From Acidobacteriaceae bacterium (GTDB lineage Bacteria > Acidobacteriota > Terriglobia > Terriglobales > Acidobacteriaceae), in NCBI GenBank assembly GCA_003151335.1, contig PLXE01000108.1, positions 1 through 64,000 of the forward strand: DNA of 64,000 bases, given 5' to 3'. Of this stretch, positions 1 through 64,000 are shown piece by piece. Numbering within the stretch: the first letter of the stretch is position 1; each line of letters starts with the position of its first letter. The position numbers and the translations under genes are program-made. Below the pieces are notes generated by a model that did no database searches, was not told where the DNA came from, and saw nothing but the letters and a program-made list of their open reading frames with translations.

Positions 1-46
1 CTCTTGACACACCACAGCTAAAGCCGAAGAACTGACAGCAGCTCGC

Positions 47-66
47 GGCACGGCTGAAGCCGTGCC
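47..66. repeat. Palindromic intergenic repeat, T-GA-A centre
   Basis: A perfect 9-bp inverted repeat (GGCACGGCT / AGCCGTGCC) surrounds a 2-nt GA spacer and is followed by CTTTCAAA. The same layout, with a different stem, recurs at 3245-3264 and 24234-24398, and the CCCTTCA-type flank recurs near 36170 and 47280. It lies before the first gene, and the upstream neighbour is outside the window. Confidence 0.7.
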
Positions 67-167
67 CTTTCAAATCGTGAGATCCTCATGAACAATTCAG
101 CTTCCGCAGGTTGCACACTTGCTCGCTCAAACTGCATCATTTCTGTGCAGCGCAAACGAGGGACACA

Positions 168-1235
168 ATGGCCAAAGAGACTGTAGTTGACATCGAGGGA
201 AGGCACCTGAAGCTTTCGAACCTCAATAAGGTGTTGTATCCCGAAGCTGGATTCACCAAGGGGCAGGTGATCGATTATTACGTGCGCATCGCGCCGGCGC
301 TGCTGCCGCACTTGCGCGGGCGGCCGTTGACCATGAAGCGCTATCCCAACGGCGTGAGCGGTCCGTATTTTTATGAGAAGAACTGCCCGGAGCATCGTCC
401 CGAGTGGGTGCAGACCGCGCGTGTGTGGAGCGAAGGCAATCATAAGTGGATGAACTACTGCCTGGCCGAGGACCTGCCGACGTTGGTCTGGGCGGCCAAT
501 CTCGCCGATCTGGAACTGCACACCAGTTTGTCGCTCGGCAAAGACATTTTGCGGCCTACGTTTATTGTCTTCGATCTCGACCCCGGCCCGCCCGCCAACA
601 TTGTGCAGTGTTGCCAGGTCGGGCTGTGGGTGCGCGACATCTTCGCCAAACTACAGTTGCAAAGTTTCGCGAAGACTTCAGGATCGAAAGGCTTGCAGAT
701 TTACGTTCCTCTGAACACCGCCGTTACCTACGACCAGACCAAGCCCTTTGCGCATGAGCTGGCACGATTACTGGAGCGGCAGCATCCCAACCTGGTCGTC
801 TCCGACATGAAGAAAGCGCTGCGCACCGGCAAGGTGCTGGTGGATTGGAGCCAGAACGACGATCATAAGACCACGGTGTGCGTGTACTCGTTGCGCGCCA
901 AAGAACGGCCGACGGTTTCGACGCCAGTGAAGTGGGACGAAGTTGAGGCCTGCCTGAAGAAAGGCGATGCGAGTTTGCTGGTGTTCGAATCGGATGAAGT
1001 GTTGGCGCGAGCGAAGAAATACGGAGACCTGTTCGAGCCGGTGCTGAAGTTGAAACAAAGGATGCCGCTGGTGGAGGCGTTGCAGAAGTTAGAGGCGGGC
1101 GCGTCGGCGAAGCCCGAAGCGGCGCTGAAGCGCGCTGCGGCGCCCAGCGAGCCAAAGAAGAAAGCAACCACCCCACGCGCGAAGAGCAAAGCCGGCGCCG
1201 CCAAGAAGGCACCTCCGAGACGCAAACGCCTGTGA
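168..1235 (+). CDS. LigD-type DNA polymerase/primase domain protein, stand-alone
   Basis: Predicted archaeo-eukaryotic-primase polymerase of the LigD PolDom family, which fills and extends DNA ends during Ku-dependent end joining. The 355 residues carry the metal-binding DLDPG (about 136-140), SGSKG (171-175) and DWSQND (226-231), the usual PolDom active-site motifs. No ligase or nuclease domain follows, so this is the one-domain form; Ku and ligase are not in the window. The last 50 or so residues are rich in Lys, Ala and Pro, like histone H1, and probably bind DNA. The ATG at 168 has GAGGGA just upstream. A TTG at 111 is also in frame but would add an unconserved leader. A DUF72 gene follows after 16 nt. 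Confidence 0.9.
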   Translation: MAKETVVDIEGRHLKLSNLNKVLYPEAGFTKGQVIDYYVRIAPALLPHLRGRPLTMKRYPNGVSGPYFYEKNCPEHRPEWVQTARVWSEGNHKWMNYCLAEDLPTLVWAANLADLELHTSLSLGKDILRPTFIVFDLDPGPPANIVQCCQVGLWVRDIFAKLQLQSFAKTSGSKGLQIYVPLNTAVTYDQTKPFAHELARLLERQHPNLVVSDMKKALRTGKVLVDWSQNDDHKTTVCVYSLRAKERPTVSTPVKWDEVEACLKKGDASLLVFESDEVLARAKKYGDLFEPVLKLKQRMPLVEALQKLEAGASAKPEAALKRAAAPSEPKKKATTPRAKSKAGAAKKAPPRRKRL

Positions 1236-1251
1236 TATTGTTTCCAGCGCA

Positions 1252-2064
1252 ATGAGTCCAGCCAGCAGGAAGAAAAACGACGCTCCGGCTGCGGTAAAAG
1301 TAGTCAGCGCGGCGACTCCGGCTCCCGACGCCCCCAATCTCCCGCTCTACGTCGGCACCTCGGGGTGGGCATACACCATCTGGAAGCCCGACTTCTACCC
1401 GAAGGAAGTTTCGTCGAAAAACTTCTTGAAGTACTACGCGACGCAGCTCACCGCTGTGGAGGTGAACTACACCTTCCGGCGCCATTTGTCGGAGAAGGCC
1501 GCGACCGGATGGATGGCGGATGTCGGCCCCAACTTCCGTTTCGCGCTGAAGGCCAACCAGTACATCACCCACATTCGCCGCCTGCAGAACGTCGAAGAGG
1601 CAATACAGCGATTCCTTCCCACGCTGCAGCCGCTGGCCACGCAACTGGGGCCGGTGCTCTTCCAGTTGCCGCCAACCGCCAAGGCTGATGTGGCCGTGCT
1701 ACGCGATTTCCTGGCGCTGCTGCCGGCCAACTTCAAAGCCGCATTTGAGTTCCGTCACGCGTCGTGGTTCAGCGACGAGATTTATCAGGCCCTGCACGAC
1801 CGCAACGCGACGCTATGTGTCGCCGAAACCGAGAAGCTCACCACGCCCGAGGTCCGCACCGCCAGCTACATCTATTTTCGCTTCCGCCAGCCCAGCTATT
1901 CGGCCGACGATCTCAAGAAGTTGGTCGAGCGGGTGGGACGTTGTGTCGCCGATGGCCTGGAGACGTACGCGTTCTTCAAGCATGAGGAAGATCCGCGCAG
2001 CCCGCACAATGCGGTGGAGGTGTTGAGGAGCGTGCGGCAACAGGTCGGAAGCGGGGCGTTGTGA
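1252..2064 (+). CDS. DUF72 family protein (YecE-like)
   Basis: The 270-residue protein matches the DUF72/YecE family, a TIM-barrel-like fold of unknown biochemical role. Visible family features are the opening YVGTSGWAY (about 33-41), the FRFALKANQYITH segment, the LGPVLFQLPP stretch and the later FEFRHASW. The first 28 residues are a Lys/Ala/Pro-rich leader outside the domain. It starts 16 nt after the LigD-type polymerase gene on the same strand, and DUF72 genes are often found near DNA-repair genes in bacteria. No function beyond family membership can be read from the sequence. Confidence 0.85.
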   Translation: MSPASRKKNDAPAAVKVVSAATPAPDAPNLPLYVGTSGWAYTIWKPDFYPKEVSSKNFLKYYATQLTAVEVNYTFRRHLSEKAATGWMADVGPNFRFALKANQYITHIRRLQNVEEAIQRFLPTLQPLATQLGPVLFQLPPTAKADVAVLRDFLALLPANFKAAFEFRHASWFSDEIYQALHDRNATLCVAETEKLTTPEVRTASYIYFRFRQPSYSADDLKKLVERVGRCVADGLETYAFFKHEEDPRSPHNAVEVLRSVRQQVGSGAL

Positions 2065-2136
2065 GGGGGACATTTCGTCTCTACCCCATCGAAGAATATT
2101 CACCACCCTTCAGCTGCGCTCAGGGCAGGCTCCGAC

Positions 2137-2210
2137 ACGGAGATCACGGAGTTTTGTTTCTATAGACTCTTCTCTGTGTCCTCTGTGTCTCTGTGGTGAA
2201 TGATTTTCTT
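2137..2210. repeat. CACGGAG/CTCTGTG-type dispersed repeat
   Basis: This stretch pairs a short run of CACGGAG units with CTCTGTGTCCTCTGTGTC-type units and ends in GGTGAATGATTTTC. A near copy ending in the same GGTGAATGATTTTC lies at about 56305-56392, in front of hemD. Elements of this kind are widespread intergenic repeats in several phyla. Here it separates the DUF72 gene from the first recombinase gene. Confidence 0.6.
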
Positions 2211-2236
2211 CGTCCCGTACCTCGCTCGTTATTCCC

Positions 2237-3223
2237 GTGCGGCCCGCGCGCGTTCATACTCATCTCGTGCAGAGTGCCGATCCCAATCTGCGGCTGCTGA
2301 ATTCCTTTCTCGACTACCTCAAGGTGGAGAAGGGACTGGCGCCGTTGAGCGTGTCGGCCTATCGCTCCGATCTGGATCAGTACTCCGAGTTTCTGCTGAA
2401 GCGCAAGCGCGCGCTGCGCGAGGCGCGGCGGCAGGATGTGCGCGACTTTCTCAATGCGCTGCTCTCGAACGGCGTGGACGGGCGCAGTGTGGCGCGCAAG
2501 CTTTCTGCGCTGCGGCACTTTTACAAGTACCTGCTGCTCGACCGCTACATCACCGCCGACCCCACACTGAACATTGATTCGCCGCGGCAGTGGAAGGTGT
2601 TGCCGAAATCGCTGGCTACCGATGAGGTCGAGAGCGTGCTGCAAGGGCCGCCGCGAGCCAAGGACGATCGCAGGTCGCAAGCGCTTACCGGCCGCGATCG
2701 GGCAATGCTGGAAGTTTTCTATGCCGGCGCGCTGCGGGTCTCCGAGGTCATCAACCTAAAGCTCGAAGACCTGAAGCTGGAGTTGGGATACGTCCTGGTG
2801 CGGGGCAAAGGTGACAAGGAGCGCATTGTTCCGCTGGGTCATGCTGCGCAGCAAATGGTGCAGCAATATTTGCAGCATTCGCGTCCGGTGTTGGCGACCG
2901 AAAAGTCGTCTCCGTTCCTGTTCATCGCGCGCGGGGCGCGGCCCATCACGCGGCAGCGCGTGTGGCAGGTGGTGAATGACGCGTCCGCCCAATCGGTGCG
3001 TCATGCCAGCCCGCACATGCTGCGCCACAGTTGCGCCACCCACATGGTGGAAAACGGCGCTGATTTGCGCACGGTGCAGACCATCCTCGGGCACGCCGAC
3101 ATTTCGACCACACAGGTTTATACGCATCTCGCGCTCGACCGGCTGAATCGGGTTTACAAGGAGCATCATCCGCGGGGCAAACGGCGAACGGGTTCCCCGC
3201 CGACTAAAGTCGGCTCGGGATGA
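2237..3223 (+). CDS. xerD: Tyrosine recombinase XerD-like
   Basis: Site-specific recombinase of the XerC/XerD family, which resolves chromosome dimers at dif. The 328 residues show the SAM-like N-terminal core-binding domain and a phage-integrase catalytic domain. The first catalytic Arg is in GALRVSEV, the His-x-x-Arg box is HMLRHSCATHM, and LGHADISTTQVYTH holds the last His and the nucleophilic Tyr. The start is uncertain: GTG at 2237 follows a dispersed repeat, and GTG at 2267 would remove ten weakly conserved residues. A second xer gene begins 6-54 nt downstream on the same strand. XerC and XerD are hard to tell apart by eye, so the letters are provisional. Confidence 0.85.
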   Translation: MRPARVHTHLVQSADPNLRLLNSFLDYLKVEKGLAPLSVSAYRSDLDQYSEFLLKRKRALREARRQDVRDFLNALLSNGVDGRSVARKLSALRHFYKYLLLDRYITADPTLNIDSPRQWKVLPKSLATDEVESVLQGPPRAKDDRRSQALTGRDRAMLEVFYAGALRVSEVINLKLEDLKLELGYVLVRGKGDKERIVPLGHAAQQMVQQYLQHSRPVLATEKSSPFLFIARGARPITRQRVWQVVNDASAQSVRHASPHMLRHSCATHMVENGADLRTVQTILGHADISTTQVYTHLALDRLNRVYKEHHPRGKRRTGSPPTKVGSG

Positions 3224-3244
3224 GAAAAAATGAAGAGACGTAAC

Positions 3245-3264
3245 GGCGCACCTAAAGGTGCGCC
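3245..3264. repeat. Palindromic repeat between the two xer genes
   Basis: A perfect 9-bp inverted repeat (GGCGCACCT / AGGTGCGCC) with an AA spacer is followed by CCTTCAAGG. It lies inside the longest possible frame of the second xer gene, which argues for the later ATG at 3278. Related single arms occur near 36170 and 47283. Confidence 0.75.
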
Positions 3265-3277
3265 CCTTCAAGGCACG

Positions 3278-4204
3278 ATGAGGAAGCGCGCAGCAACCAT
3301 CGTCGAGAAAGCTGTGGCGCAATTCCTTCGTTCGCTGCAGGAGCGCAATGCTTCGCCGCACACCATCAAGGCGTACCGCACGGATTTGGCGCAGTTCGCG
3401 GACTACGTTGGCCCGCAGAGCTGGCGCGACATCGACCATGTGCTGATTCGCGGCTATCTCTCCAGCCTCTACCAACGTGGGTTGAGCAAGACGTCGGTGG
3501 CGCGCGCCCTGGCGGCGTTGCGGTCGCTGTACAAGTGGCTGGCGCAGGAAGGCGAGGTTGAGCAGAATCCGGCGGCACTGGTGGCTACGCCAAGGCTGCC
3601 GAAAAAACTGCCCCGCGTGCCCACCATCGAGGAGGTCAACACCGTCCTCGATGCGGCCATGCCCGAGTGTTCGGCGTTCACGGAACGCGACCAGGTGATT
3701 CTGGAATTGCTTTACGGCTGCGGCATCCGCAACTCGGAGCTGATCGGCATCAACGTTGACGATATCCGTTGGTCCAACGAACTCATCTTGGTGCGAGGCA
3801 AGGGCCGTAAGGAACGATTTGTCCCGTTCGGCGATTCGGCAAAGGCGGCGGTGCAAGCCTATCTACCGGCGCGCCAGCGAGTGCTGGGCGAAACCAAGCG
3901 CACGACCGAGCGAGCGGTGCTGATCAACCTGCGCGGCACGCGGCTAACCACCCGCAGCGTAGGCCGCATCGTGAAGCAGATCGCGGTGGCACGCGGACTC
4001 TCGCCCGACGTGCATCCGCACACGCTGCGCCATGCCTTCGGCACGCACATGCTGGAGGAAGGCGCCGACCTGCGCGCCATCCAGGAGATGCTTGGCCATG
4101 AACGGCTCTCGACCACCCAGCGCTACACGCAGCTCACCGTCAAACACGTGATGGAGGTTTACGACAGGACCCATCCACATGCGAAAGGGGAGCGGGGAGG
4201 GTAA
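3278..4204 (+). CDS. xerC: Tyrosine recombinase XerC-like
   Basis: Second Xer-family recombinase, expected to act with the upstream protein on dif. The 308 residues include the N-terminal core-binding domain and a catalytic domain with [10 protein letters not shown] (first Arg), [21 protein letters not shown] (His-x-x-Arg) and [14 protein letters not shown] (last His and catalytic Tyr). An in-frame ATG at 3230 would add 16 residues encoded by the palindromic repeat, so the ATG at 3278 is preferred. Its 3' end is 54 nt from dnaX. The two xer genes are clearly diverged from each other, consistent with a XerC plus XerD pair and not a recent duplication. Confidence 0.85.
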
Positions 4205-4236
4205 AAGGCGCCGCTCTACCCGTGCTCGCCGGACTG

Positions 4237-4242
4237 TATAAT
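4237..4242 (+). promoter_or_regulatory. Candidate -10 box for dnaX
   Basis: A perfect TATAAT lies 17 nt before the dnaX start codon. The -35 region at about 4214-4219 is weak. A transcript from here would have a leader of only about ten bases. Confidence 0.4.
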
Positions 4243-4258
4243 CAACTTTTCCCCTCCC

Positions 4259-6160
4259 ATGAGTTATCAGGTTCTGGCGCGCAAATACCGTCCTCAAAAG
4301 TTCTCCGAGGTGATCGGGCAGGAGCATGTCACCCGCACACTGAAGAATGCCATCGCGCAGGGACGCGTCGCCCACGGCTACATCTTCAGCGGCCATCGCG
4401 GCATCGGCAAGACGACCATCGCGCGCATTCTGGCGATGGCGCTGAATTGCCAGTCGCAGGACCATCCCGTGCCCGAGCCGTGCGGAGTTTGCGATTCGTG
4501 TGTCGAGATCCGCGCCGGCAACGCGGTGGACGTGATCGAGATCGACGCGGCCACCAACCGTGGCATCGATGAGATTCGCGAGTTGCGCGAGGCCGCGCGC
4601 TATCGTCCGGCGCGCGACCGCTTCAAGATTTACATTCTCGACGAGGCGCACCAGATCACCGACGCCGCCTTCAACGCGCTGCTGAAAACGCTGGAAGAGC
4701 CGCCCGGCCATATCGTCTTCATGATGGCGACCACCCAGCCGGAAGACATTCCGCAGACCATCCGCTCGCGCTGCCAGCACTTCAGCTTTCACGCCGTGCG
4801 CTTCGACGACATCGTGCAGCAACTGCGCGATATCGCCAAGCAGGAGGGCATTGCGTACGACGAGAACGCGCTGGCCATGCTGGCGGAGGTGGGCGACGGT
4901 TCCATGCGCGACGCACTCAGCATTATGGACCAGGCCATCGCCTGCTGCGGCACCACGCTGAGCGGGGAGGTGGTGCGCGGGCTGGTGGGAACGGTTTCTG
5001 CCGACGTGCTGGAAGACGTGATGGACGCAGTGGCGCGCAATTCCAGCGCGGACGTGTTGCGGGCCATCGACCGCCTGCTGGTGGAAGGACAGAGCGCGCA
5101 GCACTTTGCGCGGCAGATGCTGCGCTTCCTGCGGAACGTGATGGTGGCCAAAGTGGCGGGGAGCGATTCGCCGGTGCTGCAGATTTCCTCTGATGAACGC
5201 GCCCGGGTGGCGCGCGTGGCGGAACGCTTCAGCGAGGAAGACCTGGCGCGCTTCATGCAGATCATGCTGCGCACGCACAGCGATCTGGGTTACAAGCAGG
5301 AGCAGCGCTTTCATCTGGAGTTGGGCCTGTTGAAGCTGGTGCATGCCCAACGATTGTTGCCGCTGGAAGAGTTGCTCAGTGGGGAAGCGGGGAAGACGGG
5401 TACGGCAGGTTCGTCGTCGCGAACCGGAGGCGCAGGCGCACGGCCGACAGGTCCTGCGGCGGCACGACCGAGTGGCACGTCTCGGGCGACGAGCGAGTTG
5501 GAGCCGCAATCGTCGCGCGAGCCGGCGGCATCGCTGTTCACGCGGCCTTCTCCCTTCGAGGCAGACCGCAAACGCAAGAGCGAACCCAAAGCTGAAACCC
5601 AGGCCGACTTCGCCAAGCAGGCGGCTGCTTCGGTCCCGGTTCCGAGATCGAACGCACAGGCAGAGCCGGAGATCGCAAACGGAAATACATCGGCTGCGAT
5701 GGAAGCTGGTGTCGCGACAGCCGTCGCCCTCGAGCCTGATCCGAGTCCGCAACCAAAGAGCAGCGAGATCACAGTGGAGGCGGCGCGCGAGGCGGTGCTG
5801 GCAGCGCTGGAAGATGCTGGGCAGCAGATGTTGGCGCACAACCTGGAAGAAGCCGAGTGGTCGCTGCGCGGCATGGAGGTCACGGTGAAGGTCGCCATGT
5901 CGCAGGTGCTGATCGATGTGGCGCTGGGGCCGGAACCGAAGCGCGTGATTCAAGCCGCGCTGAGCAAGGCCACGGGCAGGCCGCTGAAGTTCAAGATGGT
6001 GAGCGGCGGCGCGCAGATCGCGTCGAAGCCGTCGGCGGTGCGTCCAAGCAACGGCGCGGGGGCGCGCAGCCGGGCGGCTGCCGATCCCATCGTGCAGCGC
6101 ATGCAGGAAAAGTTTGGCGCTGAGATTCGTACCGTGATCGACAACAAAGATCGCGGGTAA
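4259..6160 (+). CDS. dnaX: DNA polymerase III subunit gamma/tau
   Basis: Clamp-loader ATPase of the replisome, 633 residues. The N-terminal AAA+ module has the typical opening MSYQVLARKYRPQ, a Walker A loop SGHRGIGKTT (44-53), four zinc-ligand cysteines (64, 75, 78, 81), Walker B ILDEAH (126-131) and the SRC motif (170-172). Domain III ends near residue 375. A Pro/Ala/Ser-rich linker and a tau-like C-terminal region follow; whether a shorter gamma form is made cannot be seen here. The Walker A carries His-Arg-Gly-Ile where many orthologues have Pro/Thr-Arg-Gly-Val, a mild variant. It forms the usual dnaX-ybaB-recR group with the next two genes. Confidence 0.97.
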   Translation: MSYQVLARKYRPQKFSEVIGQEHVTRTLKNAIAQGRVAHGYIFSGHRGIGKTTIARILAMALNCQSQDHPVPEPCGVCDSCVEIRAGNAVDVIEIDAATNRGIDEIRELREAARYRPARDRFKIYILDEAHQITDAAFNALLKTLEEPPGHIVFMMATTQPEDIPQTIRSRCQHFSFHAVRFDDIVQQLRDIAKQEGIAYDENALAMLAEVGDGSMRDALSIMDQAIACCGTTLSGEVVRGLVGTVSADVLEDVMDAVARNSSADVLRAIDRLLVEGQSAQHFARQMLRFLRNVMVAKVAGSDSPVLQISSDERARVARVAERFSEEDLARFMQIMLRTHSDLGYKQEQRFHLELGLLKLVHAQRLLPLEELLSGEAGKTGTAGSSSRTGGAGARPTGPAAARPSGTSRATSELEPQSSREPAASLFTRPSPFEADRKRKSEPKAETQADFAKQAAASVPVPRSNAQAEPEIANGNTSAAMEAGVATAVALEPDPSPQPKSSEITVEAAREAVLAALEDAGQQMLAHNLEEAEWSLRGMEVTVKVAMSQVLIDVALGPEPKRVIQAALSKATGRPLKFKMVSGGAQIASKPSAVRPSNGAGARSRAAADPIVQRMQEKFGAEIRTVIDNKDRG

Positions 6161-6174
6161 GATTGGGAGAATTC

Positions 6175-6480
6175 ATGGGCGGATTTAATTTGCAGGAAAT
6201 GCTGGCGCAGGCGCGGGAGCAGGCGGAGAAGCTGCAAGAAAAAATGCAGCATGTCACGGTCGAAGCGTCGTCGGGCGGTGGCAGCGTGACCGTGAAGATG
6301 AACGGTCAGAAACAATTGCTGAGCGTCGCTATTGAACCCGAGGTGGTGAAATCGGGCGACATCGAGATGCTGCAGGACCTGGTGACCGCCGCGGTGAACG
6401 AGGCGTCGCGTAAAGTGGATGACGCGATGAAGTCCAGTCTGGGCGGGATGTTCGGCGGCATGGGCCTGCCGGGAATGTGA
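6175..6480 (+). CDS. ybaB: YbaB/EbfC family nucleoid-associated protein
   Basis: A small dimeric DNA-binding protein of 101 residues. The N-terminal amphipathic helix ([19 protein letters not shown]) and the motif [16 protein letters not shown] are typical of the YbaB/EbfC family. The ATG at 6175 has GGGAGA seven bases upstream; a TTG at 6163 is in frame but less likely. The C-terminus is Gly/Met-rich ([12 protein letters not shown]), as is common in this family. It lies 14 nt after dnaX and 13 nt before recR, a conserved order that supports both its identity and joint transcription. Confidence 0.93.
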
Positions 6481-6493
6481 GTGGGGGAACAGG

Positions 6494-7093
6494 GTGTCAA
6501 GATTTGCCGAGCCCATGGCTCGACTGATTGAAGAGTTGAAGAAGCTGCCCGGTGTGGGCGGCAAGAGCGCGCAGCGATTCGCGTTTTATATCCTGCGCTC
6601 CAGCGATGAAGACGCGCAGTTGCTGGCGGAGGCGATTCGCGAGGTGAAGGCCAGCCTGCGCCTGTGCTCGGTCTGCAACAACATCACCGACGTCGATCCC
6701 TGCACCTATTGCACCAGCGCCACGCGTAACCTGCGGCTGGTTTGCGTGGTCGAGGAGCCGACCAACATCGCCGCCATTGAGAAGACACGGCACTACAACG
6801 GCGTCTATCACGTGCTGCACGGCGCGCTGTCCCCGCTGCACGGCGTTGGCCCGGATCAGTTGCGCATCAGCAACCTGGTGAAGCGAGTGGAGTCGGGAGA
6901 GGTGGACGAGTTGATCGTGGCGACCAATCCCACGGTCGAAGGCGAAGCCACGGCCACTTATCTTTCGCGATTGTTCAAGTCGGCGTCGGTAAAGGTCACC
7001 CGCATCGCCACCGGCGTTCCCGTCGGCAGCGACATCGAGTACGCCGACGAAGTCACCATGCAGAAGGCGATGGAGGGGCGGAGAGAGTTGTAG
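6494..7093 (+). CDS. recR: Recombination mediator RecR
   Basis: RecR helps load RecA on gapped DNA through the RecFOR pathway. At 199 residues it has the normal length. It shows the N-terminal helix-hairpin-helix [12 protein letters not shown] (17-28), the zinc finger with cysteines 58, 61, 70 and 73, and a Toprim domain beginning LVCVVEEP and continuing to the [12 protein letters not shown] segment. The start is GTG at 6494, with GGGG upstream. It is the last gene of the dnaX-ybaB-recR group; a repeat-bearing gap of about 160 bp separates it from the next, convergent gene. Confidence 0.96.
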
Positions 7094-7166
7094 GGGCCGC
7101 GTTTCGCTCTTCGCTATTCGCTCAGAGAAAGAATGCCTGTGCTTCCGGATGTTCTGGCAGGAATAG

Positions 7167-7220
7167 GGGTCCTTCGACTGCGTTCGGTCGTCGCGGCGAC
7201 CTCCTCGCTCAGGATGACAC
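7167..7220. repeat. Dispersed repeat ending in CTCAGGATGACA
   Basis: This begins GGTCCTTCGACTGCG and ends CTCGCTCAGGATGACAC. Related stretches ending in GGGATGACAA or ATGACAAT occur at about 36076-36120, 51915-51993 and 60112-60160. It occupies the gap between the convergent recR and SRPBCC genes. Confidence 0.55.
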
Positions 7221-7251
7221 CTAATACTTGCAGCTTCCTCACAGCCGAATG

Positions 7252-7728
7252 TTATTTCTGCTGGCCCGCCGTACGAAGTTTGGCGAAGTAGCTGTTGATT
7301 GCGTCGCTCCACTCCTTGGCTGCTACTGCATCCTCGTTTGCGAAAACCTGGACATGCTCGTTCGCCTCGGGCACGAGCGCGGTGCGTTCATAGACGACGG
7401 TGACTGCGGTCTTCTGCCCGCCCTCTCGCGTCAGGTGAATATCGATCAGCGTCGTCATGGCGTCGTTCAGCACGTAGGCGTACTGGATGTGTCCAGCCGC
7501 CAGATCGAACGCGGTATTCACCCAGACGCTGGTGAATTGTCCCTTCGGAACTTTGAACACGATGCCCGGCTGATCGCGCGCAGGGATGGGATAGATGAAT
7601 TGCGGATTCCAGTCCGGCGCCCATTTGCGCTCCTCGTCGGCGCCAAACAGCGGTGCGACTTGATCGAAGGGCGCGTCAACCGTGAAGCTGAATTCGGTGC
7701 GCGTGTGGAGGGGAGGATCGGCAGAAAT
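7252..7728 (-). CDS. SRPBCC (START-like) domain protein, probable AUU start
   Basis: The frame encodes a Bet v1/START-like fold of about 158 residues, a family that binds hydrophobic ligands. The N-terminal RTEFSFTVDAPFDQVAPLFG is characteristic, and the later region includes YAYVLNDAMTTLIDIHLTREG. The frame opens after a stop at 7741-7743 and has no ATG, GTG or TTG before GTG at 7560, which would delete a third of the fold. The first usable codon is ATT at 7728, preceded by GAGGG at seven bases, just past the stop of the response-regulator gene. Translational coupling with that gene is likely. A sequencing error near the start is the other explanation. Confidence 0.7.
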   Translation of the reverse strand: MSADPPLHTRTEFSFTVDAPFDQVAPLFGADEERKWAPDWNPQFIYPIPARDQPGIVFKVPKGQFTSVWVNTAFDLAAGHIQYAYVLNDAMTTLIDIHLTREGGQKTAVTVVYERTALVPEANEHVQVFANEDAVAAKEWSDAINSYFAKLRTAGQQK

Positions 7729-7732
7729 TGTT

Positions 7733-8101
7733 CTACCCTCTCAATTTGGCCAGCAGGTCAGAGGGGTGGACGGGCTTGCCGAGGATTTCGAACTCGTGCC
7801 CCTGGGCACGGGCATTTTCCAGCAGGTCGGCGGTGGCCGCTTGTCCTGAGAAAAGCAAAATCTTGCAGTTCGGCAAAAAGCCGCGGATGCTGATAGCCGC
7901 CTGGATGCCGTCCATGTCGGGCATGATCACGTCGCTGATAATAAGGTCGGGCTGCAGCGACCTGGCGCTTTCCACCGCCGCAGTTCCGGTGTAAACCGCC
8001 GAAGCTTCGTAGCCATTGAGATCAAGAATCTTGGCCAGAGTGTCGGCAATGACTTGCTCATCGTCAACCACCAGAACTCTGCGTCTTGTAACCACGTCCA
8101 T
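7733..8101 (-). CDS. Stand-alone response regulator receiver protein
   Basis: A 122-residue CheY-like receiver with no output domain. The acidic pair is in VLVVDDEQ, the phosphoacceptor Asp in DLIISDVIMPDMDG, the conserved Ser/Thr in ILLFSG, and the Lys in LGKPVHPSDLL. It likely acts through protein partners; no histidine kinase is in the window. The ATG at 8101 has AAGGAG eight bases upstream. Its TAG overlaps the probable ribosome site of the SRPBCC gene, so the two form one minus-strand unit. Confidence 0.93.
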   Translation of the reverse strand: MDVVTRRRVLVVDDEQVIADTLAKILDLNGYEASAVYTGTAAVESARSLQPDLIISDVIMPDMDGIQAAISIRGFLPNCKILLFSGQAATADLLENARAQGHEFEILGKPVHPSDLLAKLRG

Positions 8102-8498
8102 GCACGCGCTCCTTGCAAGACTCTAGCGAAGCCGGGTTCCGATTGTAGTGGAGACTTCAAGCCGTCCAGAATTCACGTATTGGATGAATAAATTACCTTG
8201 TGCGCACCATGACCGGGCCGAATTTTCTCGGTTTGGGGGCTTTGCCAGCGTAACTAGAAAGGTAACAGCAACTGGGTTGCCAAACAGCACCGCCCACAGA
8301 TGTATCGAGGCGGTCAATCGGGATGACAGGCCTAAAGCGCTTAACGGAGTGGTGACCACGATGTGCGCTAGCTCACAACAGGGGAGTGATTAGTATCACC
8401 GCCTGGATGGTCGAGGAATTTGTACATTGGGTGTGGCGGAACAACCGCCGGGCTGTCGCGATGAGGGTGGCAGCAATACCAAATCGGAGATCGCAATC
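8102..8498. other. Intergenic region between divergent genes, no gene seen
   Basis: This lies between the minus-strand response regulator and the plus-strand ferredoxin, so it should hold promoters for both. Possible frames of up to about 80 codons have no ribosome site or recognisable sequence. I see no clear -35/-10 pair and no palindrome of note. Confidence 0.6.
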
Positions 8499-8750
8499 AT
8501 GGCCTACATCATTACCGATACCTGTACCAAAGATGAACTCTGCGTCGAAGCCTGTCCGACCGACTGCATCCATCCCAAGAAGGACGAAGAGGGATTCGAA
8601 GCGGCAACCCAGTTGTATGTGGAACCGGAAGGCTGCATCGATTGTGGCGCCTGCGTTCCGGTGTGCCCGACCAATTCGATTTTCATCGTGGATGAGGTCC
8701 CGGCCGACAAGCAGGAATTCATCGCGAAGAACGCTGCGCATTACGCATAG
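8499..8750 (+). CDS. Ferredoxin with two Fe-S cluster motifs
   Basis: A soluble low-potential electron carrier of 83 residues. Eight cysteines lie at 9, 15, 19, 23 and 46, 49, 52, 56. The second set (CIDCGACVPVCP) is a normal 4Fe-4S motif; the first set is wider-spaced, as in 7Fe/8Fe ferredoxins that carry a 3Fe-4S or altered cluster. The ATG at 8499 has GGAGAT at six bases; an upstream GTG at 8427 is unlikely. The gene stands alone with a hairpin after it, and its redox partner cannot be named from context. Confidence 0.93.
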   Translation: MAYIITDTCTKDELCVEACPTDCIHPKKDEEGFEAATQLYVEPEGCIDCGACVPVCPTNSIFIVDEVPADKQEFIAKNAAHYA

Positions 8751-8773
8751 CGCGAAAGGTTATCTATAGGCTT

Positions 8774-8805
8774 CGGTCCGCGGCGATGGGCGAGAACGCG
8801 GACCG
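8774..8805. terminator. Stem-loop after the ferredoxin gene
   Basis: An 8-bp perfect stem (CGGTCCGC / GCGGACCG) has a 16-nt loop. The flanking GGC/GCC may extend it. No T-run follows, so it could end transcription weakly or protect the 3' end. Confidence 0.4.
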
Positions 8806-8895
8806 CCAAGCCATTGGATGATTTTTTGGGTGCTCTTCAGTCGAGACGGCCCGACGACGGTTGACCACTCCGGCGACGCAGCCTACATTAGTCGA

Positions 8896-9111
8896 ATGAA
8901 AATACCCCGCACTGGGGCTTTACTCCTCGCATTGGTTCCCTTTATCGCCATCTGCTTTTCGGTCCCGCTATGGGACAGGGTCTATCCCTTGGTGCTGGGC
9001 CTTCCCTTCAACCTGTTCTGGCTGATCTGCTGGATACCGCTGACCAGCATCTGTTTGTGGGGTGCATACCGCCTGCAGGATCGGGGCAGCGATAAAGGCG
9101 CAAGCGAATGA
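8896..9111 (+). CDS. DUF3311 small membrane protein, transporter partner
   Basis: A 71-residue integral membrane protein with two hydrophobic segments (about 8-28 and 33-58) and a short charged tail. The pattern FSVPLWDRVYPLVLGLPFN fits DUF3311, a family almost always encoded just before a sodium:solute symporter, as here. Its TGA overlaps the symporter ATG (ATGA), so the two are translationally coupled. It probably assists assembly or function of the transporter, by analogy with other small accessory subunits of SSS carriers; the role is inferred. Confidence 0.8.
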   Translation: MKIPRTGALLLALVPFIAICFSVPLWDRVYPLVLGLPFNLFWLICWIPLTSICLWGAYRLQDRGSDKGASE

Positions 9112-10589
9112 AGCCCAGCATGATCGCCCTGGCTGTGATCTTCGGCATCGTCCTGCTGGGCGCAATCATCGGCATCTGCTCGGGACGGCGCCGGCAGATG
9201 AACCTGGAGCAGTGGACGGTGGCGGGCCGGGGCTTTGGCGTGATTTTTGTCTGGCTCTTGATGGCGGGAGAGGTTTACACCACTTTCGCTTTTCTGGGGG
9301 CAAGCGGCTGGGCCTATTCGCGGGGTGGCCCGACGCTTTACATCATCGCCTACCTGACCTTGGCGTACGTCATCTCCTTTTTCATCCTGCCGGAGATTTG
9401 GGAGGCAGGCCGAAAATTCGCCCTGCACACTGAATCCGATTTCTTTCAGCAGCGCTACGGCAGCAAACCCCTGGCCGCGTTGGTGGCGATTGTCGGGGTG
9501 ATCTTCATCGTCCCCTACTTACAGTTGCAATTGACCGGATTGGGGATAATTGTGGAAGTGGCGAGCCTGCACGCAATCAGCCGTCCGCTGGCGATGTTAA
9601 TTGCATTCATCATCGTGGCCGGATTTGTTTTTTCCAGCGGCATTCGGGCCGTGGCTTGGGTTAGCGTGTTGAAGGACTCGCTCATGCTGATTGCCGCCTT
9701 CAGCATCGGCATAGGAATCCCCTACCACTACTTCGGCGGAATCCGGCCCATGTTCAAAGCGCTGACCCAGGCGAAGGCGGCGCACCTCACCATGCCGGGC
9801 AGCACCAGCAACCTGGGACACGCCTGGTATATCTCGACGGTCTTGCTTACCGCGTTTGGCTTCTACATGTGGCCGCATGCATTCGGTTCCGTGTTTACGG
9901 CAAAGAGCGGCGATACGCTGCGCCGCAACGCAGTGATTATGCCGCTGTACACCATTACGTTGCCGCTGCTCTTCTTTGTGGGCTTTACGGCGATCCTGGT
10001 CCTGCCAGGACTCAAGAGTGGCGATCTGGCGCTGCTGACCTTGGTGAGCCAGACCTTTCCTCCGTGGTTTCTGGGGGTGGTTGGCGGCGCGGGCGCACTG
10101 ACGGCCATGGTTCCGGCGGCCATCCTGATCCTGAGCGCCGCCACTTTGTTCGCCAAGAATTTCTTTCGGCCAGTGTTCAAGCCGGCCATGAAAGATGATG
10201 AGGTAGCCAAGCTGGCGAAAGTCATGGTGGTGGTAATCACCGGCATTGCCCTGTATTTCGCGATCTACAGTTCCACAACGCTGGTCGGCTTGCTGTTGCT
10301 GGCCTATGCCGGGATCGCGCAGTTCTTTCCGGGCGTAGTCTGTGGTCTGTACTGGAAGCGCGCAACCACGGCGGGCGTGTTCGCCGGTATCGTGGCAGGA
10401 GTGGGCACGGCGATGGCCCTCGTATTCAGCAAACACGACCCATTTATCGGCTTGAACGCCGGTTTTGTCGCGCTTTGTCTGAACGTGCTTGTGACCGTAG
10501 CAGCAAGCGTCCTTACTCCCGCGCAACAAGACGGATTCAACGAACCGGGCAGCCGGGCTGCGGCCAGCGCGGTGGCAATTTCCAGTTAG
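9108..10589 (+). CDS. Sodium:solute symporter (SSS family)
   Basis: Secondary transporter of 493 residues with about 13 hydrophobic helices, in the solute:sodium symporter family. Early features are EQWTVAGRGFG, then AGEVYTTFAFLGASGWAYSRG and ESDFFQQRYGS, all usual for the family branch that includes monocarboxylate carriers. The substrate cannot be fixed; monocarboxylates such as acetate, pyruvate or lactate are a reasonable guess because of the DUF3311 partner. It overlaps the DUF3311 gene by 4 nt. Seven bases separate its stop from the next gene. Confidence 0.9.
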   Translation: MKPSMIALAVIFGIVLLGAIIGICSGRRRQMNLEQWTVAGRGFGVIFVWLLMAGEVYTTFAFLGASGWAYSRGGPTLYIIAYLTLAYVISFFILPEIWEAGRKFALHTESDFFQQRYGSKPLAALVAIVGVIFIVPYLQLQLTGLGIIVEVASLHAISRPLAMLIAFIIVAGFVFSSGIRAVAWVSVLKDSLMLIAAFSIGIGIPYHYFGGIRPMFKALTQAKAAHLTMPGSTSNLGHAWYISTVLLTAFGFYMWPHAFGSVFTAKSGDTLRRNAVIMPLYTITLPLLFFVGFTAILVLPGLKSGDLALLTLVSQTFPPWFLGVVGGAGALTAMVPAAILILSAATLFAKNFFRPVFKPAMKDDEVAKLAKVMVVVITGIALYFAIYSSTTLVGLLLLAYAGIAQFFPGVVCGLYWKRATTAGVFAGIVAGVGTAMALVFSKHDPFIGLNAGFVALCLNVLVTVAASVLTPAQQDGFNEPGSRAAASAVAISS

Positions 10590-10596
10590 CGGAAGG

Positions 10597-11457
10597 ATGC
10601 TTTCGACAAAGATTATGCCTATGCGATCTCCTGCGTGGCTGTACCTGGATCTTCTCAAGAAAAGCATTCTCGAAGAACTGTATGTCGAGAATGAACTCCG
10701 CTTGATCTATCTGCGCTCCTGCCTGGATGGACAGGAGAAATTCAGCCAGCAAGTTTTTCTCGACATTCGCCGGCATCGGCCGGCGATGTATGACGAGTAC
10801 GTGAAACTTCGCGAAGTCGGCATCAACTACGGCAGAACGATCCAGAACCTGGGATTTCAGCATACGATGATCGGCCGCCGTAGATTGGAAAACATCGAAT
10901 CGTGTCTCGAGCGAGTGCTGGCAGATGGCATTGCGGGCGACTGCATCGAATGCGGCGTCTGGCGGGGCGGCGCAGTCGTCTTCATGAGAGGGTTCCTGGC
11001 GGCGCACCAGGTACAAGAGCGCACGGTTTGGGTGGCCGACTCTTTCCAGGGCTTGCCGGCGCCCACGCTGAAAGAAGACGAGGGACTTGATCTCACCGCG
11101 GCCCGTTATCCGATGTTAGCCATCGATCTGGAAACGGTGCGGGACTTGTTCGAGCGCTACGGGCTCTTGGACGATCAGGTCCGCTTCTTGCCGGGTTGGT
11201 TCAAAGATACGTTGCCTTCTGCGCCGATTCGCAAGCTTTCGCTGTTGCGCCTGGATGGTGACATGTACGAGTCCACCATGGATGCCTTGAACGCTCTGTA
11301 CGACAAGGTCGCGGAGGGCGGGTTCGTCATTGTGGACGATTACGGCGTGCTTCCCCAGTGCAAACGGGCGGTCACGGAATTTCGCGAGGCGCGGGGAATT
11401 AGCGACGCGATCGTTGAAGTGGACTGGACCGGAGCGTTCTGGCGAAAGGGAAGATAA
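10597..11457 (+). CDS. TylF/MycF-family O-methyltransferase
   Basis: SAM-dependent methyltransferase of the macrocin O-methyltransferase family, which methylates sugar hydroxyls using a divalent metal. The SAM-binding segment is GDCIECGVWRGGAVVFM (about 111-127), and LLRLDGDMYESTMDAL plus FVIVDDYG supply the family's metal and catalytic region. The ATG at 10597 is directly behind GGAAGG with almost no spacing; ATG at 10615 or 10621 may be the true start. It probably belongs to surface-polysaccharide or secondary metabolism. The next gene, a different methyltransferase, converges on it. Confidence 0.85.
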   Translation: MLSTKIMPMRSPAWLYLDLLKKSILEELYVENELRLIYLRSCLDGQEKFSQQVFLDIRRHRPAMYDEYVKLREVGINYGRTIQNLGFQHTMIGRRRLENIESCLERVLADGIAGDCIECGVWRGGAVVFMRGFLAAHQVQERTVWVADSFQGLPAPTLKEDEGLDLTAARYPMLAIDLETVRDLFERYGLLDDQVRFLPGWFKDTLPSAPIRKLSLLRLDGDMYESTMDALNALYDKVAEGGFVIVDDYGVLPQCKRAVTEFREARGISDAIVEVDWTGAFWRKGR

Positions 11458-11486
11458 GGCTCGGCCGACCTTACATCGGCATTTCA

Positions 11487-12239
11487 TCACGCATCCTGAA
11501 GCAAGCTGGCGATACAGGACTGAACTGCGGCAAAGCTGTTCTCAACGGTGTCCGGCATCTGATGCCCGCGGTTCTCGTAATCCCTAAAGTCCAGCGACAC
11601 GTACTCTGTCACCAGCTCATCGAAGTTACGAAGCAATACTTCGGAATGAGGATCGAGGCGGCTGATCAAACATAGCCCGGTCGGGCCGGTGCGTATCGTC
11701 GTCAGCCTCAAATCCTTGCGCCGCGCCTTAAGGCACAGGGCCAACTTCCATACGTCGCCGCTGTAGAAGTGAGTGGTGCGCACCCGGTCGGAGGTAGTTA
11801 GGTCCAAAGGCAGGGAATCGTGAATCATGACGATCGACTGGCGAGCTGCGAATCGCTCCAGATGAATGAAATCCAATAGAGCTTGCTCGAACAGGTGCAG
11901 ACCGTCGATAAAGGCCAGCGAAAAATTCCGTGCGTCCAAAATCTCGGCTAGATTGTAGGATTCGAAGAAACTGTCGCTGGTCATGGCAAACACGCGAGTG
12001 TCCGGAGGAAGAGTGCCCTCAAGCGTGGGCTCCGGATCGATGCCTATGCATTTCGTGTCGGGCAGAGCCGCGCGCAAGGAATCTCCATGGCGGATGCCGA
12101 TCTCCACGTAGGTTGCCGGCCGCAGAATTTGGTGGACCCAACTCAACACCGTGTAGTAATCGGGTCCGGGCAACGCGGTGGAGGCTTGCGCTATGTGAAT
12201 CTCGCGCAGCGCGTCATCGTAGGTGGAGGAATCTGGCAC
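11487..12239 (-). CDS. Class I SAM methyltransferase-like protein
   Basis: The 250-residue protein has a Rossmann-type methyltransferase core: YVEIGIRHGDSLRAAL carries the SAM-binding loop, KCIGIDPEP the strand-2 acidic residue, and FSLAFIDGLHLFEQALLDF and IVMIHDSLPLD the later strands, as in the Methyltransf_24 group. The substrate is unknown; proximity to the TylF-type gene hints at a glycan or small-molecule target. The start is a GTG at 12239 without a clear ribosome site, so the N-terminus is provisional. Confidence 0.75.
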   Translation of the reverse strand: MPDSSTYDDALREIHIAQASTALPGPDYYTVLSWVHQILRPATYVEIGIRHGDSLRAALPDTKCIGIDPEPTLEGTLPPDTRVFAMTSDSFFESYNLAEILDARNFSLAFIDGLHLFEQALLDFIHLERFAARQSIVMIHDSLPLDLTTSDRVRTTHFYSGDVWKLALCLKARRKDLRLTTIRTGPTGLCLISRLDPHSEVLLRNFDELVTEYVSLDFRDYENRGHQMPDTVENSFAAVQSCIASLLQDA

Positions 12240-12330
12240 GGCTATTACTATATCGGCGCGTGCGCCGGGCGATCAAACCTGCGGTGTGGTCTCACCTGAC
12301 CCTGAGCGCCATAGGCACGGATAGGTGCGC

Positions 12331-12849
12331 TTACTGGGTTGGGCCGCGACCGGAGGTGATCGACTTCAGATACGCCAGGACCGCCTCGGCGTCGGCGCGG
12401 GTCATGTGAAATTCAGGCATGGGAGAGCGAAGCGGCTTGCCGGTGGTCCAGATTCCGGTGGTGAGCAATGTGATCATCTGGGCATCGTTGGCTGGGGGTA
12501 AGCCGCCAATGCGTGGGCACAGCAGCGGCCAATCCTGTCCGGGTTGAGCCGGTAAGTACGGCACCGGCCCACCCGCCAGCCAGCGGCTGTAGTCGAGTTG
12601 CCCATTTTGTGTGCGCGGGGTGTGGCAGTTACCGCATTTCGCCACCTCGGTCACAATGTACTTGCCACGCGCAGAAGTCGCATTGCCGGCGCTATTGGTG
12701 GCCGTCGCCGCCGGCTTCCTTTCCTGCGCAATTGCGAGGTTGGATGCAGTGGTGATCAGCAGTAGAAATGCGGCGATCGACAGTCCGGCGATCACGCGCC
12801 TGAAAGCGAAAGTAACCCTCCAACCTTCAAATACAATGTGAGGCTGCAT
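12331..12849 (-). CDS. Exported class I cytochrome c
   Basis: A 172-residue c-type cytochrome with an N-terminal hydrophobic export segment (about 15-42, ending AIA). The heme-binding box is KCGNCH, and MPEFHM near the C-terminus offers the axial Met. It should act in the periplasm as an electron carrier. The ATG at 12849 has GGAGGGG just upstream. It sits between a methyltransferase and an M20 peptidase on the same strand, with no redox enzyme next to it, so its partner is unknown. Confidence 0.9.
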   Translation of the reverse strand: MQPHIVFEGWRVTFAFRRVIAGLSIAAFLLLITTASNLAIAQERKPAATATNSAGNATSARGKYIVTEVAKCGNCHTPRTQNGQLDYSRWLAGGPVPYLPAQPGQDWPLLCPRIGGLPPANDAQMITLLTTGIWTTGKPLRSPMPEFHMTRADAEAVLAYLKSITSGRGPTQ

Positions 12850-12871
12850 TGCCCCTCCGTTCTGTCTTGCC

Positions 12872-12892
12872 GCTAGCCACTAACCACTAGCC
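12872..12892. repeat. Short heptamer array next to the M20 peptidase stop
   Basis: Three 7-bp units (GCTAGCC, ACTAACC, ACTAGCC) lie six bases from the stop codon of the peptidase gene. They belong to the heptamer family listed at 50314-50425. Confidence 0.55.
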
Positions 12893-12898
12893 CCTGTT

Positions 12899-14278
12899 TC
12901 ACTGCCCCAAGATCTGGAAGAAGCGAATGATCGACTCGATCCCGCGATAGAAGTTGGGGATGTGAAACTTCTCATTGGGGGCGTGCAGGTTGTCGTCGGG
13001 CAGACCCATGCCCATCATGATGCTGGGAATCTTCAGGTCTTCCTCGAACTGGGTCACGATGGGAATCGAACCGCCCGAGCGGATGTACACGGTGTCTTTC
13101 CCGAAGATTTCGTGCATAGCTTCCACCGAGGCGCGCGCGAACTTGTTGTCGGTGTTCACCACGCAGGCCGGGCCCTTGCTGTGCACCTTGATGCTGATCT
13201 GGATGCCCTTGGGCGTGACCTTCTTCACGAACTCGGTGTACTTCTTCAGGATGTCGTCGGGGTCTTGCTTGGGCACCAGGCGCATCGAAACTTTGGCCGA
13301 GGCGCGCGCGGGAATCACGGTCTTGGCGCCCGGAGCGACGAATCCGCCCGGCATGCCGTGTACCTCCAGCGTGGGACGCGCCCAAGTGCGATAGAGCACG
13401 GAGTAGCCCGGCTCGCCAGTCAGCACGCTCGATCCCACTTCGGCCTTGCGATAGTCCTCTTCATTGAAGGGCAGACGCTCCCAGGCCTTCAGCTCATCGG
13501 CGGTCGGCTTTTGCACGTCATCGTAGAAGCCGGGGATCAGGATCTTTCCGTCCGCGTCCTTCAACTTGCTGATGATCTCGACCAGCGCGAACAGCGGGTT
13601 GGGCGCCGCGCCGCCGTACACGCCGGAGTGGAGATCGCTCTTCGCTCCCTGCGCTTGAATCTCGGTATAGAGCAGGCCGCGCAGGCCGACGCACAGCGTG
13701 GGGAGATCGGGCGCGAACAGCTCGGTGTCGGTGACCAGAGCGAAGTCGGCCTTCAGTTTGTCGGTGCCGGCGTTCTTCTTGACGAACTCTTCGATGCTCT
13801 CGCCGCCCACTTCTTCTTCGCCTTCGATCAGCACGCGGACGTTGATGGGCAGCTTGCCGTCGCCACCCTTGAACAGCGACTCGAACGCCTTGAGCTGCAT
13901 CCAGAGCTGGCCCTTGTCATCCACGGCGCCGCGGGCGTAGATGTTCTGATTGCGCTCGGTGGGCTCGAAGGGCGGAGTGTGCCACTCGTCCAGCGGCTCG
14001 GCCGGCTGCACGTCGTAATGCGCATAGCATAGCGCCGTCGGCTTGCCCGAGGCGTGCAGCCAGTCGGCGTAAACCAGGGGATGGCCTTGCGTGGCAATGG
14101 TCTCGACATGCTCGAAGCCGATCCGCTTCAGGTCGTTGGCCACCATCTCGGCGGCCTTGCGGATATCGTCTTTGTGCTCCTCGGCGGTGCTGACGCTGGG
14201 GATGCGAAGCAGATCTTTTAACTCGTCGAGAAAGCGTTTCTGGTTCTCGCGTGCGTAGGAAACGGCTGCGGATGACAT
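12899..14278 (-). CDS. M20 family metallopeptidase/dipeptidase
   Basis: Zinc-dependent exopeptidase of the M20 family, 459 residues, probably cytoplasmic (no signal peptide from this start). The metal ligands are visible in ALCYAHYDVQPAEPL (His, Asp), AVDDKGQL (bridging Asp) and IEGEEEVGG (catalytic Glu pair), followed by the dimerisation lid and a C-terminal HAPNEKF with the last His. The ATG at 14278 has AAGGAG upstream; a longer frame to 14362 adds 28 unconserved residues. It most likely cleaves small peptides; the exact substrate class (dipeptidase or carnosinase-like) is inferred from the conserved HYDVQP box. Confidence 0.92.
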   Translation of the reverse strand: MSSAAVSYARENQKRFLDELKDLLRIPSVSTAEEHKDDIRKAAEMVANDLKRIGFEHVETIATQGHPLVYADWLHASGKPTALCYAHYDVQPAEPLDEWHTPPFEPTERNQNIYARGAVDDKGQLWMQLKAFESLFKGGDGKLPINVRVLIEGEEEVGGESIEEFVKKNAGTDKLKADFALVTDTELFAPDLPTLCVGLRGLLYTEIQAQGAKSDLHSGVYGGAAPNPLFALVEIISKLKDADGKILIPGFYDDVQKPTADELKAWERLPFNEEDYRKAEVGSSVLTGEPGYSVLYRTWARPTLEVHGMPGGFVAPGAKTVIPARASAKVSMRLVPKQDPDDILKKYTEFVKKVTPKGIQISIKVHSKGPACVVNTDNKFARASVEAMHEIFGKDTVYIRSGGSIPIVTQFEEDLKIPSIMMGMGLPDDNLHAPNEKFHIPNFYRGIESIIRFFQILGQ

Positions 14279-14424
14279 AGAAAAAGTTCTCCTTCCAGAA
14301 CTGGAGCAGCGTGCGTGCGACTGCTCGCAAACACTGATGGCAAACCCCAAAGTATATCGCAAAGAAGCCGGGGAGTTTGTAACGGATGGTACGAGAAGAA
14401 GCAGCTATCCGTCGCAGCGGAACA

Positions 14425-14610
14425 TCAGCGCTCCGGTTTTTTCGAGCGCACTGATTCGATGATCTGGTCAATCTTTCTTGCTGTGAGGGCATCGGTGCCA
14501 TTGCGTTTTGATTCTTCGCCGATGAGCTTGAGGGCTTTGGGCTCGGATGCGGCAAGGCGAACGCGCAGGGCAGAAATGACAACGGCTTCAGTCGTGTCAG
14601 GTCGCGGCAT
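14425..14610 (-). CDS. Small hypothetical protein
   Basis: A 61-codon frame opens with ATG at 14610 and has a moderate GGGGAA ribosome site at ten bases. The protein is mostly helical in character (ALRVRLAASEPKALKLIGEES, then ALTARKIDQIIESVR) with a basic tail. I do not recognise a family. The size and charge pattern would suit a small DNA-binding or antitoxin-type protein, but no partner gene is visible. Confidence 0.45.
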   Translation of the reverse strand: MPRPDTTEAVVISALRVRLAASEPKALKLIGEESKRNGTDALTARKIDQIIESVRSKKPER

Positions 14611-14691
14611 CTAGTCGATTCCCCGGTTCAATTATCGGGACGGTAACAGTTTAATCCGCAACTGGGGCGAGCGGGACCAATAACAAGCCCG

Positions 14692-17600
14692 CTACGCCGT
14701 TGCCGCGGTGAGCCGCGCCGGCTCTTCGTGGAAGCGCACGGACACCAGCTTCGACACTCCCGGCTCCTGCATGGTGACGCCATACAGAACCGGCGCCATG
14801 CCCATCGTGCGCTTGCTGTGGGTGATGATGATGAACTGGGTTTGCAAGCTCATCTCGCGAATCAGTTCGGTGAAGCGGCCGATATTGGCTTCGTCGAGCG
14901 GCGCGTCCACCTCGTCGAGAATACAGAACGGGCTGGGCTGATACTGGAAGATGCCGACCAGCAGCGCCAGCGCAGTGAGCGCCTTCTCGCCGCCGGAGAG
15001 CAACAGCACATTTTGCAGCTTCTTGCCGGGAGGCGAGGCGACCACGTCAATGCCGCTTTCCGCCGAGTTCTCGATGTCGGTGAGGCGCATGAAGCCCTGG
15101 CCCCCGCCGAACAGCTTGCTAAAGGTGCGCGAGAAGTTCTCGTTGATGATCTTGAAGGCTTCTTCAAACTTCTGCCGCGAGATGGTGTCGATCTCTTTGA
15201 TTGTGTTCTGGGTATTCTCAATGGCCTGCAACAAATCCAGGCGCTGCGTTTCCAGAAACTCGTGACGCTGCGCGATCTCTTTGTATTCCTCCAGCGCCAT
15301 CATGTTCACCGGACCCATGTTGTCGAGGCGCGTGCGCATTTCGCGATAGGCTTCTTCTTCACCGGCGAGCGCCTCGGCGGCGACGCGGGGCAAGGAATCG
15401 TCGCCCATTAGCTCATGAGGCTGCTGGCTCAACTCCTGCACGCAGGTTTCTGACATGTGCTGCACATCGGATTGCACGCGCGCCTGCGCGGCTGAAAGTT
15501 CGCCGCGACGATCGCGCGCGGCATCGAGAGCTTCGCGGGCAGCCTTGAGGGCCTCTTCCAACTCAACGATTCGTACCCGGACCGTCTGCAACTCGGCTTG
15601 CAATTCGCGATCGCGATTGTGCGCAAGCTCGCGTTCGGCGGTCCAGCCGACCACCTGCTCCGCTAGGCGAACGTTCTCGGCTTCGCGTTGCTGCTTCTCG
15701 GCGGCAGCCGACTCGAGTTGCGATTTCAGCCTCGCCAGTTGCGTCGAGACCTCCGACACCATCGCCTCGACGCGCTGCACCGTGGTCACCGCTCCGCGGC
15801 GGCGCTCTTCCAATGTGGCCAGTTGCGCCCGCACTTCGCTGGCGAGCTGGGCAGCTTCGTCACGGCGCAAGCGCAGGCCTTCCAGACTGCTGTGCGCAGC
15901 CTGCATCTCCAATTCAAGCTGACGCCGTTGTTCTTCCTGCGCCGACAGCTCATTGCTTTGTTGGGCGATGAACGTCGCTTGCTGGCTGCGTTCCTCGCCG
16001 ATACGCGCCAGTTCACGCTCGTAAGTGGAGAGCCGCTCACGCACCCGGACCATCTCGGTTTCGAGTTGGCGGAGGGTGTGGCCTGAGGTCATGGCCTGGC
16101 GTTCGCCTTCGCGCTTGTCGTCCTCCAGCCGGTGCAGCAGTCCGGTCAGCTCGAAGATTTCGCGGCCCAGTGCGGCTACGCGCATCTCTTCGGCGGCCAT
16201 GGCGCGCTCCATCTCACCCATTTGTTGCAGTACCTCGCGCAGTTCGCGCTTCATGGAGAGTGGCCCCTGGCTGCGCTGCTTGCCGCCGGTCACGGTGACG
16301 TTGTGGAAGCACTCGCCGGACTTGGAAAGGAAGAAGGCATCGGGATTATTCAACGCGAGATCGCGGCCGGCGCTGGCATCGGGCACAATGTAGCCGTTGC
16401 CGAGCTTGGGCAGAATCACCTCCAGCGATTTGCCGAAGCCGTTGAGCACGCGAATGCAATGCTTGAGCGGGACCACGCTGTCGGCATGCGCGACCTGGTG
16501 CGCGGACTCGTCGAAGAGGAACGAGAACTTCGCCTGCGAGTCTTCGGGATGGACCAGGAACGTGGCGCGGCCATCCACGTCGCTGCGCAGCAGGCGCAGA
16601 CCTTCGTCGGCTGCATCCCAAGACTTGACCACGATGTAGTTCAGTTCGTCGCGCAGGAAATCGTCAACCACGTGCTCATAGCGATCTTCGACTTCGAGGA
16701 AGTCGGCGAGCACGCCCACCGGCGCCAGGCCTTCCTTCATCGCGCCCGAGGTGAAGAGCTTGCGTACCGATTCGGTGGTGTAGCCATGCTCGGTGATGAC
16801 GGCTTCCAGCGAACTCCTCTTGCCCATCGCGCTGGCGTACTCGCCACGCAGCGAATCCAGATGCCGCTTGCCGGTGGTCTCGGCGGAGCGCTTTTCGTCG
16901 AGCTGCTGGCGCGCTTCGCCGATCTGCGCGTTGAGCGCGACCACGCGTTGCGAGGCGGATTCAAACTCCAATCCGAGTTGGCCTTGCTGGCCACCGAACG
17001 TTTCCAGTTGCAGAATGGCGGCAGAGGTTTCGTCGTACAGGCGCTGCGCCTCGCGATCGAGCGCGGCAATGCGTTCCTCGGCTTGCGTGATGCGGTTGCG
17101 CACCGCAGAAGTCGCCGAGACCGCGATCAGAATGGCGTCGCGACGCTGCTCCTGCTGACGCTCGACTTCCAACAGAGAAGTTGCTGCTGCCGAAGCCTCC
17201 TGCTGTCTGGCTTGCGACTCCTGCTGAGCATGGGCAACCTCGACGCTGGCTGATTCGAGCGTGACGCGATTGGCTTCCAGTTCCTGCTGCAGACGCGCGA
17301 ACTGCGCTGCGGTGTTGGCGGTTTCCGCCTCGGCTGCGGCGGCGCGCGCATCCAGCTCGGAACAGCGCTCGTCGTTGGTGTGGCGGCGGGCGGCGGCGCG
17401 ATCGATCTCCAGCGAAAGCCGGTTGAGCTGCTCGCGGTTCTCCTGCGCCTCGCGCTCGATGGCGTAGCCACGCTGGGTGCGCTCGCCGTGCTCGCCTTCC
17501 ATGTGCTGCACAGCCTCAGCCTGCGCGTGTATGGCTTCGCCGATTTCCGTGAGTTGGCGAGCGAGCAGGGAAGCCTCGGCATCCAGCTGCGCGAACTTGC

Positions 17601-18534
17601 TGACCAACAGCACGCGCAGCTTGGCGCGCATCTCGTCGCGCAACCTGCCGTAGCGCTCGGCCTTCGAGGCTTGCCGCTTCAGCGAGTTCATCTGGCGCGT
17701 GACTTCGTCGAAGATGTCGTTGATGCGGGCGAGATTTTGCCTGGCGTCTTCGAGGCGGGCCTCCGCCAGGCGCTTGCGCGTTTTGAATTTGGTGATGCCC
17801 GCGGCCTCTTCGATGATGGCGCGGCGGTCGGTGGGCTTGCTGCTGAGGATCTGACCGATGCGGCCCTGCTCGATGATGGCGTAGGATTCCGGGCCGAGGC
17901 CGGTGCCCATGAAGATGTCCTGAATGTCGCGCAGACGACAGAGCTTGCCGTTGAGCAGATACTCGCTCTCGCCGGAACGGAACAGCCGGCGCGTGATCGT
18001 GATCTCGCCGGCTTTGAAGGTGCGCTTGAATTTGCGGCGGCGAATTTTCAGCACGACGTGCGGAGCAACAGCATCGTGAGCAGCGGACTCAGTCGCGTTC
18101 GGAGGCGCGTCGTCATCGTCGTCGCTGTGTCCGGGATGCACTTCTTCGGAATAGCGCTCAACGTCTTCGGCCTTGGCGGCGCGCACGGCAGACTCGTCCC
18201 AGTCGTCGGGGAGATCGTCCTGAATGTCGATCTCAGGCTCCAGCGCGTCGCCATAAATTTCGGGATCAACCAGCGTGAGCGAGACCTCGGCCATGCCGGT
18301 GGGCTTGCGCTCGCGCGTGCCCGCGAAGATGACGTCCTGCATGTTGACGCCGCGCAGCAGTCGCGCCGATTGCTCGCCCAGAACCCACGAGATAGCGTCG
18401 GAGATGTTCGACTTGCCGCAGCCGTTCGGCCCCACGATGGCGGCAATGCCGTCGCCCTGGAAGCGAAGGTCGGTGCGATCACAGAACGATTTGAACCCCA
18501 GGATTTGCAGCTTCTTCAGTTTGAGCAACGTCAT
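14692..18534 (-). CDS. smc: Chromosome segregation protein SMC with acidic insertion
   Basis: Structural maintenance of chromosomes ATPase, 1280 residues compared with about 1190 in most bacteria. Walker A is VGPNGCGKSN (34-43), the signature is LLSGGEKALTALALL and Walker B is FCILDEVDAPLDEAN near the C-terminus; long Glu/Gln/Arg-rich coiled coils flank the hinge (GRATFLVHPED region). The extra length is largely an acidic, apparently disordered stretch at residues about 90-175 (18010-18267), inside the N-terminal head between SLTL and ITITRR, with a run of six Asp. ScpA and ScpB are not in the window. The ATG at 18534 sits very close behind GGGAG. Confidence 0.96.
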   Translation of the reverse strand: MTLLKLKKLQILGFKSFCDRTDLRFQGDGIAAIVGPNGCGKSNISDAISWVLGEQSARLLRGVNMQDVIFAGTRERKPTGMAEVSLTLVDPEIYGDALEPEIDIQDDLPDDWDESAVRAAKAEDVERYSEEVHPGHSDDDDDAPPNATESAAHDAVAPHVVLKIRRRKFKRTFKAGEITITRRLFRSGESEYLLNGKLCRLRDIQDIFMGTGLGPESYAIIEQGRIGQILSSKPTDRRAIIEEAAGITKFKTRKRLAEARLEDARQNLARINDIFDEVTRQMNSLKRQASKAERYGRLRDEMRAKLRVLLVSKFAQLDAEASLLARQLTEIGEAIHAQAEAVQHMEGEHGERTQRGYAIEREAQENREQLNRLSLEIDRAAARRHTNDERCSELDARAAAAEAETANTAAQFARLQQELEANRVTLESASVEVAHAQQESQARQQEASAAATSLLEVERQQEQRRDAILIAVSATSAVRNRITQAEERIAALDREAQRLYDETSAAILQLETFGGQQGQLGLEFESASQRVVALNAQIGEARQQLDEKRSAETTGKRHLDSLRGEYASAMGKRSSLEAVITEHGYTTESVRKLFTSGAMKEGLAPVGVLADFLEVEDRYEHVVDDFLRDELNYIVVKSWDAADEGLRLLRSDVDGRATFLVHPEDSQAKFSFLFDESAHQVAHADSVVPLKHCIRVLNGFGKSLEVILPKLGNGYIVPDASAGRDLALNNPDAFFLSKSGECFHNVTVTGGKQRSQGPLSMKRELREVLQQMGEMERAMAAEEMRVAALGREIFELTGLLHRLEDDKREGERQAMTSGHTLRQLETEMVRVRERLSTYERELARIGEERSQQATFIAQQSNELSAQEEQRRQLELEMQAAHSSLEGLRLRRDEAAQLASEVRAQLATLEERRRGAVTTVQRVEAMVSEVSTQLARLKSQLESAAAEKQQREAENVRLAEQVVGWTAERELAHNRDRELQAELQTVRVRIVELEEALKAAREALDAARDRRGELSAAQARVQSDVQHMSETCVQELSQQPHELMGDDSLPRVAAEALAGEEEAYREMRTRLDNMGPVNMMALEEYKEIAQRHEFLETQRLDLLQAIENTQNTIKEIDTISRQKFEEAFKIINENFSRTFSKLFGGGQGFMRLTDIENSAESGIDVVASPPGKKLQNVLLLSGGEKALTALALLVGIFQYQPSPFCILDEVDAPLDEANIGRFTELIREMSLQTQFIIITHSKRTMGMAPVLYGVTMQEPGVSKLVSVRFHEEPARLTAATA

Positions 18535-18878
18535 ACTCCCGTTCGGATAGGGCGGGCCTGTCTCGACTGCACTCGGGACTCACGCCGGCGCTATCCGCGA
18601 TTTCATCTCGACCCAACGAGGAACGCCAAGCCAACTGTACTTTCGAAGGCGAGGGAGGGTCAAGGCATAAAACGCAATATTTAGGGGTCTCCCTGTGGAA
18701 ACCACACTATATTGCACCACCCATGCAGCAATCGAAAAGCTTTTGAGCGAAAAAGTGATTCGGAGGCAGGAAAAATCGCGAGAGCAACCCCCATTTTAGG
18801 GAGCGCCCCCGCCCGATTCAAGGGCAAAAGCCGGGGAGTACCTGAAGCGTCACGAGCAGCGGTCCTGCACCAAAAGCG
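18535..18878. other. Region upstream of smc, no gene seen
   Basis: This is AT-richer than its surroundings around 18670-18720 and probably contains the smc promoter on the minus strand. Overlapping frames lack ribosome sites and look like chance. Confidence 0.5.
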
Positions 18879-18904
18879 AAAAGGGCAGACCGGCCTGCCC
18901 TTTT
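18879..18904. terminator. Intrinsic terminator
   Basis: A perfect 10-bp stem (AAAAGGGCAG / CTGCCCTTTT) has a 6-nt loop. It lies 87 bp past the stop of the minus-strand secreted-protein gene and should end its transcript; the A/T-rich ends would let it work in either direction. Confidence 0.7.
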
Positions 18905-18990
18905 CCGCTGGTTACGCGAAACAGCGGAAGCCCGCGCCGAGAGTCCTAATCGACCCTCGACGTAGGCCACCTGCGTACCGCACTGCTCGG

Positions 18991-20187
18991 TCAGTTTCCG
19001 GTTGTCGCAATGAATCCACTGCACGCGCCGTTGGCCAGATGACCCGCGACGAAAGCGTTAAAGTCCGACAATTGCAGAGGACCATTCGAGTCTCCGAGTA
19101 CGAAAGTGAACAGGTTTTGGCATCCCGTCCCATCCGGCGAACAACCACTGCCGCCATTGAGGCCGGTGTACAGCGTGTGCTGGAAGACGCCGAAGCCGTC
19201 TTCCCGTTTAGCTCCCTGTAGCGATGCGCCGCCCACGCCGGAGGTGCAGCTTGCTCCAAAGTTAAAGCAGTCCAGGAACAATCCTGAACTGATGTCGCTG
19301 TTGAAGCCCATCCGATCAAACTGGAAGGGCTGGCCGACTCCAGACAGTTGAACGGTAACCACCAAGTCGCCAGCAAAGCCTCCCGTCCCCAGCGCCACGT
19401 CCATCGATCCACAAGGCGTGGAGGCCGAACATGGAATTTGCTGATTGTTGGTTTGGGTGAAGGACCCGATCAAGTCATCGGGATTGATGCCAGCCATCCG
19501 CGGGAGTCCCGCTAGCTGCTCCACCTCGCCCGACCGATTCTTCCTGTCCCTGGACAGTGCCCCGCAGGCTTGAGCAGGGTCGATCGTCCCACTATTAAAC
19601 TCCGATGTGGCGAAACCATGGAGTCGCCACAGTATCTGAAGCGGGAATGTCAGCCCCCACGTGATGTTCACGGTGCCGCCGTAAGGAAAGTATGGCGCAA
19701 AGGTACCGCCCGTGACGACGAGCGTACCCTGCATCACCGATTGCAGGTGACTGTCGGTCGCCGACATCGTCGTAAAATTGAGCAAACCCGTCAGCGTGCC
19801 TGCCCCCGACGTATAGTCGAACTGGATCGGCTCGGTTTGGGTTACGATCGAGCTTCCGTCACTCTGCATGGTCAAATACAACGGGCCGTCCCAGCCGCCC
19901 GTAACCGGAGTGGTGGCCGCCGACGTAACCGTGTAGGTTCCGCTCGATGCCAAATTCCCGGTACCGCTGGCTGCGGCTTGCGCAAGGGTGCACGTGCCGC
20001 CGCTACAGTAATGGGAAGGGATTAACAAGCTGACGTGCGTGCTGCCTATCCCATTCCAGTGAAGCTCGTGCAGACCATCGGTCAGATTGATTTGATCTTG
20101 CGCCAGCCCTGGAACCGCAAGAGCCAACGCTAAGAGCGCAAGAAGTGAGACGGCAAATAAAGCTTTTTGGGCGCTTTTCTTTTTCAA
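18991..20187 (-). CDS. Secreted protein of unknown function
   Basis: A 398-residue exported protein. A classic signal peptide (KKKSAQKALF, then a Leu/Ala-rich core ending VPGLAQ) leads into a Gly/Ser/Thr-rich, beta-type region with several Cys pairs (YCSGGTC, GASCTSG, GCSPDGTGC). The start is TTG at 20187 with a very strong AGGAGGAGAAC in front. The sequence is of low catalytic content: no active-site motif is recognisable. It may be an extracellular or outer-surface protein. A terminator follows at 18879-18904, so it is probably monocistronic. Confidence 0.8.
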   Translation of the reverse strand: MKKKSAQKALFAVSLLALLALALAVPGLAQDQINLTDGLHELHWNGIGSTHVSLLIPSHYCSGGTCTLAQAAASGTGNLASSGTYTVTSAATTPVTGGWDGPLYLTMQSDGSSIVTQTEPIQFDYTSGAGTLTGLLNFTTMSATDSHLQSVMQGTLVVTGGTFAPYFPYGGTVNITWGLTFPLQILWRLHGFATSEFNSGTIDPAQACGALSRDRKNRSGEVEQLAGLPRMAGINPDDLIGSFTQTNNQQIPCSASTPCGSMDVALGTGGFAGDLVVTVQLSGVGQPFQFDRMGFNSDISSGLFLDCFNFGASCTSGVGGASLQGAKREDGFGVFQHTLYTGLNGGSGCSPDGTGCQNLFTFVLGDSNGPLQLSDFNAFVAGHLANGACSGFIATTGN

Positions 20188-20366
20188 GTTCTCCTCCTAA
20201 ATGAGATTGTTTGCATCATTTGCAGGGAGTTCCTGGCAGACGGCAGTGGCTTGGCCGCGAGAGAGACTCCACTATCTACTTGGGGCCGTGACGCAGACTC
20301 GCAACCTACCCCGGAATCGCGTCATGTATTAGACAATTTGCCCTTGCATGAATAAGTGTTTTCGCG

Positions 20367-20474
20367 CTTCGCCGCAAGGTCCAAACATGGCGCTTAAGGG
20401 CCACTAAAACGTGGGCTTTCCACTTCTCCGCAAAGGTCCAAAGATGGTATTTAATGAGTCACTTGAATGTGGGG
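20367..20474. repeat. Imperfect direct repeat of about 50 bp
   Basis: Copy A (about 20367-20416) and copy B (about 20423-20474) share CTTC-CCGCAA-GGTCCAAA-ATGG and a later CACT--AA-GTGGG. They differ by scattered substitutions and one base of length. They fill the gap of about 400 bp between the secreted-protein gene and recN, where no gene is seen. Confidence 0.6.
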
Positions 20475-20522
20475 TCGGACCTTACACGAAGGTGTTACGA
20501 GATTTGCAAATCCGTCAACCCG

Positions 20523-20557
20523 GCTGATTGCTGACGGCTGATGGCTGACCGCTGATG
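20523..20557. repeat. Heptamer array upstream of recN
   Basis: Five GCTGANN units (GCTGATT, GCTGACG, GCTGATG, GCTGACC, GCTGATG) run in tandem about 45 bases before the recN start codon. This is a variant of the heptamer family at 50314-50425. Confidence 0.65.
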
Positions 20558-20603
20558 GCTTTGCTGCTACACTGCGCTTAACTTCGGCGGGTCGAGAGCT
20601 CAC

Positions 20604-22328
20604 GTGCTATTGGAACTGCGGGTCGAAAACTACGCGGTCATTGATAACGTGGCCGTGGAGTTCGCGCCCGGCCTGAATCTGCTGACCGGCGAAACCGGCG
20701 CCGGAAAATCCATCCTCATTGACGCTCTGGCTTTGCTTCTCGGCGACAAAGCTTCCACCGACACCATTCGTCACGGCACCGACAAGGCCTTGGTTTCGGC
20801 GGTCTTCGAGGCCGAGTCCAAAGCCCTGGATGCGGTCCTGGAAGCCAATGGCCTGGATTCCAATTCCGGTTCCGATTCCCATTCCGACGACGGCCAACTG
20901 ATTCTTCGCCGCGAGATCGCAACCGGCGGCAAGGGTCGCGTCTTCGTGAATAACCAGCCGGCGACGGTGACTGTCCTGAAGCAACTGGCGCCCCATCTGG
21001 CGGTGATTCATGCGCAGAATGAGGCGGTGCTGGCGTTCGATGCGGCATCGCGCCTGGCGCTTCTGGATGCATTCGCTGGCGTGGACACATCGGCGGCCGC
21101 GGCGGCGTTCGAAAGTTGGAACCAGGTGCGGCATCGCATTGCCGACCTGGAGCGCGATGAGCATGACCGGCTGCGCCTGCTGGACTTGTGGAGCTTTCAG
21201 CGCAAAGAGATCGCCAACGCGCGTGTGCAGCCGGAAGAAGACACCAGGCTCGAGGCCGAGAAGCGCGTGCTGGCCAACTCCGAGAAGGTGTTCACGGCAG
21301 CGATGGCGGCCTACGAAGCGCTCTATGAAAGCAATACTTCAGCGGCAGCTTCGATTCGCGTGGCGACGCGGCAAGTCGAAGAGTTGTCGCGCTTCGATGA
21401 GAAGTTCCGGCAATCCCTGCCCGAGCTGGAGTCGGCGCGCATCACCCTGGAAGACATCGGTCAGGCGCTCCGCGATTACGCCGAAGGCATCGAGGCGTCG
21501 CCCGCGCGTCTCGCCGAGGTTGAAGACCGGCTGGCCCTGCTCGATCGTTTGAAGCGCAAATACGGGCCGATCCTTGACGACGTGATCGCGCTCGGCGACG
21601 AACTGGAACGCAAGCTCAACGAGATGGAGAACAAGGACGAAGTCCTGGGCGCTCTGAAGATCGAGCTGACAAATGCCGCGGCGAAATATCTGGAGGCGGC
21701 GCGCGGTCTTTCCCGCCATCGCTACGAAGCGGCGCGCAAGCTGGAGAAAATGGTGGAGAGCGAGATCAACGAGCTGGCCATGAAGGCGCGCTTCAAGGTC
21801 GAAGTTAGCGGCTCAGACGAGGAAGGGAACTGGAGCGCCAAGGGCTTCGACCAGGTGCAGTACCTCATTTCCGCCAATCCCGGAGAGCCGCTGGGCCCGG
21901 TCGAGGAAATTGCGTCGGGCGGTGAACTATCGCGCGTGATGCTGGCGCTGAAGACCTGCGTTGAGGCGGGCAGCGCCAGCCGTGGCCGTCACAATGGCGC
22001 GCGCGGAGGCCCGGCACAGCGGACGTTGGTGTTCGATGAGATTGACAGCGGCATTGGCGGTCGCGCCGCCGAAGCGGTGGGCAGGAAGCTGAAGCAGCTC
22101 GCACGGACCAAGCAGGTGCTGTGCGTCACTCACCTGCCGCAGATCGCGTCGTTTGCCGACCAGCATTACCTCATCGAGAAGCGTGAATCCGGAGGTAGGA
22201 CCAAGACCTCGGTGCGGCCGTTGAATCCCGAGGAACGCACCCGCGAGATCGCGCGCATGATGAGCGGCGCCAAACTGACCGATACCTCGCTGAAGCACGC
22301 CGAGCAGATGTTGAAGGCAAATCAGTAG
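20604..22328 (+). CDS. recN: DNA repair protein RecN
   Basis: SMC-like ATPase that acts early in double-strand-break repair, 574 residues. Walker A is TGETGAGKSIL (28-38), a central Glu/Arg-rich coiled coil follows, and the C-terminal half has the signature EIASGGELSRVMLALK and Walker B TLVFDEIDSGIGG. Start GTG at 20604. A short Asn/Ser/Asp-rich low-complexity insert at about residues 85-98 is unusual. The last codons and stop (CAGTAG) lie inside a heptamer array, so the C-terminus is partly repeat-encoded. Confidence 0.96.
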   Translation: MLLELRVENYAVIDNVAVEFAPGLNLLTGETGAGKSILIDALALLLGDKASTDTIRHGTDKALVSAVFEAESKALDAVLEANGLDSNSGSDSHSDDGQLILRREIATGGKGRVFVNNQPATVTVLKQLAPHLAVIHAQNEAVLAFDAASRLALLDAFAGVDTSAAAAAFESWNQVRHRIADLERDEHDRLRLLDLWSFQRKEIANARVQPEEDTRLEAEKRVLANSEKVFTAAMAAYEALYESNTSAAASIRVATRQVEELSRFDEKFRQSLPELESARITLEDIGQALRDYAEGIEASPARLAEVEDRLALLDRLKRKYGPILDDVIALGDELERKLNEMENKDEVLGALKIELTNAAAKYLEAARGLSRHRYEAARKLEKMVESEINELAMKARFKVEVSGSDEEGNWSAKGFDQVQYLISANPGEPLGPVEEIASGGELSRVMLALKTCVEAGSASRGRHNGARGGPAQRTLVFDEIDSGIGGRAAEAVGRKLKQLARTKQVLCVTHLPQIASFADQHYLIEKRESGGRTKTSVRPLNPEERTREIARMMSGAKLTDTSLKHAEQMLKANQ

Positions 22329-22363
22329 TCAGTAGCCAGCTGCCAGTTGTCAGTTGTCAGTAA
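22322..22363. repeat. Heptamer array at the recN stop codon
   Basis: Six units (TCAGTAG twice, CCAGCTG, CCAGTTG, TCAGTTG, TCAGTAA). The first unit contains the recN stop. In this orientation the unit is the reverse complement of the CTGACAA type found before start codons. Confidence 0.75.
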
Positions 22364-22378
22364 CCAAAGGTTCTCCTA

Positions 22379-22699
22379 ATGATTGAGAGCGAAAATGCCG
22401 GCACAAATAATCCACGTCTCACAGTGCCCTGGATCATTGTGTCGCTGTGCACCGGGGTAATCGGCTTTTCGATTGCGTTCGTGAGGCTGCCAATTCATTC
22501 CCGACAATCGGTTCTCGGCCCAGCTACGTGGATTGATCGTTATGCCGAGGTGATGACACATCCCATCACGATCATCATTGAAGTCATTTGGCTCTGTGCT
22601 GCGTTCGCTAAGAAACTACGTAGCTGGTGGCTCTTGCTCTTCACCGGCATTCTCGGGGTCTTCTTGGGTCAGCTAACTCGTAAGCTCCTGGCCTTCTGA
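22379..22699 (+). CDS. Small membrane protein, hypothetical
   Basis: The 106-residue protein has three hydrophobic stretches (about 15-36, 62-76 and 81-102) and a short polar N-terminus. I do not recognise a family. It begins 50 bp after recN, with a modest AAAGG ribosome site eight bases before the ATG. Its base composition is lower in GC than that of neighbouring genes. The next gene converges on it. Confidence 0.65.
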   Translation: MIESENAGTNNPRLTVPWIIVSLCTGVIGFSIAFVRLPIHSRQSVLGPATWIDRYAEVMTHPITIIIEVIWLCAAFAKKLRSWWLLLFTGILGVFLGQLTRKLLAF

Positions 22700-22707
22700 G
22701 GGCAACC

Positions 22708-23199
22708 TTACTTGATCGCCCCTTCTTTGCCCGCCAGCCTGCGCAACAGCCCCATCTGTCCGTTGTGGTAGCCCTCGTGATAATGGAGACGCACCAGCGC
22801 GTCCGCGACCGAACCTGTGAGCGGCGGTTGCCGCATCTGCTCCGGCACGGGAAGGGCCAGCGCCTCGTCCGAGAGCGCCGCCAGCGCGGTAAGCAGTCGA
22901 TGTTGCGAATCGCGTAGCAGTCCACGGAGCGTAGCGAGATCGGGCACCTTGTCGCCGGGCCGCAGCGGCTCCGATCCGCGACGATAGTGCGCGGCCACCT
23001 CGTCCCCAACCACGGGCGCGCCACCGGCCAGGCCCAGGATTGTGTCGCGGGCAACCACGATGTGTCCCAGGACCCAGTTCAGGCAGTTGCCCGCGCCCGG
23101 CGGCTGCACGAGGCTGTCTTCGTTGGTGACTTCATCAAGATTGCGTTTGATAGCTCCGTAGCTGAATTCGTACATGTTCGCAATTTCGTTGCCGGTCAT
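22708..23199 (-). CDS. DinB family protein
   Basis: A 163-residue four-helix-bundle protein of the DinB/YfiT superfamily, whose members are often metal-dependent thiol transferases or hydrolases. The three-histidine pattern is suggested by GHIVVARD and HYHEGYHNGQMG. The ATG at 23199 has GGAG at ten bases; the longer frame to 23262 adds an unconserved leader. The biochemical substrate is unknown. The first part of this gene and its leader are copied about 940 bp upstream (24092-24171). Confidence 0.88.
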   Translation of the reverse strand: MTGNEIANMYEFSYGAIKRNLDEVTNEDSLVQPPGAGNCLNWVLGHIVVARDTILGLAGGAPVVGDEVAAHYRRGSEPLRPGDKVPDLATLRGLLRDSQHRLLTALAALSDEALALPVPEQMRQPPLTGSVADALVRLHYHEGYHNGQMGLLRRLAGKEGAIK

Positions 23200-23281
23200 G
23201 ATCGAGCTCTCCTGCCCAAGGATTGTACAGCGGCCTTTCACCCTCCACGCAGGCTGCAGCAAGTTCTGCGCACCACAGGTA

Positions 23282-24070
23282 TTACTTGCTCGGTATGACC
23301 ATCTGTTTGTAAACGCGCTCGAAGGGCGCAGGACTGACGCTAACCTCTCCGCGATAGGGATTATCGAGCGCGGCCACCATGAAGACCATCAGCCCGAGAA
23401 GCAATGCGGTAAAGACAGTCATCCACAGGTGCATTTTCAGGCTCTCCATATAGAAGAACCAGGTAACCACAATGCAGATCAACGCGCCTAGCAGGATCAA
23501 CGCCCAGAGCGGTGGCGGCAATTCGGCAGTCACGCTATCCAGACGAATGCTTCGCGACCCCTGCAGAGTATCGAACTCCCGGGAAATGTCCGCCACCAGA
23601 ATTTTCTGTTCTTCGGGGAAGGGCTCAAACGCCTCAAAATCCCTTTGGAATTTATCCAGAGGCGCCCTGTTTTCAGTTGGTAGGATGCCGCGCCGTTGCT
23701 CAGGCCAACCTACGTCGATAACCTCGCGGGTATAAAGGCGGAGATCATTCTGCAGCAAACTACGCGGTGGCTCCGGAAGACCGTTAACGCTGCGATAGAG
23801 GGTGGACAAGGCCGCTGCCTCTTGCGCCACTTTGGCTTCCGTGTCGGTGTAGGTCGTCCATGCCCCGATGGCGAGCAAACCCAACGAGACCCCGTAGAGT
23901 ACGGTTATTCCAGCCAGGTAAAAGCCGACAATATCGTTATGCGAGCACTGCGCGTGCATACCACGAATCCAGGCGCGGGTGGGAAATACCCCTGCCAGGC
24001 CGAAGGCAACAAAAAGGCCTACAGTAAGCAGTCCAAAAAGCCAGTTGGGTAGGCTATAAACCCAATACAT
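23282..24070 (-). CDS. DUF4239 family membrane protein
   Basis: The 262-residue protein has two hydrophobic helices near the N-terminus (about 10-30 and 47-70), a long soluble middle part, and two more helices at the end (about 187-207 and 213-234). This two-plus-two layout and the motif AQEAAALSTLYRSVNGLPEP fit the DUF4239 (bestrophin-like) family of unknown function. It lies between an intact DinB gene and a duplicated fragment of the DinB leader. The ATG at 24070 has only a weak ribosome site. Confidence 0.8.
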   Translation of the reverse strand: MYWVYSLPNWLFGLLTVGLFVAFGLAGVFPTRAWIRGMHAQCSHNDIVGFYLAGITVLYGVSLGLLAIGAWTTYTDTEAKVAQEAAALSTLYRSVNGLPEPPRSLLQNDLRLYTREVIDVGWPEQRRGILPTENRAPLDKFQRDFEAFEPFPEEQKILVADISREFDTLQGSRSIRLDSVTAELPPPLWALILLGALICIVVTWFFYMESLKMHLWMTVFTALLLGLMVFMVAALDNPYRGEVSVSPAPFERVYKQMVIPSK

Positions 24071-24091
24071 ATTTATTGGCCTGTGCTTTGC

Positions 24092-24171
24092 TGGCTCCGG
24101 AGCTGAATTCGTACATGTTCGCGATTTCGTTGCCGGTCATGGGCAGGCTCTCCTGCCCAAGGATTGTACAG
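24092..24171 (-). pseudogene. Duplicated leader and first codons of a DinB gene
   Basis: These 80 bp match 23151-23230 without gaps and with only a few substitutions. The copy includes the ribosome site, the ATG and the first 13 codons (MTGNEIANMYEFS), after which the frame diverges and stops about 15 codons later, near the DUF4239 start. It is a broken duplicate, or part of a tandem duplication of which only the ends remain. Confidence 0.75.
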
Positions 24172-24233
24172 TGTGGGCTTCGCGGGCTAAAGGCAGGCGA
24201 AAAAGTCTGGGAGAGATCTGTTGGTAGGAGCCT

Positions 24234-24398
24234 CCTGCTTCAGCAGGGGGAGCTGGACTTTAGTCCAGCGGACGAGCATTCGTCTTTTGAATCGGCTTTA
24301 GCCGCGGGATTTCCCGAGGCCAGCGCTAAAGCGCATGCTCAAAGTCGAAACTTTTCCCGGAGCGCTGAAGCGCTCCTTCCCCCGCATAAATGCGGGGG
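24234..24398. repeat. Cluster of six palindromes with a shared T-N-N-A centre
   Basis: Six perfect inverted repeats lie within 165 bp: 24234-24247, 24253-24268, 24293-24304, 24323-24334, 24359-24376 and 24379-24398. Stem sequences are unrelated, but every one closes on T-NN-A (TC, TT, TT, AA, GA, AA). The rest of the gap between the DUF4239 gene and ispH holds no gene that I can see. Confidence 0.75.
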
Positions 24399-24641
24399 CT
24401 CCCACCAAAAGTCTTCGCAATGATTTTCGCGCAGCCTGCAGCGGCGTCGGCCAAAACCTGTCTGCTCGCCCCGACATCGCATCCCAGTCCGCCCGTCCCC
24501 GTTCCCTGCGAAATTTGCGCCTTAGGCTGCTAAATTGTCCCGCTTCAGGCCGTTACCTTGGTGATTCCAGCGCTGCTGCATACAATAGAGTAACCGTGGG
24601 GAAAAGCGGGTTTCTACCCGTATACTGGATGCACAAAAAGA

Positions 24642-25613
24642 ATGACTGAAAGCAACGCCAAGACCCTCCTTCTGTTGAAGCCGCGGGGCTTCTGCGCCGG
24701 CGTGGTTCGCGCCATTGACATTGTTCGCATCGCCCTGGAGACCTTCGGAGCGCCGATTTACGTGCGCAAAGAGATCGTCCACAACCGCTATGTGGTGGAC
24801 GAGTTGAGCGCCAAGGGCGCTATCTTTGTGGACAGCGTGCAGGAAGTCCCGGCCGGCGAGCGCATCATCTACAGCGCTCACGGGGTCGCGCCCGAGGTGC
24901 GCGACGCCAGCAAGCTGCGCGAGTTGCGGGTGATTGATGCCACCTGCCCGCTGGTCACCAAGGTCCATGTTGAAGCCGTCAAGTTTGCGCGGGAAGGCTA
25001 TTCGCTCATCCTCATCGGCCACCGCGACCACGATGAAGTAATTGGCACGCTCGGCGAAGCGCCCAACGTTACCCAGGTGGTGGACTCGCCCGAGGAGGTG
25101 GAAGATCTGCAAGTTCCCGATCCCAACCGGGTCGCCTATCTGACGCAGACCACGCTGAGTCTCGACGAGACCAGCCACGTTATCGCGGCGCTCCGGGAGA
25201 AGTTTCCCAACATCCAGGGGCCGCACGCGCAGGACATTTGCTATGCCACGGAGAACCGGCAAACCGCGGTGAAGGATGTCGCCGGCGAGTGTGACCTGCT
25301 GCTGATTGTCGGCTCCGACAACAGCTCCAATTCCAACCGCCTGGTCGAAGTCGCCCGCAATCTGGGGGCGCAGTCCCATCTCATCGAGAACTACCGCTCG
25401 ATCAAACCGGAGTGGCTGGAAAACGTCAATACGGTGGGTTTGACGGCGGGCGCCTCGGCCCCCGAGATCCTGGTGCAACAGGCCGTGACTTTCCTGGAAG
25501 AGCAGGGTTTCACCAATATGCGCGAAATCGAAGTCATGCCCGAGCACGTGCGTTTCGGACTGCCCTCCGAGATCGTCGAGGCCATTGGCGCTGCGCCAGC
25601 CATGGCGGAGTAG
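24642..25613 (+). CDS. ispH: 4-hydroxy-3-methylbut-2-enyl diphosphate reductase
   Basis: IspH (LytB) is the iron-sulfur enzyme that makes IPP and DMAPP in the last step of the MEP pathway, so it supplies precursors for the hopanoid genes downstream. The 323 residues contain the three cluster cysteines C18 (RGFCAG), C102 (DATCPLV) and C217 (GECDLL), the active-site His47 and His80 (YSAHG), and the YATENRQ and SDNSSNSNR segments that hold the diphosphate. The ATG at 24642 follows a TATACT at 24621-24626, a possible -10 box. The gene ends 7 nt before shc, which suggests co-transcription. Confidence 0.97.
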   Translation: MTESNAKTLLLLKPRGFCAGVVRAIDIVRIALETFGAPIYVRKEIVHNRYVVDELSAKGAIFVDSVQEVPAGERIIYSAHGVAPEVRDASKLRELRVIDATCPLVTKVHVEAVKFAREGYSLILIGHRDHDEVIGTLGEAPNVTQVVDSPEEVEDLQVPDPNRVAYLTQTTLSLDETSHVIAALREKFPNIQGPHAQDICYATENRQTAVKDVAGECDLLLIVGSDNSSNSNRLVEVARNLGAQSHLIENYRSIKPEWLENVNTVGLTAGASAPEILVQQAVTFLEEQGFTNMREIEVMPEHVRFGLPSEIVEAIGAAPAMAE

Positions 25614-25620
25614 AGAGGGA

Positions 25621-27564
25621 ATGGAAGGTCCTACCGATCGTGCCGAAGTACGCTTCGGCAAAATCGATGACATCAAGAGCCGGGTGGCGGCCGCCATCGA
25701 TGCCTCGCGGCGATATCTGTTCTCCATCCAGGACCGCGAAGAGGGCCACTGGTGTGGCGAGTTGGGCGCCGACACCACCCTGGTTTCCGATTACATCCTG
25801 CTGCATCGCCTGCTGGGCACCGAAGATCCGGTGCGGACAAAGAAGTGCGCCACCGAGATCCTGAATCGCCAGAATCCCGACGGCGGCTGGCCAATTTACA
25901 ACGATGGCCCATCCAACATCAGCGCCTGCGTTAAGGCCTATTTCGCGCTGAAAATGGCGGGCTACAGTGCCGATCATCCGCAGCTCAGCAAGGCCCGCGA
26001 GCGCATTCTCGCCTTGGGCGGCGTCACTGCGGTCAATACCTTTACCAAGATTTATCTGTGCTTCCTGGGGCAATACGATTACGACGCGGTGCCGGCAATT
26101 CCGCCCGAGATCGTGCTGTTTCCCAAGTGGTTCTGGTTCAACATCTACGAAATTTCGTCCTGGTCGCGCGCCATTCTGGTGCCGCTCTCCATCGCCTATG
26201 CCAAGAAGCCGTTCAAGAAAATTCCCCCGGAACAGGGGATTGACGAGCTCTTTGTGGGTGGGCGTACCCGGACGCAGCTACGCTTGCACTGGGCGGACAA
26301 GCTGGTGAGCTGGCGCAATTTCTTTCTGGTGCTCGATCGCATTGTCCACCTGCTAGAGCAGATTCATGTTCGTCCGCTGCGTACGCGCGCCTTGAAGGTC
26401 GCCGAGAAGTGGATGTTGGAGCGCATGGAGATGAGCGATGGCCTGGGCGCAATCTATCCCGGCATCATGAACTCCATCATCGCTCTGCGCTGCCTGGGTT
26501 ACTCGCTGGACGATCCGCAATTCATCCGCGCGATGGACGAGTTCGAGAAACTCGGCATCGAGGAAGAGGCCACGTTTCGCATGCAACCCTGCATGTCGCC
26601 GATATGGGACACCGCCTATGCCGTGTTTGCCCTGGCGGAAAGCGGCGTGGCGGCCGACGATCCTCGACTGGTGCGGCCCTGCGAGTGGATGCTGCGCAAG
26701 CAAGTCACTCGCAAAGGCGACTGGTGCGTGAAGAACCGCAAGGCAGCGCCGGCGGGCTGGTACTTCGAGTTCAACAACGAGTTCTATCCCGACGTGGACG
26801 ACAGCGCCCAGGTCATGCTGGCCCTCAGCCGGGTGAAGACCAGCAACGAGAGCTATCACACCAAGTCGGCGCAGCGCGCACTGGACTGGATATTGTCGAT
26901 GCAGTGCAAGAACGGCGGCTGGGCGTCGTTCGACAAGAACAACACCCGCATGGTCTTCCAGAACATTCCCTTCGCCGACCACAACGCCATGCTTGATCCG
27001 CCCACGGTCGATATCACCGGCCGCGTCCTGGAATGTCTGGCGAGCTATGGCTATTCGTTGAAGGACCAACCGGTGCGGCGGGCGGTCGAGTTCATCAAGC
27101 GCGAGCAGGCGGTTGACGGCTCCTGGTTCGGACGCTGGGGCGTGAACTATATCTACGGGACCATGCAGGTGCTGCGCGGGCTGGAAGCGGTCGGCGTGGA
27201 TTATCACGAGACTTTCGTGCTGCAGGCCGTGGAGTGGCTGCGCATGATGCAGAATCCCGATGGCGGATGGGGCGAGACTTGCGATTCCTACGACGATGCC
27301 AACACCAAGGGAGTTGGTCCAAGCACGCCTTCGCAAACAGCGTGGGCGGTGATGGGATTGCTCGCCGCCAATGACACGCGCAACGATTCGCTGCAGCACG
27401 GTATCGCCTATCTGCTGAAGACGCAGCGCCGCGACGGTTCCTGGGATGAGTCGCTCTACACCGGCACGGGATTTCCGCGAGTGTTTTACCTGATGTACTA
27501 CATGTACCGGCAGTATTTCCCGCTGCTGGCGCTGACCACATACGCCAAGGTCAGTAGCCAGTAG
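25621..27564 (+). CDS. shc: Squalene-hopene cyclase
   Basis: Membrane-associated class II terpene cyclase that folds squalene into hopene/hopanol. The 647 residues show the catalytic DVDD (391-394) and repeated QW motifs such as QNPDGGW (84-90), QCKNGGW, QNPDGGWGE and QRRDGSW. The ATG at 25621 gives a normal N-terminus; an in-frame start at 25585 would overlap ispH. The last residues (VSSQ) and the stop are encoded by a heptamer array. It sits 7 nt behind ispH and is followed, after a toxin-antitoxin remnant and repeats, by hpnA. Confidence 0.97.
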   Translation: MEGPTDRAEVRFGKIDDIKSRVAAAIDASRRYLFSIQDREEGHWCGELGADTTLVSDYILLHRLLGTEDPVRTKKCATEILNRQNPDGGWPIYNDGPSNISACVKAYFALKMAGYSADHPQLSKARERILALGGVTAVNTFTKIYLCFLGQYDYDAVPAIPPEIVLFPKWFWFNIYEISSWSRAILVPLSIAYAKKPFKKIPPEQGIDELFVGGRTRTQLRLHWADKLVSWRNFFLVLDRIVHLLEQIHVRPLRTRALKVAEKWMLERMEMSDGLGAIYPGIMNSIIALRCLGYSLDDPQFIRAMDEFEKLGIEEEATFRMQPCMSPIWDTAYAVFALAESGVAADDPRLVRPCEWMLRKQVTRKGDWCVKNRKAAPAGWYFEFNNEFYPDVDDSAQVMLALSRVKTSNESYHTKSAQRALDWILSMQCKNGGWASFDKNNTRMVFQNIPFADHNAMLDPPTVDITGRVLECLASYGYSLKDQPVRRAVEFIKREQAVDGSWFGRWGVNYIYGTMQVLRGLEAVGVDYHETFVLQAVEWLRMMQNPDGGWGETCDSYDDANTKGVGPSTPSQTAWAVMGLLAANDTRNDSLQHGIAYLLKTQRRDGSWDESLYTGTGFPRVFYLMYYMYRQYFPLLALTTYAKVSSQ

Positions 27565-27577
27565 TCGGTAGGCAGCA
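27550..27577. repeat. Heptamer array covering the shc stop codon
   Basis: Four units (GTCAGTA, GCCAGTA, GTCGGTA, GGCAGCA). They code the final residues of the cyclase and continue past its TAG. Orientation is the reverse complement of the array at 28155-28189, so the two bracket the intergenic region as inverted copies. Confidence 0.7.
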
Positions 27578-27700
27578 GATGATGAGTTCTCCCACCCCCG
27601 CAGAGCGCGGCTAGAGATTTGTCGGGTCACGTAACGACGATCTTTTGGACACGAGTAAGGATGTTCATTGACTATACTGGAGCGGAAGGGAACGGCGACG

Positions 27701-27937
27701 ATGACCATCACTCTCGATATCAAGCCTGAGTTGGAGGCAGAACTGGCAGCCCGGGCTGCGGCTCGCGGCATGGACGTGCCGGCCTATGCCGCCATCCTGC
27801 TGGAACAGGCGGCGCAACCGGCCGAGCAACCGAAGCGCAAGCAAACGCTCTCGGAATTTTTCATGGAGTCTCCCCTGGCCGGCTCCGGGATTGACCTGGA
27901 GCGCGATAAAGATACGGGCCGGGACATCGAGCTATGA
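27701..27937 (+). CDS. VapB-like antitoxin
   Basis: The 78-residue protein starts with a beta strand plus helix (MTITLDIKPELEAELAARAAARG), which resembles a ribbon-helix-helix antitoxin DNA-binding domain, and ends in an acidic/hydrophobic tail (SPLAGSGIDLERDKDTGRDIEL) of the kind that wraps a PIN-domain toxin. The ATG at 27701 has GGAAGGGAA upstream. Its TGA overlaps an ATG (ATGA), as in VapBC operons, but the downstream toxin frame is cut short (27934-27990). It would therefore be an orphan antitoxin between shc and hpnA. Confidence 0.65.
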   Translation: MTITLDIKPELEAELAARAAARGMDVPAYAAILLEQAAQPAEQPKRKQTLSEFFMESPLAGSGIDLERDKDTGRDIEL

Positions 27938-27990
27938 GCGGCTTCCTCAATGTGGCACGACGCGAGCGCCGTAGGCGCGAAAGACCTTAG
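27934..27990 (+). pseudogene. Possible truncated VapC toxin start
   Basis: The ATG overlapping the antitoxin stop opens MSGFLN, close to the usual MSGFLLDTN start of PIN-domain toxins, then runs into a palindromic repeat and stops after 18 codons. The catalytic Asp and the rest of the PIN domain are absent. Only five codons support the identity. Confidence 0.4.
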
Positions 27991-28148
27991 CCCAGCGCTT
28001 CAGCGCTGGGTATGCGGCATCCAGAATCGGAGTGCCGTAGGCACGGCAGAGACGGCGATTGTGCCGTCCCTACGGGACTCATATTCAAATACAACGCCAA
28101 CCCAGCGCTGAAGCGCTGGGCCAAGCTCTTTTGTCCCCCAAGCGGGAC
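27966..28148. repeat. Array of palindromic repeats between vapB and hpnA
   Basis: Six palindromes: GCGCC-GTA-GGCGC (27966-27978), CCCAGCGCT-TC-AGCGCTGGG (27991-28010), GTGCC-GTA-GGCAC (28032-28044), GTCCC-TAC-GGGAC (28066-28078), CCCAGCGCT-GA-AGCGCTGGG (28101-28120) and GTCCC-N6-GGGAC (28133-28148). Similar units are at 56039-56250 and 62000-62079. Confidence 0.75.
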
Positions 28149-28154
28149 TCTTTA

Positions 28155-28189
28155 CTGACAACTGACAACTGCCTACTGCCTACTGAAAC
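28155..28189. repeat. Heptamer array abutting the hpnA start codon
   Basis: Five units (CTGACAA twice, CTGCCTA twice, CTGAAAC). The last base of the array directly precedes the ATG at 28190, so the usual ribosome-binding position is occupied by repeat sequence and there is no purine-rich site. Confidence 0.8.
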
Positions 28190-29179
28190 ATGAAATGTTT
28201 CCTCACAGGCGCGACCGGATTTCTGGGAAGCCACGTTGCCCGTCAACTGCTTTCCCGAGGCGCCCAGTTGCGGCTGCTGGTGCGTCCTACCAGCCGTCTC
28301 GACAACATCGCCGACCTGCCGGCGGAGCGCGTGGTAGGCGATCTGCGCGATCCGCAGTCGCTCAGGACCGGCATGTCGGGTTGCGAGTTTGTCTTCCATG
28401 TAGCCGCCGACTACCGGCTTTGGTCGCGCAACGGTCAAGAGCTTTACGACTCCAACGTTGAGGGCACCCGCAACGTCCTGGCGGCGGCGAGAGATTCAGG
28501 CGTGCGGCGGGTTATTTATACCAGCAGCGTTGCCACCATGGGGTTCGGCAACAACGGCCGCCTTACCGACGAGAAAACGCCGGTCACGCTATCCAACATG
28601 ATTGGCGATTACAAGCGCAGCAAATTCATGGCGGAACAGTTGGCGATCGAGGCGGCACGCAGCGGGCAAAACGTGGTGGTGGTGAATCCGACGACTCCGA
28701 TCGGCGAGCGCGACATCAAGCCGACGCCCACGGGCCGGATCGTGGTTGACTTCCTCCGCCGTAAGTTCCCGGCCTATGTGGAAACGGGGCTGAATTTGGT
28801 AGACGTCGCCGATTGCGCTCAAGGACACTTGTTGGCCATGGAAAAAGCGGTGCCGGGTGAGCGCTACATTCTTGGCGGTGAGAACCTCACGTTGAAGCAG
28901 ATCCTGGATAAATTGGCGGCGATCACGGGTCTGCCTTCGCCGAAGATTAAGTTGCCTTACGCAGTGGCGTACGCGACGGGCGTGGTGGACACGCTGGTCA
29001 GCGGTACGATAATGAGGCGTGAGCCGCGGGTCACCTTGGACTCGGTACGCATGGGACGCAAGAAGATGTTTATCACCAGCGCCAAGGCCGAGCGCGAACT
29101 GGGCTGGAACCCGGGGCCGGTCGATGGCGCTTTGCGCCGCGCGGTGGAGTGGTTCCAGGCAAACGGCTATGCCCCGTAA
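28190..29179 (+). CDS. hpnA: Hopanoid-associated sugar epimerase HpnA
   Basis: An extended short-chain dehydrogenase/epimerase found with hopanoid genes; its reaction is not established. The 329 residues have the nucleotide-binding GATGFLGSHVA (7-17), the catalytic Tyr and Lys in YKRSK, and the family sequence NPTTPIGERDIKPTPTG. A heptamer array abuts the ATG and no Shine-Dalgarno is visible. The stop overlaps the next gene by 11 nt, so hpnA and the nucleosidase are coupled. Confidence 0.93.
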   Translation: MKCFLTGATGFLGSHVARQLLSRGAQLRLLVRPTSRLDNIADLPAERVVGDLRDPQSLRTGMSGCEFVFHVAADYRLWSRNGQELYDSNVEGTRNVLAAARDSGVRRVIYTSSVATMGFGNNGRLTDEKTPVTLSNMIGDYKRSKFMAEQLAIEAARSGQNVVVVNPTTPIGERDIKPTPTGRIVVDFLRRKFPAYVETGLNLVDVADCAQGHLLAMEKAVPGERYILGGENLTLKQILDKLAAITGLPSPKIKLPYAVAYATGVVDTLVSGTIMRREPRVTLDSVRMGRKKMFITSAKAERELGWNPGPVDGALRRAVEWFQANGYAP

Positions 29180-29864
29180 GCCCATCGCTGTTGTGGTGGC
29201 GATGCGGGTGGAACTGGCGCCGCTTCTTGCCAGGATAAAGATGCAGCCGCTGCACGTGGACGGTGTTGAGCTGTTCGAGCTGCCGGAGGCGATGGTCGCG
29301 GTTGGCGGTATCGGACAAAAACACGCCCATCACGCCGCCGAAGTGGTGATCGAGCACGCCCAGCCGAAGCTGCTGGTTTCGGCGGGCATGGCGGGTGCAA
29401 TCTCGCCGCAGCTAAAGGTGGGCGACGTTGGCCGGATTCGCGAGCTAGTGGATGTCGCTACCGGCGACCGCTACCCGACGCGTGGCGGCGAATGGGTGCT
29501 GGCGAGCTCGCCAGACGTAAGTGATGTCGCACAGAAACAGGCCTGGCTGACGAAATACCGAGCCGACGTGGTGGATATGGAAGGCGCGGCGGTAGCCCAG
29601 GTGGCGAAGGAGCGAAGGCTGGAGTTCGCTGCCGTGAAGGCCATTTCCGATGACTCCGGATTTGCGATGCCGCCCCTGACGCGATTTATTGACGGCAACG
29701 GAAGGTTCGAGACGCGGCAGTTCCTGGTCTATGTAGCGCTTCATCCGAAGTGGTGGGCCACGCTGGGAAAGATGAGGAAAAACAGCAAGATTGCTTCTGC
29801 GAACCTGTGCCGGGAGTTGCAACATCTAATTGAAGACAGCAGCCAGTGGTCAACTGGCAACTGA
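29169..29864 (+). CDS. hpnG: Nucleosidase of the MTA/SAH type, HpnG-like
   Basis: The 231-residue protein is a purine-nucleoside phosphorylase-fold enzyme. The N-terminal AMRVELAPLL carries the acid Glu, VGGIGQKHAHHAAEVV and VSAGMAGAISPQLKVGDV form the ligand pocket, VDMEGAAVAQVA binds the ribose, and AISDDSG has the catalytic Asp. In hopanoid clusters such a protein (HpnG) removes adenine from adenosylhopane to give ribosylhopane. HpnH, which makes adenosylhopane, is not in the window. It overlaps hpnA by 11 nt. The C-terminal SSQWSTGN is encoded by heptamer-type repeats and may be repeat-derived. Confidence 0.85.
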   Translation: MPRKPIAVVVAMRVELAPLLARIKMQPLHVDGVELFELPEAMVAVGGIGQKHAHHAAEVVIEHAQPKLLVSAGMAGAISPQLKVGDVGRIRELVDVATGDRYPTRGGEWVLASSPDVSDVAQKQAWLTKYRADVVDMEGAAVAQVAKERRLEFAAVKAISDDSGFAMPPLTRFIDGNGRFETRQFLVYVALHPKWWATLGKMRKNSKIASANLCRELQHLIEDSSQWSTGN

Positions 29865-29879
29865 GAGCTATTGGAACTG

Positions 29880-29950
29880 CTCCGCCCTAGCCAAAATCAG
29901 GCTAGAACGCGGCACCCGGCAACTGGCAACTGGCAACTGATTTCTGACAT
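29880..29950. repeat. Inverted-copy element and heptamer array upstream of the first dehydrogenase
   Basis: From about 29880 to 29917 the sequence is the reverse complement of 32174-32214, including a CTAGCC/GGCTAG hairpin, with a few mismatches. It continues into five heptamers (CCGGCAA, CTGGCAA twice, CTGATTT, CTGACAT) at 29916-29950 that run into the ATG at 29949. Confidence 0.75.
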
Positions 29951-31067
29951 GTCGAGCGCGACCCAACTCGGTAGTTCCGTCGGCCACCAGGCCCTCCCCG
30001 CGACTATGCAGGCGGCGGTTTATCGCGGCGTGAACGATGTCCGGCTGGAGACTGTCCCGGTACCGAAGATCGGCCCAGGAGAAATCCTGGTTCGGGTCCA
30101 CACCTGCGGCATCTGCGGCACCGATCTCAAGAAGATCGCAACCGGTTCCCATTCCGCTCCGCGCATCTTTGGCCATGAAACGACCGGGGTGGTTGCTGCG
30201 CTCGGCGAGGATGTTGCTGGCTACGAGCTAGGCGATCGCGTGATGGTGTTTCACCACATCCCCTGCGGCGAATGCTTCTACTGCCGGCACAAGGTGTTCG
30301 CCCAATGTCCGACGTACAAGAAAGTCGGCGCCACTGCGGGCTATGAGCCCAGCGGAGGCGGTTTTGCCGAATATGTTCGGGTGATGGAGTGGATCGTTCG
30401 CAAGGGGGTCATTCGTATTCCGGATGGCGTTTCTTTCGAGCAGGCTGCTTTCATCGAGCCCATCAACACCTGCATGAAGGGTATTGAAACGCTGAGACTT
30501 ACGCCGGGGGAATCGGTGCTGGTGATCGGCCAGGGCCCGATTGGCATCATCCTGGCGGTGCTGGCGCGCCGTTGCGGGGCGCGGGTAATGACTTCCGATT
30601 TGTTTCCGCAGAGGCATACAATAGCTCAGACATTCGGCCTGAACGAAAACATCGACGCGTCCACCTCCGAAACCGTAAGAGCCGTTAAAGAACTGACCGA
30701 GGGCCGGGGGGCGGATGCAGTCATACTTGCCGTAGCCGGCAACGCTCTAATTCGTACAGCCATGGACGCCACGCGTCCTGGCGGACGGGTATTGCTGTTT
30801 GCGCAAACCCAGCACGGTGAGGCAACCATCGATCCGGCGGCGGTTTGCGTCGATGAAAAGAGTCTCTTGGGGTCGTACAGCGCTTCTGTGGACTTGCAGG
30901 AAGAGTCCGCGCGGTTTGTGCTCAGCGGCGAAATGGAATTAGAGCGGCTCATCAGTCACCGCTTTCCGCTGGCCGGGTCGGTTGAAGCGCTGCATTTGGC
31001 TGCCCATCCCAAACCGGACTCCATGAAGGTGGTCATTCAGCCGGGCAGCATATGGAAGGACCAATAA
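29949..31067 (+). CDS. Zinc-dependent alcohol dehydrogenase (MDR family), first of pair
   Basis: Medium-chain dehydrogenase of 372 residues, sorbitol/threonine-dehydrogenase type. Catalytic zinc ligands are in CGICGTDL and GHETTGVV, with a structural cysteine group in PCGECFYCRHKVFAQC. The NAD(P) fold has VLVIGQGPIGIILAVLA. ATG at 29949 lies at the end of a heptamer array; ATG at 30006 (MQAAVYRG) is the more typical N-terminus and may be correct. The next gene, a paralogue, begins immediately after its stop. The pair lies between the HpnG-like gene and hpnC, so a role in hopanoid side-chain reduction is plausible; the substrate is not known. Confidence 0.85.
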   Translation: MSSATQLGSSVGHQALPATMQAAVYRGVNDVRLETVPVPKIGPGEILVRVHTCGICGTDLKKIATGSHSAPRIFGHETTGVVAALGEDVAGYELGDRVMVFHHIPCGECFYCRHKVFAQCPTYKKVGATAGYEPSGGGFAEYVRVMEWIVRKGVIRIPDGVSFEQAAFIEPINTCMKGIETLRLTPGESVLVIGQGPIGIILAVLARRCGARVMTSDLFPQRHTIAQTFGLNENIDASTSETVRAVKELTEGRGADAVILAVAGNALIRTAMDATRPGGRVLLFAQTQHGEATIDPAAVCVDEKSLLGSYSASVDLQEESARFVLSGEMELERLISHRFPLAGSVEALHLAAHPKPDSMKVVIQPGSIWKDQ

Positions 31068-32117
31068 GTGAGCAGACAGATGACAGCGGCGGTCCTCTAT
31101 GGCAAAGAGGACGTCAAGATCGAGCAAGTGCCGATTCCCACGCTGGATGAAGGGGAAGTGCTGGTCAAGGTGCAAGTGGCCCTGACCTGCGGCACCGATC
31201 TCAAGGTGTATCAGCGCGGCTATCATGCGCGCATGATCGTGCCTCCGGCCCTGTTTGGACATGAGTTGGCGGGTGTGGTCGAAGAAGTTGGGCCCAATGT
31301 GAGAGGTTTCCGCAAGGGCATGCGGGTGGTGGCGCTGAATTCCGCCCCGTGTGGCACCTGCTTTTATTGTTCGAAGCACCAGGAGAATCTCTGTTCGGAC
31401 CTGCTGTTCAACAACGGCGCCTATGCCGAATACATTCGCATTCCCCGCCGCATCGTGGAGACCAACATGCTGGCCATTCCGAAGCACGTCAGCTACGAAG
31501 AGGCCGCCATGGTTGAGCCGCTGGCCTGCGTGCTGCGCGGTTTGCACGAAACCAAATTGGAGATTGGCGACTCGGTGGCCGTCATCGGCGCCGGTCCCAT
31601 CGGCTTGATGTTCGTGCAGGTGGCGAAGCTGGCCGGTTGCAACGTCATCTCCGTGGTCAAGCGTGAGTCGCAAGTGGGCCCCGCTCGCCGCTTGGGCGCC
31701 GACAGCACGGTCCTGATCGCCTCTGTGGACGATCCGGTGAAGGCGGTGCGCAGGCTCACTCCCGAAGCACGCGGTTGCGACGTGGTCATCGAGGCGGTAG
31801 GCCGCCCGCAAGCCTGGGAATGGACCATCGACATGGTGCGCAAAGGCGGCACCGTCAACTTCTTCGGCGGTTGCGCCAGCGGGACCACGGTTGCGCTGGA
31901 CACGCAGCGCCTGCACTATAACGAGCTGACGCTGAAAGCCACCTTCCATCACACGCCGGAGACGGTGCGCAAAGCGTTCTCCCTGATCTGCGAGAACAAG
32001 ATCAAGGGCACCGACTACATCACTGGCGAAGCGCCGCTTTCGCGCTTGCAGCACGTATTGCGGCACATGCTCAATCGCAACGGCGACATCAAGACGGCCA
32101 TCATCCCGGGAACGTAA
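31068..32117 (+). CDS. Zinc-dependent alcohol dehydrogenase (MDR family), second of pair
   Basis: A 349-residue medium-chain dehydrogenase related to the preceding protein but clearly diverged. It has CGTDLKVY and GHELAGVVEEVG (zinc site), PCGTCFYCSKHQENLC (structural zinc) and VAVIGAGPIGLMFVQVA (dinucleotide fold). Start GTG at 31068 follows the upstream TAA directly and has GGAAGGA eight bases before; ATG at 31080 is an alternative. As zinc polyol dehydrogenases they could form a hetero-oligomer or act in succession. Between this gene and hpnC lies a heptamer array and the inverted repeat copy. Confidence 0.87.
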   Translation: MSRQMTAAVLYGKEDVKIEQVPIPTLDEGEVLVKVQVALTCGTDLKVYQRGYHARMIVPPALFGHELAGVVEEVGPNVRGFRKGMRVVALNSAPCGTCFYCSKHQENLCSDLLFNNGAYAEYIRIPRRIVETNMLAIPKHVSYEEAAMVEPLACVLRGLHETKLEIGDSVAVIGAGPIGLMFVQVAKLAGCNVISVVKRESQVGPARRLGADSTVLIASVDDPVKAVRRLTPEARGCDVVIEAVGRPQAWEWTIDMVRKGGTVNFFGGCASGTTVALDTQRLHYNELTLKATFHHTPETVRKAFSLICENKIKGTDYITGEAPLSRLQHVLRHMLNRNGDIKTAIIPGT

Positions 32118-32121
32118 GGGA

Positions 32122-32214
32122 TTGTCAGTTGCCGGTTGTCAGTTGTCAGCCGCATCGGAGCAAATAAGACGGCTGGGTGCCCCGTTCTAGCCTTCTTTTG
32201 GCTAGGGCAGGACA
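32122..32214. repeat. Heptamer array and repeat element downstream of the dehydrogenase pair
   Basis: Four heptamers (TTGTCAG, TTGCCGG, TTGTCAG twice; 32122-32149) are followed by GGGTGCCCCGTTCTAGCC-TTCTTTT-GGCTAGGGC (about 32174-32214). The second part matches the reverse complement of 29880-29917, apart from four or so bases. The CTAGCC/GGCTAG hairpin may also end transcription. Confidence 0.75.
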
Positions 32215-32235
32215 GTACCCGGTACAATTCTCTTG

Positions 32236-33192
32236 ATGTCCTCTGTTCCGACCGACAATCGCGTATCTCCCGCGCAGCTCAGAATGGATGCTTCGGTTGG
32301 CTGGCAGTCTTTACCGGCGGAGTACGCCATTCCCGAGCGCGCGCCGTCGCTCAACGAGGCGCAACAATATTGTGCGCGGCTGGCGCACTCGCATTACGAG
32401 AATTTCTCGGTCGTAACCTGGTTCCTGCCCAAACATCTGCATCAGCATTTCTACAACGTTTACGCCTACTGCCGGATTTCTGACGATCTGGGCGACGAAG
32501 TCGCCGATCCGCAACAGTCGCTGGCGCTGCTCGATCAGTGGGAGGCCGAACTGGAACAGTGCTACTCCGGAGAGCCCAGGCATCCGGTCTTTGTCGCTCT
32601 GCGGCCAACCGTGCGCGAGCTTGAAATTCCGCAGCACGAATTCTCCGATCTGCTGCGGGCCTTTCGCCAGGACCAGACGACCCCGCGCTATCCCGCGTTC
32701 GCCGATGTGCTGGGCTATTGCCAATATTCCGCCAATCCTGTTGGACATCTGGTGCTCTACGTGTGCGGCTATCGCGACGCGGAGCGGCAAAAGCTTTCCG
32801 ACTACACCTGCACCGCGCTGCAATTGGCGAACTTCTGGCAAGACGTTGCCGTTGATTATGGCAAAGGGCGAATCTATCTTCCGCTGGAAGATCTTGCGAA
32901 GTATGGCGTGACCGAAGGTGACATCGCGCAGCGTCGAGCGACGCCCGCATTTCTGGAGATGATGAAGTTTGAAGTTGCGCGCGCCCGCGAATGGTTTCAG
33001 ATGGGCCTGCCGCTGGCAAAGATGGTGGATAAACATCTGGCGCTGGACATCGAATTGTTCAGCCGCGGCGGGCTGGAGATCCTGAACGCCATCGAGCGCC
33101 AGGGATACGACGTGTTGACGCGGCGGCCGGTCATTTCCAAGCCGCGCAAGTTGTGGCTGCTGGCGCGCGCAGCCGCGGGAAAGCTGTTGTGA
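32236..33192 (+). CDS. hpnC: Squalene synthase HpnC (hydroxysqualene synthase)
   Basis: Trans-isoprenyl-diphosphate-synthase-fold enzyme of 318 residues. In the HpnCDE route it converts presqualene diphosphate to hydroxysqualene. The two aspartate-rich regions are DDLGDEVAD (about 79-87) and NFWQDVAVDYGKGRIYLP. The ATG at 32236 is preceded by TACAAT at 32223-32228, a possible -10 so close that the message could be leaderless; no Shine-Dalgarno is visible. The stop overlaps the GTG of hpnD (GTGA). Confidence 0.94.
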   Translation: MSSVPTDNRVSPAQLRMDASVGWQSLPAEYAIPERAPSLNEAQQYCARLAHSHYENFSVVTWFLPKHLHQHFYNVYAYCRISDDLGDEVADPQQSLALLDQWEAELEQCYSGEPRHPVFVALRPTVRELEIPQHEFSDLLRAFRQDQTTPRYPAFADVLGYCQYSANPVGHLVLYVCGYRDAERQKLSDYTCTALQLANFWQDVAVDYGKGRIYLPLEDLAKYGVTEGDIAQRRATPAFLEMMKFEVARAREWFQMGLPLAKMVDKHLALDIELFSRGGLEILNAIERQGYDVLTRRPVISKPRKLWLLARAAAGKLL

Positions 33193-34103
33193 ACAAACAC
33201 CCGCTCCAGTTGCGGGCCGCCTACGGAGTTTGTCGTCACATCGCACGCTCCGCTGCCAAGAATTTCTACTACGGCTTCCTGGTCCTGCCTGCTCCCAAGC
33301 GCAATGCCGTTTCGGCCGTGTATGCCTTCATGCGCCAGGCCGACGACATCTCTGACGATCCTTCCATCCCGGCGCAGCAGCGACGCGAGAAGTTGGATGA
33401 GTGGATCAACGCGCTGCGTCGCGTCGTGGCAGGCGAGCCCACCGACGATCCGGTGTTATTTGCCCTGGCGGATTCGCAGAAGCTCTACAAAATCCCCATC
33501 GAGCTGCTGGAAAAGCTGGTGCACGGCACGGCGATGGACGTGCCTCAGCCGGGCGTTGCCCCGAAGCCCGCGCCGGGCGCGGGAACTGCGCAACTCCAGT
33601 ACGACACCTTCGACCAGCTTTACGATTACTGCTATCACGTGGCGTCGGTCGTCGGTTTGATCTGCATTCGCATCTTTGGCTATCGCGACCCGCGCGCCGA
33701 GAAGCTGGCGGAGCAAACCGGGGTCGCGTTTCAGCTCACCAACATCATTCGCGACGTAAAAGAAGACGCCGCCATGGGGCGCGTCTATCTGCCCAGGGAG
33801 GATCTGGCGCGTTTCGGGGTCGAGGCCCGCTCCCTGACGAATGGCACGGCATCCGCGTCGCTGCGCCCGGTGCTGGAGTTCGAAGCCGGGCGCGCACGCG
33901 AATTCTATCGCGCGGCGGACGAACTGCTGCCGCTGGTGGACGAAGACAGCCAGCCAGCTTTGTGGACGCTGGTCGAAATCTATCGGCGGCTGCTGGAGAA
34001 GATCGCAGCCCGCAACTATGACGTCTTCTCGCGGCGGGTCCGGTTGAGCACTGCGGAGAAGCTGGCCGTGCTGGGCAAGGGATTCTGGAAGCGCCTGACA
34101 TGA
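33189..34103 (+). CDS. hpnD: Presqualene diphosphate synthase HpnD
   Basis: Condenses two farnesyl diphosphates to presqualene diphosphate, the first committed step of the HpnCDE squalene route. The 304 residues carry DDISDD (about 49-54) and NIIRDVKEDAAMGRVYLP, the two Mg-binding regions. A short Pro/Ala/Gly-rich insert (PQPGVAPKPAPGAG, about 120-133) interrupts the fold before YDTFDQLYDYCYHVA and is probably a surface loop. The GTG start at 33189 overlaps the hpnC stop, and the stop overlaps the hpnE ATG, so the three genes are translationally coupled. Confidence 0.94.
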   Translation: MNKHPLQLRAAYGVCRHIARSAAKNFYYGFLVLPAPKRNAVSAVYAFMRQADDISDDPSIPAQQRREKLDEWINALRRVVAGEPTDDPVLFALADSQKLYKIPIELLEKLVHGTAMDVPQPGVAPKPAPGAGTAQLQYDTFDQLYDYCYHVASVVGLICIRIFGYRDPRAEKLAEQTGVAFQLTNIIRDVKEDAAMGRVYLPREDLARFGVEARSLTNGTASASLRPVLEFEAGRAREFYRAADELLPLVDEDSQPALWTLVEIYRRLLEKIAARNYDVFSRRVRLSTAEKLAVLGKGFWKRLT

Positions 34104-35494
34104 GCGCCCAGCCAACTTCGCAGCGTTCGACCGTCGCCATTGTTGGCGGAGGACTCGCCGGTCTGGCCGCAGGAAGCGCGCTGGCTGAGGCGGGATATCA
34201 AGTTGAATTGTTCGAGCGGCGCCCCTACCTGGGTGGGCGCGCATCCTCCTATGAGCTGCCCGGCACCGCGGAAGTTGTGGACAACTGCCAGCATGTCCTG
34301 CTCGGCTGTTGCACCAATCTCATCGAGTTTTATCGCCGCCTCGGGGTGGAACAGCAGATCCGCTGGTACGACGAGATCACGTTCGTCCTTCCGGGAGGGC
34401 GCTCTTCGACGCTAAAACCGGGAGCGCTGCCGCCGCCTTTCCATGCTGCGCCGTCGTTCCTCGACTCGTCCGCACTCGATCTCAAAGAGAAGTTGGCCAT
34501 CGCACGCGCGATGATGGCGCTCGTCCCCAGGCTTCCCAAGGATGACGGCGAAAACTTCCTGTCGTGGCTCTTGCGTCACGGCCAGCCGCAACAGGCAATC
34601 GATCGTTTCTGGACGCCGGTGCTGGTCAGCGCCCTCAACGAAGATCTGGATCGGATGTCGGTGCGCTACGCCGCGCAAGTGTTTCGCGAATCATTTCTGA
34701 AGTCGGCCGAAGCCGGACGTATGGGAGTTCCGTCTGTCCCGCTATCGCAGCTTTACGGGACAGCGGCAGAGTACATCGAAGCCCGCGGTGGGAGAGTGCA
34801 CACCCGGGCCGCCGTAGATTCGGTCCGCGGCGATGCCGATGGCGTGCAGCTTTGTGTCGGCGGCGAGGACGTGCGCACCGACTACACGATTCTGGCGACC
34901 CCGTTCAACGGGGTCGAAAAGCTGCTGCCGGATGCTCCGGAACTCGGACCGCTACGCGATCAGTTGCGCAGCCTTACTTCCTCTCCGATCACCGGGATAC
35001 ACCTTTGGTTCGACTGCGAGGTCACGCCCTTGGAACATGCGGTGCTGCTGGAGCGCACCATTCAATGGATGTTCCAGAAGTCGAAGATACTGGCGACCCG
35101 GAGGGATTCGGCGCAGAGTGGCAGCTACCTGGAGCTGGTGGTGAGCGCGTCGAAAACGCTGGTGGAGAAATCGCGAGCTGAGATCATCGAAATGGCCGTC
35201 AGGGAGCTGGGCGAATTTTTTCCGGCTGTGCGCGAGGCCACACTGACGAAAGCGACGGTCATCAAGGAAGTCCACGCGACGTTTTCGCCCGCTCCGGGCA
35301 GCGACGCCTTTCGTTCTTCCCACATCAGTCCGTGGCCCAGGCTCTTCCTCGCGGGAGATTGGACGGCGACAGGATGGCCCTCAACCATGGAAGGCGCCGT
35401 GCGCAGCGGCTACGGTGCTGCGGAAGCGCTCAGCGGCGGGAAGTTTCTGGTGCCCGATTTGCCGGCGAAGGGGTTGATGAGGATGTTTGGATAA
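34100..35494 (+). CDS. hpnE: Hydroxysqualene dehydroxylase HpnE
   Basis: FAD-dependent oxidoreductase of the amine-oxidase/phytoene-desaturase fold that reduces hydroxysqualene to squalene. The 464 residues begin with the FAD-binding VAIVGGGLAGLAAGSALAEAG (about 12-32) and FERRPYLGGRASS, and end with FLAGDWTATGWPSTMEGAV, the second FAD contact. The ATG at 34100 overlaps the hpnD stop (ATGA). It is the last gene of the hopanoid unit; the gap to the next gene is 83 bp. Confidence 0.94.
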   Translation: MSAQPTSQRSTVAIVGGGLAGLAAGSALAEAGYQVELFERRPYLGGRASSYELPGTAEVVDNCQHVLLGCCTNLIEFYRRLGVEQQIRWYDEITFVLPGGRSSTLKPGALPPPFHAAPSFLDSSALDLKEKLAIARAMMALVPRLPKDDGENFLSWLLRHGQPQQAIDRFWTPVLVSALNEDLDRMSVRYAAQVFRESFLKSAEAGRMGVPSVPLSQLYGTAAEYIEARGGRVHTRAAVDSVRGDADGVQLCVGGEDVRTDYTILATPFNGVEKLLPDAPELGPLRDQLRSLTSSPITGIHLWFDCEVTPLEHAVLLERTIQWMFQKSKILATRRDSAQSGSYLELVVSASKTLVEKSRAEIIEMAVRELGEFFPAVREATLTKATVIKEVHATFSPAPGSDAFRSSHISPWPRLFLAGDWTATGWPSTMEGAVRSGYGAAEALSGGKFLVPDLPAKGLMRMFG

Positions 35495-35577
35495 TGGGAG
35501 GCCTCGGGCAGTGTCCTTCAGGCTTGCTTAAGCAATCGGCTGGTATCCTCGAGGTCAGTGGTAGTTAAAGGAGAAGT

Positions 35578-36048
35578 ATGCGAATCCGAATCGCCGTTGC
35601 AACCGCATTATTGTTGGTCAGCGCGACAGTTGTTGCCAGCGCTCAAGATCACGAGAAAAAGATCAGGAAGTCGGAACTCCCACCGGCCGTCCTGAAAACC
35701 GTTGACGAGCAGAGTAAGGGAGCGACTGTTCGCGGCTTTTCACAAGAGCGTGAAGGTGGCAAGACCTACTACGAAGCCGAGATGAAGGTAAATGGGCACA
35801 CTAAGGATGTGCTCGTGGACGCCAACGGAAAGGTCGTCGAGGTTGAGGAAGACGTAAATCTGGCGGCGCTTCCGCAACCGGTAAGAAGTGCGCTGCAAGA
35901 GAAAGCTGGGACGGGGACGATCCGCAAGGTCGAATCGATTACCAAGGAGAACAAGTTGGTGGCTTATGAAGCCCAAGTCGTGACGGCTGGTAAAAAATCC
36001 GAGATACAGGTCGGTCCCGGTGGCGAGCAGCTAGAGCACGCAGAGTAA
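35578..36048 (+). CDS. Exported PepSY-like protein
   Basis: A periplasmic protein of 156 residues with a signal peptide (MRIRIAVATALLLVSATVVASAQ). The mature part has two similar halves, each with the form ALPxxVxxxL/TVxEQ followed by ExExGKxxYEAE and a strand ending in VDANGKVVEVEE, as in PepSY-like putative beta-lactamase-inhibitor domains. The role is unknown; such proteins may bind peptides or regulate proteases. AAGGAG lies five bases before the ATG. It follows hpnE and converges on the M13 peptidase gene. Confidence 0.8.
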   Translation: MRIRIAVATALLLVSATVVASAQDHEKKIRKSELPPAVLKTVDEQSKGATVRGFSQEREGGKTYYEAEMKVNGHTKDVLVDANGKVVEVEEDVNLAALPQPVRSALQEKAGTGTIRKVESITKENKLVAYEAQVVTAGKKSEIQVGPGGEQLEHAE

Positions 36049-36075
36049 CAAAATAGCTTGATGGAGAGATAAAAG

Positions 36076-36186
36076 CAGGTTCCTCCGCTCGCGCTGAAGC
36101 CGCTCGGTCGGGATGACAATCCATAGAGGGAAACGCGGCGCCGCTCGATTTTCCGCTAGCACCAGCTGAAGGTGCGCCCCTTCACT
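36076..36186. repeat. Two repeat types between convergent genes
   Basis: One part (36076-36120) reads GCAGGTTCCTC to CGGTCGGGATGACAAT, of the GGGATGACAA family. The other (about 36160-36186) ends in GAAGGTGCGCCCCTTCA, like the element at 3245-3270. Together they fill the gap between the PepSY-like gene and the M13 peptidase. Confidence 0.5.
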
Positions 36187-38284
36187 ACCACACCTTGCAC
36201 ACTTTGTCCGCGGGCTTCACCATCGCCTGGCCGGCCTTGCACGAAAACGCCGTGCCGAACTCCGGCACATTCACCACTACGCCGTTGATGCGGTATTTCG
36301 CGGGAGAGTGCGGATCGGTGATGGCCCGCGCCCGCAGGTCTTCGGGCCGATCGTTGGCGCAGGCCCATTGCGCAAAGCCCACAAAGAACCGCTGGTCCGG
36401 AGTCAAGCCGTCGCGGCTCGTCAGTTGCTTGCCCTTGTCTGCATCTTTCCAGGCGATGTAAGCCAGAATGGTACCGCCCAGGTCGGCCACATCCTCGCCT
36501 TCCGTCAGCTTGGAATTGATGCGGATGTCGTCCACCACAACGTACTTCGCATACTGGTCCACCACGCAGTCGGCGTGCTTGACGAACTGCGCGGCGTCCT
36601 GCGTGGTCCACCAATCCTTCAGATTGCCCTTGGCGTCGAACTGGCGGCCTTCGTCGTCGAAGCCATGGGTCAGCTCATGTCCAATGGTCGAGCCGGTGTT
36701 GCCGTAGTTGGGAGCATCGTCCAGCTTGGCGTCGTAGAGCGGCGGTTGCAGCACGCCGGCGGGGAAGTTGATGTCGTTCATCTGCGGATTGAAGTAGGCG
36801 TTCACCGTGGGTGGGGACATGTCCCACTCCGCGCGGTCCACGGGCTTGCCCACTTTGTTGAACTCGCGATGGTTCTCGAATTCTTCGGCCCGCTCGGCGT
36901 TGCCATAGAAATCATCGCGCGCGATCACGACCGAGCTATAGTCGCGCCACTTATCGGGATAGCCGATCTTGTTGCGAATGGCATGCAGCTTGTTCAGCGC
37001 CTGCTGCTTGGTCTGCGGGCTCATCCAATCCAATTGCTGGATGCGCAAGGCCATGGCATCTTCAATTTCCTTCGTCATATCAAGCGTTGCGGCCTTCAGC
37101 TCGGGCGGAAACGTCTTGCGCACGTAGGCTTGTCCCAACGCCTCGCCCAGTTGCCGATCCACATACTGCACGCAACGCTTCCAGCGGGGCTGCAGTTCCT
37201 TGGCCCCGCGCAGGTATTGGCGATAGAAGGCGAAGTTTTCGTTGACGAAAGCCGAAGACAGAAATGGCGAACGCGAATTCGCCACGTGGAAGCGCAGATA
37301 GCTCTTCCAGTCCGCCAGTGACGTGGAAGTCAGATCAGCATTGAGCTGCTTCAAAAATGCCGGCGACTCCACATTCAGAATTTCGAACGGGGGGACCTGC
37401 GCGGCAGAAAAATACAGGCTCCAATCGAAGTTCGGCGCCAGCACGTTCAGTTCGGCCGCCTTCATCTTGTGCTTCACTTTGTAAGGATCGCGCCGGTCAA
37501 CCCGGGTCAGCGATGCTTTCGCCAGGCTGGTCTCGATGCGCATGACGGTGTCGGCCTCTTTTTTCGCGGTGGCCGGCGAGTCGCCGAGCAGCTCGAACAT
37601 CTTCTGCACGTGCAGCAGATAGCGCGCGCGAATTTCTTTCGACTTGGCATCGTCCTTGGTGTAGTAATCGCGGTCGGGAAGGCCCAGGCCGCCTTGCCCA
37701 ACGCCAACAATCATGGCGTCGGAGTCATCGGGGTCCTGTTGCGAGCCGCTGTCGAAAAGCAGCGAATCGCCAGCCAGATGCAGGCGCGCCACCACCGGCG
37801 CCAGCTCGTGAACGCTCTTGACCGCCTGCACCTGGTCGAGCGCCGACTGCATGGGTTTGGCGCCAAGTTTTTCCACCGCGGATTCGTCCATACAGGCCGC
37901 GTAGTAATCGCCAATCTTTCGGGTAACGGCATCGCTGTCCTTGGCCGTGGCTGCTTGTTCGAGGATGCCCCGCAAATAATTGAGATTATCTTCGTACAGC
38001 TTCGAATAAACGTCCCAGCGCACCTGGTCGGCGGGAATGGGATTCTTCTGCTGCCAGCCACCGCAGGAGTACTGGTAGAAGTCCACGCACGGGTCCGCCG
38101 ATCGGTCCATGGCGGAAACGTCGAGGCTGGGGATGTAGGGCAAGGTGGGCTCAACTGGAGCTTGGGCCGCATTGGGTGCATTGCCGGGATTGGTTCCCGC
38201 CGGGGCGGTCTGTGCTGAGGTTTGCTGAGCGAATATGGTTACGGCGACAAAACAGAGTGAAAGCAGGAAAATCTTGCAGCTCAC
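36185..38284 (-). CDS. M13 family metallopeptidase, exported
   Basis: Neprilysin-like zinc peptidase, 699 residues, secreted (hydrophobic signal SCKIFLLSLCFVAVTIFA). The zinc motif HELTH with the following GFDDEGRQFD is clear, NAYFNPQMNDINFPAG is the substrate-binding stretch, and EGEDVADLGG supplies the third zinc ligand. The GTG at 38284 has CGGAGG seven bases before it and is preferred to an in-frame TTG at 38308. Family members cut short peptides outside the cytoplasm. The C-terminal CKVW end is typical of M13 enzymes. Confidence 0.95.
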   Translation of the reverse strand: MSCKIFLLSLCFVAVTIFAQQTSAQTAPAGTNPGNAPNAAQAPVEPTLPYIPSLDVSAMDRSADPCVDFYQYSCGGWQQKNPIPADQVRWDVYSKLYEDNLNYLRGILEQAATAKDSDAVTRKIGDYYAACMDESAVEKLGAKPMQSALDQVQAVKSVHELAPVVARLHLAGDSLLFDSGSQQDPDDSDAMIVGVGQGGLGLPDRDYYTKDDAKSKEIRARYLLHVQKMFELLGDSPATAKKEADTVMRIETSLAKASLTRVDRRDPYKVKHKMKAAELNVLAPNFDWSLYFSAAQVPPFEILNVESPAFLKQLNADLTSTSLADWKSYLRFHVANSRSPFLSSAFVNENFAFYRQYLRGAKELQPRWKRCVQYVDRQLGEALGQAYVRKTFPPELKAATLDMTKEIEDAMALRIQQLDWMSPQTKQQALNKLHAIRNKIGYPDKWRDYSSVVIARDDFYGNAERAEEFENHREFNKVGKPVDRAEWDMSPPTVNAYFNPQMNDINFPAGVLQPPLYDAKLDDAPNYGNTGSTIGHELTHGFDDEGRQFDAKGNLKDWWTTQDAAQFVKHADCVVDQYAKYVVVDDIRINSKLTEGEDVADLGGTILAYIAWKDADKGKQLTSRDGLTPDQRFFVGFAQWACANDRPEDLRARAITDPHSPAKYRINGVVVNVPEFGTAFSCKAGQAMVKPADKVCKVW

Positions 38285-38636
38285 GGCTGGCCTCCGAAGA
38301 AAGGGCAAGGATAGCAGAGCGGTTGGCGAGCGGCCATTCCCACTTTGGCCCTCGGAAGATCTCCTGACCCTCTTTTTAGCGAAGAGTTCGCCGCTTTCCG
38401 GTGTCCTGTGAGAAAATCAACTCACATTTGGGTGCGCGACGTTGGCGTGCTCAGGTCAAAAAGAGCTTGCATTTAAGCACAGGTGAATTACCCTGCTTGA
38501 TAAGCGGGGCCTCTTCCGTTGCTCCGCCCACAGTGTCGTGTTGCACGATGCTGTCAGGCTGCGCCGCCAGAAAGTCGGCGGGTCTCTCGGGAGTGGCGTC
38601 CACAGAACCAGCTTTCAGAATACGTTGAGGAGTTGC
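38285..38636. other. Intergenic region between divergent genes
   Basis: No gene is recognisable here. TGTGAG-N8-CTCACA at 38407-38426 is a short palindrome that could bind a dimeric regulator of either gene. The rest shows no repeat that I can identify. Confidence 0.45.
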
Positions 38637-40781
38637 ATGAAAGGGTTTAAGCCTCTTGCGTTTCTCGCCTTGTCACTCTACTTGGGTGTACTGACGGCAT
38701 GTGCCGGTCACGCGCCAGCCAGCGGCCCAGGGGCGTTGCTCATCGCTAATAAGACTGTGCCCGATGGGGTAGTGCTGTCTTTTTACACTGTCACCATGGG
38801 CACCATTGGAGGGCAAGGGCCGTTCGGCTGGCAGCTCGACTCCGGGACCCTGCCCCCGGGTTTGAGCCTGAGCCCGCAAGGCGTGATCAGCGGCACGCCG
38901 CCGATCACCGATCTGAATTCCGACGGGACCGCCAAAAAGTACAGCTTCGTGCTCAAGGTGACGGACTCACAGATGCCGACCTCGGCCTTTGAGAAGGGGA
39001 GCTTCTCCATCACCATCAATCCGCTTCCCCTGGTCACCACGACCTCGCTTCCGAATGGGACCATCGGCTTGAACTACAGTGCCACTTTGACGAACTCGGG
39101 TGGGCTGGCTCCCTTTACATGGACCATCACTACCGGGACTCTGCCTGCGGGATTGAGCCTGAACGCAAGCAGCGGGGCGATCTTTGGAACGCCTACCGGG
39201 CCTGCCGGAGCTTTCCCGATTACGGTGCAGGTGACCGATGCCGACTCCAATACGGCCAGCGCCAACCTTACCCTCACAATTGTGGGAAGACTACAGGGAA
39301 ACTTTGCCTTCTCGTTTAACGGCTTTGATAATGGGCAACCGTTCTACACCGCGGCCAGCTTCGTCGGCCTTGCAGACGGAACCCTCAGCGGCTTCCTCGA
39401 TCAGAACGGTCTGGCGACGGGGGACGTTTTCACCAAAGCACCCTTGACTGGGACCTACAGCATCGGCAGCAACGGTCAGGGTACCATGACCTTGACCTTC
39501 GGGGGCACTACCTACAACTACGACTTGGCCCCGGCGATGACTGGGGACCTAAGATTCATCCTGGCCGATTCCACCCATCCGCAAGTTTACGGTTCGGGCG
39601 TCATCAAGGCACAGACCCTCCCGACGCTGGGGATATCGCAGCTGAAGGGTAATTATGCCATGGGTTTCTTCGGAGTCGATCCTGGAGGCAATCGTTCTGC
39701 GGGCGCCGGTGCTTTCGCGGCGGATGTCTCCGGAAACCTGACGAGCGGAATCGAAGACACCAACGACAACGGGACCGTGGCTAGCCAAGTAGCCTTCACT
39801 GGCTTGTGGGTGGCAGATGCGGACTTCGCCACAACCGGGCGTGGAACGATCACCCTGAACGTGGGCACAAACGTTCTCGACTATGCTTTCTATGTTGTGA
39901 ACCCGAAGAATGAATTGATCGCGGTGCAGACGGATGCAGTCTCCGGTGGCGCTTCATTGAGCTTGGCCTCGCTGCTTCAGCCACTACTCAACGTCACCGG
40001 GGGCGGCTTCAGCGACGCCTCGTTGAATGGTTCCACCGTGATGGAACTTAACGGGATGTCCTCCGCCGGACCCGACGTACAGCTCGGCGTGGGTCAGTTC
40101 GACGGCACGGGCAACATTACCCTCTTTCAGACGGACGAGAACAAAGCTGGGACGGTAACCCGAAATACCCTCACCGGCACTTACAACGTACCCACCAACG
40201 GACGGGTTACCGTTGCCGGTCTGGGCACCGGCCCTCAGCCGGTTTTCTACCTGGCGGACGCGAACCGGGGTTTCTTCATTGGGACCGACAGCTCCGTCAC
40301 GCAGGGATCGTTCGAGCCGCAAACGGGTGGAACGGACAGCACCCCGCCAGGATTCAGCCTCCCACAGTTCTTGTTAAGCTATGCGGGAGGCACGATCCAG
40401 CCGGTGTCAACCAACGTGACCAACGAGGTTGATTTCACGGTCATCCCCGCACCCGGCGGCACCCTTGTGGTTACCTATGACACCAGTGGACCCGCTGGGC
40501 CGCAGATGAATCAGAGTGTGTCGCTGCCCTACGTGCTGGATCCCAACAATGGCGCCACTACGGGAGCAATCTTCCTACAGCCGCCGACCGGAAGTCCGGT
40601 TCCCTCGAACCCTTGCTCGTGCGACGAGATCGTCTACCTGGTCGATGTCCCCGCCACAGGGGGTACCGGGCCTGTAGACCGGACGAACAACAAGTGGGTA
40701 TCGATCAATCTCGCCACTCCTGCAACCGGCGCAGCCGATCCGAATCCGCGATTGACGGTCGTGCAGAGTACAACTAAATAG
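38637..40781 (+). CDS. Large lipoprotein with putative Ig-like domains
   Basis: A 714-residue surface protein. The N-terminus is a lipoprotein signal with lipobox LTAC (MKGFKPLAFLALSLYLGVLTAC). Two He_PIG-type Ig-like repeats follow, seen as GTLPPGLSLSPQGVISGTPP and GTLPAGLSLNASSGAIFGTP, spanning about residues 25-200. The remainder is a series of beta-rich segments (GTYSIGSNGQGTMTL, GTYNVPTNGRVTVAGLG) rich in Gly, Thr and Asn. It has no enzyme motif and may be a scaffold or adhesin. GAGGAG precedes the ATG, and a strong terminator follows at 40793-40823. Confidence 0.85.
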   Translation: MKGFKPLAFLALSLYLGVLTACAGHAPASGPGALLIANKTVPDGVVLSFYTVTMGTIGGQGPFGWQLDSGTLPPGLSLSPQGVISGTPPITDLNSDGTAKKYSFVLKVTDSQMPTSAFEKGSFSITINPLPLVTTTSLPNGTIGLNYSATLTNSGGLAPFTWTITTGTLPAGLSLNASSGAIFGTPTGPAGAFPITVQVTDADSNTASANLTLTIVGRLQGNFAFSFNGFDNGQPFYTAASFVGLADGTLSGFLDQNGLATGDVFTKAPLTGTYSIGSNGQGTMTLTFGGTTYNYDLAPAMTGDLRFILADSTHPQVYGSGVIKAQTLPTLGISQLKGNYAMGFFGVDPGGNRSAGAGAFAADVSGNLTSGIEDTNDNGTVASQVAFTGLWVADADFATTGRGTITLNVGTNVLDYAFYVVNPKNELIAVQTDAVSGGASLSLASLLQPLLNVTGGGFSDASLNGSTVMELNGMSSAGPDVQLGVGQFDGTGNITLFQTDENKAGTVTRNTLTGTYNVPTNGRVTVAGLGTGPQPVFYLADANRGFFIGTDSSVTQGSFEPQTGGTDSTPPGFSLPQFLLSYAGGTIQPVSTNVTNEVDFTVIPAPGGTLVVTYDTSGPAGPQMNQSVSLPYVLDPNNGATTGAIFLQPPTGSPVPSNPCSCDEIVYLVDVPATGGTGPVDRTNNKWVSINLATPATGAADPNPRLTVVQSTTK

Positions 40782-40792
40782 CCAAGTGATGG

Positions 40793-40823
40793 GCCGGCGC
40801 CGCAACAGCGCCGGCATATTTTT
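40793..40823 (+). terminator. Intrinsic terminator
   Basis: Stem GCCGGCGC / GCGCCGGC with a 7-nt loop is followed by ATATTTTT. It lies 12 bp after the lipoprotein gene stop. Confidence 0.85.
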
Positions 40824-40970
40824 GCCCGCGCTTGCGGAAACCAAGTTCCCCACGGGTCCTTAATCTTGGTCTGGAGCGGAGGCGCCTCGCCACCAAGGTA
40901 GTTTCTGCCAAAAAGATTTATAAGCCTAAGCTCCGCCGCTAGTGTCTGGTTCCCAACACAACGGGTTTTG

Positions 40971-41001
40971 CCTGGCACAATGCCAGGGTTTCGTGTATGA
41001 T
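40971..41001 (+). promoter_or_regulatory. Candidate promoter and palindrome of the cold-shock gene
   Basis: CCTGGCA-CAA-TGCCAGG (40971-40987) is a perfect 7-bp palindrome. TATGAT at 40996-41001 can act as a -10 box, with CTGGCA at 40972-40977 as a -35 box 18 bp away. Transcription from here gives a leader of about 115 nt, the long 5' UTR usual for cold-shock mRNAs. Confidence 0.4.
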
Positions 41002-41123
41002 GACATTGCGTATGTACGAGCGGCGCGTCTAGCAGCCATCCCTCCTCTCAGTTGAGCGATTTCTGCCTGCAACTTTCCGATCCTTCAGCGCAACATCAAC
41101 AACAAGGATATACAAAGAAACAA

Positions 41124-41324
41124 ATGGAACAAGGAACAGTTAAGTGGTTTAACGATGCCAAGGGTTTTGGTTTTATTTCACGTCAGAATGGCGAAGATGT
41201 ATTCGTCCACTTCTCGGCCATCCAGTCGAACGGTTTCCGTTCGCTGCAGGAAGGTCAGGCTGTCAGCTTCGACGTGAAGCGTGGAGCTAAGGGTTGGCAG
41301 GCTGAAAACGTTCAGGTCCTGTAA
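41124..41324 (+). CDS. Cold-shock protein (CspA family)
   Basis: A 66-residue single-strand nucleic-acid-binding protein. The two RNA-binding motifs are seen as KGFGFI and DVFVHF within [18 protein letters not shown] and [10 protein letters not shown]. It probably acts as an RNA chaperone in the cytoplasm. The ATG at 41124 is preferred because it gives the standard [10 protein letters not shown] opening. It has a long untranslated leader and a strong terminator after it, so it is likely a single-gene unit with temperature- or stress-dependent expression. Confidence 0.95.
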
Positions 41325-41338
41325 ACGAAACGACGACA

Positions 41339-41369
41339 GAAGGGCGGCAGTTGCTGCCCTTCCGTTTTT
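41339..41369 (+). terminator. Intrinsic terminator of the cold-shock gene
   Basis: GAAGGGCGGCAGTTGCTGCCCTTC forms a stem of about eight pairs, followed by CGTTTTT. It begins 14 bases after the stop. Confidence 0.85.
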
Positions 41370-41475
41370 GAGCGGCTAGGAGTCAGCGAGTCTTTAATCG
41401 CAAACACCCCAACCGGCGTCCGCCCGTGCGATCGATGTTCGATCCAGCAAGCGGCATACTAAAAGTGAGGATCCA

Positions 41476-41847
41476 ATGAAGAACATCTACGTGGGGAATT
41501 TAACTTTCGACGCGACTGAAGACCAGGTGCGCGGGTTGTTCGAAGCCTATGGCCCAGTCGACAAGGTCAGCATTGTTACGGACCGCGATACCGGGCAACC
41601 GCGCGGCTTCGCCTTCGTCGAAATGGCCGACGACGAGTCCGCCGGCAAGGCGATGGAAGCCCTGAACGGCACCAATCTCGGAGGCCGCAATTTGACCGTG
41701 AACGAAGCGCGTCCCAAGACCGATCGTCCGCGGGGCGGTGGCGGAGGCCGTGGCGGCTTTGGCGGCGGCGGCGGACGCGGCGGCGGTGGTGGTGGCCGTG
41801 GGCGCTCGGGCGGCGGCGGCGGTGGCGGCGGCGGCTGGGGACGCTAG
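41476..41847 (+). CDS. RNA-binding protein with RRM domain and glycine-rich tail
   Basis: The 123-residue protein has one RRM: RNP2 is IYVGNL (4-9) and RNP1 is RGFAFVEM (43-50). From residue 86 to the end it is almost entirely Gly and Arg (an RGG-like tail), as in the glycine-rich RNA-binding proteins of cyanobacteria and plants. It likely binds mRNA and may be cold- or stress-responsive, fitting its place beside the cold-shock gene; the two have separate terminators. GAGGAT lies five bases before the ATG. Confidence 0.94.
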   Translation: MKNIYVGNLTFDATEDQVRGLFEAYGPVDKVSIVTDRDTGQPRGFAFVEMADDESAGKAMEALNGTNLGGRNLTVNEARPKTDRPRGGGGGRGGFGGGGGRGGGGGGRGRSGGGGGGGGGWGR

Positions 41848-41907
41848 TACTCGGACTCGCCTGTCCGCTGATCGGCTGACGCTGGAACTGTGCAAATTTC
41901 ACAATCG

Positions 41908-41950
41908 TGCCGGAGCTTGCCCTGTTGGGTAGCTCCGGCATTGTTTTGTT
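41908..41950 (+). terminator. Intrinsic terminator of the RRM gene
   Basis: Stem TGCCGGAGCT / AGCTCCGGCA with a 13-nt loop is followed by TTGTTTTGTT. Confidence 0.9.
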
Positions 41951-41982
41951 AACAACTCGCCGGAAAGACGCGGGAGAGCGGA

Positions 41983-42078
41983 TTACTTTGCCGGCAGAAA
42001 CTCTACCTTGATGGCCGCCCCAGCGCTCTTGAAATCATAGTCGGCAGTCACCAGCGTGACATTCTGTCGGCCGGCCAG
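41983..42078 (-). pseudogene. C-terminal remnant of a PIN-domain (VapC-like) toxin
   Basis: Read on the minus strand, 31 codons end in the sequence LVTADYDFKSAGAAIKVEF followed by LPAK and a stop. The TADxDF box and the final VEFLP strand are what PIN-domain toxins have at their C-terminus, including an acidic active-site residue. A stop lies directly upstream and no start codon is present. The N-terminal two-thirds of the toxin and any antitoxin are missing, so this is a relic. Confidence 0.6.
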
Positions 42079-42140
42079 TTAAGCGCCTGCCGGGCTGCTC
42101 CCCTCTGGTACCCGGTAGCGGCACTCACGGGCCTGATGAC

Positions 42141-42905
42141 ATGAACACGGCCGCCATTACGATCGAGTTCAAGAATGTGGAGTTTAGTGTTGCGGGAGGC
42201 AAGGTGCTGCTCTCGGGCGTGAGCTTCTCTGTGCGCCGCGGCGAGACCTTGGCGCTGCTTGGCCGCAGCGGGTCGGGCAAGACCACTTGTCTGAAGATGA
42301 TCAATCGCCTGCTGGCGCCGACGCGAGGCGAAGTTCGCGTGGACGCAACTCCGGTCGAACAGTGGGACGCGATCAGGCTGCGACGAAGCATCGGCTATGC
42401 CATTCAGGAGGTCGGCTTATTTCCGCATTACACGGTGCGGCAGAACGTGGCTTTGGTGCCCAAGCTGGAGCAGTGGGACGGCCAAAAGATCGAGGCGCGG
42501 GTTACAGAGGTGCTGGACTTGGTAGGTCTGCCGACTCGGGAGTTCGCGGACCGCTATCCCCACCAGCTTTCTGGCGGCCAGCGGCAGCGCGTCGGGCTGG
42601 CCCGTTCCCTGGCCGCCGACCCTCCCATCCTTCTGATGGACGAACCCTTCGGTGCGCTCGATCCCATCACCCGGGCCGAGCTGCAGATGGAGTTCGGGAA
42701 ACTGCAGCAGAAGCTGGGAAAGACCATCGTGTTTGTGACCCACGACGTCGGCGAAGCCTTGCTGCTGGGGGACCGAATCGGGCTGATGGAAAACGGCAAG
42801 CTGCGCGGAATCTACACTCCCGATGAGTTTCTGCGCGCCCCCGACGCCGGCGTAAAAGCCTACGTGGATGTGTTCCGGGCCGGGCAACAGAGGTTCCGCA
42901 CGTGA
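42141..42905 (+). CDS. ABC transporter ATP-binding protein, osmoprotectant type
   Basis: The 254-residue ATPase has Walker A GRSGSGKTT (about 41-49), the Q-loop region YAIQEVGLFPHYTV, the signature LSGGQRQRVGLARSL, Walker B ILLMDEPFGALD and the switch His in VFVTHD. The EVGLFPHYTV stretch is typical of OpuCA/ProV-type ATPases of glycine-betaine/choline transporters. It lacks the C-terminal CBS pair of many OpuCA proteins. No permease or binding protein lies beside it, so the partner must be elsewhere or lost. No clear ribosome site is visible. Confidence 0.85.
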   Translation: MNTAAITIEFKNVEFSVAGGKVLLSGVSFSVRRGETLALLGRSGSGKTTCLKMINRLLAPTRGEVRVDATPVEQWDAIRLRRSIGYAIQEVGLFPHYTVRQNVALVPKLEQWDGQKIEARVTEVLDLVGLPTREFADRYPHQLSGGQRQRVGLARSLAADPPILLMDEPFGALDPITRAELQMEFGKLQQKLGKTIVFVTHDVGEALLLGDRIGLMENGKLRGIYTPDEFLRAPDAGVKAYVDVFRAGQQRFRT

Positions 42906-43005
42906 GCGGGGCGAAGCTGGGTTGCGGGTAGCCGGCGTTGGCAAGCTGTTCGTTACAGTTTCGCGGTGAAGCGGAATGGGTCTCAGGCGTGCGCCACCAT
43001 CCAAC

Positions 43006-43033
43006 AAAAAGGGGAGCAACCTTCGCTGCTCCC
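43006..43033 (-). terminator. Intrinsic terminator of the TPR-like gene
   Basis: On the minus strand GGGAGCA / TGCTCCC encloses an 8-nt loop and runs into CTTTTTG. It is 36 bp after the stop of the minus-strand gene. Confidence 0.8.
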
Positions 43034-43068
43034 GTTCCCGTTTGTTCGCGCAATCAGCCGCTAACTTA

Positions 43069-44433
43069 CTACGGTTTCTTGTGTGTCGCCGGATGGTGCA
43101 CGGGCGCCGCGGGAGTGAGTGGGTTACCGTTCTTGTCCAGCAGTACGCCATCGGTCATGGTTATCAGGAATGGATTGGGGATATAGCTTGAGACCGTACC
43201 TTGGAACGCCATCATCGCAGCAGCTTGCGGTATCAGGCGCGCCGGGATTGCCTTGTCCATACTCAAACTGATGTCGGCCTTCTTGGCTTGGATGTCGTCG
43301 TCGCTGCCGGCAAGCTGCACACTGTTCGCAGTCGCGCTGATGACGGCGGCCTGCAACTTCACGGTTTTGCCCTTGATCGCGGTCCACACCGTGTCAGCGG
43401 CCTGCTGATTACCGGAAGAAAGCACCAGCTCCCATTCGGCAAAGCTCATCTGCTTCGGGTCTTTGCTCTTCACCAGGTCGGCCGCCTGCTCGGCGGGAGA
43501 CGGTGGCGGCGGCGCTGCGGCCACGGTAAAGCCGGCCGGTGGCAGGATACTCTGCGACGATTGCGCTTGCGTTACCAGGGCACTCCAGCCATCTTCGGAG
43601 CCGTGATAACGAATGTACTTCTTCCGGCCGTAGTCCAGGATCTGTGCCTGGCTGGTTCCCTGGGCCAGTTGCGAAGCCTTGACGATGAACCAGAAGCCTT
43701 CCGGGTTCATCGGATTGGCCTCCAGGTCGGCCGTGGCCAAGGGGTAGATGTCCATGATGTTCGGTTGCGACTCTTTCCCTACCGCGTCCCGCAGGTCCTT
43801 CTGCGCGGCGGCCAGGTCCTTCTGCTGCAATGCAGCAAAGCCCACCGCGCCTTCGAAGATGGCGCCGGTCTCGTTGCGGAGCTTGGTGAAATCAGCATCG
43901 CTCATGCCGTCGGGTTTGGGCATATTGGTCAGTGCCTGCAACCCCTTCTGGCCATATTGCTGCGCCTGCTGCAGATTTTGCTGCATCTGCGGCCCGCCTT
44001 GCGAGCCCGCGGCGCGGTAGTTGTAAGCCAGCAGCGCCAGCGCCCGGATGTTATTGGGGTTGACTTGCAGCAGTCGGTTGGCGGCCTCTATGGTCTTCTT
44101 GGCGTCGTTGGCCTGCTGGTAGGCCACCATCAACTGCTCCAAAGCGTCTTCCTTCATCACGCTATTGGGATACGTCTGCAGAAACGCTTCCAGTCCTTGC
44201 GGTTTAAACTGTGGGTTGGTCTGCTGCGCCGCGTTCACGTAGGAGTTATATTCAGCCGGATCTTTGATTTCTTTCTTCTGTGTCGGTTGAGCTGGCTGAC
44301 CGGCTTGCGCGGGCTGCGTCGGTTGAGCTGGCTGACCGGCTTGCGCGGGCTGCGCCGCTCCCTGAGCTGCCGATTGCTGGACCAGCGCTGCGGTAGCGAG
44401 CACCAGCAACATGGTGACTATCGACTTTTTCAT
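43069..44433 (-). CDS. Exported TPR-like protein with Gln/Pro-rich repeat
   Basis: A 454-residue secreted protein with a signal peptide (KKSIVTMLLVLATAALVQQSAA), then a low-complexity PAQAGQPAQPTQ repeat, then a helical region with a TPR-like pattern (EDALEQLMVAYQQANDAKKTIEAANRLLQVNPNNIRALALLAYNY). A Pro-rich hinge (AAPPPPSPAEQ) leads to a C-terminal beta-rich domain ending in His/Pro/Lys. No catalytic motif is seen. The ATG at 44433 has AAGGAG eight bases upstream; a well-formed promoter lies about 170 bp upstream and a terminator follows. Confidence 0.82.
   Translation of the reverse strand: MKKSIVTMLLVLATAALVQQSAAQGAAQPAQAGQPAQPTQPAQAGQPAQPTQKKEIKDPAEYNSYVNAAQQTNPQFKPQGLEAFLQTYPNSVMKEDALEQLMVAYQQANDAKKTIEAANRLLQVNPNNIRALALLAYNYRAAGSQGGPQMQQNLQQAQQYGQKGLQALTNMPKPDGMSDADFTKLRNETGAIFEGAVGFAALQQKDLAAAQKDLRDAVGKESQPNIMDIYPLATADLEANPMNPEGFWFIVKASQLAQGTSQAQILDYGRKKYIRYHGSEDGWSALVTQAQSSQSILPPAGFTVAAAPPPPSPAEQAADLVKSKDPKQMSFAEWELVLSSGNQQAADTVWTAIKGKTVKLQAAVISATANSVQLAGSDDDIQAKKADISLSMDKAIPARLIPQAAAMMAFQGTVSSYIPNPFLITMTDGVLLDKNGNPLTPAAPVHHPATHKKP
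44282..44353. repeat. 36-bp tandem duplication inside the TPR-like gene
   Basis: Two identical 36-bp units (44282-44317 and 44318-44353) encode two copies of a 12-residue Gln/Pro/Ala-rich unit directly after the signal peptide. Confidence 0.85.
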
Positions 44434-44600
44434 TCTCTTGGCTCCTTCGTTCTGGCAACTGACGACGTTCATCCAGACACGTTCACTTATGCGCAGGGAT
44501 TTCAGCCCGACGTATGCTCTCGGGCTGCATAATAACGGTGCATCTTTCCGCATTACCGCCCCGGAACGTCGAATCGAAATGCAAATCATGCGGAGACGGG

Positions 44601-44629
44601 ATTATAAGTACCTCATCGAGTTAAGGCAA
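44601..44629 (-). promoter_or_regulatory. Sigma-70-type promoter for the TPR-like gene
   Basis: On the minus strand, TTGCCT (44629-44624), a 17-bp spacer and a perfect TATAAT (44606-44601). The predicted start near 44594 would leave a leader of about 160 nt. The remaining non-coding sequence up to the SDR gene at 44925 has no other feature that I can support. Confidence 0.6.
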
Positions 44630-44924
44630 GTAACCTATTACTTTACACAATTTTCCCGTGTTTTTGCGACGGGGGAAGCCTAATCTCAGATGTGGGCATT
44701 ATTACATGCGCCCATGCCACGCCGCTTGCCTGGTGCGGCCGAGCCGCGGGAGTGCCAGCCGGCAGGTAAGGGCAGTTTAGGATTGCCGGGCAACCAGGGC
44801 TTCCTCGGCGGCTTCGATCAAGTTGGGATCGGTCTTAACTTGCAGCCGGTTCCGCCGCAGGCGACGCTGGCGCAAAATCGCGCCACCCGCTTGCGGCGCA
44901 AGAAAACCTAGGGGAGACGATTCT

Positions 44925-45656
44925 ATGCAGCCAAAAGAGTTGGTTTCACTGGCGGGGTCTGTCGCCGTGGTGACCGGGGGTGGGCGCGGCATCGGGCAGG
45001 CCATTGCGACCCGGCTGGCCGCGATGGATGCCACGGTCATTCTCACCGGCCGGGATGAAGCTCGGGTCCAGCAGGTGGCACGCCATCTGGAGGAGCGTGG
45101 ACACCGAGCACAAGGCATCGGATGCGACGTCACCGATCTGGCCAGCGTGGAAGCGCTGGGTAAGCACCTGCGCAAAACCTACGGGCGCGTCGATATCCTG
45201 GTGAACAATGCCGGCATTGGCGGCCCTTCGGCCCTGCTGCATGAGCTTGTCCCCGCCGACTGGGACGCCATTTTCCATACCAACCTGCGCGGCGTGTATT
45301 ACATGATACGCAGCGTTGTGCCGCTGATGATCGCAACCGGGGCAGGCCACATCATCAATATCTCGTCGCTGGCGGGGAAGAACCCGCTGCCTCGCGGCGC
45401 CGCCTATTCCGCTTCCAAATGGGGACTGAATGGGCTCAGCTACGGCGTCGCGGAGGAGTTGCGGGGGCAGAATATCCGGGTCAGCGTCATCTGTCCCGGC
45501 TCGGTGGACACCGACTTTAGCCCCCGCCGCGGCGGCAAAGACACGCGAAAAATGCTCAAGCCTGACGATGTGGCGCAGGCGGTTGCCATGCTGGTGACCC
45601 AGGAACCGCAATCCTTCATCAGCGAGATCCTGCTGCGTCCCACGCAGAAGCCCTAG
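44925..45656 (+). CDS. Short-chain dehydrogenase/reductase
   Basis: A classical SDR of 243 residues. The cofactor loop is TGGGRGIGQA (about 17-26), the structural motif NNAG follows, and the catalytic Ser and Tyr/Lys are in ISSLAG and YSASK. The sequence resembles 3-oxoacyl-ACP reductase and related enzymes, but substrate cannot be assigned. The ATG at 44925 has GGGGAG at seven bases; a longer frame to 44823 is unlikely. It is the only SDR in this part, with no clear pathway neighbours. Confidence 0.9.
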   Translation: MQPKELVSLAGSVAVVTGGGRGIGQAIATRLAAMDATVILTGRDEARVQQVARHLEERGHRAQGIGCDVTDLASVEALGKHLRKTYGRVDILVNNAGIGGPSALLHELVPADWDAIFHTNLRGVYYMIRSVVPLMIATGAGHIINISSLAGKNPLPRGAAYSASKWGLNGLSYGVAEELRGQNIRVSVICPGSVDTDFSPRRGGKDTRKMLKPDDVAQAVAMLVTQEPQSFISEILLRPTQKP

Positions 45657-45759
45657 CAAGCGAAATGGAGAGTGGAGTCTCTGCCCATGTTGCTGCCGGG
45701 CATGGATCGCCATCTGCATATTGTTGCCCGGCTGGGTCTCCTTTTGTACTAACCTGTAA

Positions 45760-45765
45760 TATAAT
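45760..45765 (+). promoter_or_regulatory. Candidate -10 box for the second DinB gene
   Basis: TATAAT within TGTAATATAATG, 21 nt before the start codon and 11 nt before an AGGAG ribosome site. No convincing -35 box is present. Confidence 0.4.
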
Positions 45766-45786
45766 GTTTGAAGGTTAGGAGAAATT

Positions 45787-46254
45787 ATGACGGAAACGCA
45801 ACGCATACTTGAGCACTATGACCGCACCATGCACGGCGATGCCTGGCACAGCCATCCTGTGTGGCAGGTTCTCGACGGCATCTCGGCGGAAAGGGCTGCC
45901 ATGCGGCCCCTCGCCAACGCTCATAGCATCTGGGAAATCGTCGGGCATATGGCGTTCTGGGAGGAGGTGGCTGCGAGGCGGCTTGGCGGTCTGCGTGCCG
46001 GGCTCGAGGAGGATCGTAACTTTTCCGCCATGCCCGAGGCCACCGAGGTCAACTGGCAGAAGACACTCGACCAGTTCCGCGCATCCAACCAGGCATTCCG
46101 GGAGGCGCTGCAAAAACTCGATCCGGCCCGGCTGAATGAGCTGTCGGCTGCCGGCAAGCGGTCATTTTACGAAGAAGCGCACGGGTTGATCGAGCACAGT
46201 GTGTACCACGCCGGGCAAATCGCCCTGCTGGCGAAGGCCGCGAATCAAAGCTGA
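45787..46254 (+). CDS. DinB family protein
   Basis: A 155-residue four-helix protein of the DinB superfamily, distinct from the one at 22708. The likely metal-binding histidines are in SIWEIVGHMAFWE and in IEHSVYHAGQIALL, matching the three-His arrangement of the family. The function is unknown; relatives include bacillithiol and mycothiol S-transferases. AGGAG lies six bases before the ATG, and a TATAAT is close upstream. Confidence 0.88.
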   Translation: MTETQRILEHYDRTMHGDAWHSHPVWQVLDGISAERAAMRPLANAHSIWEIVGHMAFWEEVAARRLGGLRAGLEEDRNFSAMPEATEVNWQKTLDQFRASNQAFREALQKLDPARLNELSAAGKRSFYEEAHGLIEHSVYHAGQIALLAKAANQS

Positions 46255-46357
46255 CGTTTTGCCTTCGCAGAAGGTTACCGGCAACCATGAGCTGGTTTGT
46301 AATTCTGCAAATCGGGTGCTACCATCCGGCTCGTGAAGGTTTTTTGAGGAGGCAATT

Positions 46358-46675
46358 ATGTCGGAACGCGACGGAAGTGGTTTCCTGTGGTTCCTGGCCG
46401 GCCTGGGTATCGGCGCGGCCGTGGGAATTCTCTATGCTCCAAAGTCCGGCGATGAGACGCGCCAGCGTCTGCGTGAGGTCGCGGAAGAGGGCCGCGACTC
46501 CGTCAAAGAGCGTGCCCGTCAGGCGCGTGAACAGGCGGGGACCTGGGCGGACAAGGGCCGCGACTACCTGAACCAGCAAAAAGAGCAGATCCGCTCTGCC
46601 TACGAGGCTGGCCGGCAGGCTTATCGTGAAGCTACCAGCGAAGAGGTCGAGGGCGCCAAGCCCAACGTACCGTAA
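46358..46675 (+). CDS. YtxH domain protein
   Basis: A 105-residue envelope protein. A short transmembrane helix with Gly-rich packing (FLWFLAGLGIGAAVGILYAPKSG) is followed by a highly charged amphipathic helix to the C-terminus, the usual YtxH layout. The APKSGDETR sequence after the helix is the family hallmark. These proteins are linked to stress responses, but their role is not settled. Strong GAGGAGG ribosome site. A DUF948-like gene follows on the same strand, a pairing common for this family. Confidence 0.88.
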   Translation: MSERDGSGFLWFLAGLGIGAAVGILYAPKSGDETRQRLREVAEEGRDSVKERARQAREQAGTWADKGRDYLNQQKEQIRSAYEAGRQAYREATSEEVEGAKPNVP

Positions 46676-46721
46676 GGCGGGGGCTGCGTCATCCAGCTAG
46701 CGCTGCGGGCAGGAAAGGAAT

Positions 46722-47243
46722 ATGTCTGACAATCTGACACTTTTTATCGCTGTTACCGCAGCCGCTGTCGTGCTGCAGATGCTCATTCTCCTCGTCATGT
46801 GCGTGGTGATATTTAACCTTAGCAAGAAGCTGAAGACGGTGACCGACGAAACCCAGTCGCGGCTGATTCCCCTGCTGGACAACGCCAAGGTGATGCAGCA
46901 GGAAGTGAAGTCCTTCCTGGAGGTTGCGCGTCCCAAGATCGACGTCATTCTGGATAATCTTGCCCACGTGACCACGACTACGCGCACCGAGGTCGAGCGG
47001 GTTGACGTCACCGTGCATGACCTGCTGGATCGCCTGCGCTTGCAGGTGATCCGCGTCGATGAGATGGTGACCCACACCTTGGACCGCGTGGAAGAAACCT
47101 CGGAGAAGGTGCAGCAGTCGGTCATGTCGCCGGTCCGCCAGGTCTCGGGGATCGTGCAGGCCATCAGCGTCGGAGTGGGTACTTTCTTCAATAGTCAAAG
47201 GCGCGGCCGCAATGGCGGCCCGCCGGACGAGATGTTTATTTAG
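46722..47243 (+). CDS. Membrane-anchored coiled-coil protein, DUF948-like
   Basis: The 173-residue protein has an N-terminal transmembrane helix (about 8-31) and then an extended helical region with heptad-like spacing and conserved Val/Asp pairs (VERVDVTVHDLLDRLRLQVIRVDEMV), ending in a disordered tail. This fits the DUF948 type that often follows ytxH. It probably faces the periplasm or lines the inner membrane; no function is known. AAAGGA lies close to the ATG at 46722. Confidence 0.75.
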   Translation: MSDNLTLFIAVTAAAVVLQMLILLVMCVVIFNLSKKLKTVTDETQSRLIPLLDNAKVMQQEVKSFLEVARPKIDVILDNLAHVTTTTRTEVERVDVTVHDLLDRLRLQVIRVDEMVTHTLDRVEETSEKVQQSVMSPVRQVSGIVQAISVGVGTFFNSQRRGRNGGPPDEMFI

Positions 47244-47280
47244 AACAGGCGGCGGAAAAACTGGGCTTCAGGCGCTGGTT

Positions 47281-47360
47281 TGAAGGGGCGCACCTTTAGA
47301 GCTTGCCCTGAGCCTGCCGAAGGGTGGGCCGTCAAGCCCTTTATTCTTGTCATTACGAGC
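47281..47360. repeat. Repeat remnants between convergent genes
   Basis: GAAGGGGCGCACCTTTAGAG (47281-47300) is the reverse complement of the GGTGCGCCCCTTC element. It is followed by TTGCCCTGAGCCTGCCGAAGGG, another common intergenic sequence in bacteria. No gene is visible in the gap from 47244 to 47505. Confidence 0.5.
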
Positions 47361-47505
47361 GGGCGAACAGGAGCCCCCGACAAGCGCCCCGCGGTGGCGG
47401 GATTGTTGGGGTAAAGTTTAGCCTGCGAGGGATTTGCTTTCCCGAGATTTTCCGCAAGCGGTTTCTCCGCTTTTGCTGTCCCGCGCCCGAAAGCCTGTTG
47501 CCGTC

Positions 47506-48540
47506 TTACTCCAGCAGCGCCGCTTCCTTCTCTTCCGCCTCGGCCACCGCCCGAATGGAAACATGTTCGCGGCGCGCCAGCAGCAATCCCATCGGGATGA
47601 CCGACATGAAGGTGACGACCCAGATCAGCATGCCGCAACTGACGGCCAGCTCCTTCTCGATGCCGAACCCCGAGCTGAGCATGCTGATGGTGGCCAGTTG
47701 CGAGCCGCCGCCGACGGCCGGCAATTGCAGCATGGAGCCCACCATGCTGGAGCCCATCAGCACTACCTGATGCGGCAGCGTGAGACTGCGAAGTTCGCCG
47801 GGATAGGCGTGCGTGACCGCGTAATACGCGAAAATGATCAGCACCCACATGAAAAGCGAGACGGCGATCAACTGCAGAGCTGAGCCAAGGTCATGGATTG
47901 TCGCCAGCCCAGCGCTGAAGGAGCGCACCTTCTCCCGCAAGTGGTGCGCGAACTTGGGAGCGAAGCCGGCGAACCCATCGTGCAATAACTGGCCCACACG
48001 GTCGCCCCGGCGCCGCACTACAAACGCTCCCACACACAACACGCCTACCAGCACAATCAGGGCGAACGCGGCTTTGCGCAAGCCGTGATAGAAGGGAAGC
48101 GCCCGCAAATCGGGCGACAAGAAGCTCAGGGCTAAAAGTACTGCAAAGGACCCCATATCGAAGATGCGCTCCACTCCCCACACTGCCACCTGCGAGGTGA
48201 AAGTGAGACGCTCTTTCTTGGCGATGATGTAGGGCCGAATCATCTCACCCGCCCGGCCCAGCAGCGCCAGGGCGGCGAAGCCGACGAATTGCGGCGCCAG
48301 CAGGCGGGCCGTGGTCGTCTGGCGAACGGGCTTCAGGAAGATGCGCCACCGTATGGCACGCAGTACGTAGGCGACGTAGGTCAGCGCAAATCCGTAGAAA
48401 CAGTAGAGCCAGTCAATGTGTTCGGTGCGGCTCCAGAACATGTGCCAATCGAACGTCTTCCAGGCGCGAATCTGCAGGTAAATCAGCAGGCACAACGCGA
48501 TCAGGACTATGCCGAAGATGAGCGTGCGTTTTTTGTTCAT
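47506..48540 (-). CDS. Flippase-like membrane protein (YbhN/LPG synthase TM family)
   Basis: A 344-residue polytopic membrane protein with about eight hydrophobic helices. The motif LLGRAGEMIRPYIIAKKERLTFTSQVAVWGVERIFD and the later LPAVGGGSQLATISMLSSGFG are those of the lysylphosphatidylglycerol synthase transmembrane region/UPF0104 family, thought to move lipid-linked substrates across the membrane. It has no synthase domain. No ribosome site is evident before the ATG at 48540. The lytic transglycosylase gene lies upstream on the same strand. Confidence 0.88.
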   Translation of the reverse strand: MNKKRTLIFGIVLIALCLLIYLQIRAWKTFDWHMFWSRTEHIDWLYCFYGFALTYVAYVLRAIRWRIFLKPVRQTTTARLLAPQFVGFAALALLGRAGEMIRPYIIAKKERLTFTSQVAVWGVERIFDMGSFAVLLALSFLSPDLRALPFYHGLRKAAFALIVLVGVLCVGAFVVRRRGDRVGQLLHDGFAGFAPKFAHHLREKVRSFSAGLATIHDLGSALQLIAVSLFMWVLIIFAYYAVTHAYPGELRSLTLPHQVVLMGSSMVGSMLQLPAVGGGSQLATISMLSSGFGIEKELAVSCGMLIWVVTFMSVIPMGLLLARREHVSIRAVAEAEEKEAALLE

Positions 48541-48657
48541 GGAAGAAAATCAGCGTCGACCGGCATGTGCTGCCTTCTTGCGGGTTGGGACGGAGGCCTG
48601 CGGCTCAGGCCCAGTCGTCAAGGTATATGACCGCATCCGTGGGGTCAAACCTTGGGG

Positions 48658-49392
48658 CTATTCGGTACCCCCTGCGGGACCCGCTGCGCTTTGCGCAATC
48701 TCTGGCTTGCCCGCAGCCCCGCCTTGCACCGCGGGCCTCCGCTGGCGCTTGCGCTGGGCCAGCTTCTTGCGGTTGTAGTCGTTGATGACCCGCGCCACGT
48801 AAGCATGGGTCTCGTGGTACGGCGGCACGCCTTTGTACTGCTGCACGCGCTGCGGACCGGCATTGTACGCAGCCAGCGCTTTGATCATATCGTTGTTGTA
48901 AAGCAGCAGCAGTTCGCGCAGGTAACGCACTCCACCATCGACATTCTCCGCCGGGTCGAAGCTGTTCTTCACCCCCAGCTTGCTGGCCGTGCCCGGCATG
49001 AGTTGCATCAGTCCCTGCGCGCCTTTGCGCGAAATGGCGCGCGGATTGTTGCCGCTCTCGGCCCGGATGACGCTGGCAATGAAGTCGGCGTCCACTTGGC
49101 TGCGCGTGCTGGCCTCGCTGACGATGGTGCTCAAGTCCACCGGCGTCTGCCGCCGCGACGTGATCGCCTGCGGCTCGGGTGGCGCCGGCTCAAAGTTCTC
49201 GATCTGGGCGCTGGGCACGTCGACGTATCCACTGCGCGGTTCCGCGCTCATGTACAGGCGCGTGGTGTCGCCGACCACCTCATGACGCTCGTGGCGAATG
49301 CTGAAACCGTTGCGCAAGTTGGCAATTTCGGCGGCGTACGTCTGCGACGCCATCAGCAAGCCCAGCAAGCCGAGTTGTAAGAATTTACGCAT
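48658..49392 (-). CDS. Lytic transglycosylase (SLT domain)
   Basis: Peptidoglycan-cleaving enzyme, 244 residues with a signal peptide (RKFLQLGLLGLLMASQTYA). The SLT fold is clear: the catalytic Glu in VIRAESGNNPRA, the GLMQLMPGTASKLG stretch, and AYNAGPQRV near the end. It acts in the periplasm on the glycan strands, releasing anhydromuropeptides. The start overlaps the stop of the HAD phosphatase by 8 nt, so the two are coupled. A Lys/Arg-rich segment (RKKLAQRKRQRR) follows the catalytic domain. Confidence 0.95.
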   Translation of the reverse strand: MRKFLQLGLLGLLMASQTYAAEIANLRNGFSIRHERHEVVGDTTRLYMSAEPRSGYVDVPSAQIENFEPAPPEPQAITSRRQTPVDLSTIVSEASTRSQVDADFIASVIRAESGNNPRAISRKGAQGLMQLMPGTASKLGVKNSFDPAENVDGGVRYLRELLLLYNNDMIKALAAYNAGPQRVQQYKGVPPYHETHAYVARVINDYNRKKLAQRKRQRRPAVQGGAAGKPEIAQSAAGPAGGTE

Positions 49393-50245
49393 TCACGCTC
49401 GCGGTATTGGCGTCGAGCACCTCTTCGATGGCCGCCGCCACCCCGCTTTGGTCGTTATGCAGGGTGATGGTCCAGCCGTTCTGCTTCAGCTCGTCCGATG
49501 CATTTCCCATGATGACCGGATGGCCGGAGAAGGTCAACATCGCAATGTCATTGTAATTGTCGCCGATGGCCATCACCTCGGAGCGATCGAGGCCGCGATA
49601 GTTGGCCCACCTCTCCAGCGCGTGTCCCTTCGAGCAACCCGCGTTGAGGATGTCGACGATGCACAAGTTGCGCACATCATATTGCGTGCGCAGCATGGTG
49701 AAATCCCGGGCGAAATCGCAGGACAGCAGCGCTTGCTGCGCCTGCTGCATCAGTTCGATCGGGCCGCAGAACATGGCCTGAATGGGGTCTTCCGTCAGGG
49801 CTTTTGCAATTGGGCTGACATATTCGATGTAGGGCGCATTCTTCTCCATCCAGCGCTGGATGACGTTGTACAGACGCTCGTGATTTTCGCACACAATCGC
49901 CCCCATCCCTTCACGGTCGAAGGTGAGCACCATGTGATTGCGATACTCCGCCATGTGCTGGCAGAGCTTGATGGCCGTTTCCCTGGGCAACAGGTCCTGG
50001 TGGAACAGTTCTCCGCGCGTGGACCGCGTCACCGCCCCATTCGAACTCATCAGCCACAGGTCGAAGCCGAGCGACTCCGCCATGGGCAAGGCAAACCTGT
50101 GCCTGCGTCCCGTAACCAGCACGATTTCAATGCCGGCTTCATGGGCCCGCCGCAAAGCCCTCAGATTAGCTTCAGGGACCTGGACATTGGAGTCCAGCAG
50201 GGTGCCATCCAGGTCGATGGCGATGAGGCGTATGGAGCGTGGCAC
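49385..50245 (-). CDS. HAD-IIB (Cof-type) phosphatase
   Basis: A haloacid-dehalogenase hydrolase of 286 residues. The four motifs are visible: DLDGTLLD (about 11-18), VLVTGRR, the Lys of KGHALERW, and GDNYNDIAML. The cap is of the C2B type, as in sugar-phosphatases. It probably dephosphorylates small sugar phosphates. The start is GTG at 50245. The gene overlaps the transglycosylase and is read away from the GalT-like gene. Confidence 0.93.
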   Translation of the reverse strand: MPRSIRLIAIDLDGTLLDSNVQVPEANLRALRRAHEAGIEIVLVTGRRHRFALPMAESLGFDLWLMSSNGAVTRSTRGELFHQDLLPRETAIKLCQHMAEYRNHMVLTFDREGMGAIVCENHERLYNVIQRWMEKNAPYIEYVSPIAKALTEDPIQAMFCGPIELMQQAQQALLSCDFARDFTMLRTQYDVRNLCIVDILNAGCSKGHALERWANYRGLDRSEVMAIGDNYNDIAMLTFSGHPVIMGNASDELKQNGWTITLHNDQSGVAAAIEEVLDANTASVNA

Positions 50246-50313
50246 GATGTCTCAATTCTAGCAGGGAGATAGCAGCCGGCAGGTGCCGAATGCGAACTGG
50301 CGGGCGCTGAATG

Positions 50314-50425
50314 CTGACAACTGACGACTGACGACTGGCTACTGACGACTGACGACTGACGACTGACGACTGACGACTGACGACTGACGACTGACTACTG
50401 GCTACTGGCTACTGGCTACTGATTG
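50314..50425. repeat. 16-unit heptamer array upstream of the GalT-like gene
   Basis: Sixteen exact 7-bp steps fill 112 bp: CTGACAA, CTGACGA twice, CTGGCTA, CTGACGA seven times, CTGACTA, CTGGCTA three times, CTGATTG. The array ends 18 bases before the ATG at 50444. Related shorter arrays occur at 12872, 20523, 22322, 27550, 28155, 29841, 29916, 32122, 55928 and 60166. Confidence 0.95.
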
Positions 50426-50443
50426 ACGTAAAGTAAAAGAGCG

Positions 50444-51433
50444 ATGGAATTGCGCAAGGACCCCATTACGCGCTCCTGGGTCATTTGTGGCGACGAGCCC
50501 GAAGCGGCCGCTTCGCCTGACTCCTTCTGCCCCTTCTGCCCCGAGTCCGGCCTGCCGCTGCAGGTGGTCGCTACCGCGCCGACCGTGAATGGCACTCCCT
50601 GGTCGGCGCGCGCCGTGGTCCATCCTCATCCGCTGTACGGCATCGATGGCGAGCCGTCGCGCACGGGCAACGGTTTATATGACAAGATGCGCCCGGTTGG
50701 CGCCCACGAAGTGATTGTCGAAAATGCCCGCCACGACCGGCATTTGTGGATCGCCGACGACCGCGAAATCGAGGAATACCTGGCGCTCTGCGGCCAACGT
50801 ATCCAGGACCTGAAGGGCGATGTCCGCTTCAAATACGTCAGCGTCTTCAAGAATTTCGGCGCCCAGTCGGGGCAGGAGTTTGACCATCCCACCTCGGAGG
50901 TTGTGGCCACCACGTTTGTCCCGCGGCGCGTTCTGTACGAGTTGCGGGCGGCGCGGCAGCATTACCAGGTGAAGGAGCGCTGCGTCTTTTGCGACATTCT
51001 GCGGCAGGAGCAGGAACAGAAGCTGCGCGTCATCGAGGTCCGCGGCGACTACATCGCCTGCTGTCCTTATGCGCCGCGCGTGCCCTACGAGACCTGGGTC
51101 GCTCCTCACACCCACGAAGCCCACTTCGAGCGCATGGCGCCGAAGTCCGGCGCCATGCGCGACCTGGCGGCCCTGCTGCGGCGCACCCTTTACCGCATTC
51201 GCACCATCGCCGATGGCTTCCACATGGTGCTGCATACCTCGCCCAACACCATGCACCGCTCGGAGACGCTCGGATTCTGGAAGACCATTGAGGACGACTA
51301 CCACTGGCACATCGAGATCTTGCCCATCCTCGCCGCCAAGGCAAAGTCCTACACCTTCAAAGAGGTGTATTACTCGCCCGTGAGCTCGGAGACGGCGGCG
51401 GCCATCCTGCGCGAGCGGCCGACCGAGCGGTAG
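50444..51433 (+). CDS. Galactose-1-phosphate uridylyltransferase-like protein lacking the nucleophilic His
   Basis: HIT-superfamily protein of 329 residues with the GalT two-domain layout. The N-terminal zinc site seems intact (C29, C32 and H148), and the second domain keeps HWHIEILP. In GalT enzymes the active-site motif is HPH-x-Q, where the second His is the covalent nucleophile; here it reads H148-P-T150-S-E152, so both the nucleophile and the Gln are replaced. A second Cys pair (C180, C183) is present. It probably is not an ordinary GalT. Its ATG is 18 bases behind a heptamer array and has no strong ribosome site. Confidence 0.8.
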   Translation: MELRKDPITRSWVICGDEPEAAASPDSFCPFCPESGLPLQVVATAPTVNGTPWSARAVVHPHPLYGIDGEPSRTGNGLYDKMRPVGAHEVIVENARHDRHLWIADDREIEEYLALCGQRIQDLKGDVRFKYVSVFKNFGAQSGQEFDHPTSEVVATTFVPRRVLYELRAARQHYQVKERCVFCDILRQEQEQKLRVIEVRGDYIACCPYAPRVPYETWVAPHTHEAHFERMAPKSGAMRDLAALLRRTLYRIRTIADGFHMVLHTSPNTMHRSETLGFWKTIEDDYHWHIEILPILAAKAKSYTFKEVYYSPVSSETAAAILRERPTER

Positions 51434-51473
51434 CCGCCGACGGACTAGAATATTCTTCGGTAGCGACCCACGC

Positions 51474-51836
51474 ATGACCATCCGCCGCGTCAAAACCCAT
51501 ACCGGACAGACCGGCTACGTTTACCAGTACTACTTCGTCGGCAAGCGGCCCGCGCTCGACAGCGATCCCGAAGCTCCCTCCACCGAGTTCATCTTCGACG
51601 TGACCTCGGACCGCAAGACAATTTTCGCGGTCAGTATCTTTCTGCATCCCGAGGCGCTCTCCGCTTGGGCGGCGGGCCGGGGCCGCACCCTCAGCGAGTC
51701 GGAACAGTACGCCGCGGTGAAGCTGCGCCTGATGCAGGCCTTCGATGAAATCCCCGACATGCTCAACCATGGCCGCCGCTTGCGCCTGGAGGTCGACGAA
51801 CTGCCGGTGCTGCTGGACTCGATCGGAGTGGAATAG
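51474..51836 (+). CDS. Hypothetical protein
   Basis: A 120-residue protein of unknown family. It shows an N-terminal beta-rich part (HTGQTGYVYQYYFVGKRPAL, FIFDVTSDRKTIFAVSIFL) and a helical C-terminal part (SESEQYAAVKLRLMQAFDEI). Codon use and GC at third positions match the neighbours, which favours a real gene. It starts 41 bp after the GalT-like gene on the same strand. Confidence 0.7.
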   Translation: MTIRRVKTHTGQTGYVYQYYFVGKRPALDSDPEAPSTEFIFDVTSDRKTIFAVSIFLHPEALSAWAAGRGRTLSESEQYAAVKLRLMQAFDEIPDMLNHGRRLRLEVDELPVLLDSIGVE

Positions 51837-51914
51837 GGCTACAATCGTTGCAGCTAACGCCTTGTGAGTGCTTGCGTCCAATCGAGCAGAAGATGGTGCG
51901 GGCGAAGCTTCAGA

Positions 51915-51993
51915 AGTTGTCATCACGAGCGCAGCGAGGGATCTGCTTTTGTGACGATGAAGCAGATGCCTCGCTTCGCTCGTCATGACAATT
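51915..51993. repeat. Long hairpin, MITE-like, 33-bp arms
   Basis: Two 33-base arms (51915-51947 and 51961-51993) are inverted copies with 29 of 33 matches around a 13-base loop. The ends read AGTTGTCAT and ATGACAATT. Parts of the same sequence occur at 7167, 36076 and 60112. Confidence 0.85.
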
Positions 51994-52040
51994 CGAGAGA
52001 ACGTTAAAGAAGGCGCGAGTTCGAGAGTGGGGACTTCCTG

Positions 52041-52697
52041 ATGTTCACGCAGATCCAGTGGTCCGGGCGCCAGCGATGGAATCGTGCTCTGCTTGCTTCC
52101 TTCGCGGTTCACGGTCTGCTTCTGTTTCTGCTCATCCATCGCGGGACTGCGATTTTCGTCACTCCCTCCGACGTCGACCTGGGCATTAAGGGGTCTTCCG
52201 GATCGACGTCCATCGTTTACCTTGCGCCTGTAGGACCAGAGAGGACGCAGTCATCGCCGGACGAGCAACGGCCAGTACTTCGCGCTGCGCTGACGCCCAA
52301 GCCCAAGGTACATAAGCCTGATGCGAAGACTCGGCAAACGGGTCAACCCACGCGAGACGATGCGCCTGAGCAGACCGCGCGCGGCGGTTCTCCTTACGGG
52401 CGTGTGCCGGGCTCGCCGCTTACCGGAGATGAAGTCGTGCCCGCGCTGCCGGAAGTCTTTCCCGATCCTCCGGTCTCGCGCTCCGACATACCTGCGGGGG
52501 TGCAAGGCGACGTGATCGTCGAGGTCACGATTGACGCGCAAGGAAACGTGGTCCAAACCAGGCTGCTGCAAGGCATCGGATACGGCACCGAGCAAAAAGT
52601 GCTTTCTGTGCTGCCACGCTGGCACTTCCGCCCGGCCTCGAAAGATGGCGTGACCATCGCCTCGCAACACATCGTGTACTTCCACTATCCCAGCTAG
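52041..52697 (+). CDS. TonB-like energy-transducing protein
   Basis: The 218-residue protein has an N-terminal membrane anchor (WNRALLASFAVHGLLLFLLIHRG, about 13-35), a Pro/Lys-rich periplasmic linker, and a C-terminal TonB domain (VQGDVIVEVTIDAQGNVVQTRLLQGIGYGTEQKVLSVLPRW). The Ser/His in the anchor (ASFAVHG) is the pattern that couples TonB to ExbB/ExbD, which are not in the window. It likely passes proton-motive energy to an outer-membrane receptor, or is a family member with a separate role. Confidence 0.88.
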   Translation: MFTQIQWSGRQRWNRALLASFAVHGLLLFLLIHRGTAIFVTPSDVDLGIKGSSGSTSIVYLAPVGPERTQSSPDEQRPVLRAALTPKPKVHKPDAKTRQTGQPTRDDAPEQTARGGSPYGRVPGSPLTGDEVVPALPEVFPDPPVSRSDIPAGVQGDVIVEVTIDAQGNVVQTRLLQGIGYGTEQKVLSVLPRWHFRPASKDGVTIASQHIVYFHYPS

Positions 52698-52742
52698 GGG
52701 CGCCGCTGCTGCCTTCAGGCCTTACGCCGTGGCCGACCCCTT

Positions 52743-52758
52743 TGTGACGCAAATCACA
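52743..52758 (+). promoter_or_regulatory. CRP/FNR-type operator upstream of the heme genes
   Basis: TGTGACGCAAATCACA is a perfect TGTGA-N6-TCACA palindrome, the consensus of CRP. Its centre is 62 bp or so before the transcription start expected from the -10 box at 52801, the spacing of class I CRP promoters. Confidence 0.7.
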
Positions 52759-52800
52759 GGCGGACGTGATAACTACACTCCTTCTTGCAGGCCACCCCGT

Positions 52801-52806
52801 TATACT
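52801..52806 (+). promoter_or_regulatory. Candidate -10 box of the heme operon
   Basis: TATACT with a poor -35 region (CTCCTT at about 52778), which is expected of an activator-dependent promoter. It lies 39 bp before the first start codon. Confidence 0.5.
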
Positions 52807-52844
52807 TGACCTAGAAGAAGCAATTGAGCTGAAGCGTTATATTT

Positions 52845-53666
52845 GTGGGGTTTATGCCTTTAATCTGGCTCCGAGTCGCGGTCGTTTGTTATGGCGTGGG
52901 GCTGCTCTATTCGCTCCTCCTGCTTAGCAAGCGAGGCAACGTTCTGGCCAAGGTGGTAGAGCCGGCCGTCGGACTGGGGCTTATCTTTCACTTCGTTTCT
53001 TTGGTCGAGTCCACCGTTGCGATCGGACGCCTATCCCTGGCTTCGATCCATTACTCGGAATCCATCCTGGCGTTTCTGGCGATGGTGGTGTTTTTCGTGT
53101 TCTTCGTGGGCTATCGCACCGTCTCGCCGGGCGTCGTGATCTTCCCCATCGTTTTCATTCTGACGTTCGCGTCCGCGATTGGGCAGAAGCCAGTCACGTT
53201 GACGTCGCCGCTGCTGCGCAGTGGCTGGATCTTCGTGCATGTGGTGCTCATCTTCACCGGCTACGCCGGGCTGTTCCTCAGCTTTGGCGCCAGTTTGCTC
53301 TATCTGGTGCAAGAGCGGGCGTTGAAATCCAAGCGTTCGGCGCCGCTGCTGACCTGGCTGCCTCCGTTGCAGACCATCGACGAAATCTGCTATCGCTCGT
53401 TGCTCTTCGGTTTCCCGTTTATGACGCTGGGGCTAATCGCGGGTTCCGTGCTGGCCATCGACAAGTATGGCCCGCTGTTCTTTTACGATCCAAAGATCTT
53501 GTTGTCGTTCACCATGTGGGCGGTGTACCTGCTGCTGCTGTACACCCGCTGGAGTTCGGGATGGCGCGGCCGCCGCGCGGCGTTTCTGGCGACCTTTGCG
53601 TTCATCATCGCCCTAGGCGCGTGGGCGGCGAACAGCTTCAGCCGCACCCACAGGTTTCTTTCATGA
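52845..53666 (+). CDS. hemX: CcsA/HemX-type cytochrome c assembly protein
   Basis: An integral membrane protein of 273 residues with eight hydrophobic helices. HYSESILAFLAMVVFF and HVVLIFTGYAGLFLSFGASLLYLV are the conserved His-bearing segments of the CcsA/ResC/HemX family; the tryptophan-rich WWD signature of heme-handling CcsA is not seen, which favours HemX. HemX controls glutamyl-tRNA reductase levels in Bacillus, and this gene overlaps hemA (ATGA). Start GTG at 52845 or ATG at 52854. It lies under the CRP-type site. Confidence 0.85.
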   Translation: MGFMPLIWLRVAVVCYGVGLLYSLLLLSKRGNVLAKVVEPAVGLGLIFHFVSLVESTVAIGRLSLASIHYSESILAFLAMVVFFVFFVGYRTVSPGVVIFPIVFILTFASAIGQKPVTLTSPLLRSGWIFVHVVLIFTGYAGLFLSFGASLLYLVQERALKSKRSAPLLTWLPPLQTIDEICYRSLLFGFPFMTLGLIAGSVLAIDKYGPLFFYDPKILLSFTMWAVYLLLLYTRWSSGWRGRRAAFLATFAFIIALGAWAANSFSRTHRFLS

Positions 53667-54988
53667 ACTTCGTCGTCATCGGTGTGAACCACCAGACCGC
53701 ACCCGTCGAAGTGCGCGAGCAGTTTGCCATTTCCGAGGCGCGGCTGCCGGAAGCGATGAAGTCGCTGGCGACCTATCCCGGCATCGAGGAGGGCATGATC
53801 GTCTCCACCTGCAACCGGGTGGAGATGTTGGCCCGCACCACCAACGGTTCTGCCGACCTCCAGGGCTTCTTGCGCCAGTTTTACGGTTTCGACCCCGGGC
53901 CCTATCGCAAGTATTTGTACGAACATCGCTCGCGCGATGCGGTGCGCCATATTTTTCGCGTGGCCTCAAGCCTCGATTCCATGATTGTGGGCGAGCCCCA
54001 AATCCTGGGACAAGTCAAGGAAGCTTATGCCACGGCGCGCGCGGTGGGCGCGATCAACTCGCAACTCGACGCATTGCTGACCCGCTCCTTCGCCGTCGCC
54101 AAGCGCGTCAGGAACGAGACCGCGGTTGCGACGTCAGCGGTGTCCATCGCGTCGGTGGCGGTGGACCTGGCCAAGAAGATTTTCGGCAACTTACAAGGCA
54201 AGAGCGTTTACCTGGTGGGCGCCGGCAAGATGTGCGAGTTGGCCGCCCGCCATCTGCTCGCGCATGGGGCAAAACAGATTTACGTCGCCAACCGGACCTT
54301 CGAGCGGGCTGCGGCGCTGGCGAAAAAGTTCAACGGCACGGCGATCCCGTTCGAACGGCTCTACGAGACCGTGCCCGATGCCGACATCGTTATCAGCTCC
54401 ACGGGTGCGCCGCACGCCATCTTCCGCAAGGAGCACGGCGAAAAATTCCTGAGCCAGCGCCGCAACCGTCCCATGTTCTTCATCGACATCGCCGTCCCGC
54501 GCGACATCGATCCTGAGCTGAACAAGCTGGACGGCATCTTCGTTTACGACATCGACGATTTGCAGCAGGTGGTTTCATCGCACATTGCCGATCGCCGGAC
54601 CGAAGCTGACCGCGCCGAAGCCATCGTGCAGCTGGAGGTGGACAAGTTCGAATCGCGGCTGCAAACGCTCGATGTCGTGCCCACCATCGTTTCGCTACAG
54701 GAGCATCTGGAAACCGTTCGCCAGGCCGAGATTGACCGCGTACGCGGCCGCCTGGGCACGCTTTCGCCGGAACAGGAACTGGCGGTGGAAGCGTTGTCGC
54801 GCGGCATCATCAACAAAATCATGCATACACCCATTACTACTCTCAAGAGTGCGGCACGCGAATCGTCGGAAGCCACGACTGTGGTCGATCTGGTGCGCAA
54901 GCTCTTCGGCCTGCGAGAGCCCCCTCGGAAAGCCGCCGACGAAGATGCCACCACCGTGAGCGGTGGAAAACCGGGAGCGCGAAACTGA
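53663..54988 (+). CDS. hemA: Glutamyl-tRNA reductase
   Basis: First enzyme of the C5 route to tetrapyrroles: it reduces glutamyl-tRNA to glutamate-1-semialdehyde. The 441 residues show the catalytic Cys50 in STCNRVE, His10 (GVNHQTAP), GEPQILGQV, the NADPH-binding [10 protein letters not shown] and [10 protein letters not shown]. The ATG at 53663 overlaps the hemX stop. The stop overlaps the hemC ATG by one base, so the three genes form a coupled unit. Confidence 0.97.
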
Positions 54989-55923
54989 TGGCGCTCATCA
55001 GGATCGGTTCCCGCGGATCACAACTCGCTCTCTGGCAGGCCAATCACATCTCGGCGCTGCTGCGCGAGCGCGGCCACCAGGTCGAGCTCGAGATCATCAA
55101 GACCACCGGCGACAAAATCATCGACGTTGCCCTCGCCCAGGTCGGTACCAAGGGCATGTTCTCCAAGGAGATCGAAGAGGCGCTGGCCGAAGGCCGGGTT
55201 GATGTCGCGGTGCATAGCCTTAAGGATCTGCCTACGCGGCTGCCAGCGGGATTTGAGCTGGTCGCTATCACCACGCGAGTCAATCCGCGCGACGTATTTC
55301 TCTCGGTCAAGTACGACAGCGTAAAAGCGCTGCCACACGGAGCGCGCGTGGGTACCAGTAGCCTGCGCCGCCAGGCGCAGTTGAAGGCCTCGCGGCCCGA
55401 CCTGGTCATCCATCCATTGCGGGGCAATGTTGACACGCGCATGCGCAAGCTGGAGGAAGGCGAATACGATGCCATCATTCTGGCTGCCGCCGGGCTTACG
55501 CGGCTCGGCAAAACCGAACTGGTGAAGGAAGTCCTCTCGGAGGAGTTCATGTGTCCGGCAGCGGGACAGGGCGCACTTGGCATCGAGATCCGCGAAGGCG
55601 ATGTGGAGATGCGCGAACATCTTTCGTTTCTCGACGACTCTTCGGCCCACGCAGCTACGACCTGCGAGCGCGCGTTGCTGAATAAGCTGGGCGGCGGATG
55701 CCAGGTCCCGATTGGCGCCTTCGCTGAGATGAAGGATGGCAAGTTGCAGCTAACTGCGATTGTTGCGCGTCCGGACGGCACGGAGGTTTTGCGCGAGCAG
55801 CAGAGCGGCAGCGACCCGATTACACTTGGCGAAAAAGTTGGCGACACGCTGCTGCGCCGGGGCGCCACCAGGATTCTCGAAGATGTTTATGGCGCGGCCG
55901 CAGCGGTGGCACAGCAGCCGTAA
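54988..55923 (+). CDS. hemC: Porphobilinogen deaminase
   Basis: Hydroxymethylbilane synthase, which joins four porphobilinogens. The 311 residues include [14 protein letters not shown] (5-18), the catalytic Asp80 in [18 protein letters not shown] (substrate arginines), [11 protein letters not shown] and Cys238 in GGGCQVP, which carries the dipyrromethane cofactor. The start is coupled to hemA. The stop is followed at once by a heptamer array and then repeats before hemD. Confidence 0.97.
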
Positions 55924-55927
55924 GAAG

Positions 55928-55962
55928 CAGTTGTCGGTAGCCGGTAGCCAGTGGTCGGTAGT
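55928..55962. repeat. Heptamer array after hemC
   Basis: Five units (CAGTTGT, CGGTAGC twice, CAGTGGT, CGGTAGT) start five bases after the hemC stop, in the reverse-complement orientation typical of arrays behind stop codons. Confidence 0.75.
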
Positions 55963-56038
55963 CAGGCCGCATCAAAGCGGTTCTCGTGTCATCCTGATTG
56001 ACGCATGGGCCTGCTGAGCGTTCGTGAGAACGAACCGC

Positions 56039-56228
56039 GGTATTTGCCAGTGGACTGTGCTGGCGGAAGATCCAGCGCCGTAGGCGCGACATAGTTTAGC
56101 CCAGCACGCAGCCGCAGGCGGAGTGCTGGGTGTGGTATTTGCCAGTGGACTGTGCTGGCGGAAGATCCAGCGCCGTAGGCGCGACATAGTTTCGCCCAGC
56201 ACGCAGCCGCAGGCGGAGTGCTGGGTAA
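56039..56228. repeat. Tandem duplication of a 95-bp palindrome-bearing unit
   Basis: Units 56039-56133 and 56134-56228 are identical but for one base inside (TTTAGCCC or TTTCGCCC) and the last two. Each contains a GCGCCGTAGGCGC palindrome and a CCCAGCAC/GTGCTGGG stem. A GTCCC-GTA-GGGAC palindrome follows at about 56249. Confidence 0.9.
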
Positions 56229-56304
56229 GGTTGAGAAATGCATCTGAGTCCCGTAGGGACGGCACAGTTCTGTCTGCTGCCCTCATCGAGATGAAAGTCA
56301 ACCA

Positions 56305-56392
56305 ACGGAGATCAGGGAGATCACGGAGAAAACTCGATAGAAACCAAGACTCCGTGTCCTCCGTGCTCTCCGTGGTGAATGATTTTCGACGG
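56305..56392. repeat. CACGGAG/CTCCGTG repeat in front of hemD
   Basis: Runs of CACGGAG and CTCCGTGTCCTCCGTGCTC end in GGTGAATGATTTTC, matching 2137-2210. The in-frame ATG at 56379 of the hemD frame lies inside this repeat. Confidence 0.6.
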
Positions 56393-56441
56393 AGCGGAGG
56401 CGGCGCTGGTTTTGCGACGCCGGAGTCGAAGGACCCCTACT

Positions 56442-57299
56442 TTGGCAAACAACCCCCGTACAAACATTTCCCGGAGCGTCTTGCCCCTGGCCGGATGCCG
56501 CATTCTGGTCTCGCGCGCGAAGAAGCAGGCGGGCGCTCTTTCTTCGGCGCTGCGAGAATTGGGTTGCCAGGTGATCGAGATCCCCTTCATCGAGCTTCGT
56601 GAGCCGAGTTCCTACCAGCCGCTGGATTCAGCATTGCGGGACCTTGCCACTTACGATTGGTTGATTCTCACCAGCGTGAATGGCGTTGAGGCGCTGTTCG
56701 CACGCCTGGCAAAGAAGCAGGTCGTTGCCTCAGCGCTGGCGCATCCGAAGATTGCCGCAATTGGTCCTGCGACTAGGAAAGCGATCGAGCAACATGGCCT
56801 GCGGGTGGCGGTCACGCCGAAAGAATACGTGGCCGAGTCAGTCGTCGCATCGCTGCAGCGCAGGGTGAAAGGGAAGCGGGTGCTGCTGGTGCGAGCAAAA
56901 ATTGCGCGCGATGTCATCCCGCGCGAATTGCGCAGAGCCGGTGCAGAGGTCGATGTGGTCGAAGCCTACGAGACCGTCGCGCCCAAGTCTTCGGAGAAGA
57001 GGCTACGTGCCCTGTTGGCCAACAAGACGCTCAGGCCGCACGCTATCACCTTCACCAGTTCCTCGACCGTGAAGAACTTCGTGGGGCTGCTGGGATTGCG
57101 CAGCGCGCGTGCCGCCTTGAAGAAGCCGGCGCACCACCATGGCGTGCATACGGCATCCATCGGACCCGTAACCTCCGCCTCGCTGCGTGAGTTCGGACTG
57201 CCCGTGGACATCGAAGCCAAGGAGTACACAATTCCAGGACTGGTCGCGGCGATCATCAAAGAGAGAAATCGGATTCGGGGCGCGCAGCAAAAGAGCTGA
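56442..57299 (+). CDS. hemD: Uroporphyrinogen-III synthase
   Basis: Closes and inverts ring D of hydroxymethylbilane. HemD is poorly conserved, but GCRILVSRAKKQAGALSSALRELG, YDWLILTSVNGVEALF, AAIGPATRKAIEQHG and ITFTSSSTVKNFV, followed by ASIGPVTSASLREFGL, are the family landmarks. The start is uncertain: TTG at 56442 opens MANNPRTNISRSVLP and avoids the dispersed repeat that covers the in-frame ATG at 56379. It follows hemC after 518 bp of repeats, so it may be transcribed by read-through or from its own promoter. Confidence 0.88.
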   Translation: MANNPRTNISRSVLPLAGCRILVSRAKKQAGALSSALRELGCQVIEIPFIELREPSSYQPLDSALRDLATYDWLILTSVNGVEALFARLAKKQVVASALAHPKIAAIGPATRKAIEQHGLRVAVTPKEYVAESVVASLQRRVKGKRVLLVRAKIARDVIPRELRRAGAEVDVVEAYETVAPKSSEKRLRALLANKTLRPHAITFTSSSTVKNFVGLLGLRSARAALKKPAHHHGVHTASIGPVTSASLREFGLPVDIEAKEYTIPGLVAAIIKERNRIRGAQQKS

Positions 57300-57309
57300 G
57301 GGCTGACAG

Positions 57310-59301
57310 CTATTCATAAATCGAGCAGCCGCATCCCGGCGACGGCACATGCACCTTGAGGAAATCCGAAACCCGCTGGTACGCGTCAATCTGGTTCTCC
57401 ACTCGCGCGAAGCCGTGGCCCTCGTTTTCGTAAATCTTTAGCTGCACTGACCCACCGTGTTTCTTGACGGCATCGGCCACCTGTTGCGCCTCTTCGTGCG
57501 GACAGCGTGGATCGTTGCCGCCCGCCAGCAGCAGCAGCGGGGCCTTGATCCGGTCCACGAAGTTGATCGGCGAGCGATCTTCGTACAGCGCTCTGTTCTT
57601 CACTGGATCGCCCATGGTCGCCAGGTCGTACTCGCGCAGCAGCGGGTCTTCGTTGGCGATCTCGGTGGCCCAGTTCACAAACGGCACAATGGGCACGCCA
57701 GCGGCCCACATGTCCGGAGCCTTGGTCACCGCCATCATGCTCAGGTAGCCACCGTAGCTGCCGCCCATCACAATCAGCTTCTTGGGATCGACGAAGCCGC
57801 TTCTCTCGATCCACTGGGCCGCGTCGAGCACGTCGTGCAGCTCGCCGCCGCCGGCATCGCCGCGGTTGGCGTCGGTGAACTCCTTGCCGTATCCGGTTGA
57901 GCCCCGATAGTTGGGCGCGATCACCACATACCCCTGGTTCACGATGTACTGGATGAAGCGGTTGAATGAGTTGACCGTCTGCGCGGCCGGTCCGCCGTGG
58001 ATGTAAACGATCGCCGGAAACTTGCCGTTGCGCTGGATATTGTTTGGCACATAGGCAAACGCCGAGAGCGTCCACTTGCCGTCGCGGCTGCGATAATGCA
58101 CCAGGTAGGGCTCGACCATGTCGGCGCTGTTCACCCCGGCGACCAGCGAGTGCGTCACCTGCTGCGACTGCTTCGACGCGATGTCATAGACCCACACATC
58201 GTTGGGAGCGTCGGCGCCGTTGTGGTTGTACAAGAGCTTGGCCCCATCGCGGCTGTAGGGCAGCGGATTGCCGCCCAGCGAGTTCACGCCCTGCTTCAGC
58301 GGCAACGCGTCCGCGCGCCGGCTCGCCTTGTCATACAGATAGATATCGGTGTTGCCGTCAACATTGGCCACCCACGTCAGCGATTTGCCATCGGGCGAAA
58401 ACGTTCCTGCCCGGAGCCGCCACTTCTCCTCGGTCAACCAATTAATCTTCTTGCTTGCGATGTCGAGCAGGCCGACATTGTCATAGCCATTCTTCGCGTC
58501 CGAAGTGATGAGGACCGTCTTTCCGTCGGGCGAGATGTCCTGCGCTTCGTAGGTGTGCTCGCCCTCATGCCGCGTCAGGTTTGTACTGTCGCCACTGGCC
58601 AGGTCGAGAACAAAGATGTTGGAGTCCTTGCCGCTGGCGTGCGACTGCGTGTAAACCAGGAACTTGCCGTCGCGCGAAAAAATAGGTTTCCAGTTGCTCA
58701 GTTCCTTGGGCGTGTTCCTGGTGAGATGGCGAACGTGACGCGTGGCGACGTCCATCAGCTCGATCTCAAAGGTCGAGCCGGTCTTGGACTTGGTGATGTA
58801 TGCAAGTTGCCGCCCGTCGGGCGACCACGCCGGTTCTTCTTCCGCGCTCTCCGGAGACGTCGTCAGGTTGACCACGTCGCCGGTCTTGGGCGACACCAGG
58901 AAGACGTCCCACTGCTCATCGCCATCGTGATCGGAGATGAACGCGATCCAGGTCCCGTCGGGCGACCACACCGGCTGCGACTGCCGCTGATCGCTGATGG
59001 TCAACTGCGTCGGCCATCCGCCGCTCGCCGGTACCAGCCAGAGATTGTTGCGTCCGCTGATGTTGGAGATGAACGCGATCTGCTTGCCATCGGGCGACCA
59101 CGTCGAGTCGCCGATCGTCCGCGTCATGTAGAGCTTCTCGATGGAGAACGCCTGCATGTCGGCCACGGTCTTGCTCTGGAGCTTGGTGGGGTCGGTGATG
59201 GCTTGCGGCGCGGTGAGCGGTTGCTGGGCAAATGCGGTCAGAGTCATGGCGAGAACGATAGCGAAAGTGGTGAGTTTCAAGCTTCGGGTTTCCAGTTTCA
59301 T
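57310..59301 (-). CDS. S9 family peptidase (prolyl-oligopeptidase type), exported
   Basis: A 663-residue serine peptidase with a signal peptide (LKLTTFAIVLAMTLTAFA). The first two-thirds form a TolB/WD40-like beta propeller, seen in repeats such as SPDGKQIAFISN, SPDGTWIAFISD and SPDGRQLAYIT. The C-terminal alpha/beta-hydrolase domain has the nucleophile in GGSYGGYLS, the Asp in GGNDPRCP and the His in NEGHGF. It should cleave short peptides in the periplasm or outside. The start is ATG at 59301, 35 bp from the divergent metallopeptidase gene. Confidence 0.94.
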   Translation of the reverse strand: MKLETRSLKLTTFAIVLAMTLTAFAQQPLTAPQAITDPTKLQSKTVADMQAFSIEKLYMTRTIGDSTWSPDGKQIAFISNISGRNNLWLVPASGGWPTQLTISDQRQSQPVWSPDGTWIAFISDHDGDEQWDVFLVSPKTGDVVNLTTSPESAEEEPAWSPDGRQLAYITKSKTGSTFEIELMDVATRHVRHLTRNTPKELSNWKPIFSRDGKFLVYTQSHASGKDSNIFVLDLASGDSTNLTRHEGEHTYEAQDISPDGKTVLITSDAKNGYDNVGLLDIASKKINWLTEEKWRLRAGTFSPDGKSLTWVANVDGNTDIYLYDKASRRADALPLKQGVNSLGGNPLPYSRDGAKLLYNHNGADAPNDVWVYDIASKQSQQVTHSLVAGVNSADMVEPYLVHYRSRDGKWTLSAFAYVPNNIQRNGKFPAIVYIHGGPAAQTVNSFNRFIQYIVNQGYVVIAPNYRGSTGYGKEFTDANRGDAGGGELHDVLDAAQWIERSGFVDPKKLIVMGGSYGGYLSMMAVTKAPDMWAAGVPIVPFVNWATEIANEDPLLREYDLATMGDPVKNRALYEDRSPINFVDRIKAPLLLLAGGNDPRCPHEEAQQVADAVKKHGGSVQLKIYENEGHGFARVENQIDAYQRVSDFLKVHVPSPGCGCSIYE

Positions 59302-59336
59302 TGCTGGGTTCTATTGTAGATTGTGTCGTGGGGCCC

Positions 59337-59693
59337 ATGAAGCGCGAAGAGTTTACCAAGCTGGTCGAAGAGGTGCTGGATTCTCTGCCGAAGGAGTTTC
59401 GCAGCCGGATCCGCAACGTCGCCGTTCTGGTCGAGGACCTGCCTCCGGGCCAGGAACCACCCGAGCCGGGCAAACCGAGGAGCTTACGGCTGGGTCTCTT
59501 TCACGGCGTGCCCATGACCCACAAGAGTGTTTTCCAGCTGGGGACGGGGCCTGACTACATCGTGCTCTACCAGAAGAATATCGAGGCGATCTGTCGCAAC
59601 GAGGCCGCGGTCCGCGAACAAGTTCGACTGACAGTCATCCACGAGTTCGGACATTACTTCGGAATGACGGAAGAGCAGTTGAGGGATGTGTAG
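59337..59693 (+). CDS. Zincin-like metallopeptidase family protein
   Basis: The 118-residue protein belongs to the small zincin-like family (PF06262 type). VIHEFGHYFGM at the C-terminal side carries HExxH, and YQKNIEAICRNEAAVREQVRLT precedes it, as in relatives. The N-terminus is LVEEVLDSLPKEF. The catalytic activity of the family is unproven. The ATG at 59337 is close to that of the divergent S9 peptidase, so promoters overlap. Confidence 0.88.
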   Translation: MKREEFTKLVEEVLDSLPKEFRSRIRNVAVLVEDLPPGQEPPEPGKPRSLRLGLFHGVPMTHKSVFQLGTGPDYIVLYQKNIEAICRNEAAVREQVRLTVIHEFGHYFGMTEEQLRDV

Positions 59694-59772
59694 GGGAGGG
59701 TACCTGGGTGGGCCGATCTGCACAAAGGCCGGGGTACGGAAGCTTTTCCTCGGAGTTCGTTCTAAGGCACTC

Positions 59773-60009
59773 TTACGTTGTCGTGGTTCTGGTCGGGTGA
59801 TTCTTGTTGTACTTCTTCGCCGCTTTGTTTTGGGCCTTTTGTTGTTTCTTCTGCGCTCTAGCTTGTCGCTTGCCGGCTTTCTTCCAGTTTTTCTGCGTCT
59901 TCTTCTGTGCCTCGGTTTGCGTGGAAATCGTCCGGGCATGAGCGACGGTCGGCCCGGACAGCGCCAGACCGAGAAGGACAAACAGGACACAAGCTGCGAC
60001 TTTTTTCAC
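59773..60009 (-). CDS. Small exported lysine-rich protein
   Basis: A 78-residue protein: a signal peptide (KKVAACVLFVLLGLALSGPTVAHA) followed by a strongly basic tail of Lys, Gln, Ala and Asn. The start is GTG at 60009, with AAGGTG six bases before it. Its role is unknown; the tail could bind an acidic polymer such as nucleic acid or cell-wall glycan. Confidence 0.7.
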   Translation of the reverse strand: MKKVAACVLFVLLGLALSGPTVAHARTISTQTEAQKKTQKNWKKAGKRQARAQKKQQKAQNKAAKKYNKNHPTRTTTT

Positions 60010-60111
60010 AAGATCACCTTGAAACCGATTCTGGCAGGATTCTACACTGCGCGCGCCACCTCAGAGAAGCAAAAATGTAGTTACGAAGGTACAGGTCGGG
60101 GGCAGGCGAAC

Positions 60112-60160
60112 CGCAGATCCCTCGGCTCGTCGCTGTGCTCCTCGCTCGGGATGACAATTC
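60112..60160. repeat. GGGATGACAA-family repeat
   Basis: Begins CGCAGATCCCTCGGCTCG and ends CTCGGGATGACAATT, resembling the arms of the hairpin at 51915-51993. Confidence 0.6.
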
Positions 60161-60165
60161 TTAAA

Positions 60166-60186
60166 CTATCCACTATCCACTAACTC
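60166..60186. repeat. Heptamer array at the nth stop
   Basis: Three units (CTATCCA twice, CTAACTC) run up to and over the stop codon of the minus-strand nth gene. Confidence 0.55.
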
Positions 60187-61066
60187 ACGGCTTTGCCGCC
60201 TTGTGAATCTCCACCGTACTCCAGGTCTTGTCGGCGGCGTGGCAGAGGTCCTCCAGCGGGCAATCGGCGCACTTGGGTTTGCGGGCGATGCACAGCGCGC
60301 GCCCGTGCAGGATGATCTGGTGCGCGAAAATAATCCACTTGTCGCGCGGGACCACCTTCATCAGGTCCCGCTCGATCTTTTGCGGGTCTTCGTGTTTGGT
60401 CAGCTCCAGGCGGCGCGAGATGCGCTGCACATGCGTGTCCACCACCACGCCGTCGGCGATCTTGTACCACGTGCCCAGCACGACGTTGGCGGTCTTGCGG
60501 GCCACGCCGGGCAGTTGCAGAAGCTCGTCCATGGTGCGCGGCACCTGGCCGCCGAATTCGCTGATCAGCTTGCGCGCGGCGCCGACCAGCGACTTCGACT
60601 TGTTGCGGAAAAATCCGGTGGAGCGAATGTCGGGTTCGAGCTCTTCCGGCTGGAGCGTGGCAAACGCCTCGGGCGTCGGGTATTTCTCGAAAAGGACAGG
60701 CGCGACCATGTTGACGCGTACGTCGGTGCATTGCGCCGAAAGTATGGTCGCCACCAGCAGCTCCCACGCGCTGTTGTGCTGCAGAGCGCAGGTCGCGTCG
60801 GGATAGCGCTGGTCGAGCCGCCTCAGGATCTCGTTGACGCGCTCCGGCGCCAGCGGATTGTAGCGCTTAACTGTGATGGCCCTAGTCTTAGGAGCAGGCT
60901 TCTTCGGCGCAGCTATTCTTGCGGCAATCGGTGCAGCAACCTTAGCTACTCTTTTGCGGACGGGCACGACTCTGTTGGCCTTGACCTTGGTCCGCAGTGG
61001 TTTGCTCGAAACTTTGTCCTGACGTCCTGAACGTGAAGGCTGGCGAGGAGTGAGGCCGCGTGGCAT
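60185..61066 (-). CDS. nth: Endonuclease III with basic N-terminal extension
   Basis: Base-excision-repair DNA glycosylase/AP lyase for oxidised pyrimidines, 293 residues compared with about 210 in E. coli. The helix-hairpin-helix LPGVARKTANVVL carries the catalytic Lys, VDTHVQRISRRL the Asp, and the C-terminal CIARKPKCADCPLEDLC holds the 4Fe-4S cysteines. The first 65 or so residues are an added Lys/Arg/Pro/Ala-rich tail, similar in composition to that of the LigD-type protein. The ATG at 61066 has AGGAG upstream. Confidence 0.96.
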   Translation of the reverse strand: MPRGLTPRQPSRSGRQDKVSSKPLRTKVKANRVVPVRKRVAKVAAPIAARIAAPKKPAPKTRAITVKRYNPLAPERVNEILRRLDQRYPDATCALQHNSAWELLVATILSAQCTDVRVNMVAPVLFEKYPTPEAFATLQPEELEPDIRSTGFFRNKSKSLVGAARKLISEFGGQVPRTMDELLQLPGVARKTANVVLGTWYKIADGVVVDTHVQRISRRLELTKHEDPQKIERDLMKVVPRDKWIIFAHQIILHGRALCIARKPKCADCPLEDLCHAADKTWSTVEIHKAAKP

Positions 61067-61134
61067 GAGTTATTCTCCTGCGGGCAGATTACAATGAGAC
61101 AAGCATCAGCATCAATTCAGCGCGGAGTTTCGCA

Positions 61135-61983
61135 ATGCCTTCCAGCAATGCCGTCGTGCAGACTGTGTCCACCGAACTGCCAGCGATGCCGCTTACCCTT
61201 GAAGGGCTGAGCGTGCTGCATCAAATGTTCCGCTTCCGCTGGCCGGAATGGCGCAAGCTGGACGCATCGCGCCAGGCGGACATTGCGCGCGAGGCCGCCG
61301 CCGTGTTTTCGGCCAGCGAAGAGCGTGGGCAGAGCGCCGTCTATTCCATGCTGGGGCACAAGGGCGATCTAATGATCGTCCACTTCCGCGATTCCTTCGA
61401 CGAGCTCAACGCCGCTGAATTGCAACTGAACCGGACCGCTTTGCAGGATTTTCTCGAGCCCACGCACTCCTATTTGTCGGTGATCGAGCTGGGCCTGTAC
61501 GACTCCAGCGTGAAGCTGTTTCGGCAGCTCGCCGATCGCGGGGTGAAGCCGCTCAGCAAGGAGTGGAACGACGCAGTGGAAGAGACGCTGGAGCGGCAGC
61601 GTGAAGCCATGCGTCCGCGGCTGTACCCTAAGATTCCCGACAGCCGCTACTTATGTTTCTATCCCATGGACCGCAAGCGCGGCGAGCAGAAGAATTGGTA
61701 CATGCTGCCCATTGAGGAGCGCCAGCGGCAAATGGAAGAGCATGGCATGGTGGGCCGCCGCTATGCGGGCAAGGTGCAACAGATTATTACCGGCTCCATC
61801 GGCTTCGACGATTGGGAGTGGGGCGTGGACCTGTTTGCTCCCGATCCGCTGGTGTTCAAGAAACTGATTTACGAGATGCGCTTCGACGAAGTCAGTGCGG
61901 TGTATGCGGTGTTCGGCCAGTTCTTCGTGGGAGTGCGGCTTCCGGTGCAAAAGCTGGGTGGGTGGCTGGGAGTCAGCAGCTAG
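61135..61983 (+). CDS. hemQ: Coproheme decarboxylase HemQ (chlorite-dismutase family)
   Basis: The last enzyme of the coproporphyrin-dependent heme pathway: it decarboxylates coproheme to heme b. The 282-residue protein shows the HemQ motif FYPMDRKRGEQKNWYMLP with the reactive Tyr, the proximal His in EEHGMVGRRYAGKV, and ITGSIGFDDWEWGVDLF. The distal region lacks an obvious chlorite-dismutase Arg, favouring HemQ. GGAG lies eight bases before the ATG. With hemA, hemC and hemD 5-8 kb upstream it suggests this organism uses the CPD branch. Confidence 0.9.
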   Translation: MPSSNAVVQTVSTELPAMPLTLEGLSVLHQMFRFRWPEWRKLDASRQADIAREAAAVFSASEERGQSAVYSMLGHKGDLMIVHFRDSFDELNAAELQLNRTALQDFLEPTHSYLSVIELGLYDSSVKLFRQLADRGVKPLSKEWNDAVEETLERQREAMRPRLYPKIPDSRYLCFYPMDRKRGEQKNWYMLPIEERQRQMEEHGMVGRRYAGKVQQIITGSIGFDDWEWGVDLFAPDPLVFKKLIYEMRFDEVSAVYAVFGQFFVGVRLPVQKLGGWLGVSS

Positions 61984-61999
61984 CTGGTAGTATTGTGCC

Positions 62000-62079
62000 G
62001 TCCCTGAAGGGACTCGTAATCTTTTGGCAGTTTACCCAGGGCTTACGCCCTGGGCTAGTATTATTTCGCCCCTGCGGGG
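62000..62079. repeat. Three palindromes between hemQ and the DedA gene
   Basis: GTCCCT-GA-AGGGAC (62000-62013), CCCAGGGC-TTAC-GCCCTGGG (62035-62054) and CCCC-TGC-GGGG (62069-62079), of the same types as at 27966-28148. Confidence 0.75.
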
Positions 62080-62175
62080 CTGGGATGGTATCACCGCACG
62101 CTGCGCCGATCGCAATGAGTTCACACGCACTCTGAATGCCTGCTTCACAAAAGACTGGAGTTATTCCTACACAAC

Positions 62176-62826
62176 ATGATTGCTCACATTCTTGAAATAG
62201 TCGGGGCGTGGATCGTCAGCGTCATTTCGGCGGGTGGCTATGGTGGCGTGATGCTGCTGATGGCCATCGAGTCGGCCTGCATTCCGCTGCCCTCGGAAAT
62301 CATCATGCCGTTCTCGGGATACCTGGTGTACACCGGCCGCTTTTCGCTGCTGGCGGTGGCCACCTGGGGCGCGATCGGCTGCAACCTGGGTTCGGTGCTG
62401 GCCTACGAGATTGGCTACTTTGGTGGCCGCCCGCTGGTGGAGCGCTACGGCCGCTACATTTTCCTCAGCCATCGCGAGCTCGGTATCGCCGACCGGTTCT
62501 TCGAGCGGCGAGGCGCCCTCGCCGTACTGATCGCTCGCCTGCTGCCCGTGGTCCGCACTTTCATCGCCCTGCCTGCTGGAGTCGCGCGCATGCCCCGTCT
62601 CAAGTTCCACATCTACACGTTTGTCGGATCCTGGCCCTGGTGCTTTGCGCTGGCCTATGTCGGCATGCGGTTGGGCGAGCAATGGGACAAAGATCCGCGG
62701 CTGAAGGTGTGGTTCCATCGCCTTGATGCCGTGATCCTGGCGGTGATCATCCTCGCCGTGGCTTACTTCGTGTGGTCGCACCTGCAGCATCGAGTGGGCA
62801 GGGAAGCGGGCGAAGCGGCGAAGTAG
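62176..62826 (+). CDS. DedA family membrane protein
   Basis: A 216-residue polytopic inner-membrane protein of the DedA/SNARE-associated family, implicated in lipid recycling (undecaprenyl phosphate or phospholipid translocation). IESACIPLPSEIIMPFSGYL (about 31-50) is the first conserved re-entrant loop, GCNLGSVLAYEIGYFGGR the second, and RLLPVVRTFIALPAGVARMP the Arg-bearing signature. It starts with ATG at 62176 and a distant GGAG. Confidence 0.92.
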   Translation: MIAHILEIVGAWIVSVISAGGYGGVMLLMAIESACIPLPSEIIMPFSGYLVYTGRFSLLAVATWGAIGCNLGSVLAYEIGYFGGRPLVERYGRYIFLSHRELGIADRFFERRGALAVLIARLLPVVRTFIALPAGVARMPRLKFHIYTFVGSWPWCFALAYVGMRLGEQWDKDPRLKVWFHRLDAVILAVIILAVAYFVWSHLQHRVGREAGEAAK

Positions 62827-62829
62827 CGC

Positions 62830-63684
62830 TCACTGATCGATCTTCGCCGCCTTGGCGATTATGCGTTCATATTTTCGCCAGGACACGATTCTCTTCAACC
62901 ACACTTGCACCTTAGCGTCAGCGCCGATCAAGTATCGGAGCTTGGGATTGGGGTCGCGCGCGATGCGAACGATCAGCCTGGCTACCTCGCGCGCATCGCG
63001 CCGGTGTTTGGCACTATTCTTAACGAACTCTACGAAGCGCTGGCTGCGCTCCTTGTTCGGTGACGCCGGATCGAGCGCGCCGGCCGCAACCTTCACGTTG
63101 CGCGTCCAGATGTCGGTGTCGTAAGAGCCAGGTTCGACCAGCACGACCCGAATGCCGAGCGAGTGGGTTTCGATGCGCACCGACTCGTTCCAGCCTTCGA
63201 GTGCATATTTGGATGCGCAATAGGCGCTCAGCAGTGGCTGGCCCAAACGTCCGGCGACGGAGGTGACGGTGATGATATGTCCCGACTTCTGGGCGCGCAT
63301 CGTCGGCAGCACAGCCTTGGTCATCGCCACATTGCCGAAGAAGTTGGTTTCCAGTTGGTGGCGGAGCTCGTCGAGGGTCATGTCTTCGGCAAATCCAGCC
63401 ACGCTGAAACCGGCGTTGTTCACCAGCACGTCAACCCGGCCGTGATCGCGGACGATGGCGTCCACCGCGCCCGGCAGCGAATCGAATTCGGTGATGTCGA
63501 GCCGCCGCAGGTCGAGGCGATCGCGCACCCCGGCCTTATGCGCTGCCTCCTCAAGACGACCTCGGGTTTCGAGGTTGCGCATGGTCGCCACCACGCGATA
63601 GCCGTTGAGCGCCAACTCGACGGCGGTTAGCAGTCCAATGCCGCTGGAGCTTCCGGTTACGAGCGCAACTTTGTCTTCAGCCAT
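62830..63684 (-). CDS. Short-chain dehydrogenase/reductase
   Basis: A classical SDR of 284 residues. TGSSSGIG (10-17) binds the cofactor, NNAG and TSVAGRLG follow, and YCASKYALEGW has the catalytic Tyr and Lys. A C-terminal extension (QVWLKRIVSWRKYERIIAKA) is typical of the group related to retinol- and steroid-type dehydrogenases, but substrate is unknown. It converges on the DedA gene with only 3 bp between stops. Confidence 0.92.
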   Translation of the reverse strand: MAEDKVALVTGSSSGIGLLTAVELALNGYRVVATMRNLETRGRLEEAAHKAGVRDRLDLRRLDITEFDSLPGAVDAIVRDHGRVDVLVNNAGFSVAGFAEDMTLDELRHQLETNFFGNVAMTKAVLPTMRAQKSGHIITVTSVAGRLGQPLLSAYCASKYALEGWNESVRIETHSLGIRVVLVEPGSYDTDIWTRNVKVAAGALDPASPNKERSQRFVEFVKNSAKHRRDAREVARLIVRIARDPNPKLRYLIGADAKVQVWLKRIVSWRKYERIIAKAAKIDQ

Positions 63685-63817
63685 GGCTTTCCACCAAATC
63701 CTTCAAATTGCCGCACAGCGCACAAACGCGTCCGTTCACGCACCTTCAATTGCAATGCGGGCGGCGGTACGAGAAGATAACAGGTTTGTACATTCTTTCA
63801 TGAAACGGACTGATAAC

Positions 63818-64000
63818 ATGCCGACAACTAAGAAGCAGGGAAACACGAATACCGCCAAAGGCGAGATCGCCCCGGCCAAAGGGAAATTGGGGATTATGAT
63901 TCCGGGCATGGGCGCCGTCGCCACCACGTTTGTCGCGGGCGTCGAAGCGGTGCGCAAAGGAATCTCCAGCCCCATCGGCTCGCTGACGCAGATGGGTACC
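63818..64000 (+). CDS. Inositol-3-phosphate synthase, 5' part only
   Basis: The frame runs off the end of the window after 61 codons. LGIMIPGMGAVATTFVAGVEAVRKG is close to the NAD-binding start of myo-inositol-1-phosphate synthases, with SPIGSLTQMGT following. This enzyme turns glucose-6-phosphate into inositol-3-phosphate for inositol lipids. ATG at 63818 is chosen; ATG at 63800 is also in frame. The leader is Lys/Thr/Asn-rich. Confidence 0.85.
   Translation, partial: MPTTKKQGNTNTAKGEIAPAKGKLGIMIPGMGAVATTFVAGVEAVRKGISSPIGSLTQMGT

Follow-up and report, generated by a model that had tools for sequence, protein, structure and literature searches.

Tandem heptanucleotide arrays with a shared inward polarity at gene edges in a genus of Acidobacteriota

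Among the heptanucleotide repeats of bacteria is the P6b stem of the Nostoc trnL intron, for which Costa et al. 2002 are reportedly cited. Extracts of two reports on this stem (PMC3488679, PMC4476775) describe it as built of heptanucleotide repeats: both hairpin arms consist of 7-nt repeats, the length changes by whole units, and the repeat class can be replaced while the stem is kept. Similar properties were seen in some of the arrays described below, which occupy many intergenic regions in contrast to one stem in one intron. TAACTGA direct repeats are known in Beggiatoaceae, Cyanobacteria and Bacteroidetes (MacGregor 2015, PMC4679880). As the extracts of that paper present them, they resemble the present arrays in the ACTG core (TAACTGA is a rotation of ACTGATA), in the intergenic location, in the pointing of most sets to a start codon and of few to a stop codon, and in length changes by unit steps between strains. 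They are, however, one exact heptamer located mostly at starts, whereas here the last three positions of the unit vary, stops dominate, other heptamer families share the same lean, and inverted pairs occur.

GGGNATC heptamer repeats have been reported in Xanthomonas and Nostoc PCC 7120 (Rehm et al. 2015, PMC4692102). According to the extracts of that paper, these repeats are intergenic, lie within 50 bp of coding ends, show strand polarity and stop-codon overlap, form inverted pairs in Xanthomonas, and keep their sites while the units vary, all of which is shared with the arrays here. They differ as G-quadruplex formers that prefer four units; the ACTG units carry no G run, and the commonest length among all period-7 tracts here is five units. 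REP/BIME elements, in the extracts of PMC3733652, are likewise intergenic inverted repeats near or overlapping coding ends that sometimes supply the stop codon, but they are tagged palindromes of 20-40 bp, many of them linked to Y1 transposases, whereas the present arrays are tandem heptads and occur in a genome (G300) in which no Y1 transposase was detected.

The kind of array described here is already known, with published counterparts in the extracted parts of PMC4679880, PMC4692102 and PMC4476775. An earlier note on this DNA had likened the arrays to the STRRs of cyanobacteria, and the likeness was upheld by an intergenic excess, a polarity at gene edges and unit variation at kept sites. 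The same note was aware of no functional counterpart in this group; the extracts on TAACTGA (PMC4679880) and GGGNATC (PMC4692102) document heptamer counterparts beyond the filamentous cyanobacteria. In the open-licence literature on heptamers in Acidobacteria, no description of such arrays was found, nor was a description found there of multiple heptamer families with one polarity, inverted pairing and unit turnover within one genus of Acidobacteriota.

The window, which is the whole stretch of 64,000 nucleotides analysed, belongs to a 4.65 Mb genome of Acidobacteriota (G000). The array that drew attention lies between two divergent genes:

49385..50245, minus strand: Cof-type HAD-IIB hydrolase gene, divergent, upstream
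50307..50422, plus strand: focal array, CTGAATG followed by 16 CTG cores; units CTGACAA, CTGACGA, CTGGCTA and CTGACTA; faces the start codon at 50444
50444..51433, plus strand: galactose-1-phosphate uridylyltransferase-like (GalT-like) gene, downstream; match below curated cut-offs

The claim of a 16-unit array at 50314-50425 was confirmed, since inspection of the sequence found 16 CTG cores spaced by exactly 7 bp at 50314-50421, and TRF reported a repeat of period 7 at 50314-50422 (15.6 copies, 92% matches, score 148). The array was also said to end 18 bases before the start codon. It does adjoin the start, but the gap from the last core to the ATG at 50444 is 22 nt, and the value of 18 includes the 16th, degenerate unit CTGATTG. 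The remark that seven is not a multiple of three is correct. Orthologues of the GalT-like gene were found in the relatives G300, G298 and G301 with identities of 94, 94 and 91%, respectively, and the intergenic DNA 5' of galT carried four different unit sets in the four species. Inverted pairs were readable 5' of galT in the three relatives, with half-split scores of 23, 15 and 11, for which the split point cuts through the arm in G300. The focal array itself had no clear inverted partner (own-half pairing score of 8 in G000).

Ten further arrays had been listed in the window, and all of them were present at the positions given:

12872..12896, plus strand: ACTARCC-type short array, read by eye; faces a minus-strand gene at its 3' end, 12899
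20523..20555, plus strand: GCTGATG-type heptad tract; faces the called start 20604, 48 nt away
22322..22366, minus strand: ACTG array; overlaps and faces the stop of a gene ending at 22328; tract also in G298 and G300
27550..27575, minus strand: ACTG array; overlaps and faces the stop of a squalene-hopene cyclase gene ending at 27564
28153..28186, plus strand: ACTG array; ends 3 nt 5' of the ATG at 28190; ACTG-type sequence at the corresponding place in G298, G300 and G301
29851..29869, plus strand: degenerate ACTG array; exception in polarity, with its back side at the stop 29864
29911..29949, plus strand: ACTG array; the start was called at 30006, but an ATG kept in the relatives at about 29949 would touch the array
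32122..32149, minus strand: ACTG array; 4 nt past the stop 32117; retained in G298 and G300 but missing from G301
55928..55965, minus strand: ACTG array; 4 nt past the stop (55923) of a porphobilinogen deaminase gene; kept in G300 and G301 with different units
60165..60182, plus strand: ACTATCC array, also in G300; a minus-strand gene (60185-61066) has its 3' end 2 nt away

Those at 12872, 27550, 29841 and 60166 are short or degenerate; the first three were missing from the TRF list, and the one at 12872 was also missing from the arrays found with the ACTG profile. Almost all had been described as touching or nearly touching a start or stop codon, and most do adjoin a gene end, the array at 20523 being 48 nt from its called start. 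The window also contains other features. An Rfam scan of the window gave three matches, all to Acido-Lenti-1 (RF01687), none of them on an array; they are intergenic (27965-28010, minus; 28101-28149, plus; 62035-62081, plus), and two of the three lie upstream of the array at 28153. Two tandem 95-bp copies, 98% alike, follow the array at 55928 (56039-56226); the orthologous regions in G300 and G301 are shorter and lack them. The tandem repeats at 41729-41835 (48 bp) and 44278-44354 (36 bp) bear no relation to the heptamers.

The arrays were then surveyed in a first set of 1.243 Mb (26.7% of G000) and an extended set of 1.563 Mb (33.6%). The contigs were mostly picked for carrying a listed array, and the densities are thus not an unbiased genome average. 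Gene ends were taken from a simple codon-model caller, which misses some short genes and leaves start codons uncertain. A sequence-blind period scan of the extended set detected 98 period-7 tracts in 905 intergenic regions of at least 40 bp. Periods 14 and 21 yielded 66 and 37 tracts, and none of the remaining periods between 4 and 24 exceeded 7. Coding sequence contained only 5 period-7 tracts. The presumption of a genome-wide family instead of a rare local feature was thereby borne out. With the ACTG-family profile at a score of at least 20, 83 arrays were found in 1.243 Mb; the same search gave 4 in sequence resampled with a Markov-3 model and 19 in the sequence reversed. A four-core pattern matched 129 times in the whole G000 genome and 3 times when read backwards. 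For ACTGACT and ACTGACC units this control lacks independence, since both match the reversed pattern, and the high control values in G051, G291 and G243 are therefore not chance levels.

Of all 4-mers, ACTG recurred most often at 7-bp spacing in the genome sample, with a count of 104 where the median 4-mer reached 1. The 164 ACTG units counted included 40 ACTGACA, 35 ACTGGCT, 22 ACTGGCA, 20 ACTGACT and 12 ACTGACG, but only 3 ACTGATA, the rotation of TAACTGA; an exact heptamer with rare one-base variants, as in the TAACTGA repeats, was thus not what was found. A GGG run appeared in one listed unit only (ACTGGGA), while a separate AGGGGCT family exists in the genome. The lack of a G run in the ACTG units indicated that the polarity described below needs no quadruplex. 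Further heptamer families in G000 were GCTGACA, ACTATCC/ACTAGCC, CCCTAGC, GCTAATT, ACTTGAA and GCGAAGA. For the following analyses, an overlap of 20 nt into genes was allowed, giving 106 period-7 tracts, most commonly of 5 units (39 of 106). Single linkage by single substitutions joined 84 of the 106 into one superfamily, and the families were therefore not independent inventions. No pattern of use was seen when unit types along the arrays and flanking bases were tabulated.

The tracts were concentrated at gene ends. A comparison with random placement in the same intergenic regions, conducted on one third of the genome, located 65 of 106 tracts within 15 nt of a gene end versus 23.2 expected, and 76 within 30 nt versus 31.0 expected, which agreed with the proximity that had been proposed. 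Tracts lay within 30 nt of 51 of 859 gene 3' ends and of 25 of 951 starts. Polarity was examined with 81 ACTG arrays, two of the 83 being excluded as lying inside called genes. The 3' end of the ACTG strand faced a stop codon (-30 to 10 nt) in 34 of the 81, against 1.9 expected, and a start codon (-30 to 30 nt) in 14, against 4.8 expected. In the same bins, the back side lay at a stop in 5 cases and at a start in 3, where 2.1 and 5.1, respectively, were expected. Heptamer families other than ACTG lean inward in the same way. Over all families, 63 of the 80 tracts near gene ends had YAG on the gene-leaving strand and 14 had it on the opposite one, 12 of the tracts having both, and away from gene ends there was no polarity (10 out and 15 in, of 26 tracts). 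The earlier note had thus recognised the family and its placement at edges, but missed the polarity, the other families, the inverted pairs and the published counterparts outside cyanobacteria. Tracts occurred in 12 of 189 regions between divergent genes and in 72 of 716 elsewhere, which is no significant depletion (P 0.16). A depletion between divergent genes was accordingly dropped as a candidate; one arm test had given 0 of 112, yet heptad inverted repeats were present in 4 of 156.

The position and the ACTG core would suit binding sites for a heptamer-counting DNA- or RNA-binding regulator, as the extracts of PMC4679880 propose for TAACTGA with ribosomal protein S1, Csp or Csr as candidates. 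The predominance of ACTG at 7-bp spacing fits such a regulator, as do the arrays that adjoin start codons, some leaving no space for a Shine-Dalgarno motif. The transcript at stops, however, carries the complement of that at starts, so that one RNA-binding protein would not read both alike, and unit families are swapped at the same site between close species. We consider this explanation improbable. Rho rut sites follow a YC-step rule, and in ACTG units YC steps recur at intervals of 7 nt along the gene-leaving strand; this strand has no C-over-G excess, and rut sites were set aside.

A unit of 7 bp with a stop codon would produce stops in three frames and on both strands, and the arrays might serve as a frame-independent translation barrier at coding edges. 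Relative to column shuffles, the gene-facing strand indeed carried more stops per unit at 3' ends (0.69 versus 0.30) and at starts (0.59 versus 0.36), and so did the gene-leaving strand at 3' ends (0.53 versus 0.40, a value reached by 1.1% of the shuffles). The enrichment at starts is open to bias, since stop-free arrays 5' of starts could be absorbed into called genes. Moreover, 30 of 50 arrays at stops lacked sense-strand stops in all three frames, and significance was lost when each of the 5 families was counted once. The barrier was rejected as the main reading because the enrichment at tract level was not significant at family level, and it is retained only as a quite improbable rival.

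Some intergenic regions read as stop, array, insert, inverted array and next gene. The left and right halves of one region were therefore compared with halves of other regions by permutation. Heptad inverted repeats were detected in 22 own pairs versus 2, 4 and 1 in permuted ones (671 regions), and in 18 versus 2 in a smaller set, showing complementary heptad arms of the P6b type in a subset, the focal array not among them. With stricter end-to-end arms, 13 of 439 regions were positive versus 0.8 expected, with a lag-7 identity of the arms of 0.71, although not all 13 were heptads. A subset of the arrays is thus the two arms of an inverted pair. Heptad inverted repeats numbered 31 in total, one of which (C91:55924) is an ordinary palindrome; the tracts outnumber them, and the focal array is unpaired, which indicated that pairing is not general. 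G-U wobble on the sense strand gave 20 G-U versus 10 A-C in the smaller set but 24 versus 18 in the larger one (P 0.22), and RNA-level selection was consequently abandoned as unsupported.

Paired arms enclosing other sequence, including interspersed hairpin repeats, could also mark the ends of a mobile element as its terminal inverted repeats, or belong to REP-like elements that a Y1 transposase mobilises, and Y1_Tnp matches were present in 8 of 9 genomes of the genus. However, G300, which is 99% complete, has 86 matches to the array pattern and no Y1_Tnp match, and in the regions inspected the interiors differ between loci, several also between orthologues, while the arrays stay. This explanation appeared very improbable, and the Y1 transposase was discarded as the array maker on account of G300. 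Across the genus, Y1 transposase matches ranged from 0 (G300) to 13 (G302) and did not track the ACTG array counts. Among the enclosed or neighbouring sequences, the interval C21:11568-12176 of G000, between two inverted ACTATCC-type arms, apparently holds a gene missed by the caller. Interspersed hairpin-like repeats starting TTGTCATCCCGAGCG were seen in C36:44703-47680 and other intergenic regions of G000; after masking of the heptads, 158 of 734 intergenic regions joined one linked group of such repeats.

ACTG arrays were found in all 9 genomes searched in the genus. In a sample of the phylum, 45 of 297 genomes matched, unevenly distributed, and most genomes of the same family had no match. 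Orthologous regions were compared for 68 regions of G000 with G298, G300 and G301. A tract was shared by both species in 23 of these 124 comparisons and missing from both in 91; in 6 it was confined to G000 and in 4 to the relative (Fisher P about 1e-15, the comparisons not being independent). At the kept sites inspected, units and lengths differed between relatives. At C95:203185, where both arms were altered, G000 has TTCGC-type and GCGAA-type arms and G298 has TTAGC-type and GCTAA-type arms, a clear case of co-change. At C1:118235, where both arms have likewise changed, three species carry TTTCAAG or TTTCTAG units and G300 carries CAGTTGC and GCTGAAT, each of the four having arrays on either side; one arm is altered in G301 and the other is not, indicating that arms can change singly. 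Both arms at C91:133075 are longer in G298. When arms were swapped between species, the own combination was better than the swapped one in only 6 of 10 comparisons (6 regions), or 11 of 16 at a weaker threshold, which does not establish a general co-change of arms.

A rival view is that the arrays are a pure mutational by-product without function: 7-bp arrays and inverted copies would arise in non-coding DNA by slippage and template switching, and selection against gene damage would leave them adjacent to coding sequence. The free drift of unit sequences seen in the single-linkage superfamily agrees with it, as do the non-significant tests of sense-strand wobble and arm co-change, and the suggestion relayed in the extracts of PMC4692102 that heptamer length reflects the stretch of DNA gripped by DNA polymerase. 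Random placement, however, predicts neither the concentration within 15 nt of gene ends nor the orientation bias, and the sites persist across species despite the change of units. A by-product is a serious possibility, although a doubtful one.

The arrays were also sought in public genomes. A five-core ACTG pattern gave at least 117 stretches, of which the first 80 were analysed and then all 117 listed; the matches listed included Cyanobacteria, Acidobacteria, Chloroflexi, Bacteroidota, Planctomycetes, Omnitrophota, Deltaproteobacteria, Verrucomicrobia and Beggiatoa relatives. ORFs of at least 80 codons stood in for genes. In the first 80 loci listed, an ORF end touched the facing side only in 46 of 105 arrays and the back side only in 10. 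For all 117 loci listed, with 16 arrays near contig ends left out, the corresponding numbers were 69 and 11 of 147, with both sides touched in 35 and neither in 32; counted per locus, 57 leaned to the facing side and 6 to the back, with 38 ties. An inverted partner (score of at least 14, within 350 bp) was found behind 38 of 116 arrays and in front of 4 in the first 80 loci listed, but back flanks of other loci scored nearly alike (60 of 228), and locus-specific pairing could not be told from background in these loci. That ACTG arrays share their polarity across many phyla points to a common cause.

Period, position, polarity, inverted pairing in a subset and persistence with unit turnover were all computed from the genomes. 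The explanation that we tentatively prefer is that slippage in 7-bp steps rewrites the arms of hairpins at gene edges. The arrays would be 7-bp building blocks of gene-edge structures, and in a subset of cases two arrays would pair as the arms of a single long, imperfect hairpin spanning the intergenic space between two genes. Replication slippage in the 7-bp register would rewrite the number and sequence of units and homogenise them within an arm, and would thereby account for whole-unit changes, for uniformity within arms and for the drift from one family to another. Arm-to-arm copying may assist by template switching, which occurs at quasi-palindromes; it would account for the matching families in both arms and for two-arm replacements. 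What recurs is the period of 7, the position relative to coding sequence and the inward polarity, with the unit sequence left to drift. The polarity is the hardest of these to account for: slippage does not explain it, and either a maker that works in one direction or selection acting on gene edges would be required.

The hairpin may cap or insulate transcripts at gene edges. The preference for 3' ends, together with the pairing, suggests a role in ending or protecting transcripts. In Xanthomonas axonopodis, the extracts of PMC4692102 report more transcript starts or stops at heptamer repeats able to form quadruplexes than at controls, which is compatible with such a role at transcript ends, and roles at transcript edges have been hypothesised for REP elements (extracts of PMC3733652). 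The absent wobble signal and the weak co-change test count against it.

A single activity shared by many phyla, which would copy DNA in 7-nt steps at coding borders and build inward-pointing, often inverted arms of free sequence, with STRRs, TAACTGA, GGGNATC and trnL P6b as its local outcomes, seems unlikely on the present evidence; if true, one gene-edge hairpin process would set period, polarity and pairing across all four. The papers cited here treat heptamer repeats singly, whether as formers of quadruplexes, as sites for regulators or as fingerprints. In the present genus, several heptamers have period, edge position and polarity in common, and some sites are rewritten on both arms between close relatives. 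The question accordingly shifts from what the sequence binds to which process makes and keeps 7-bp arms at gene edges, and the kept sites with new units allow direct comparison of close species.
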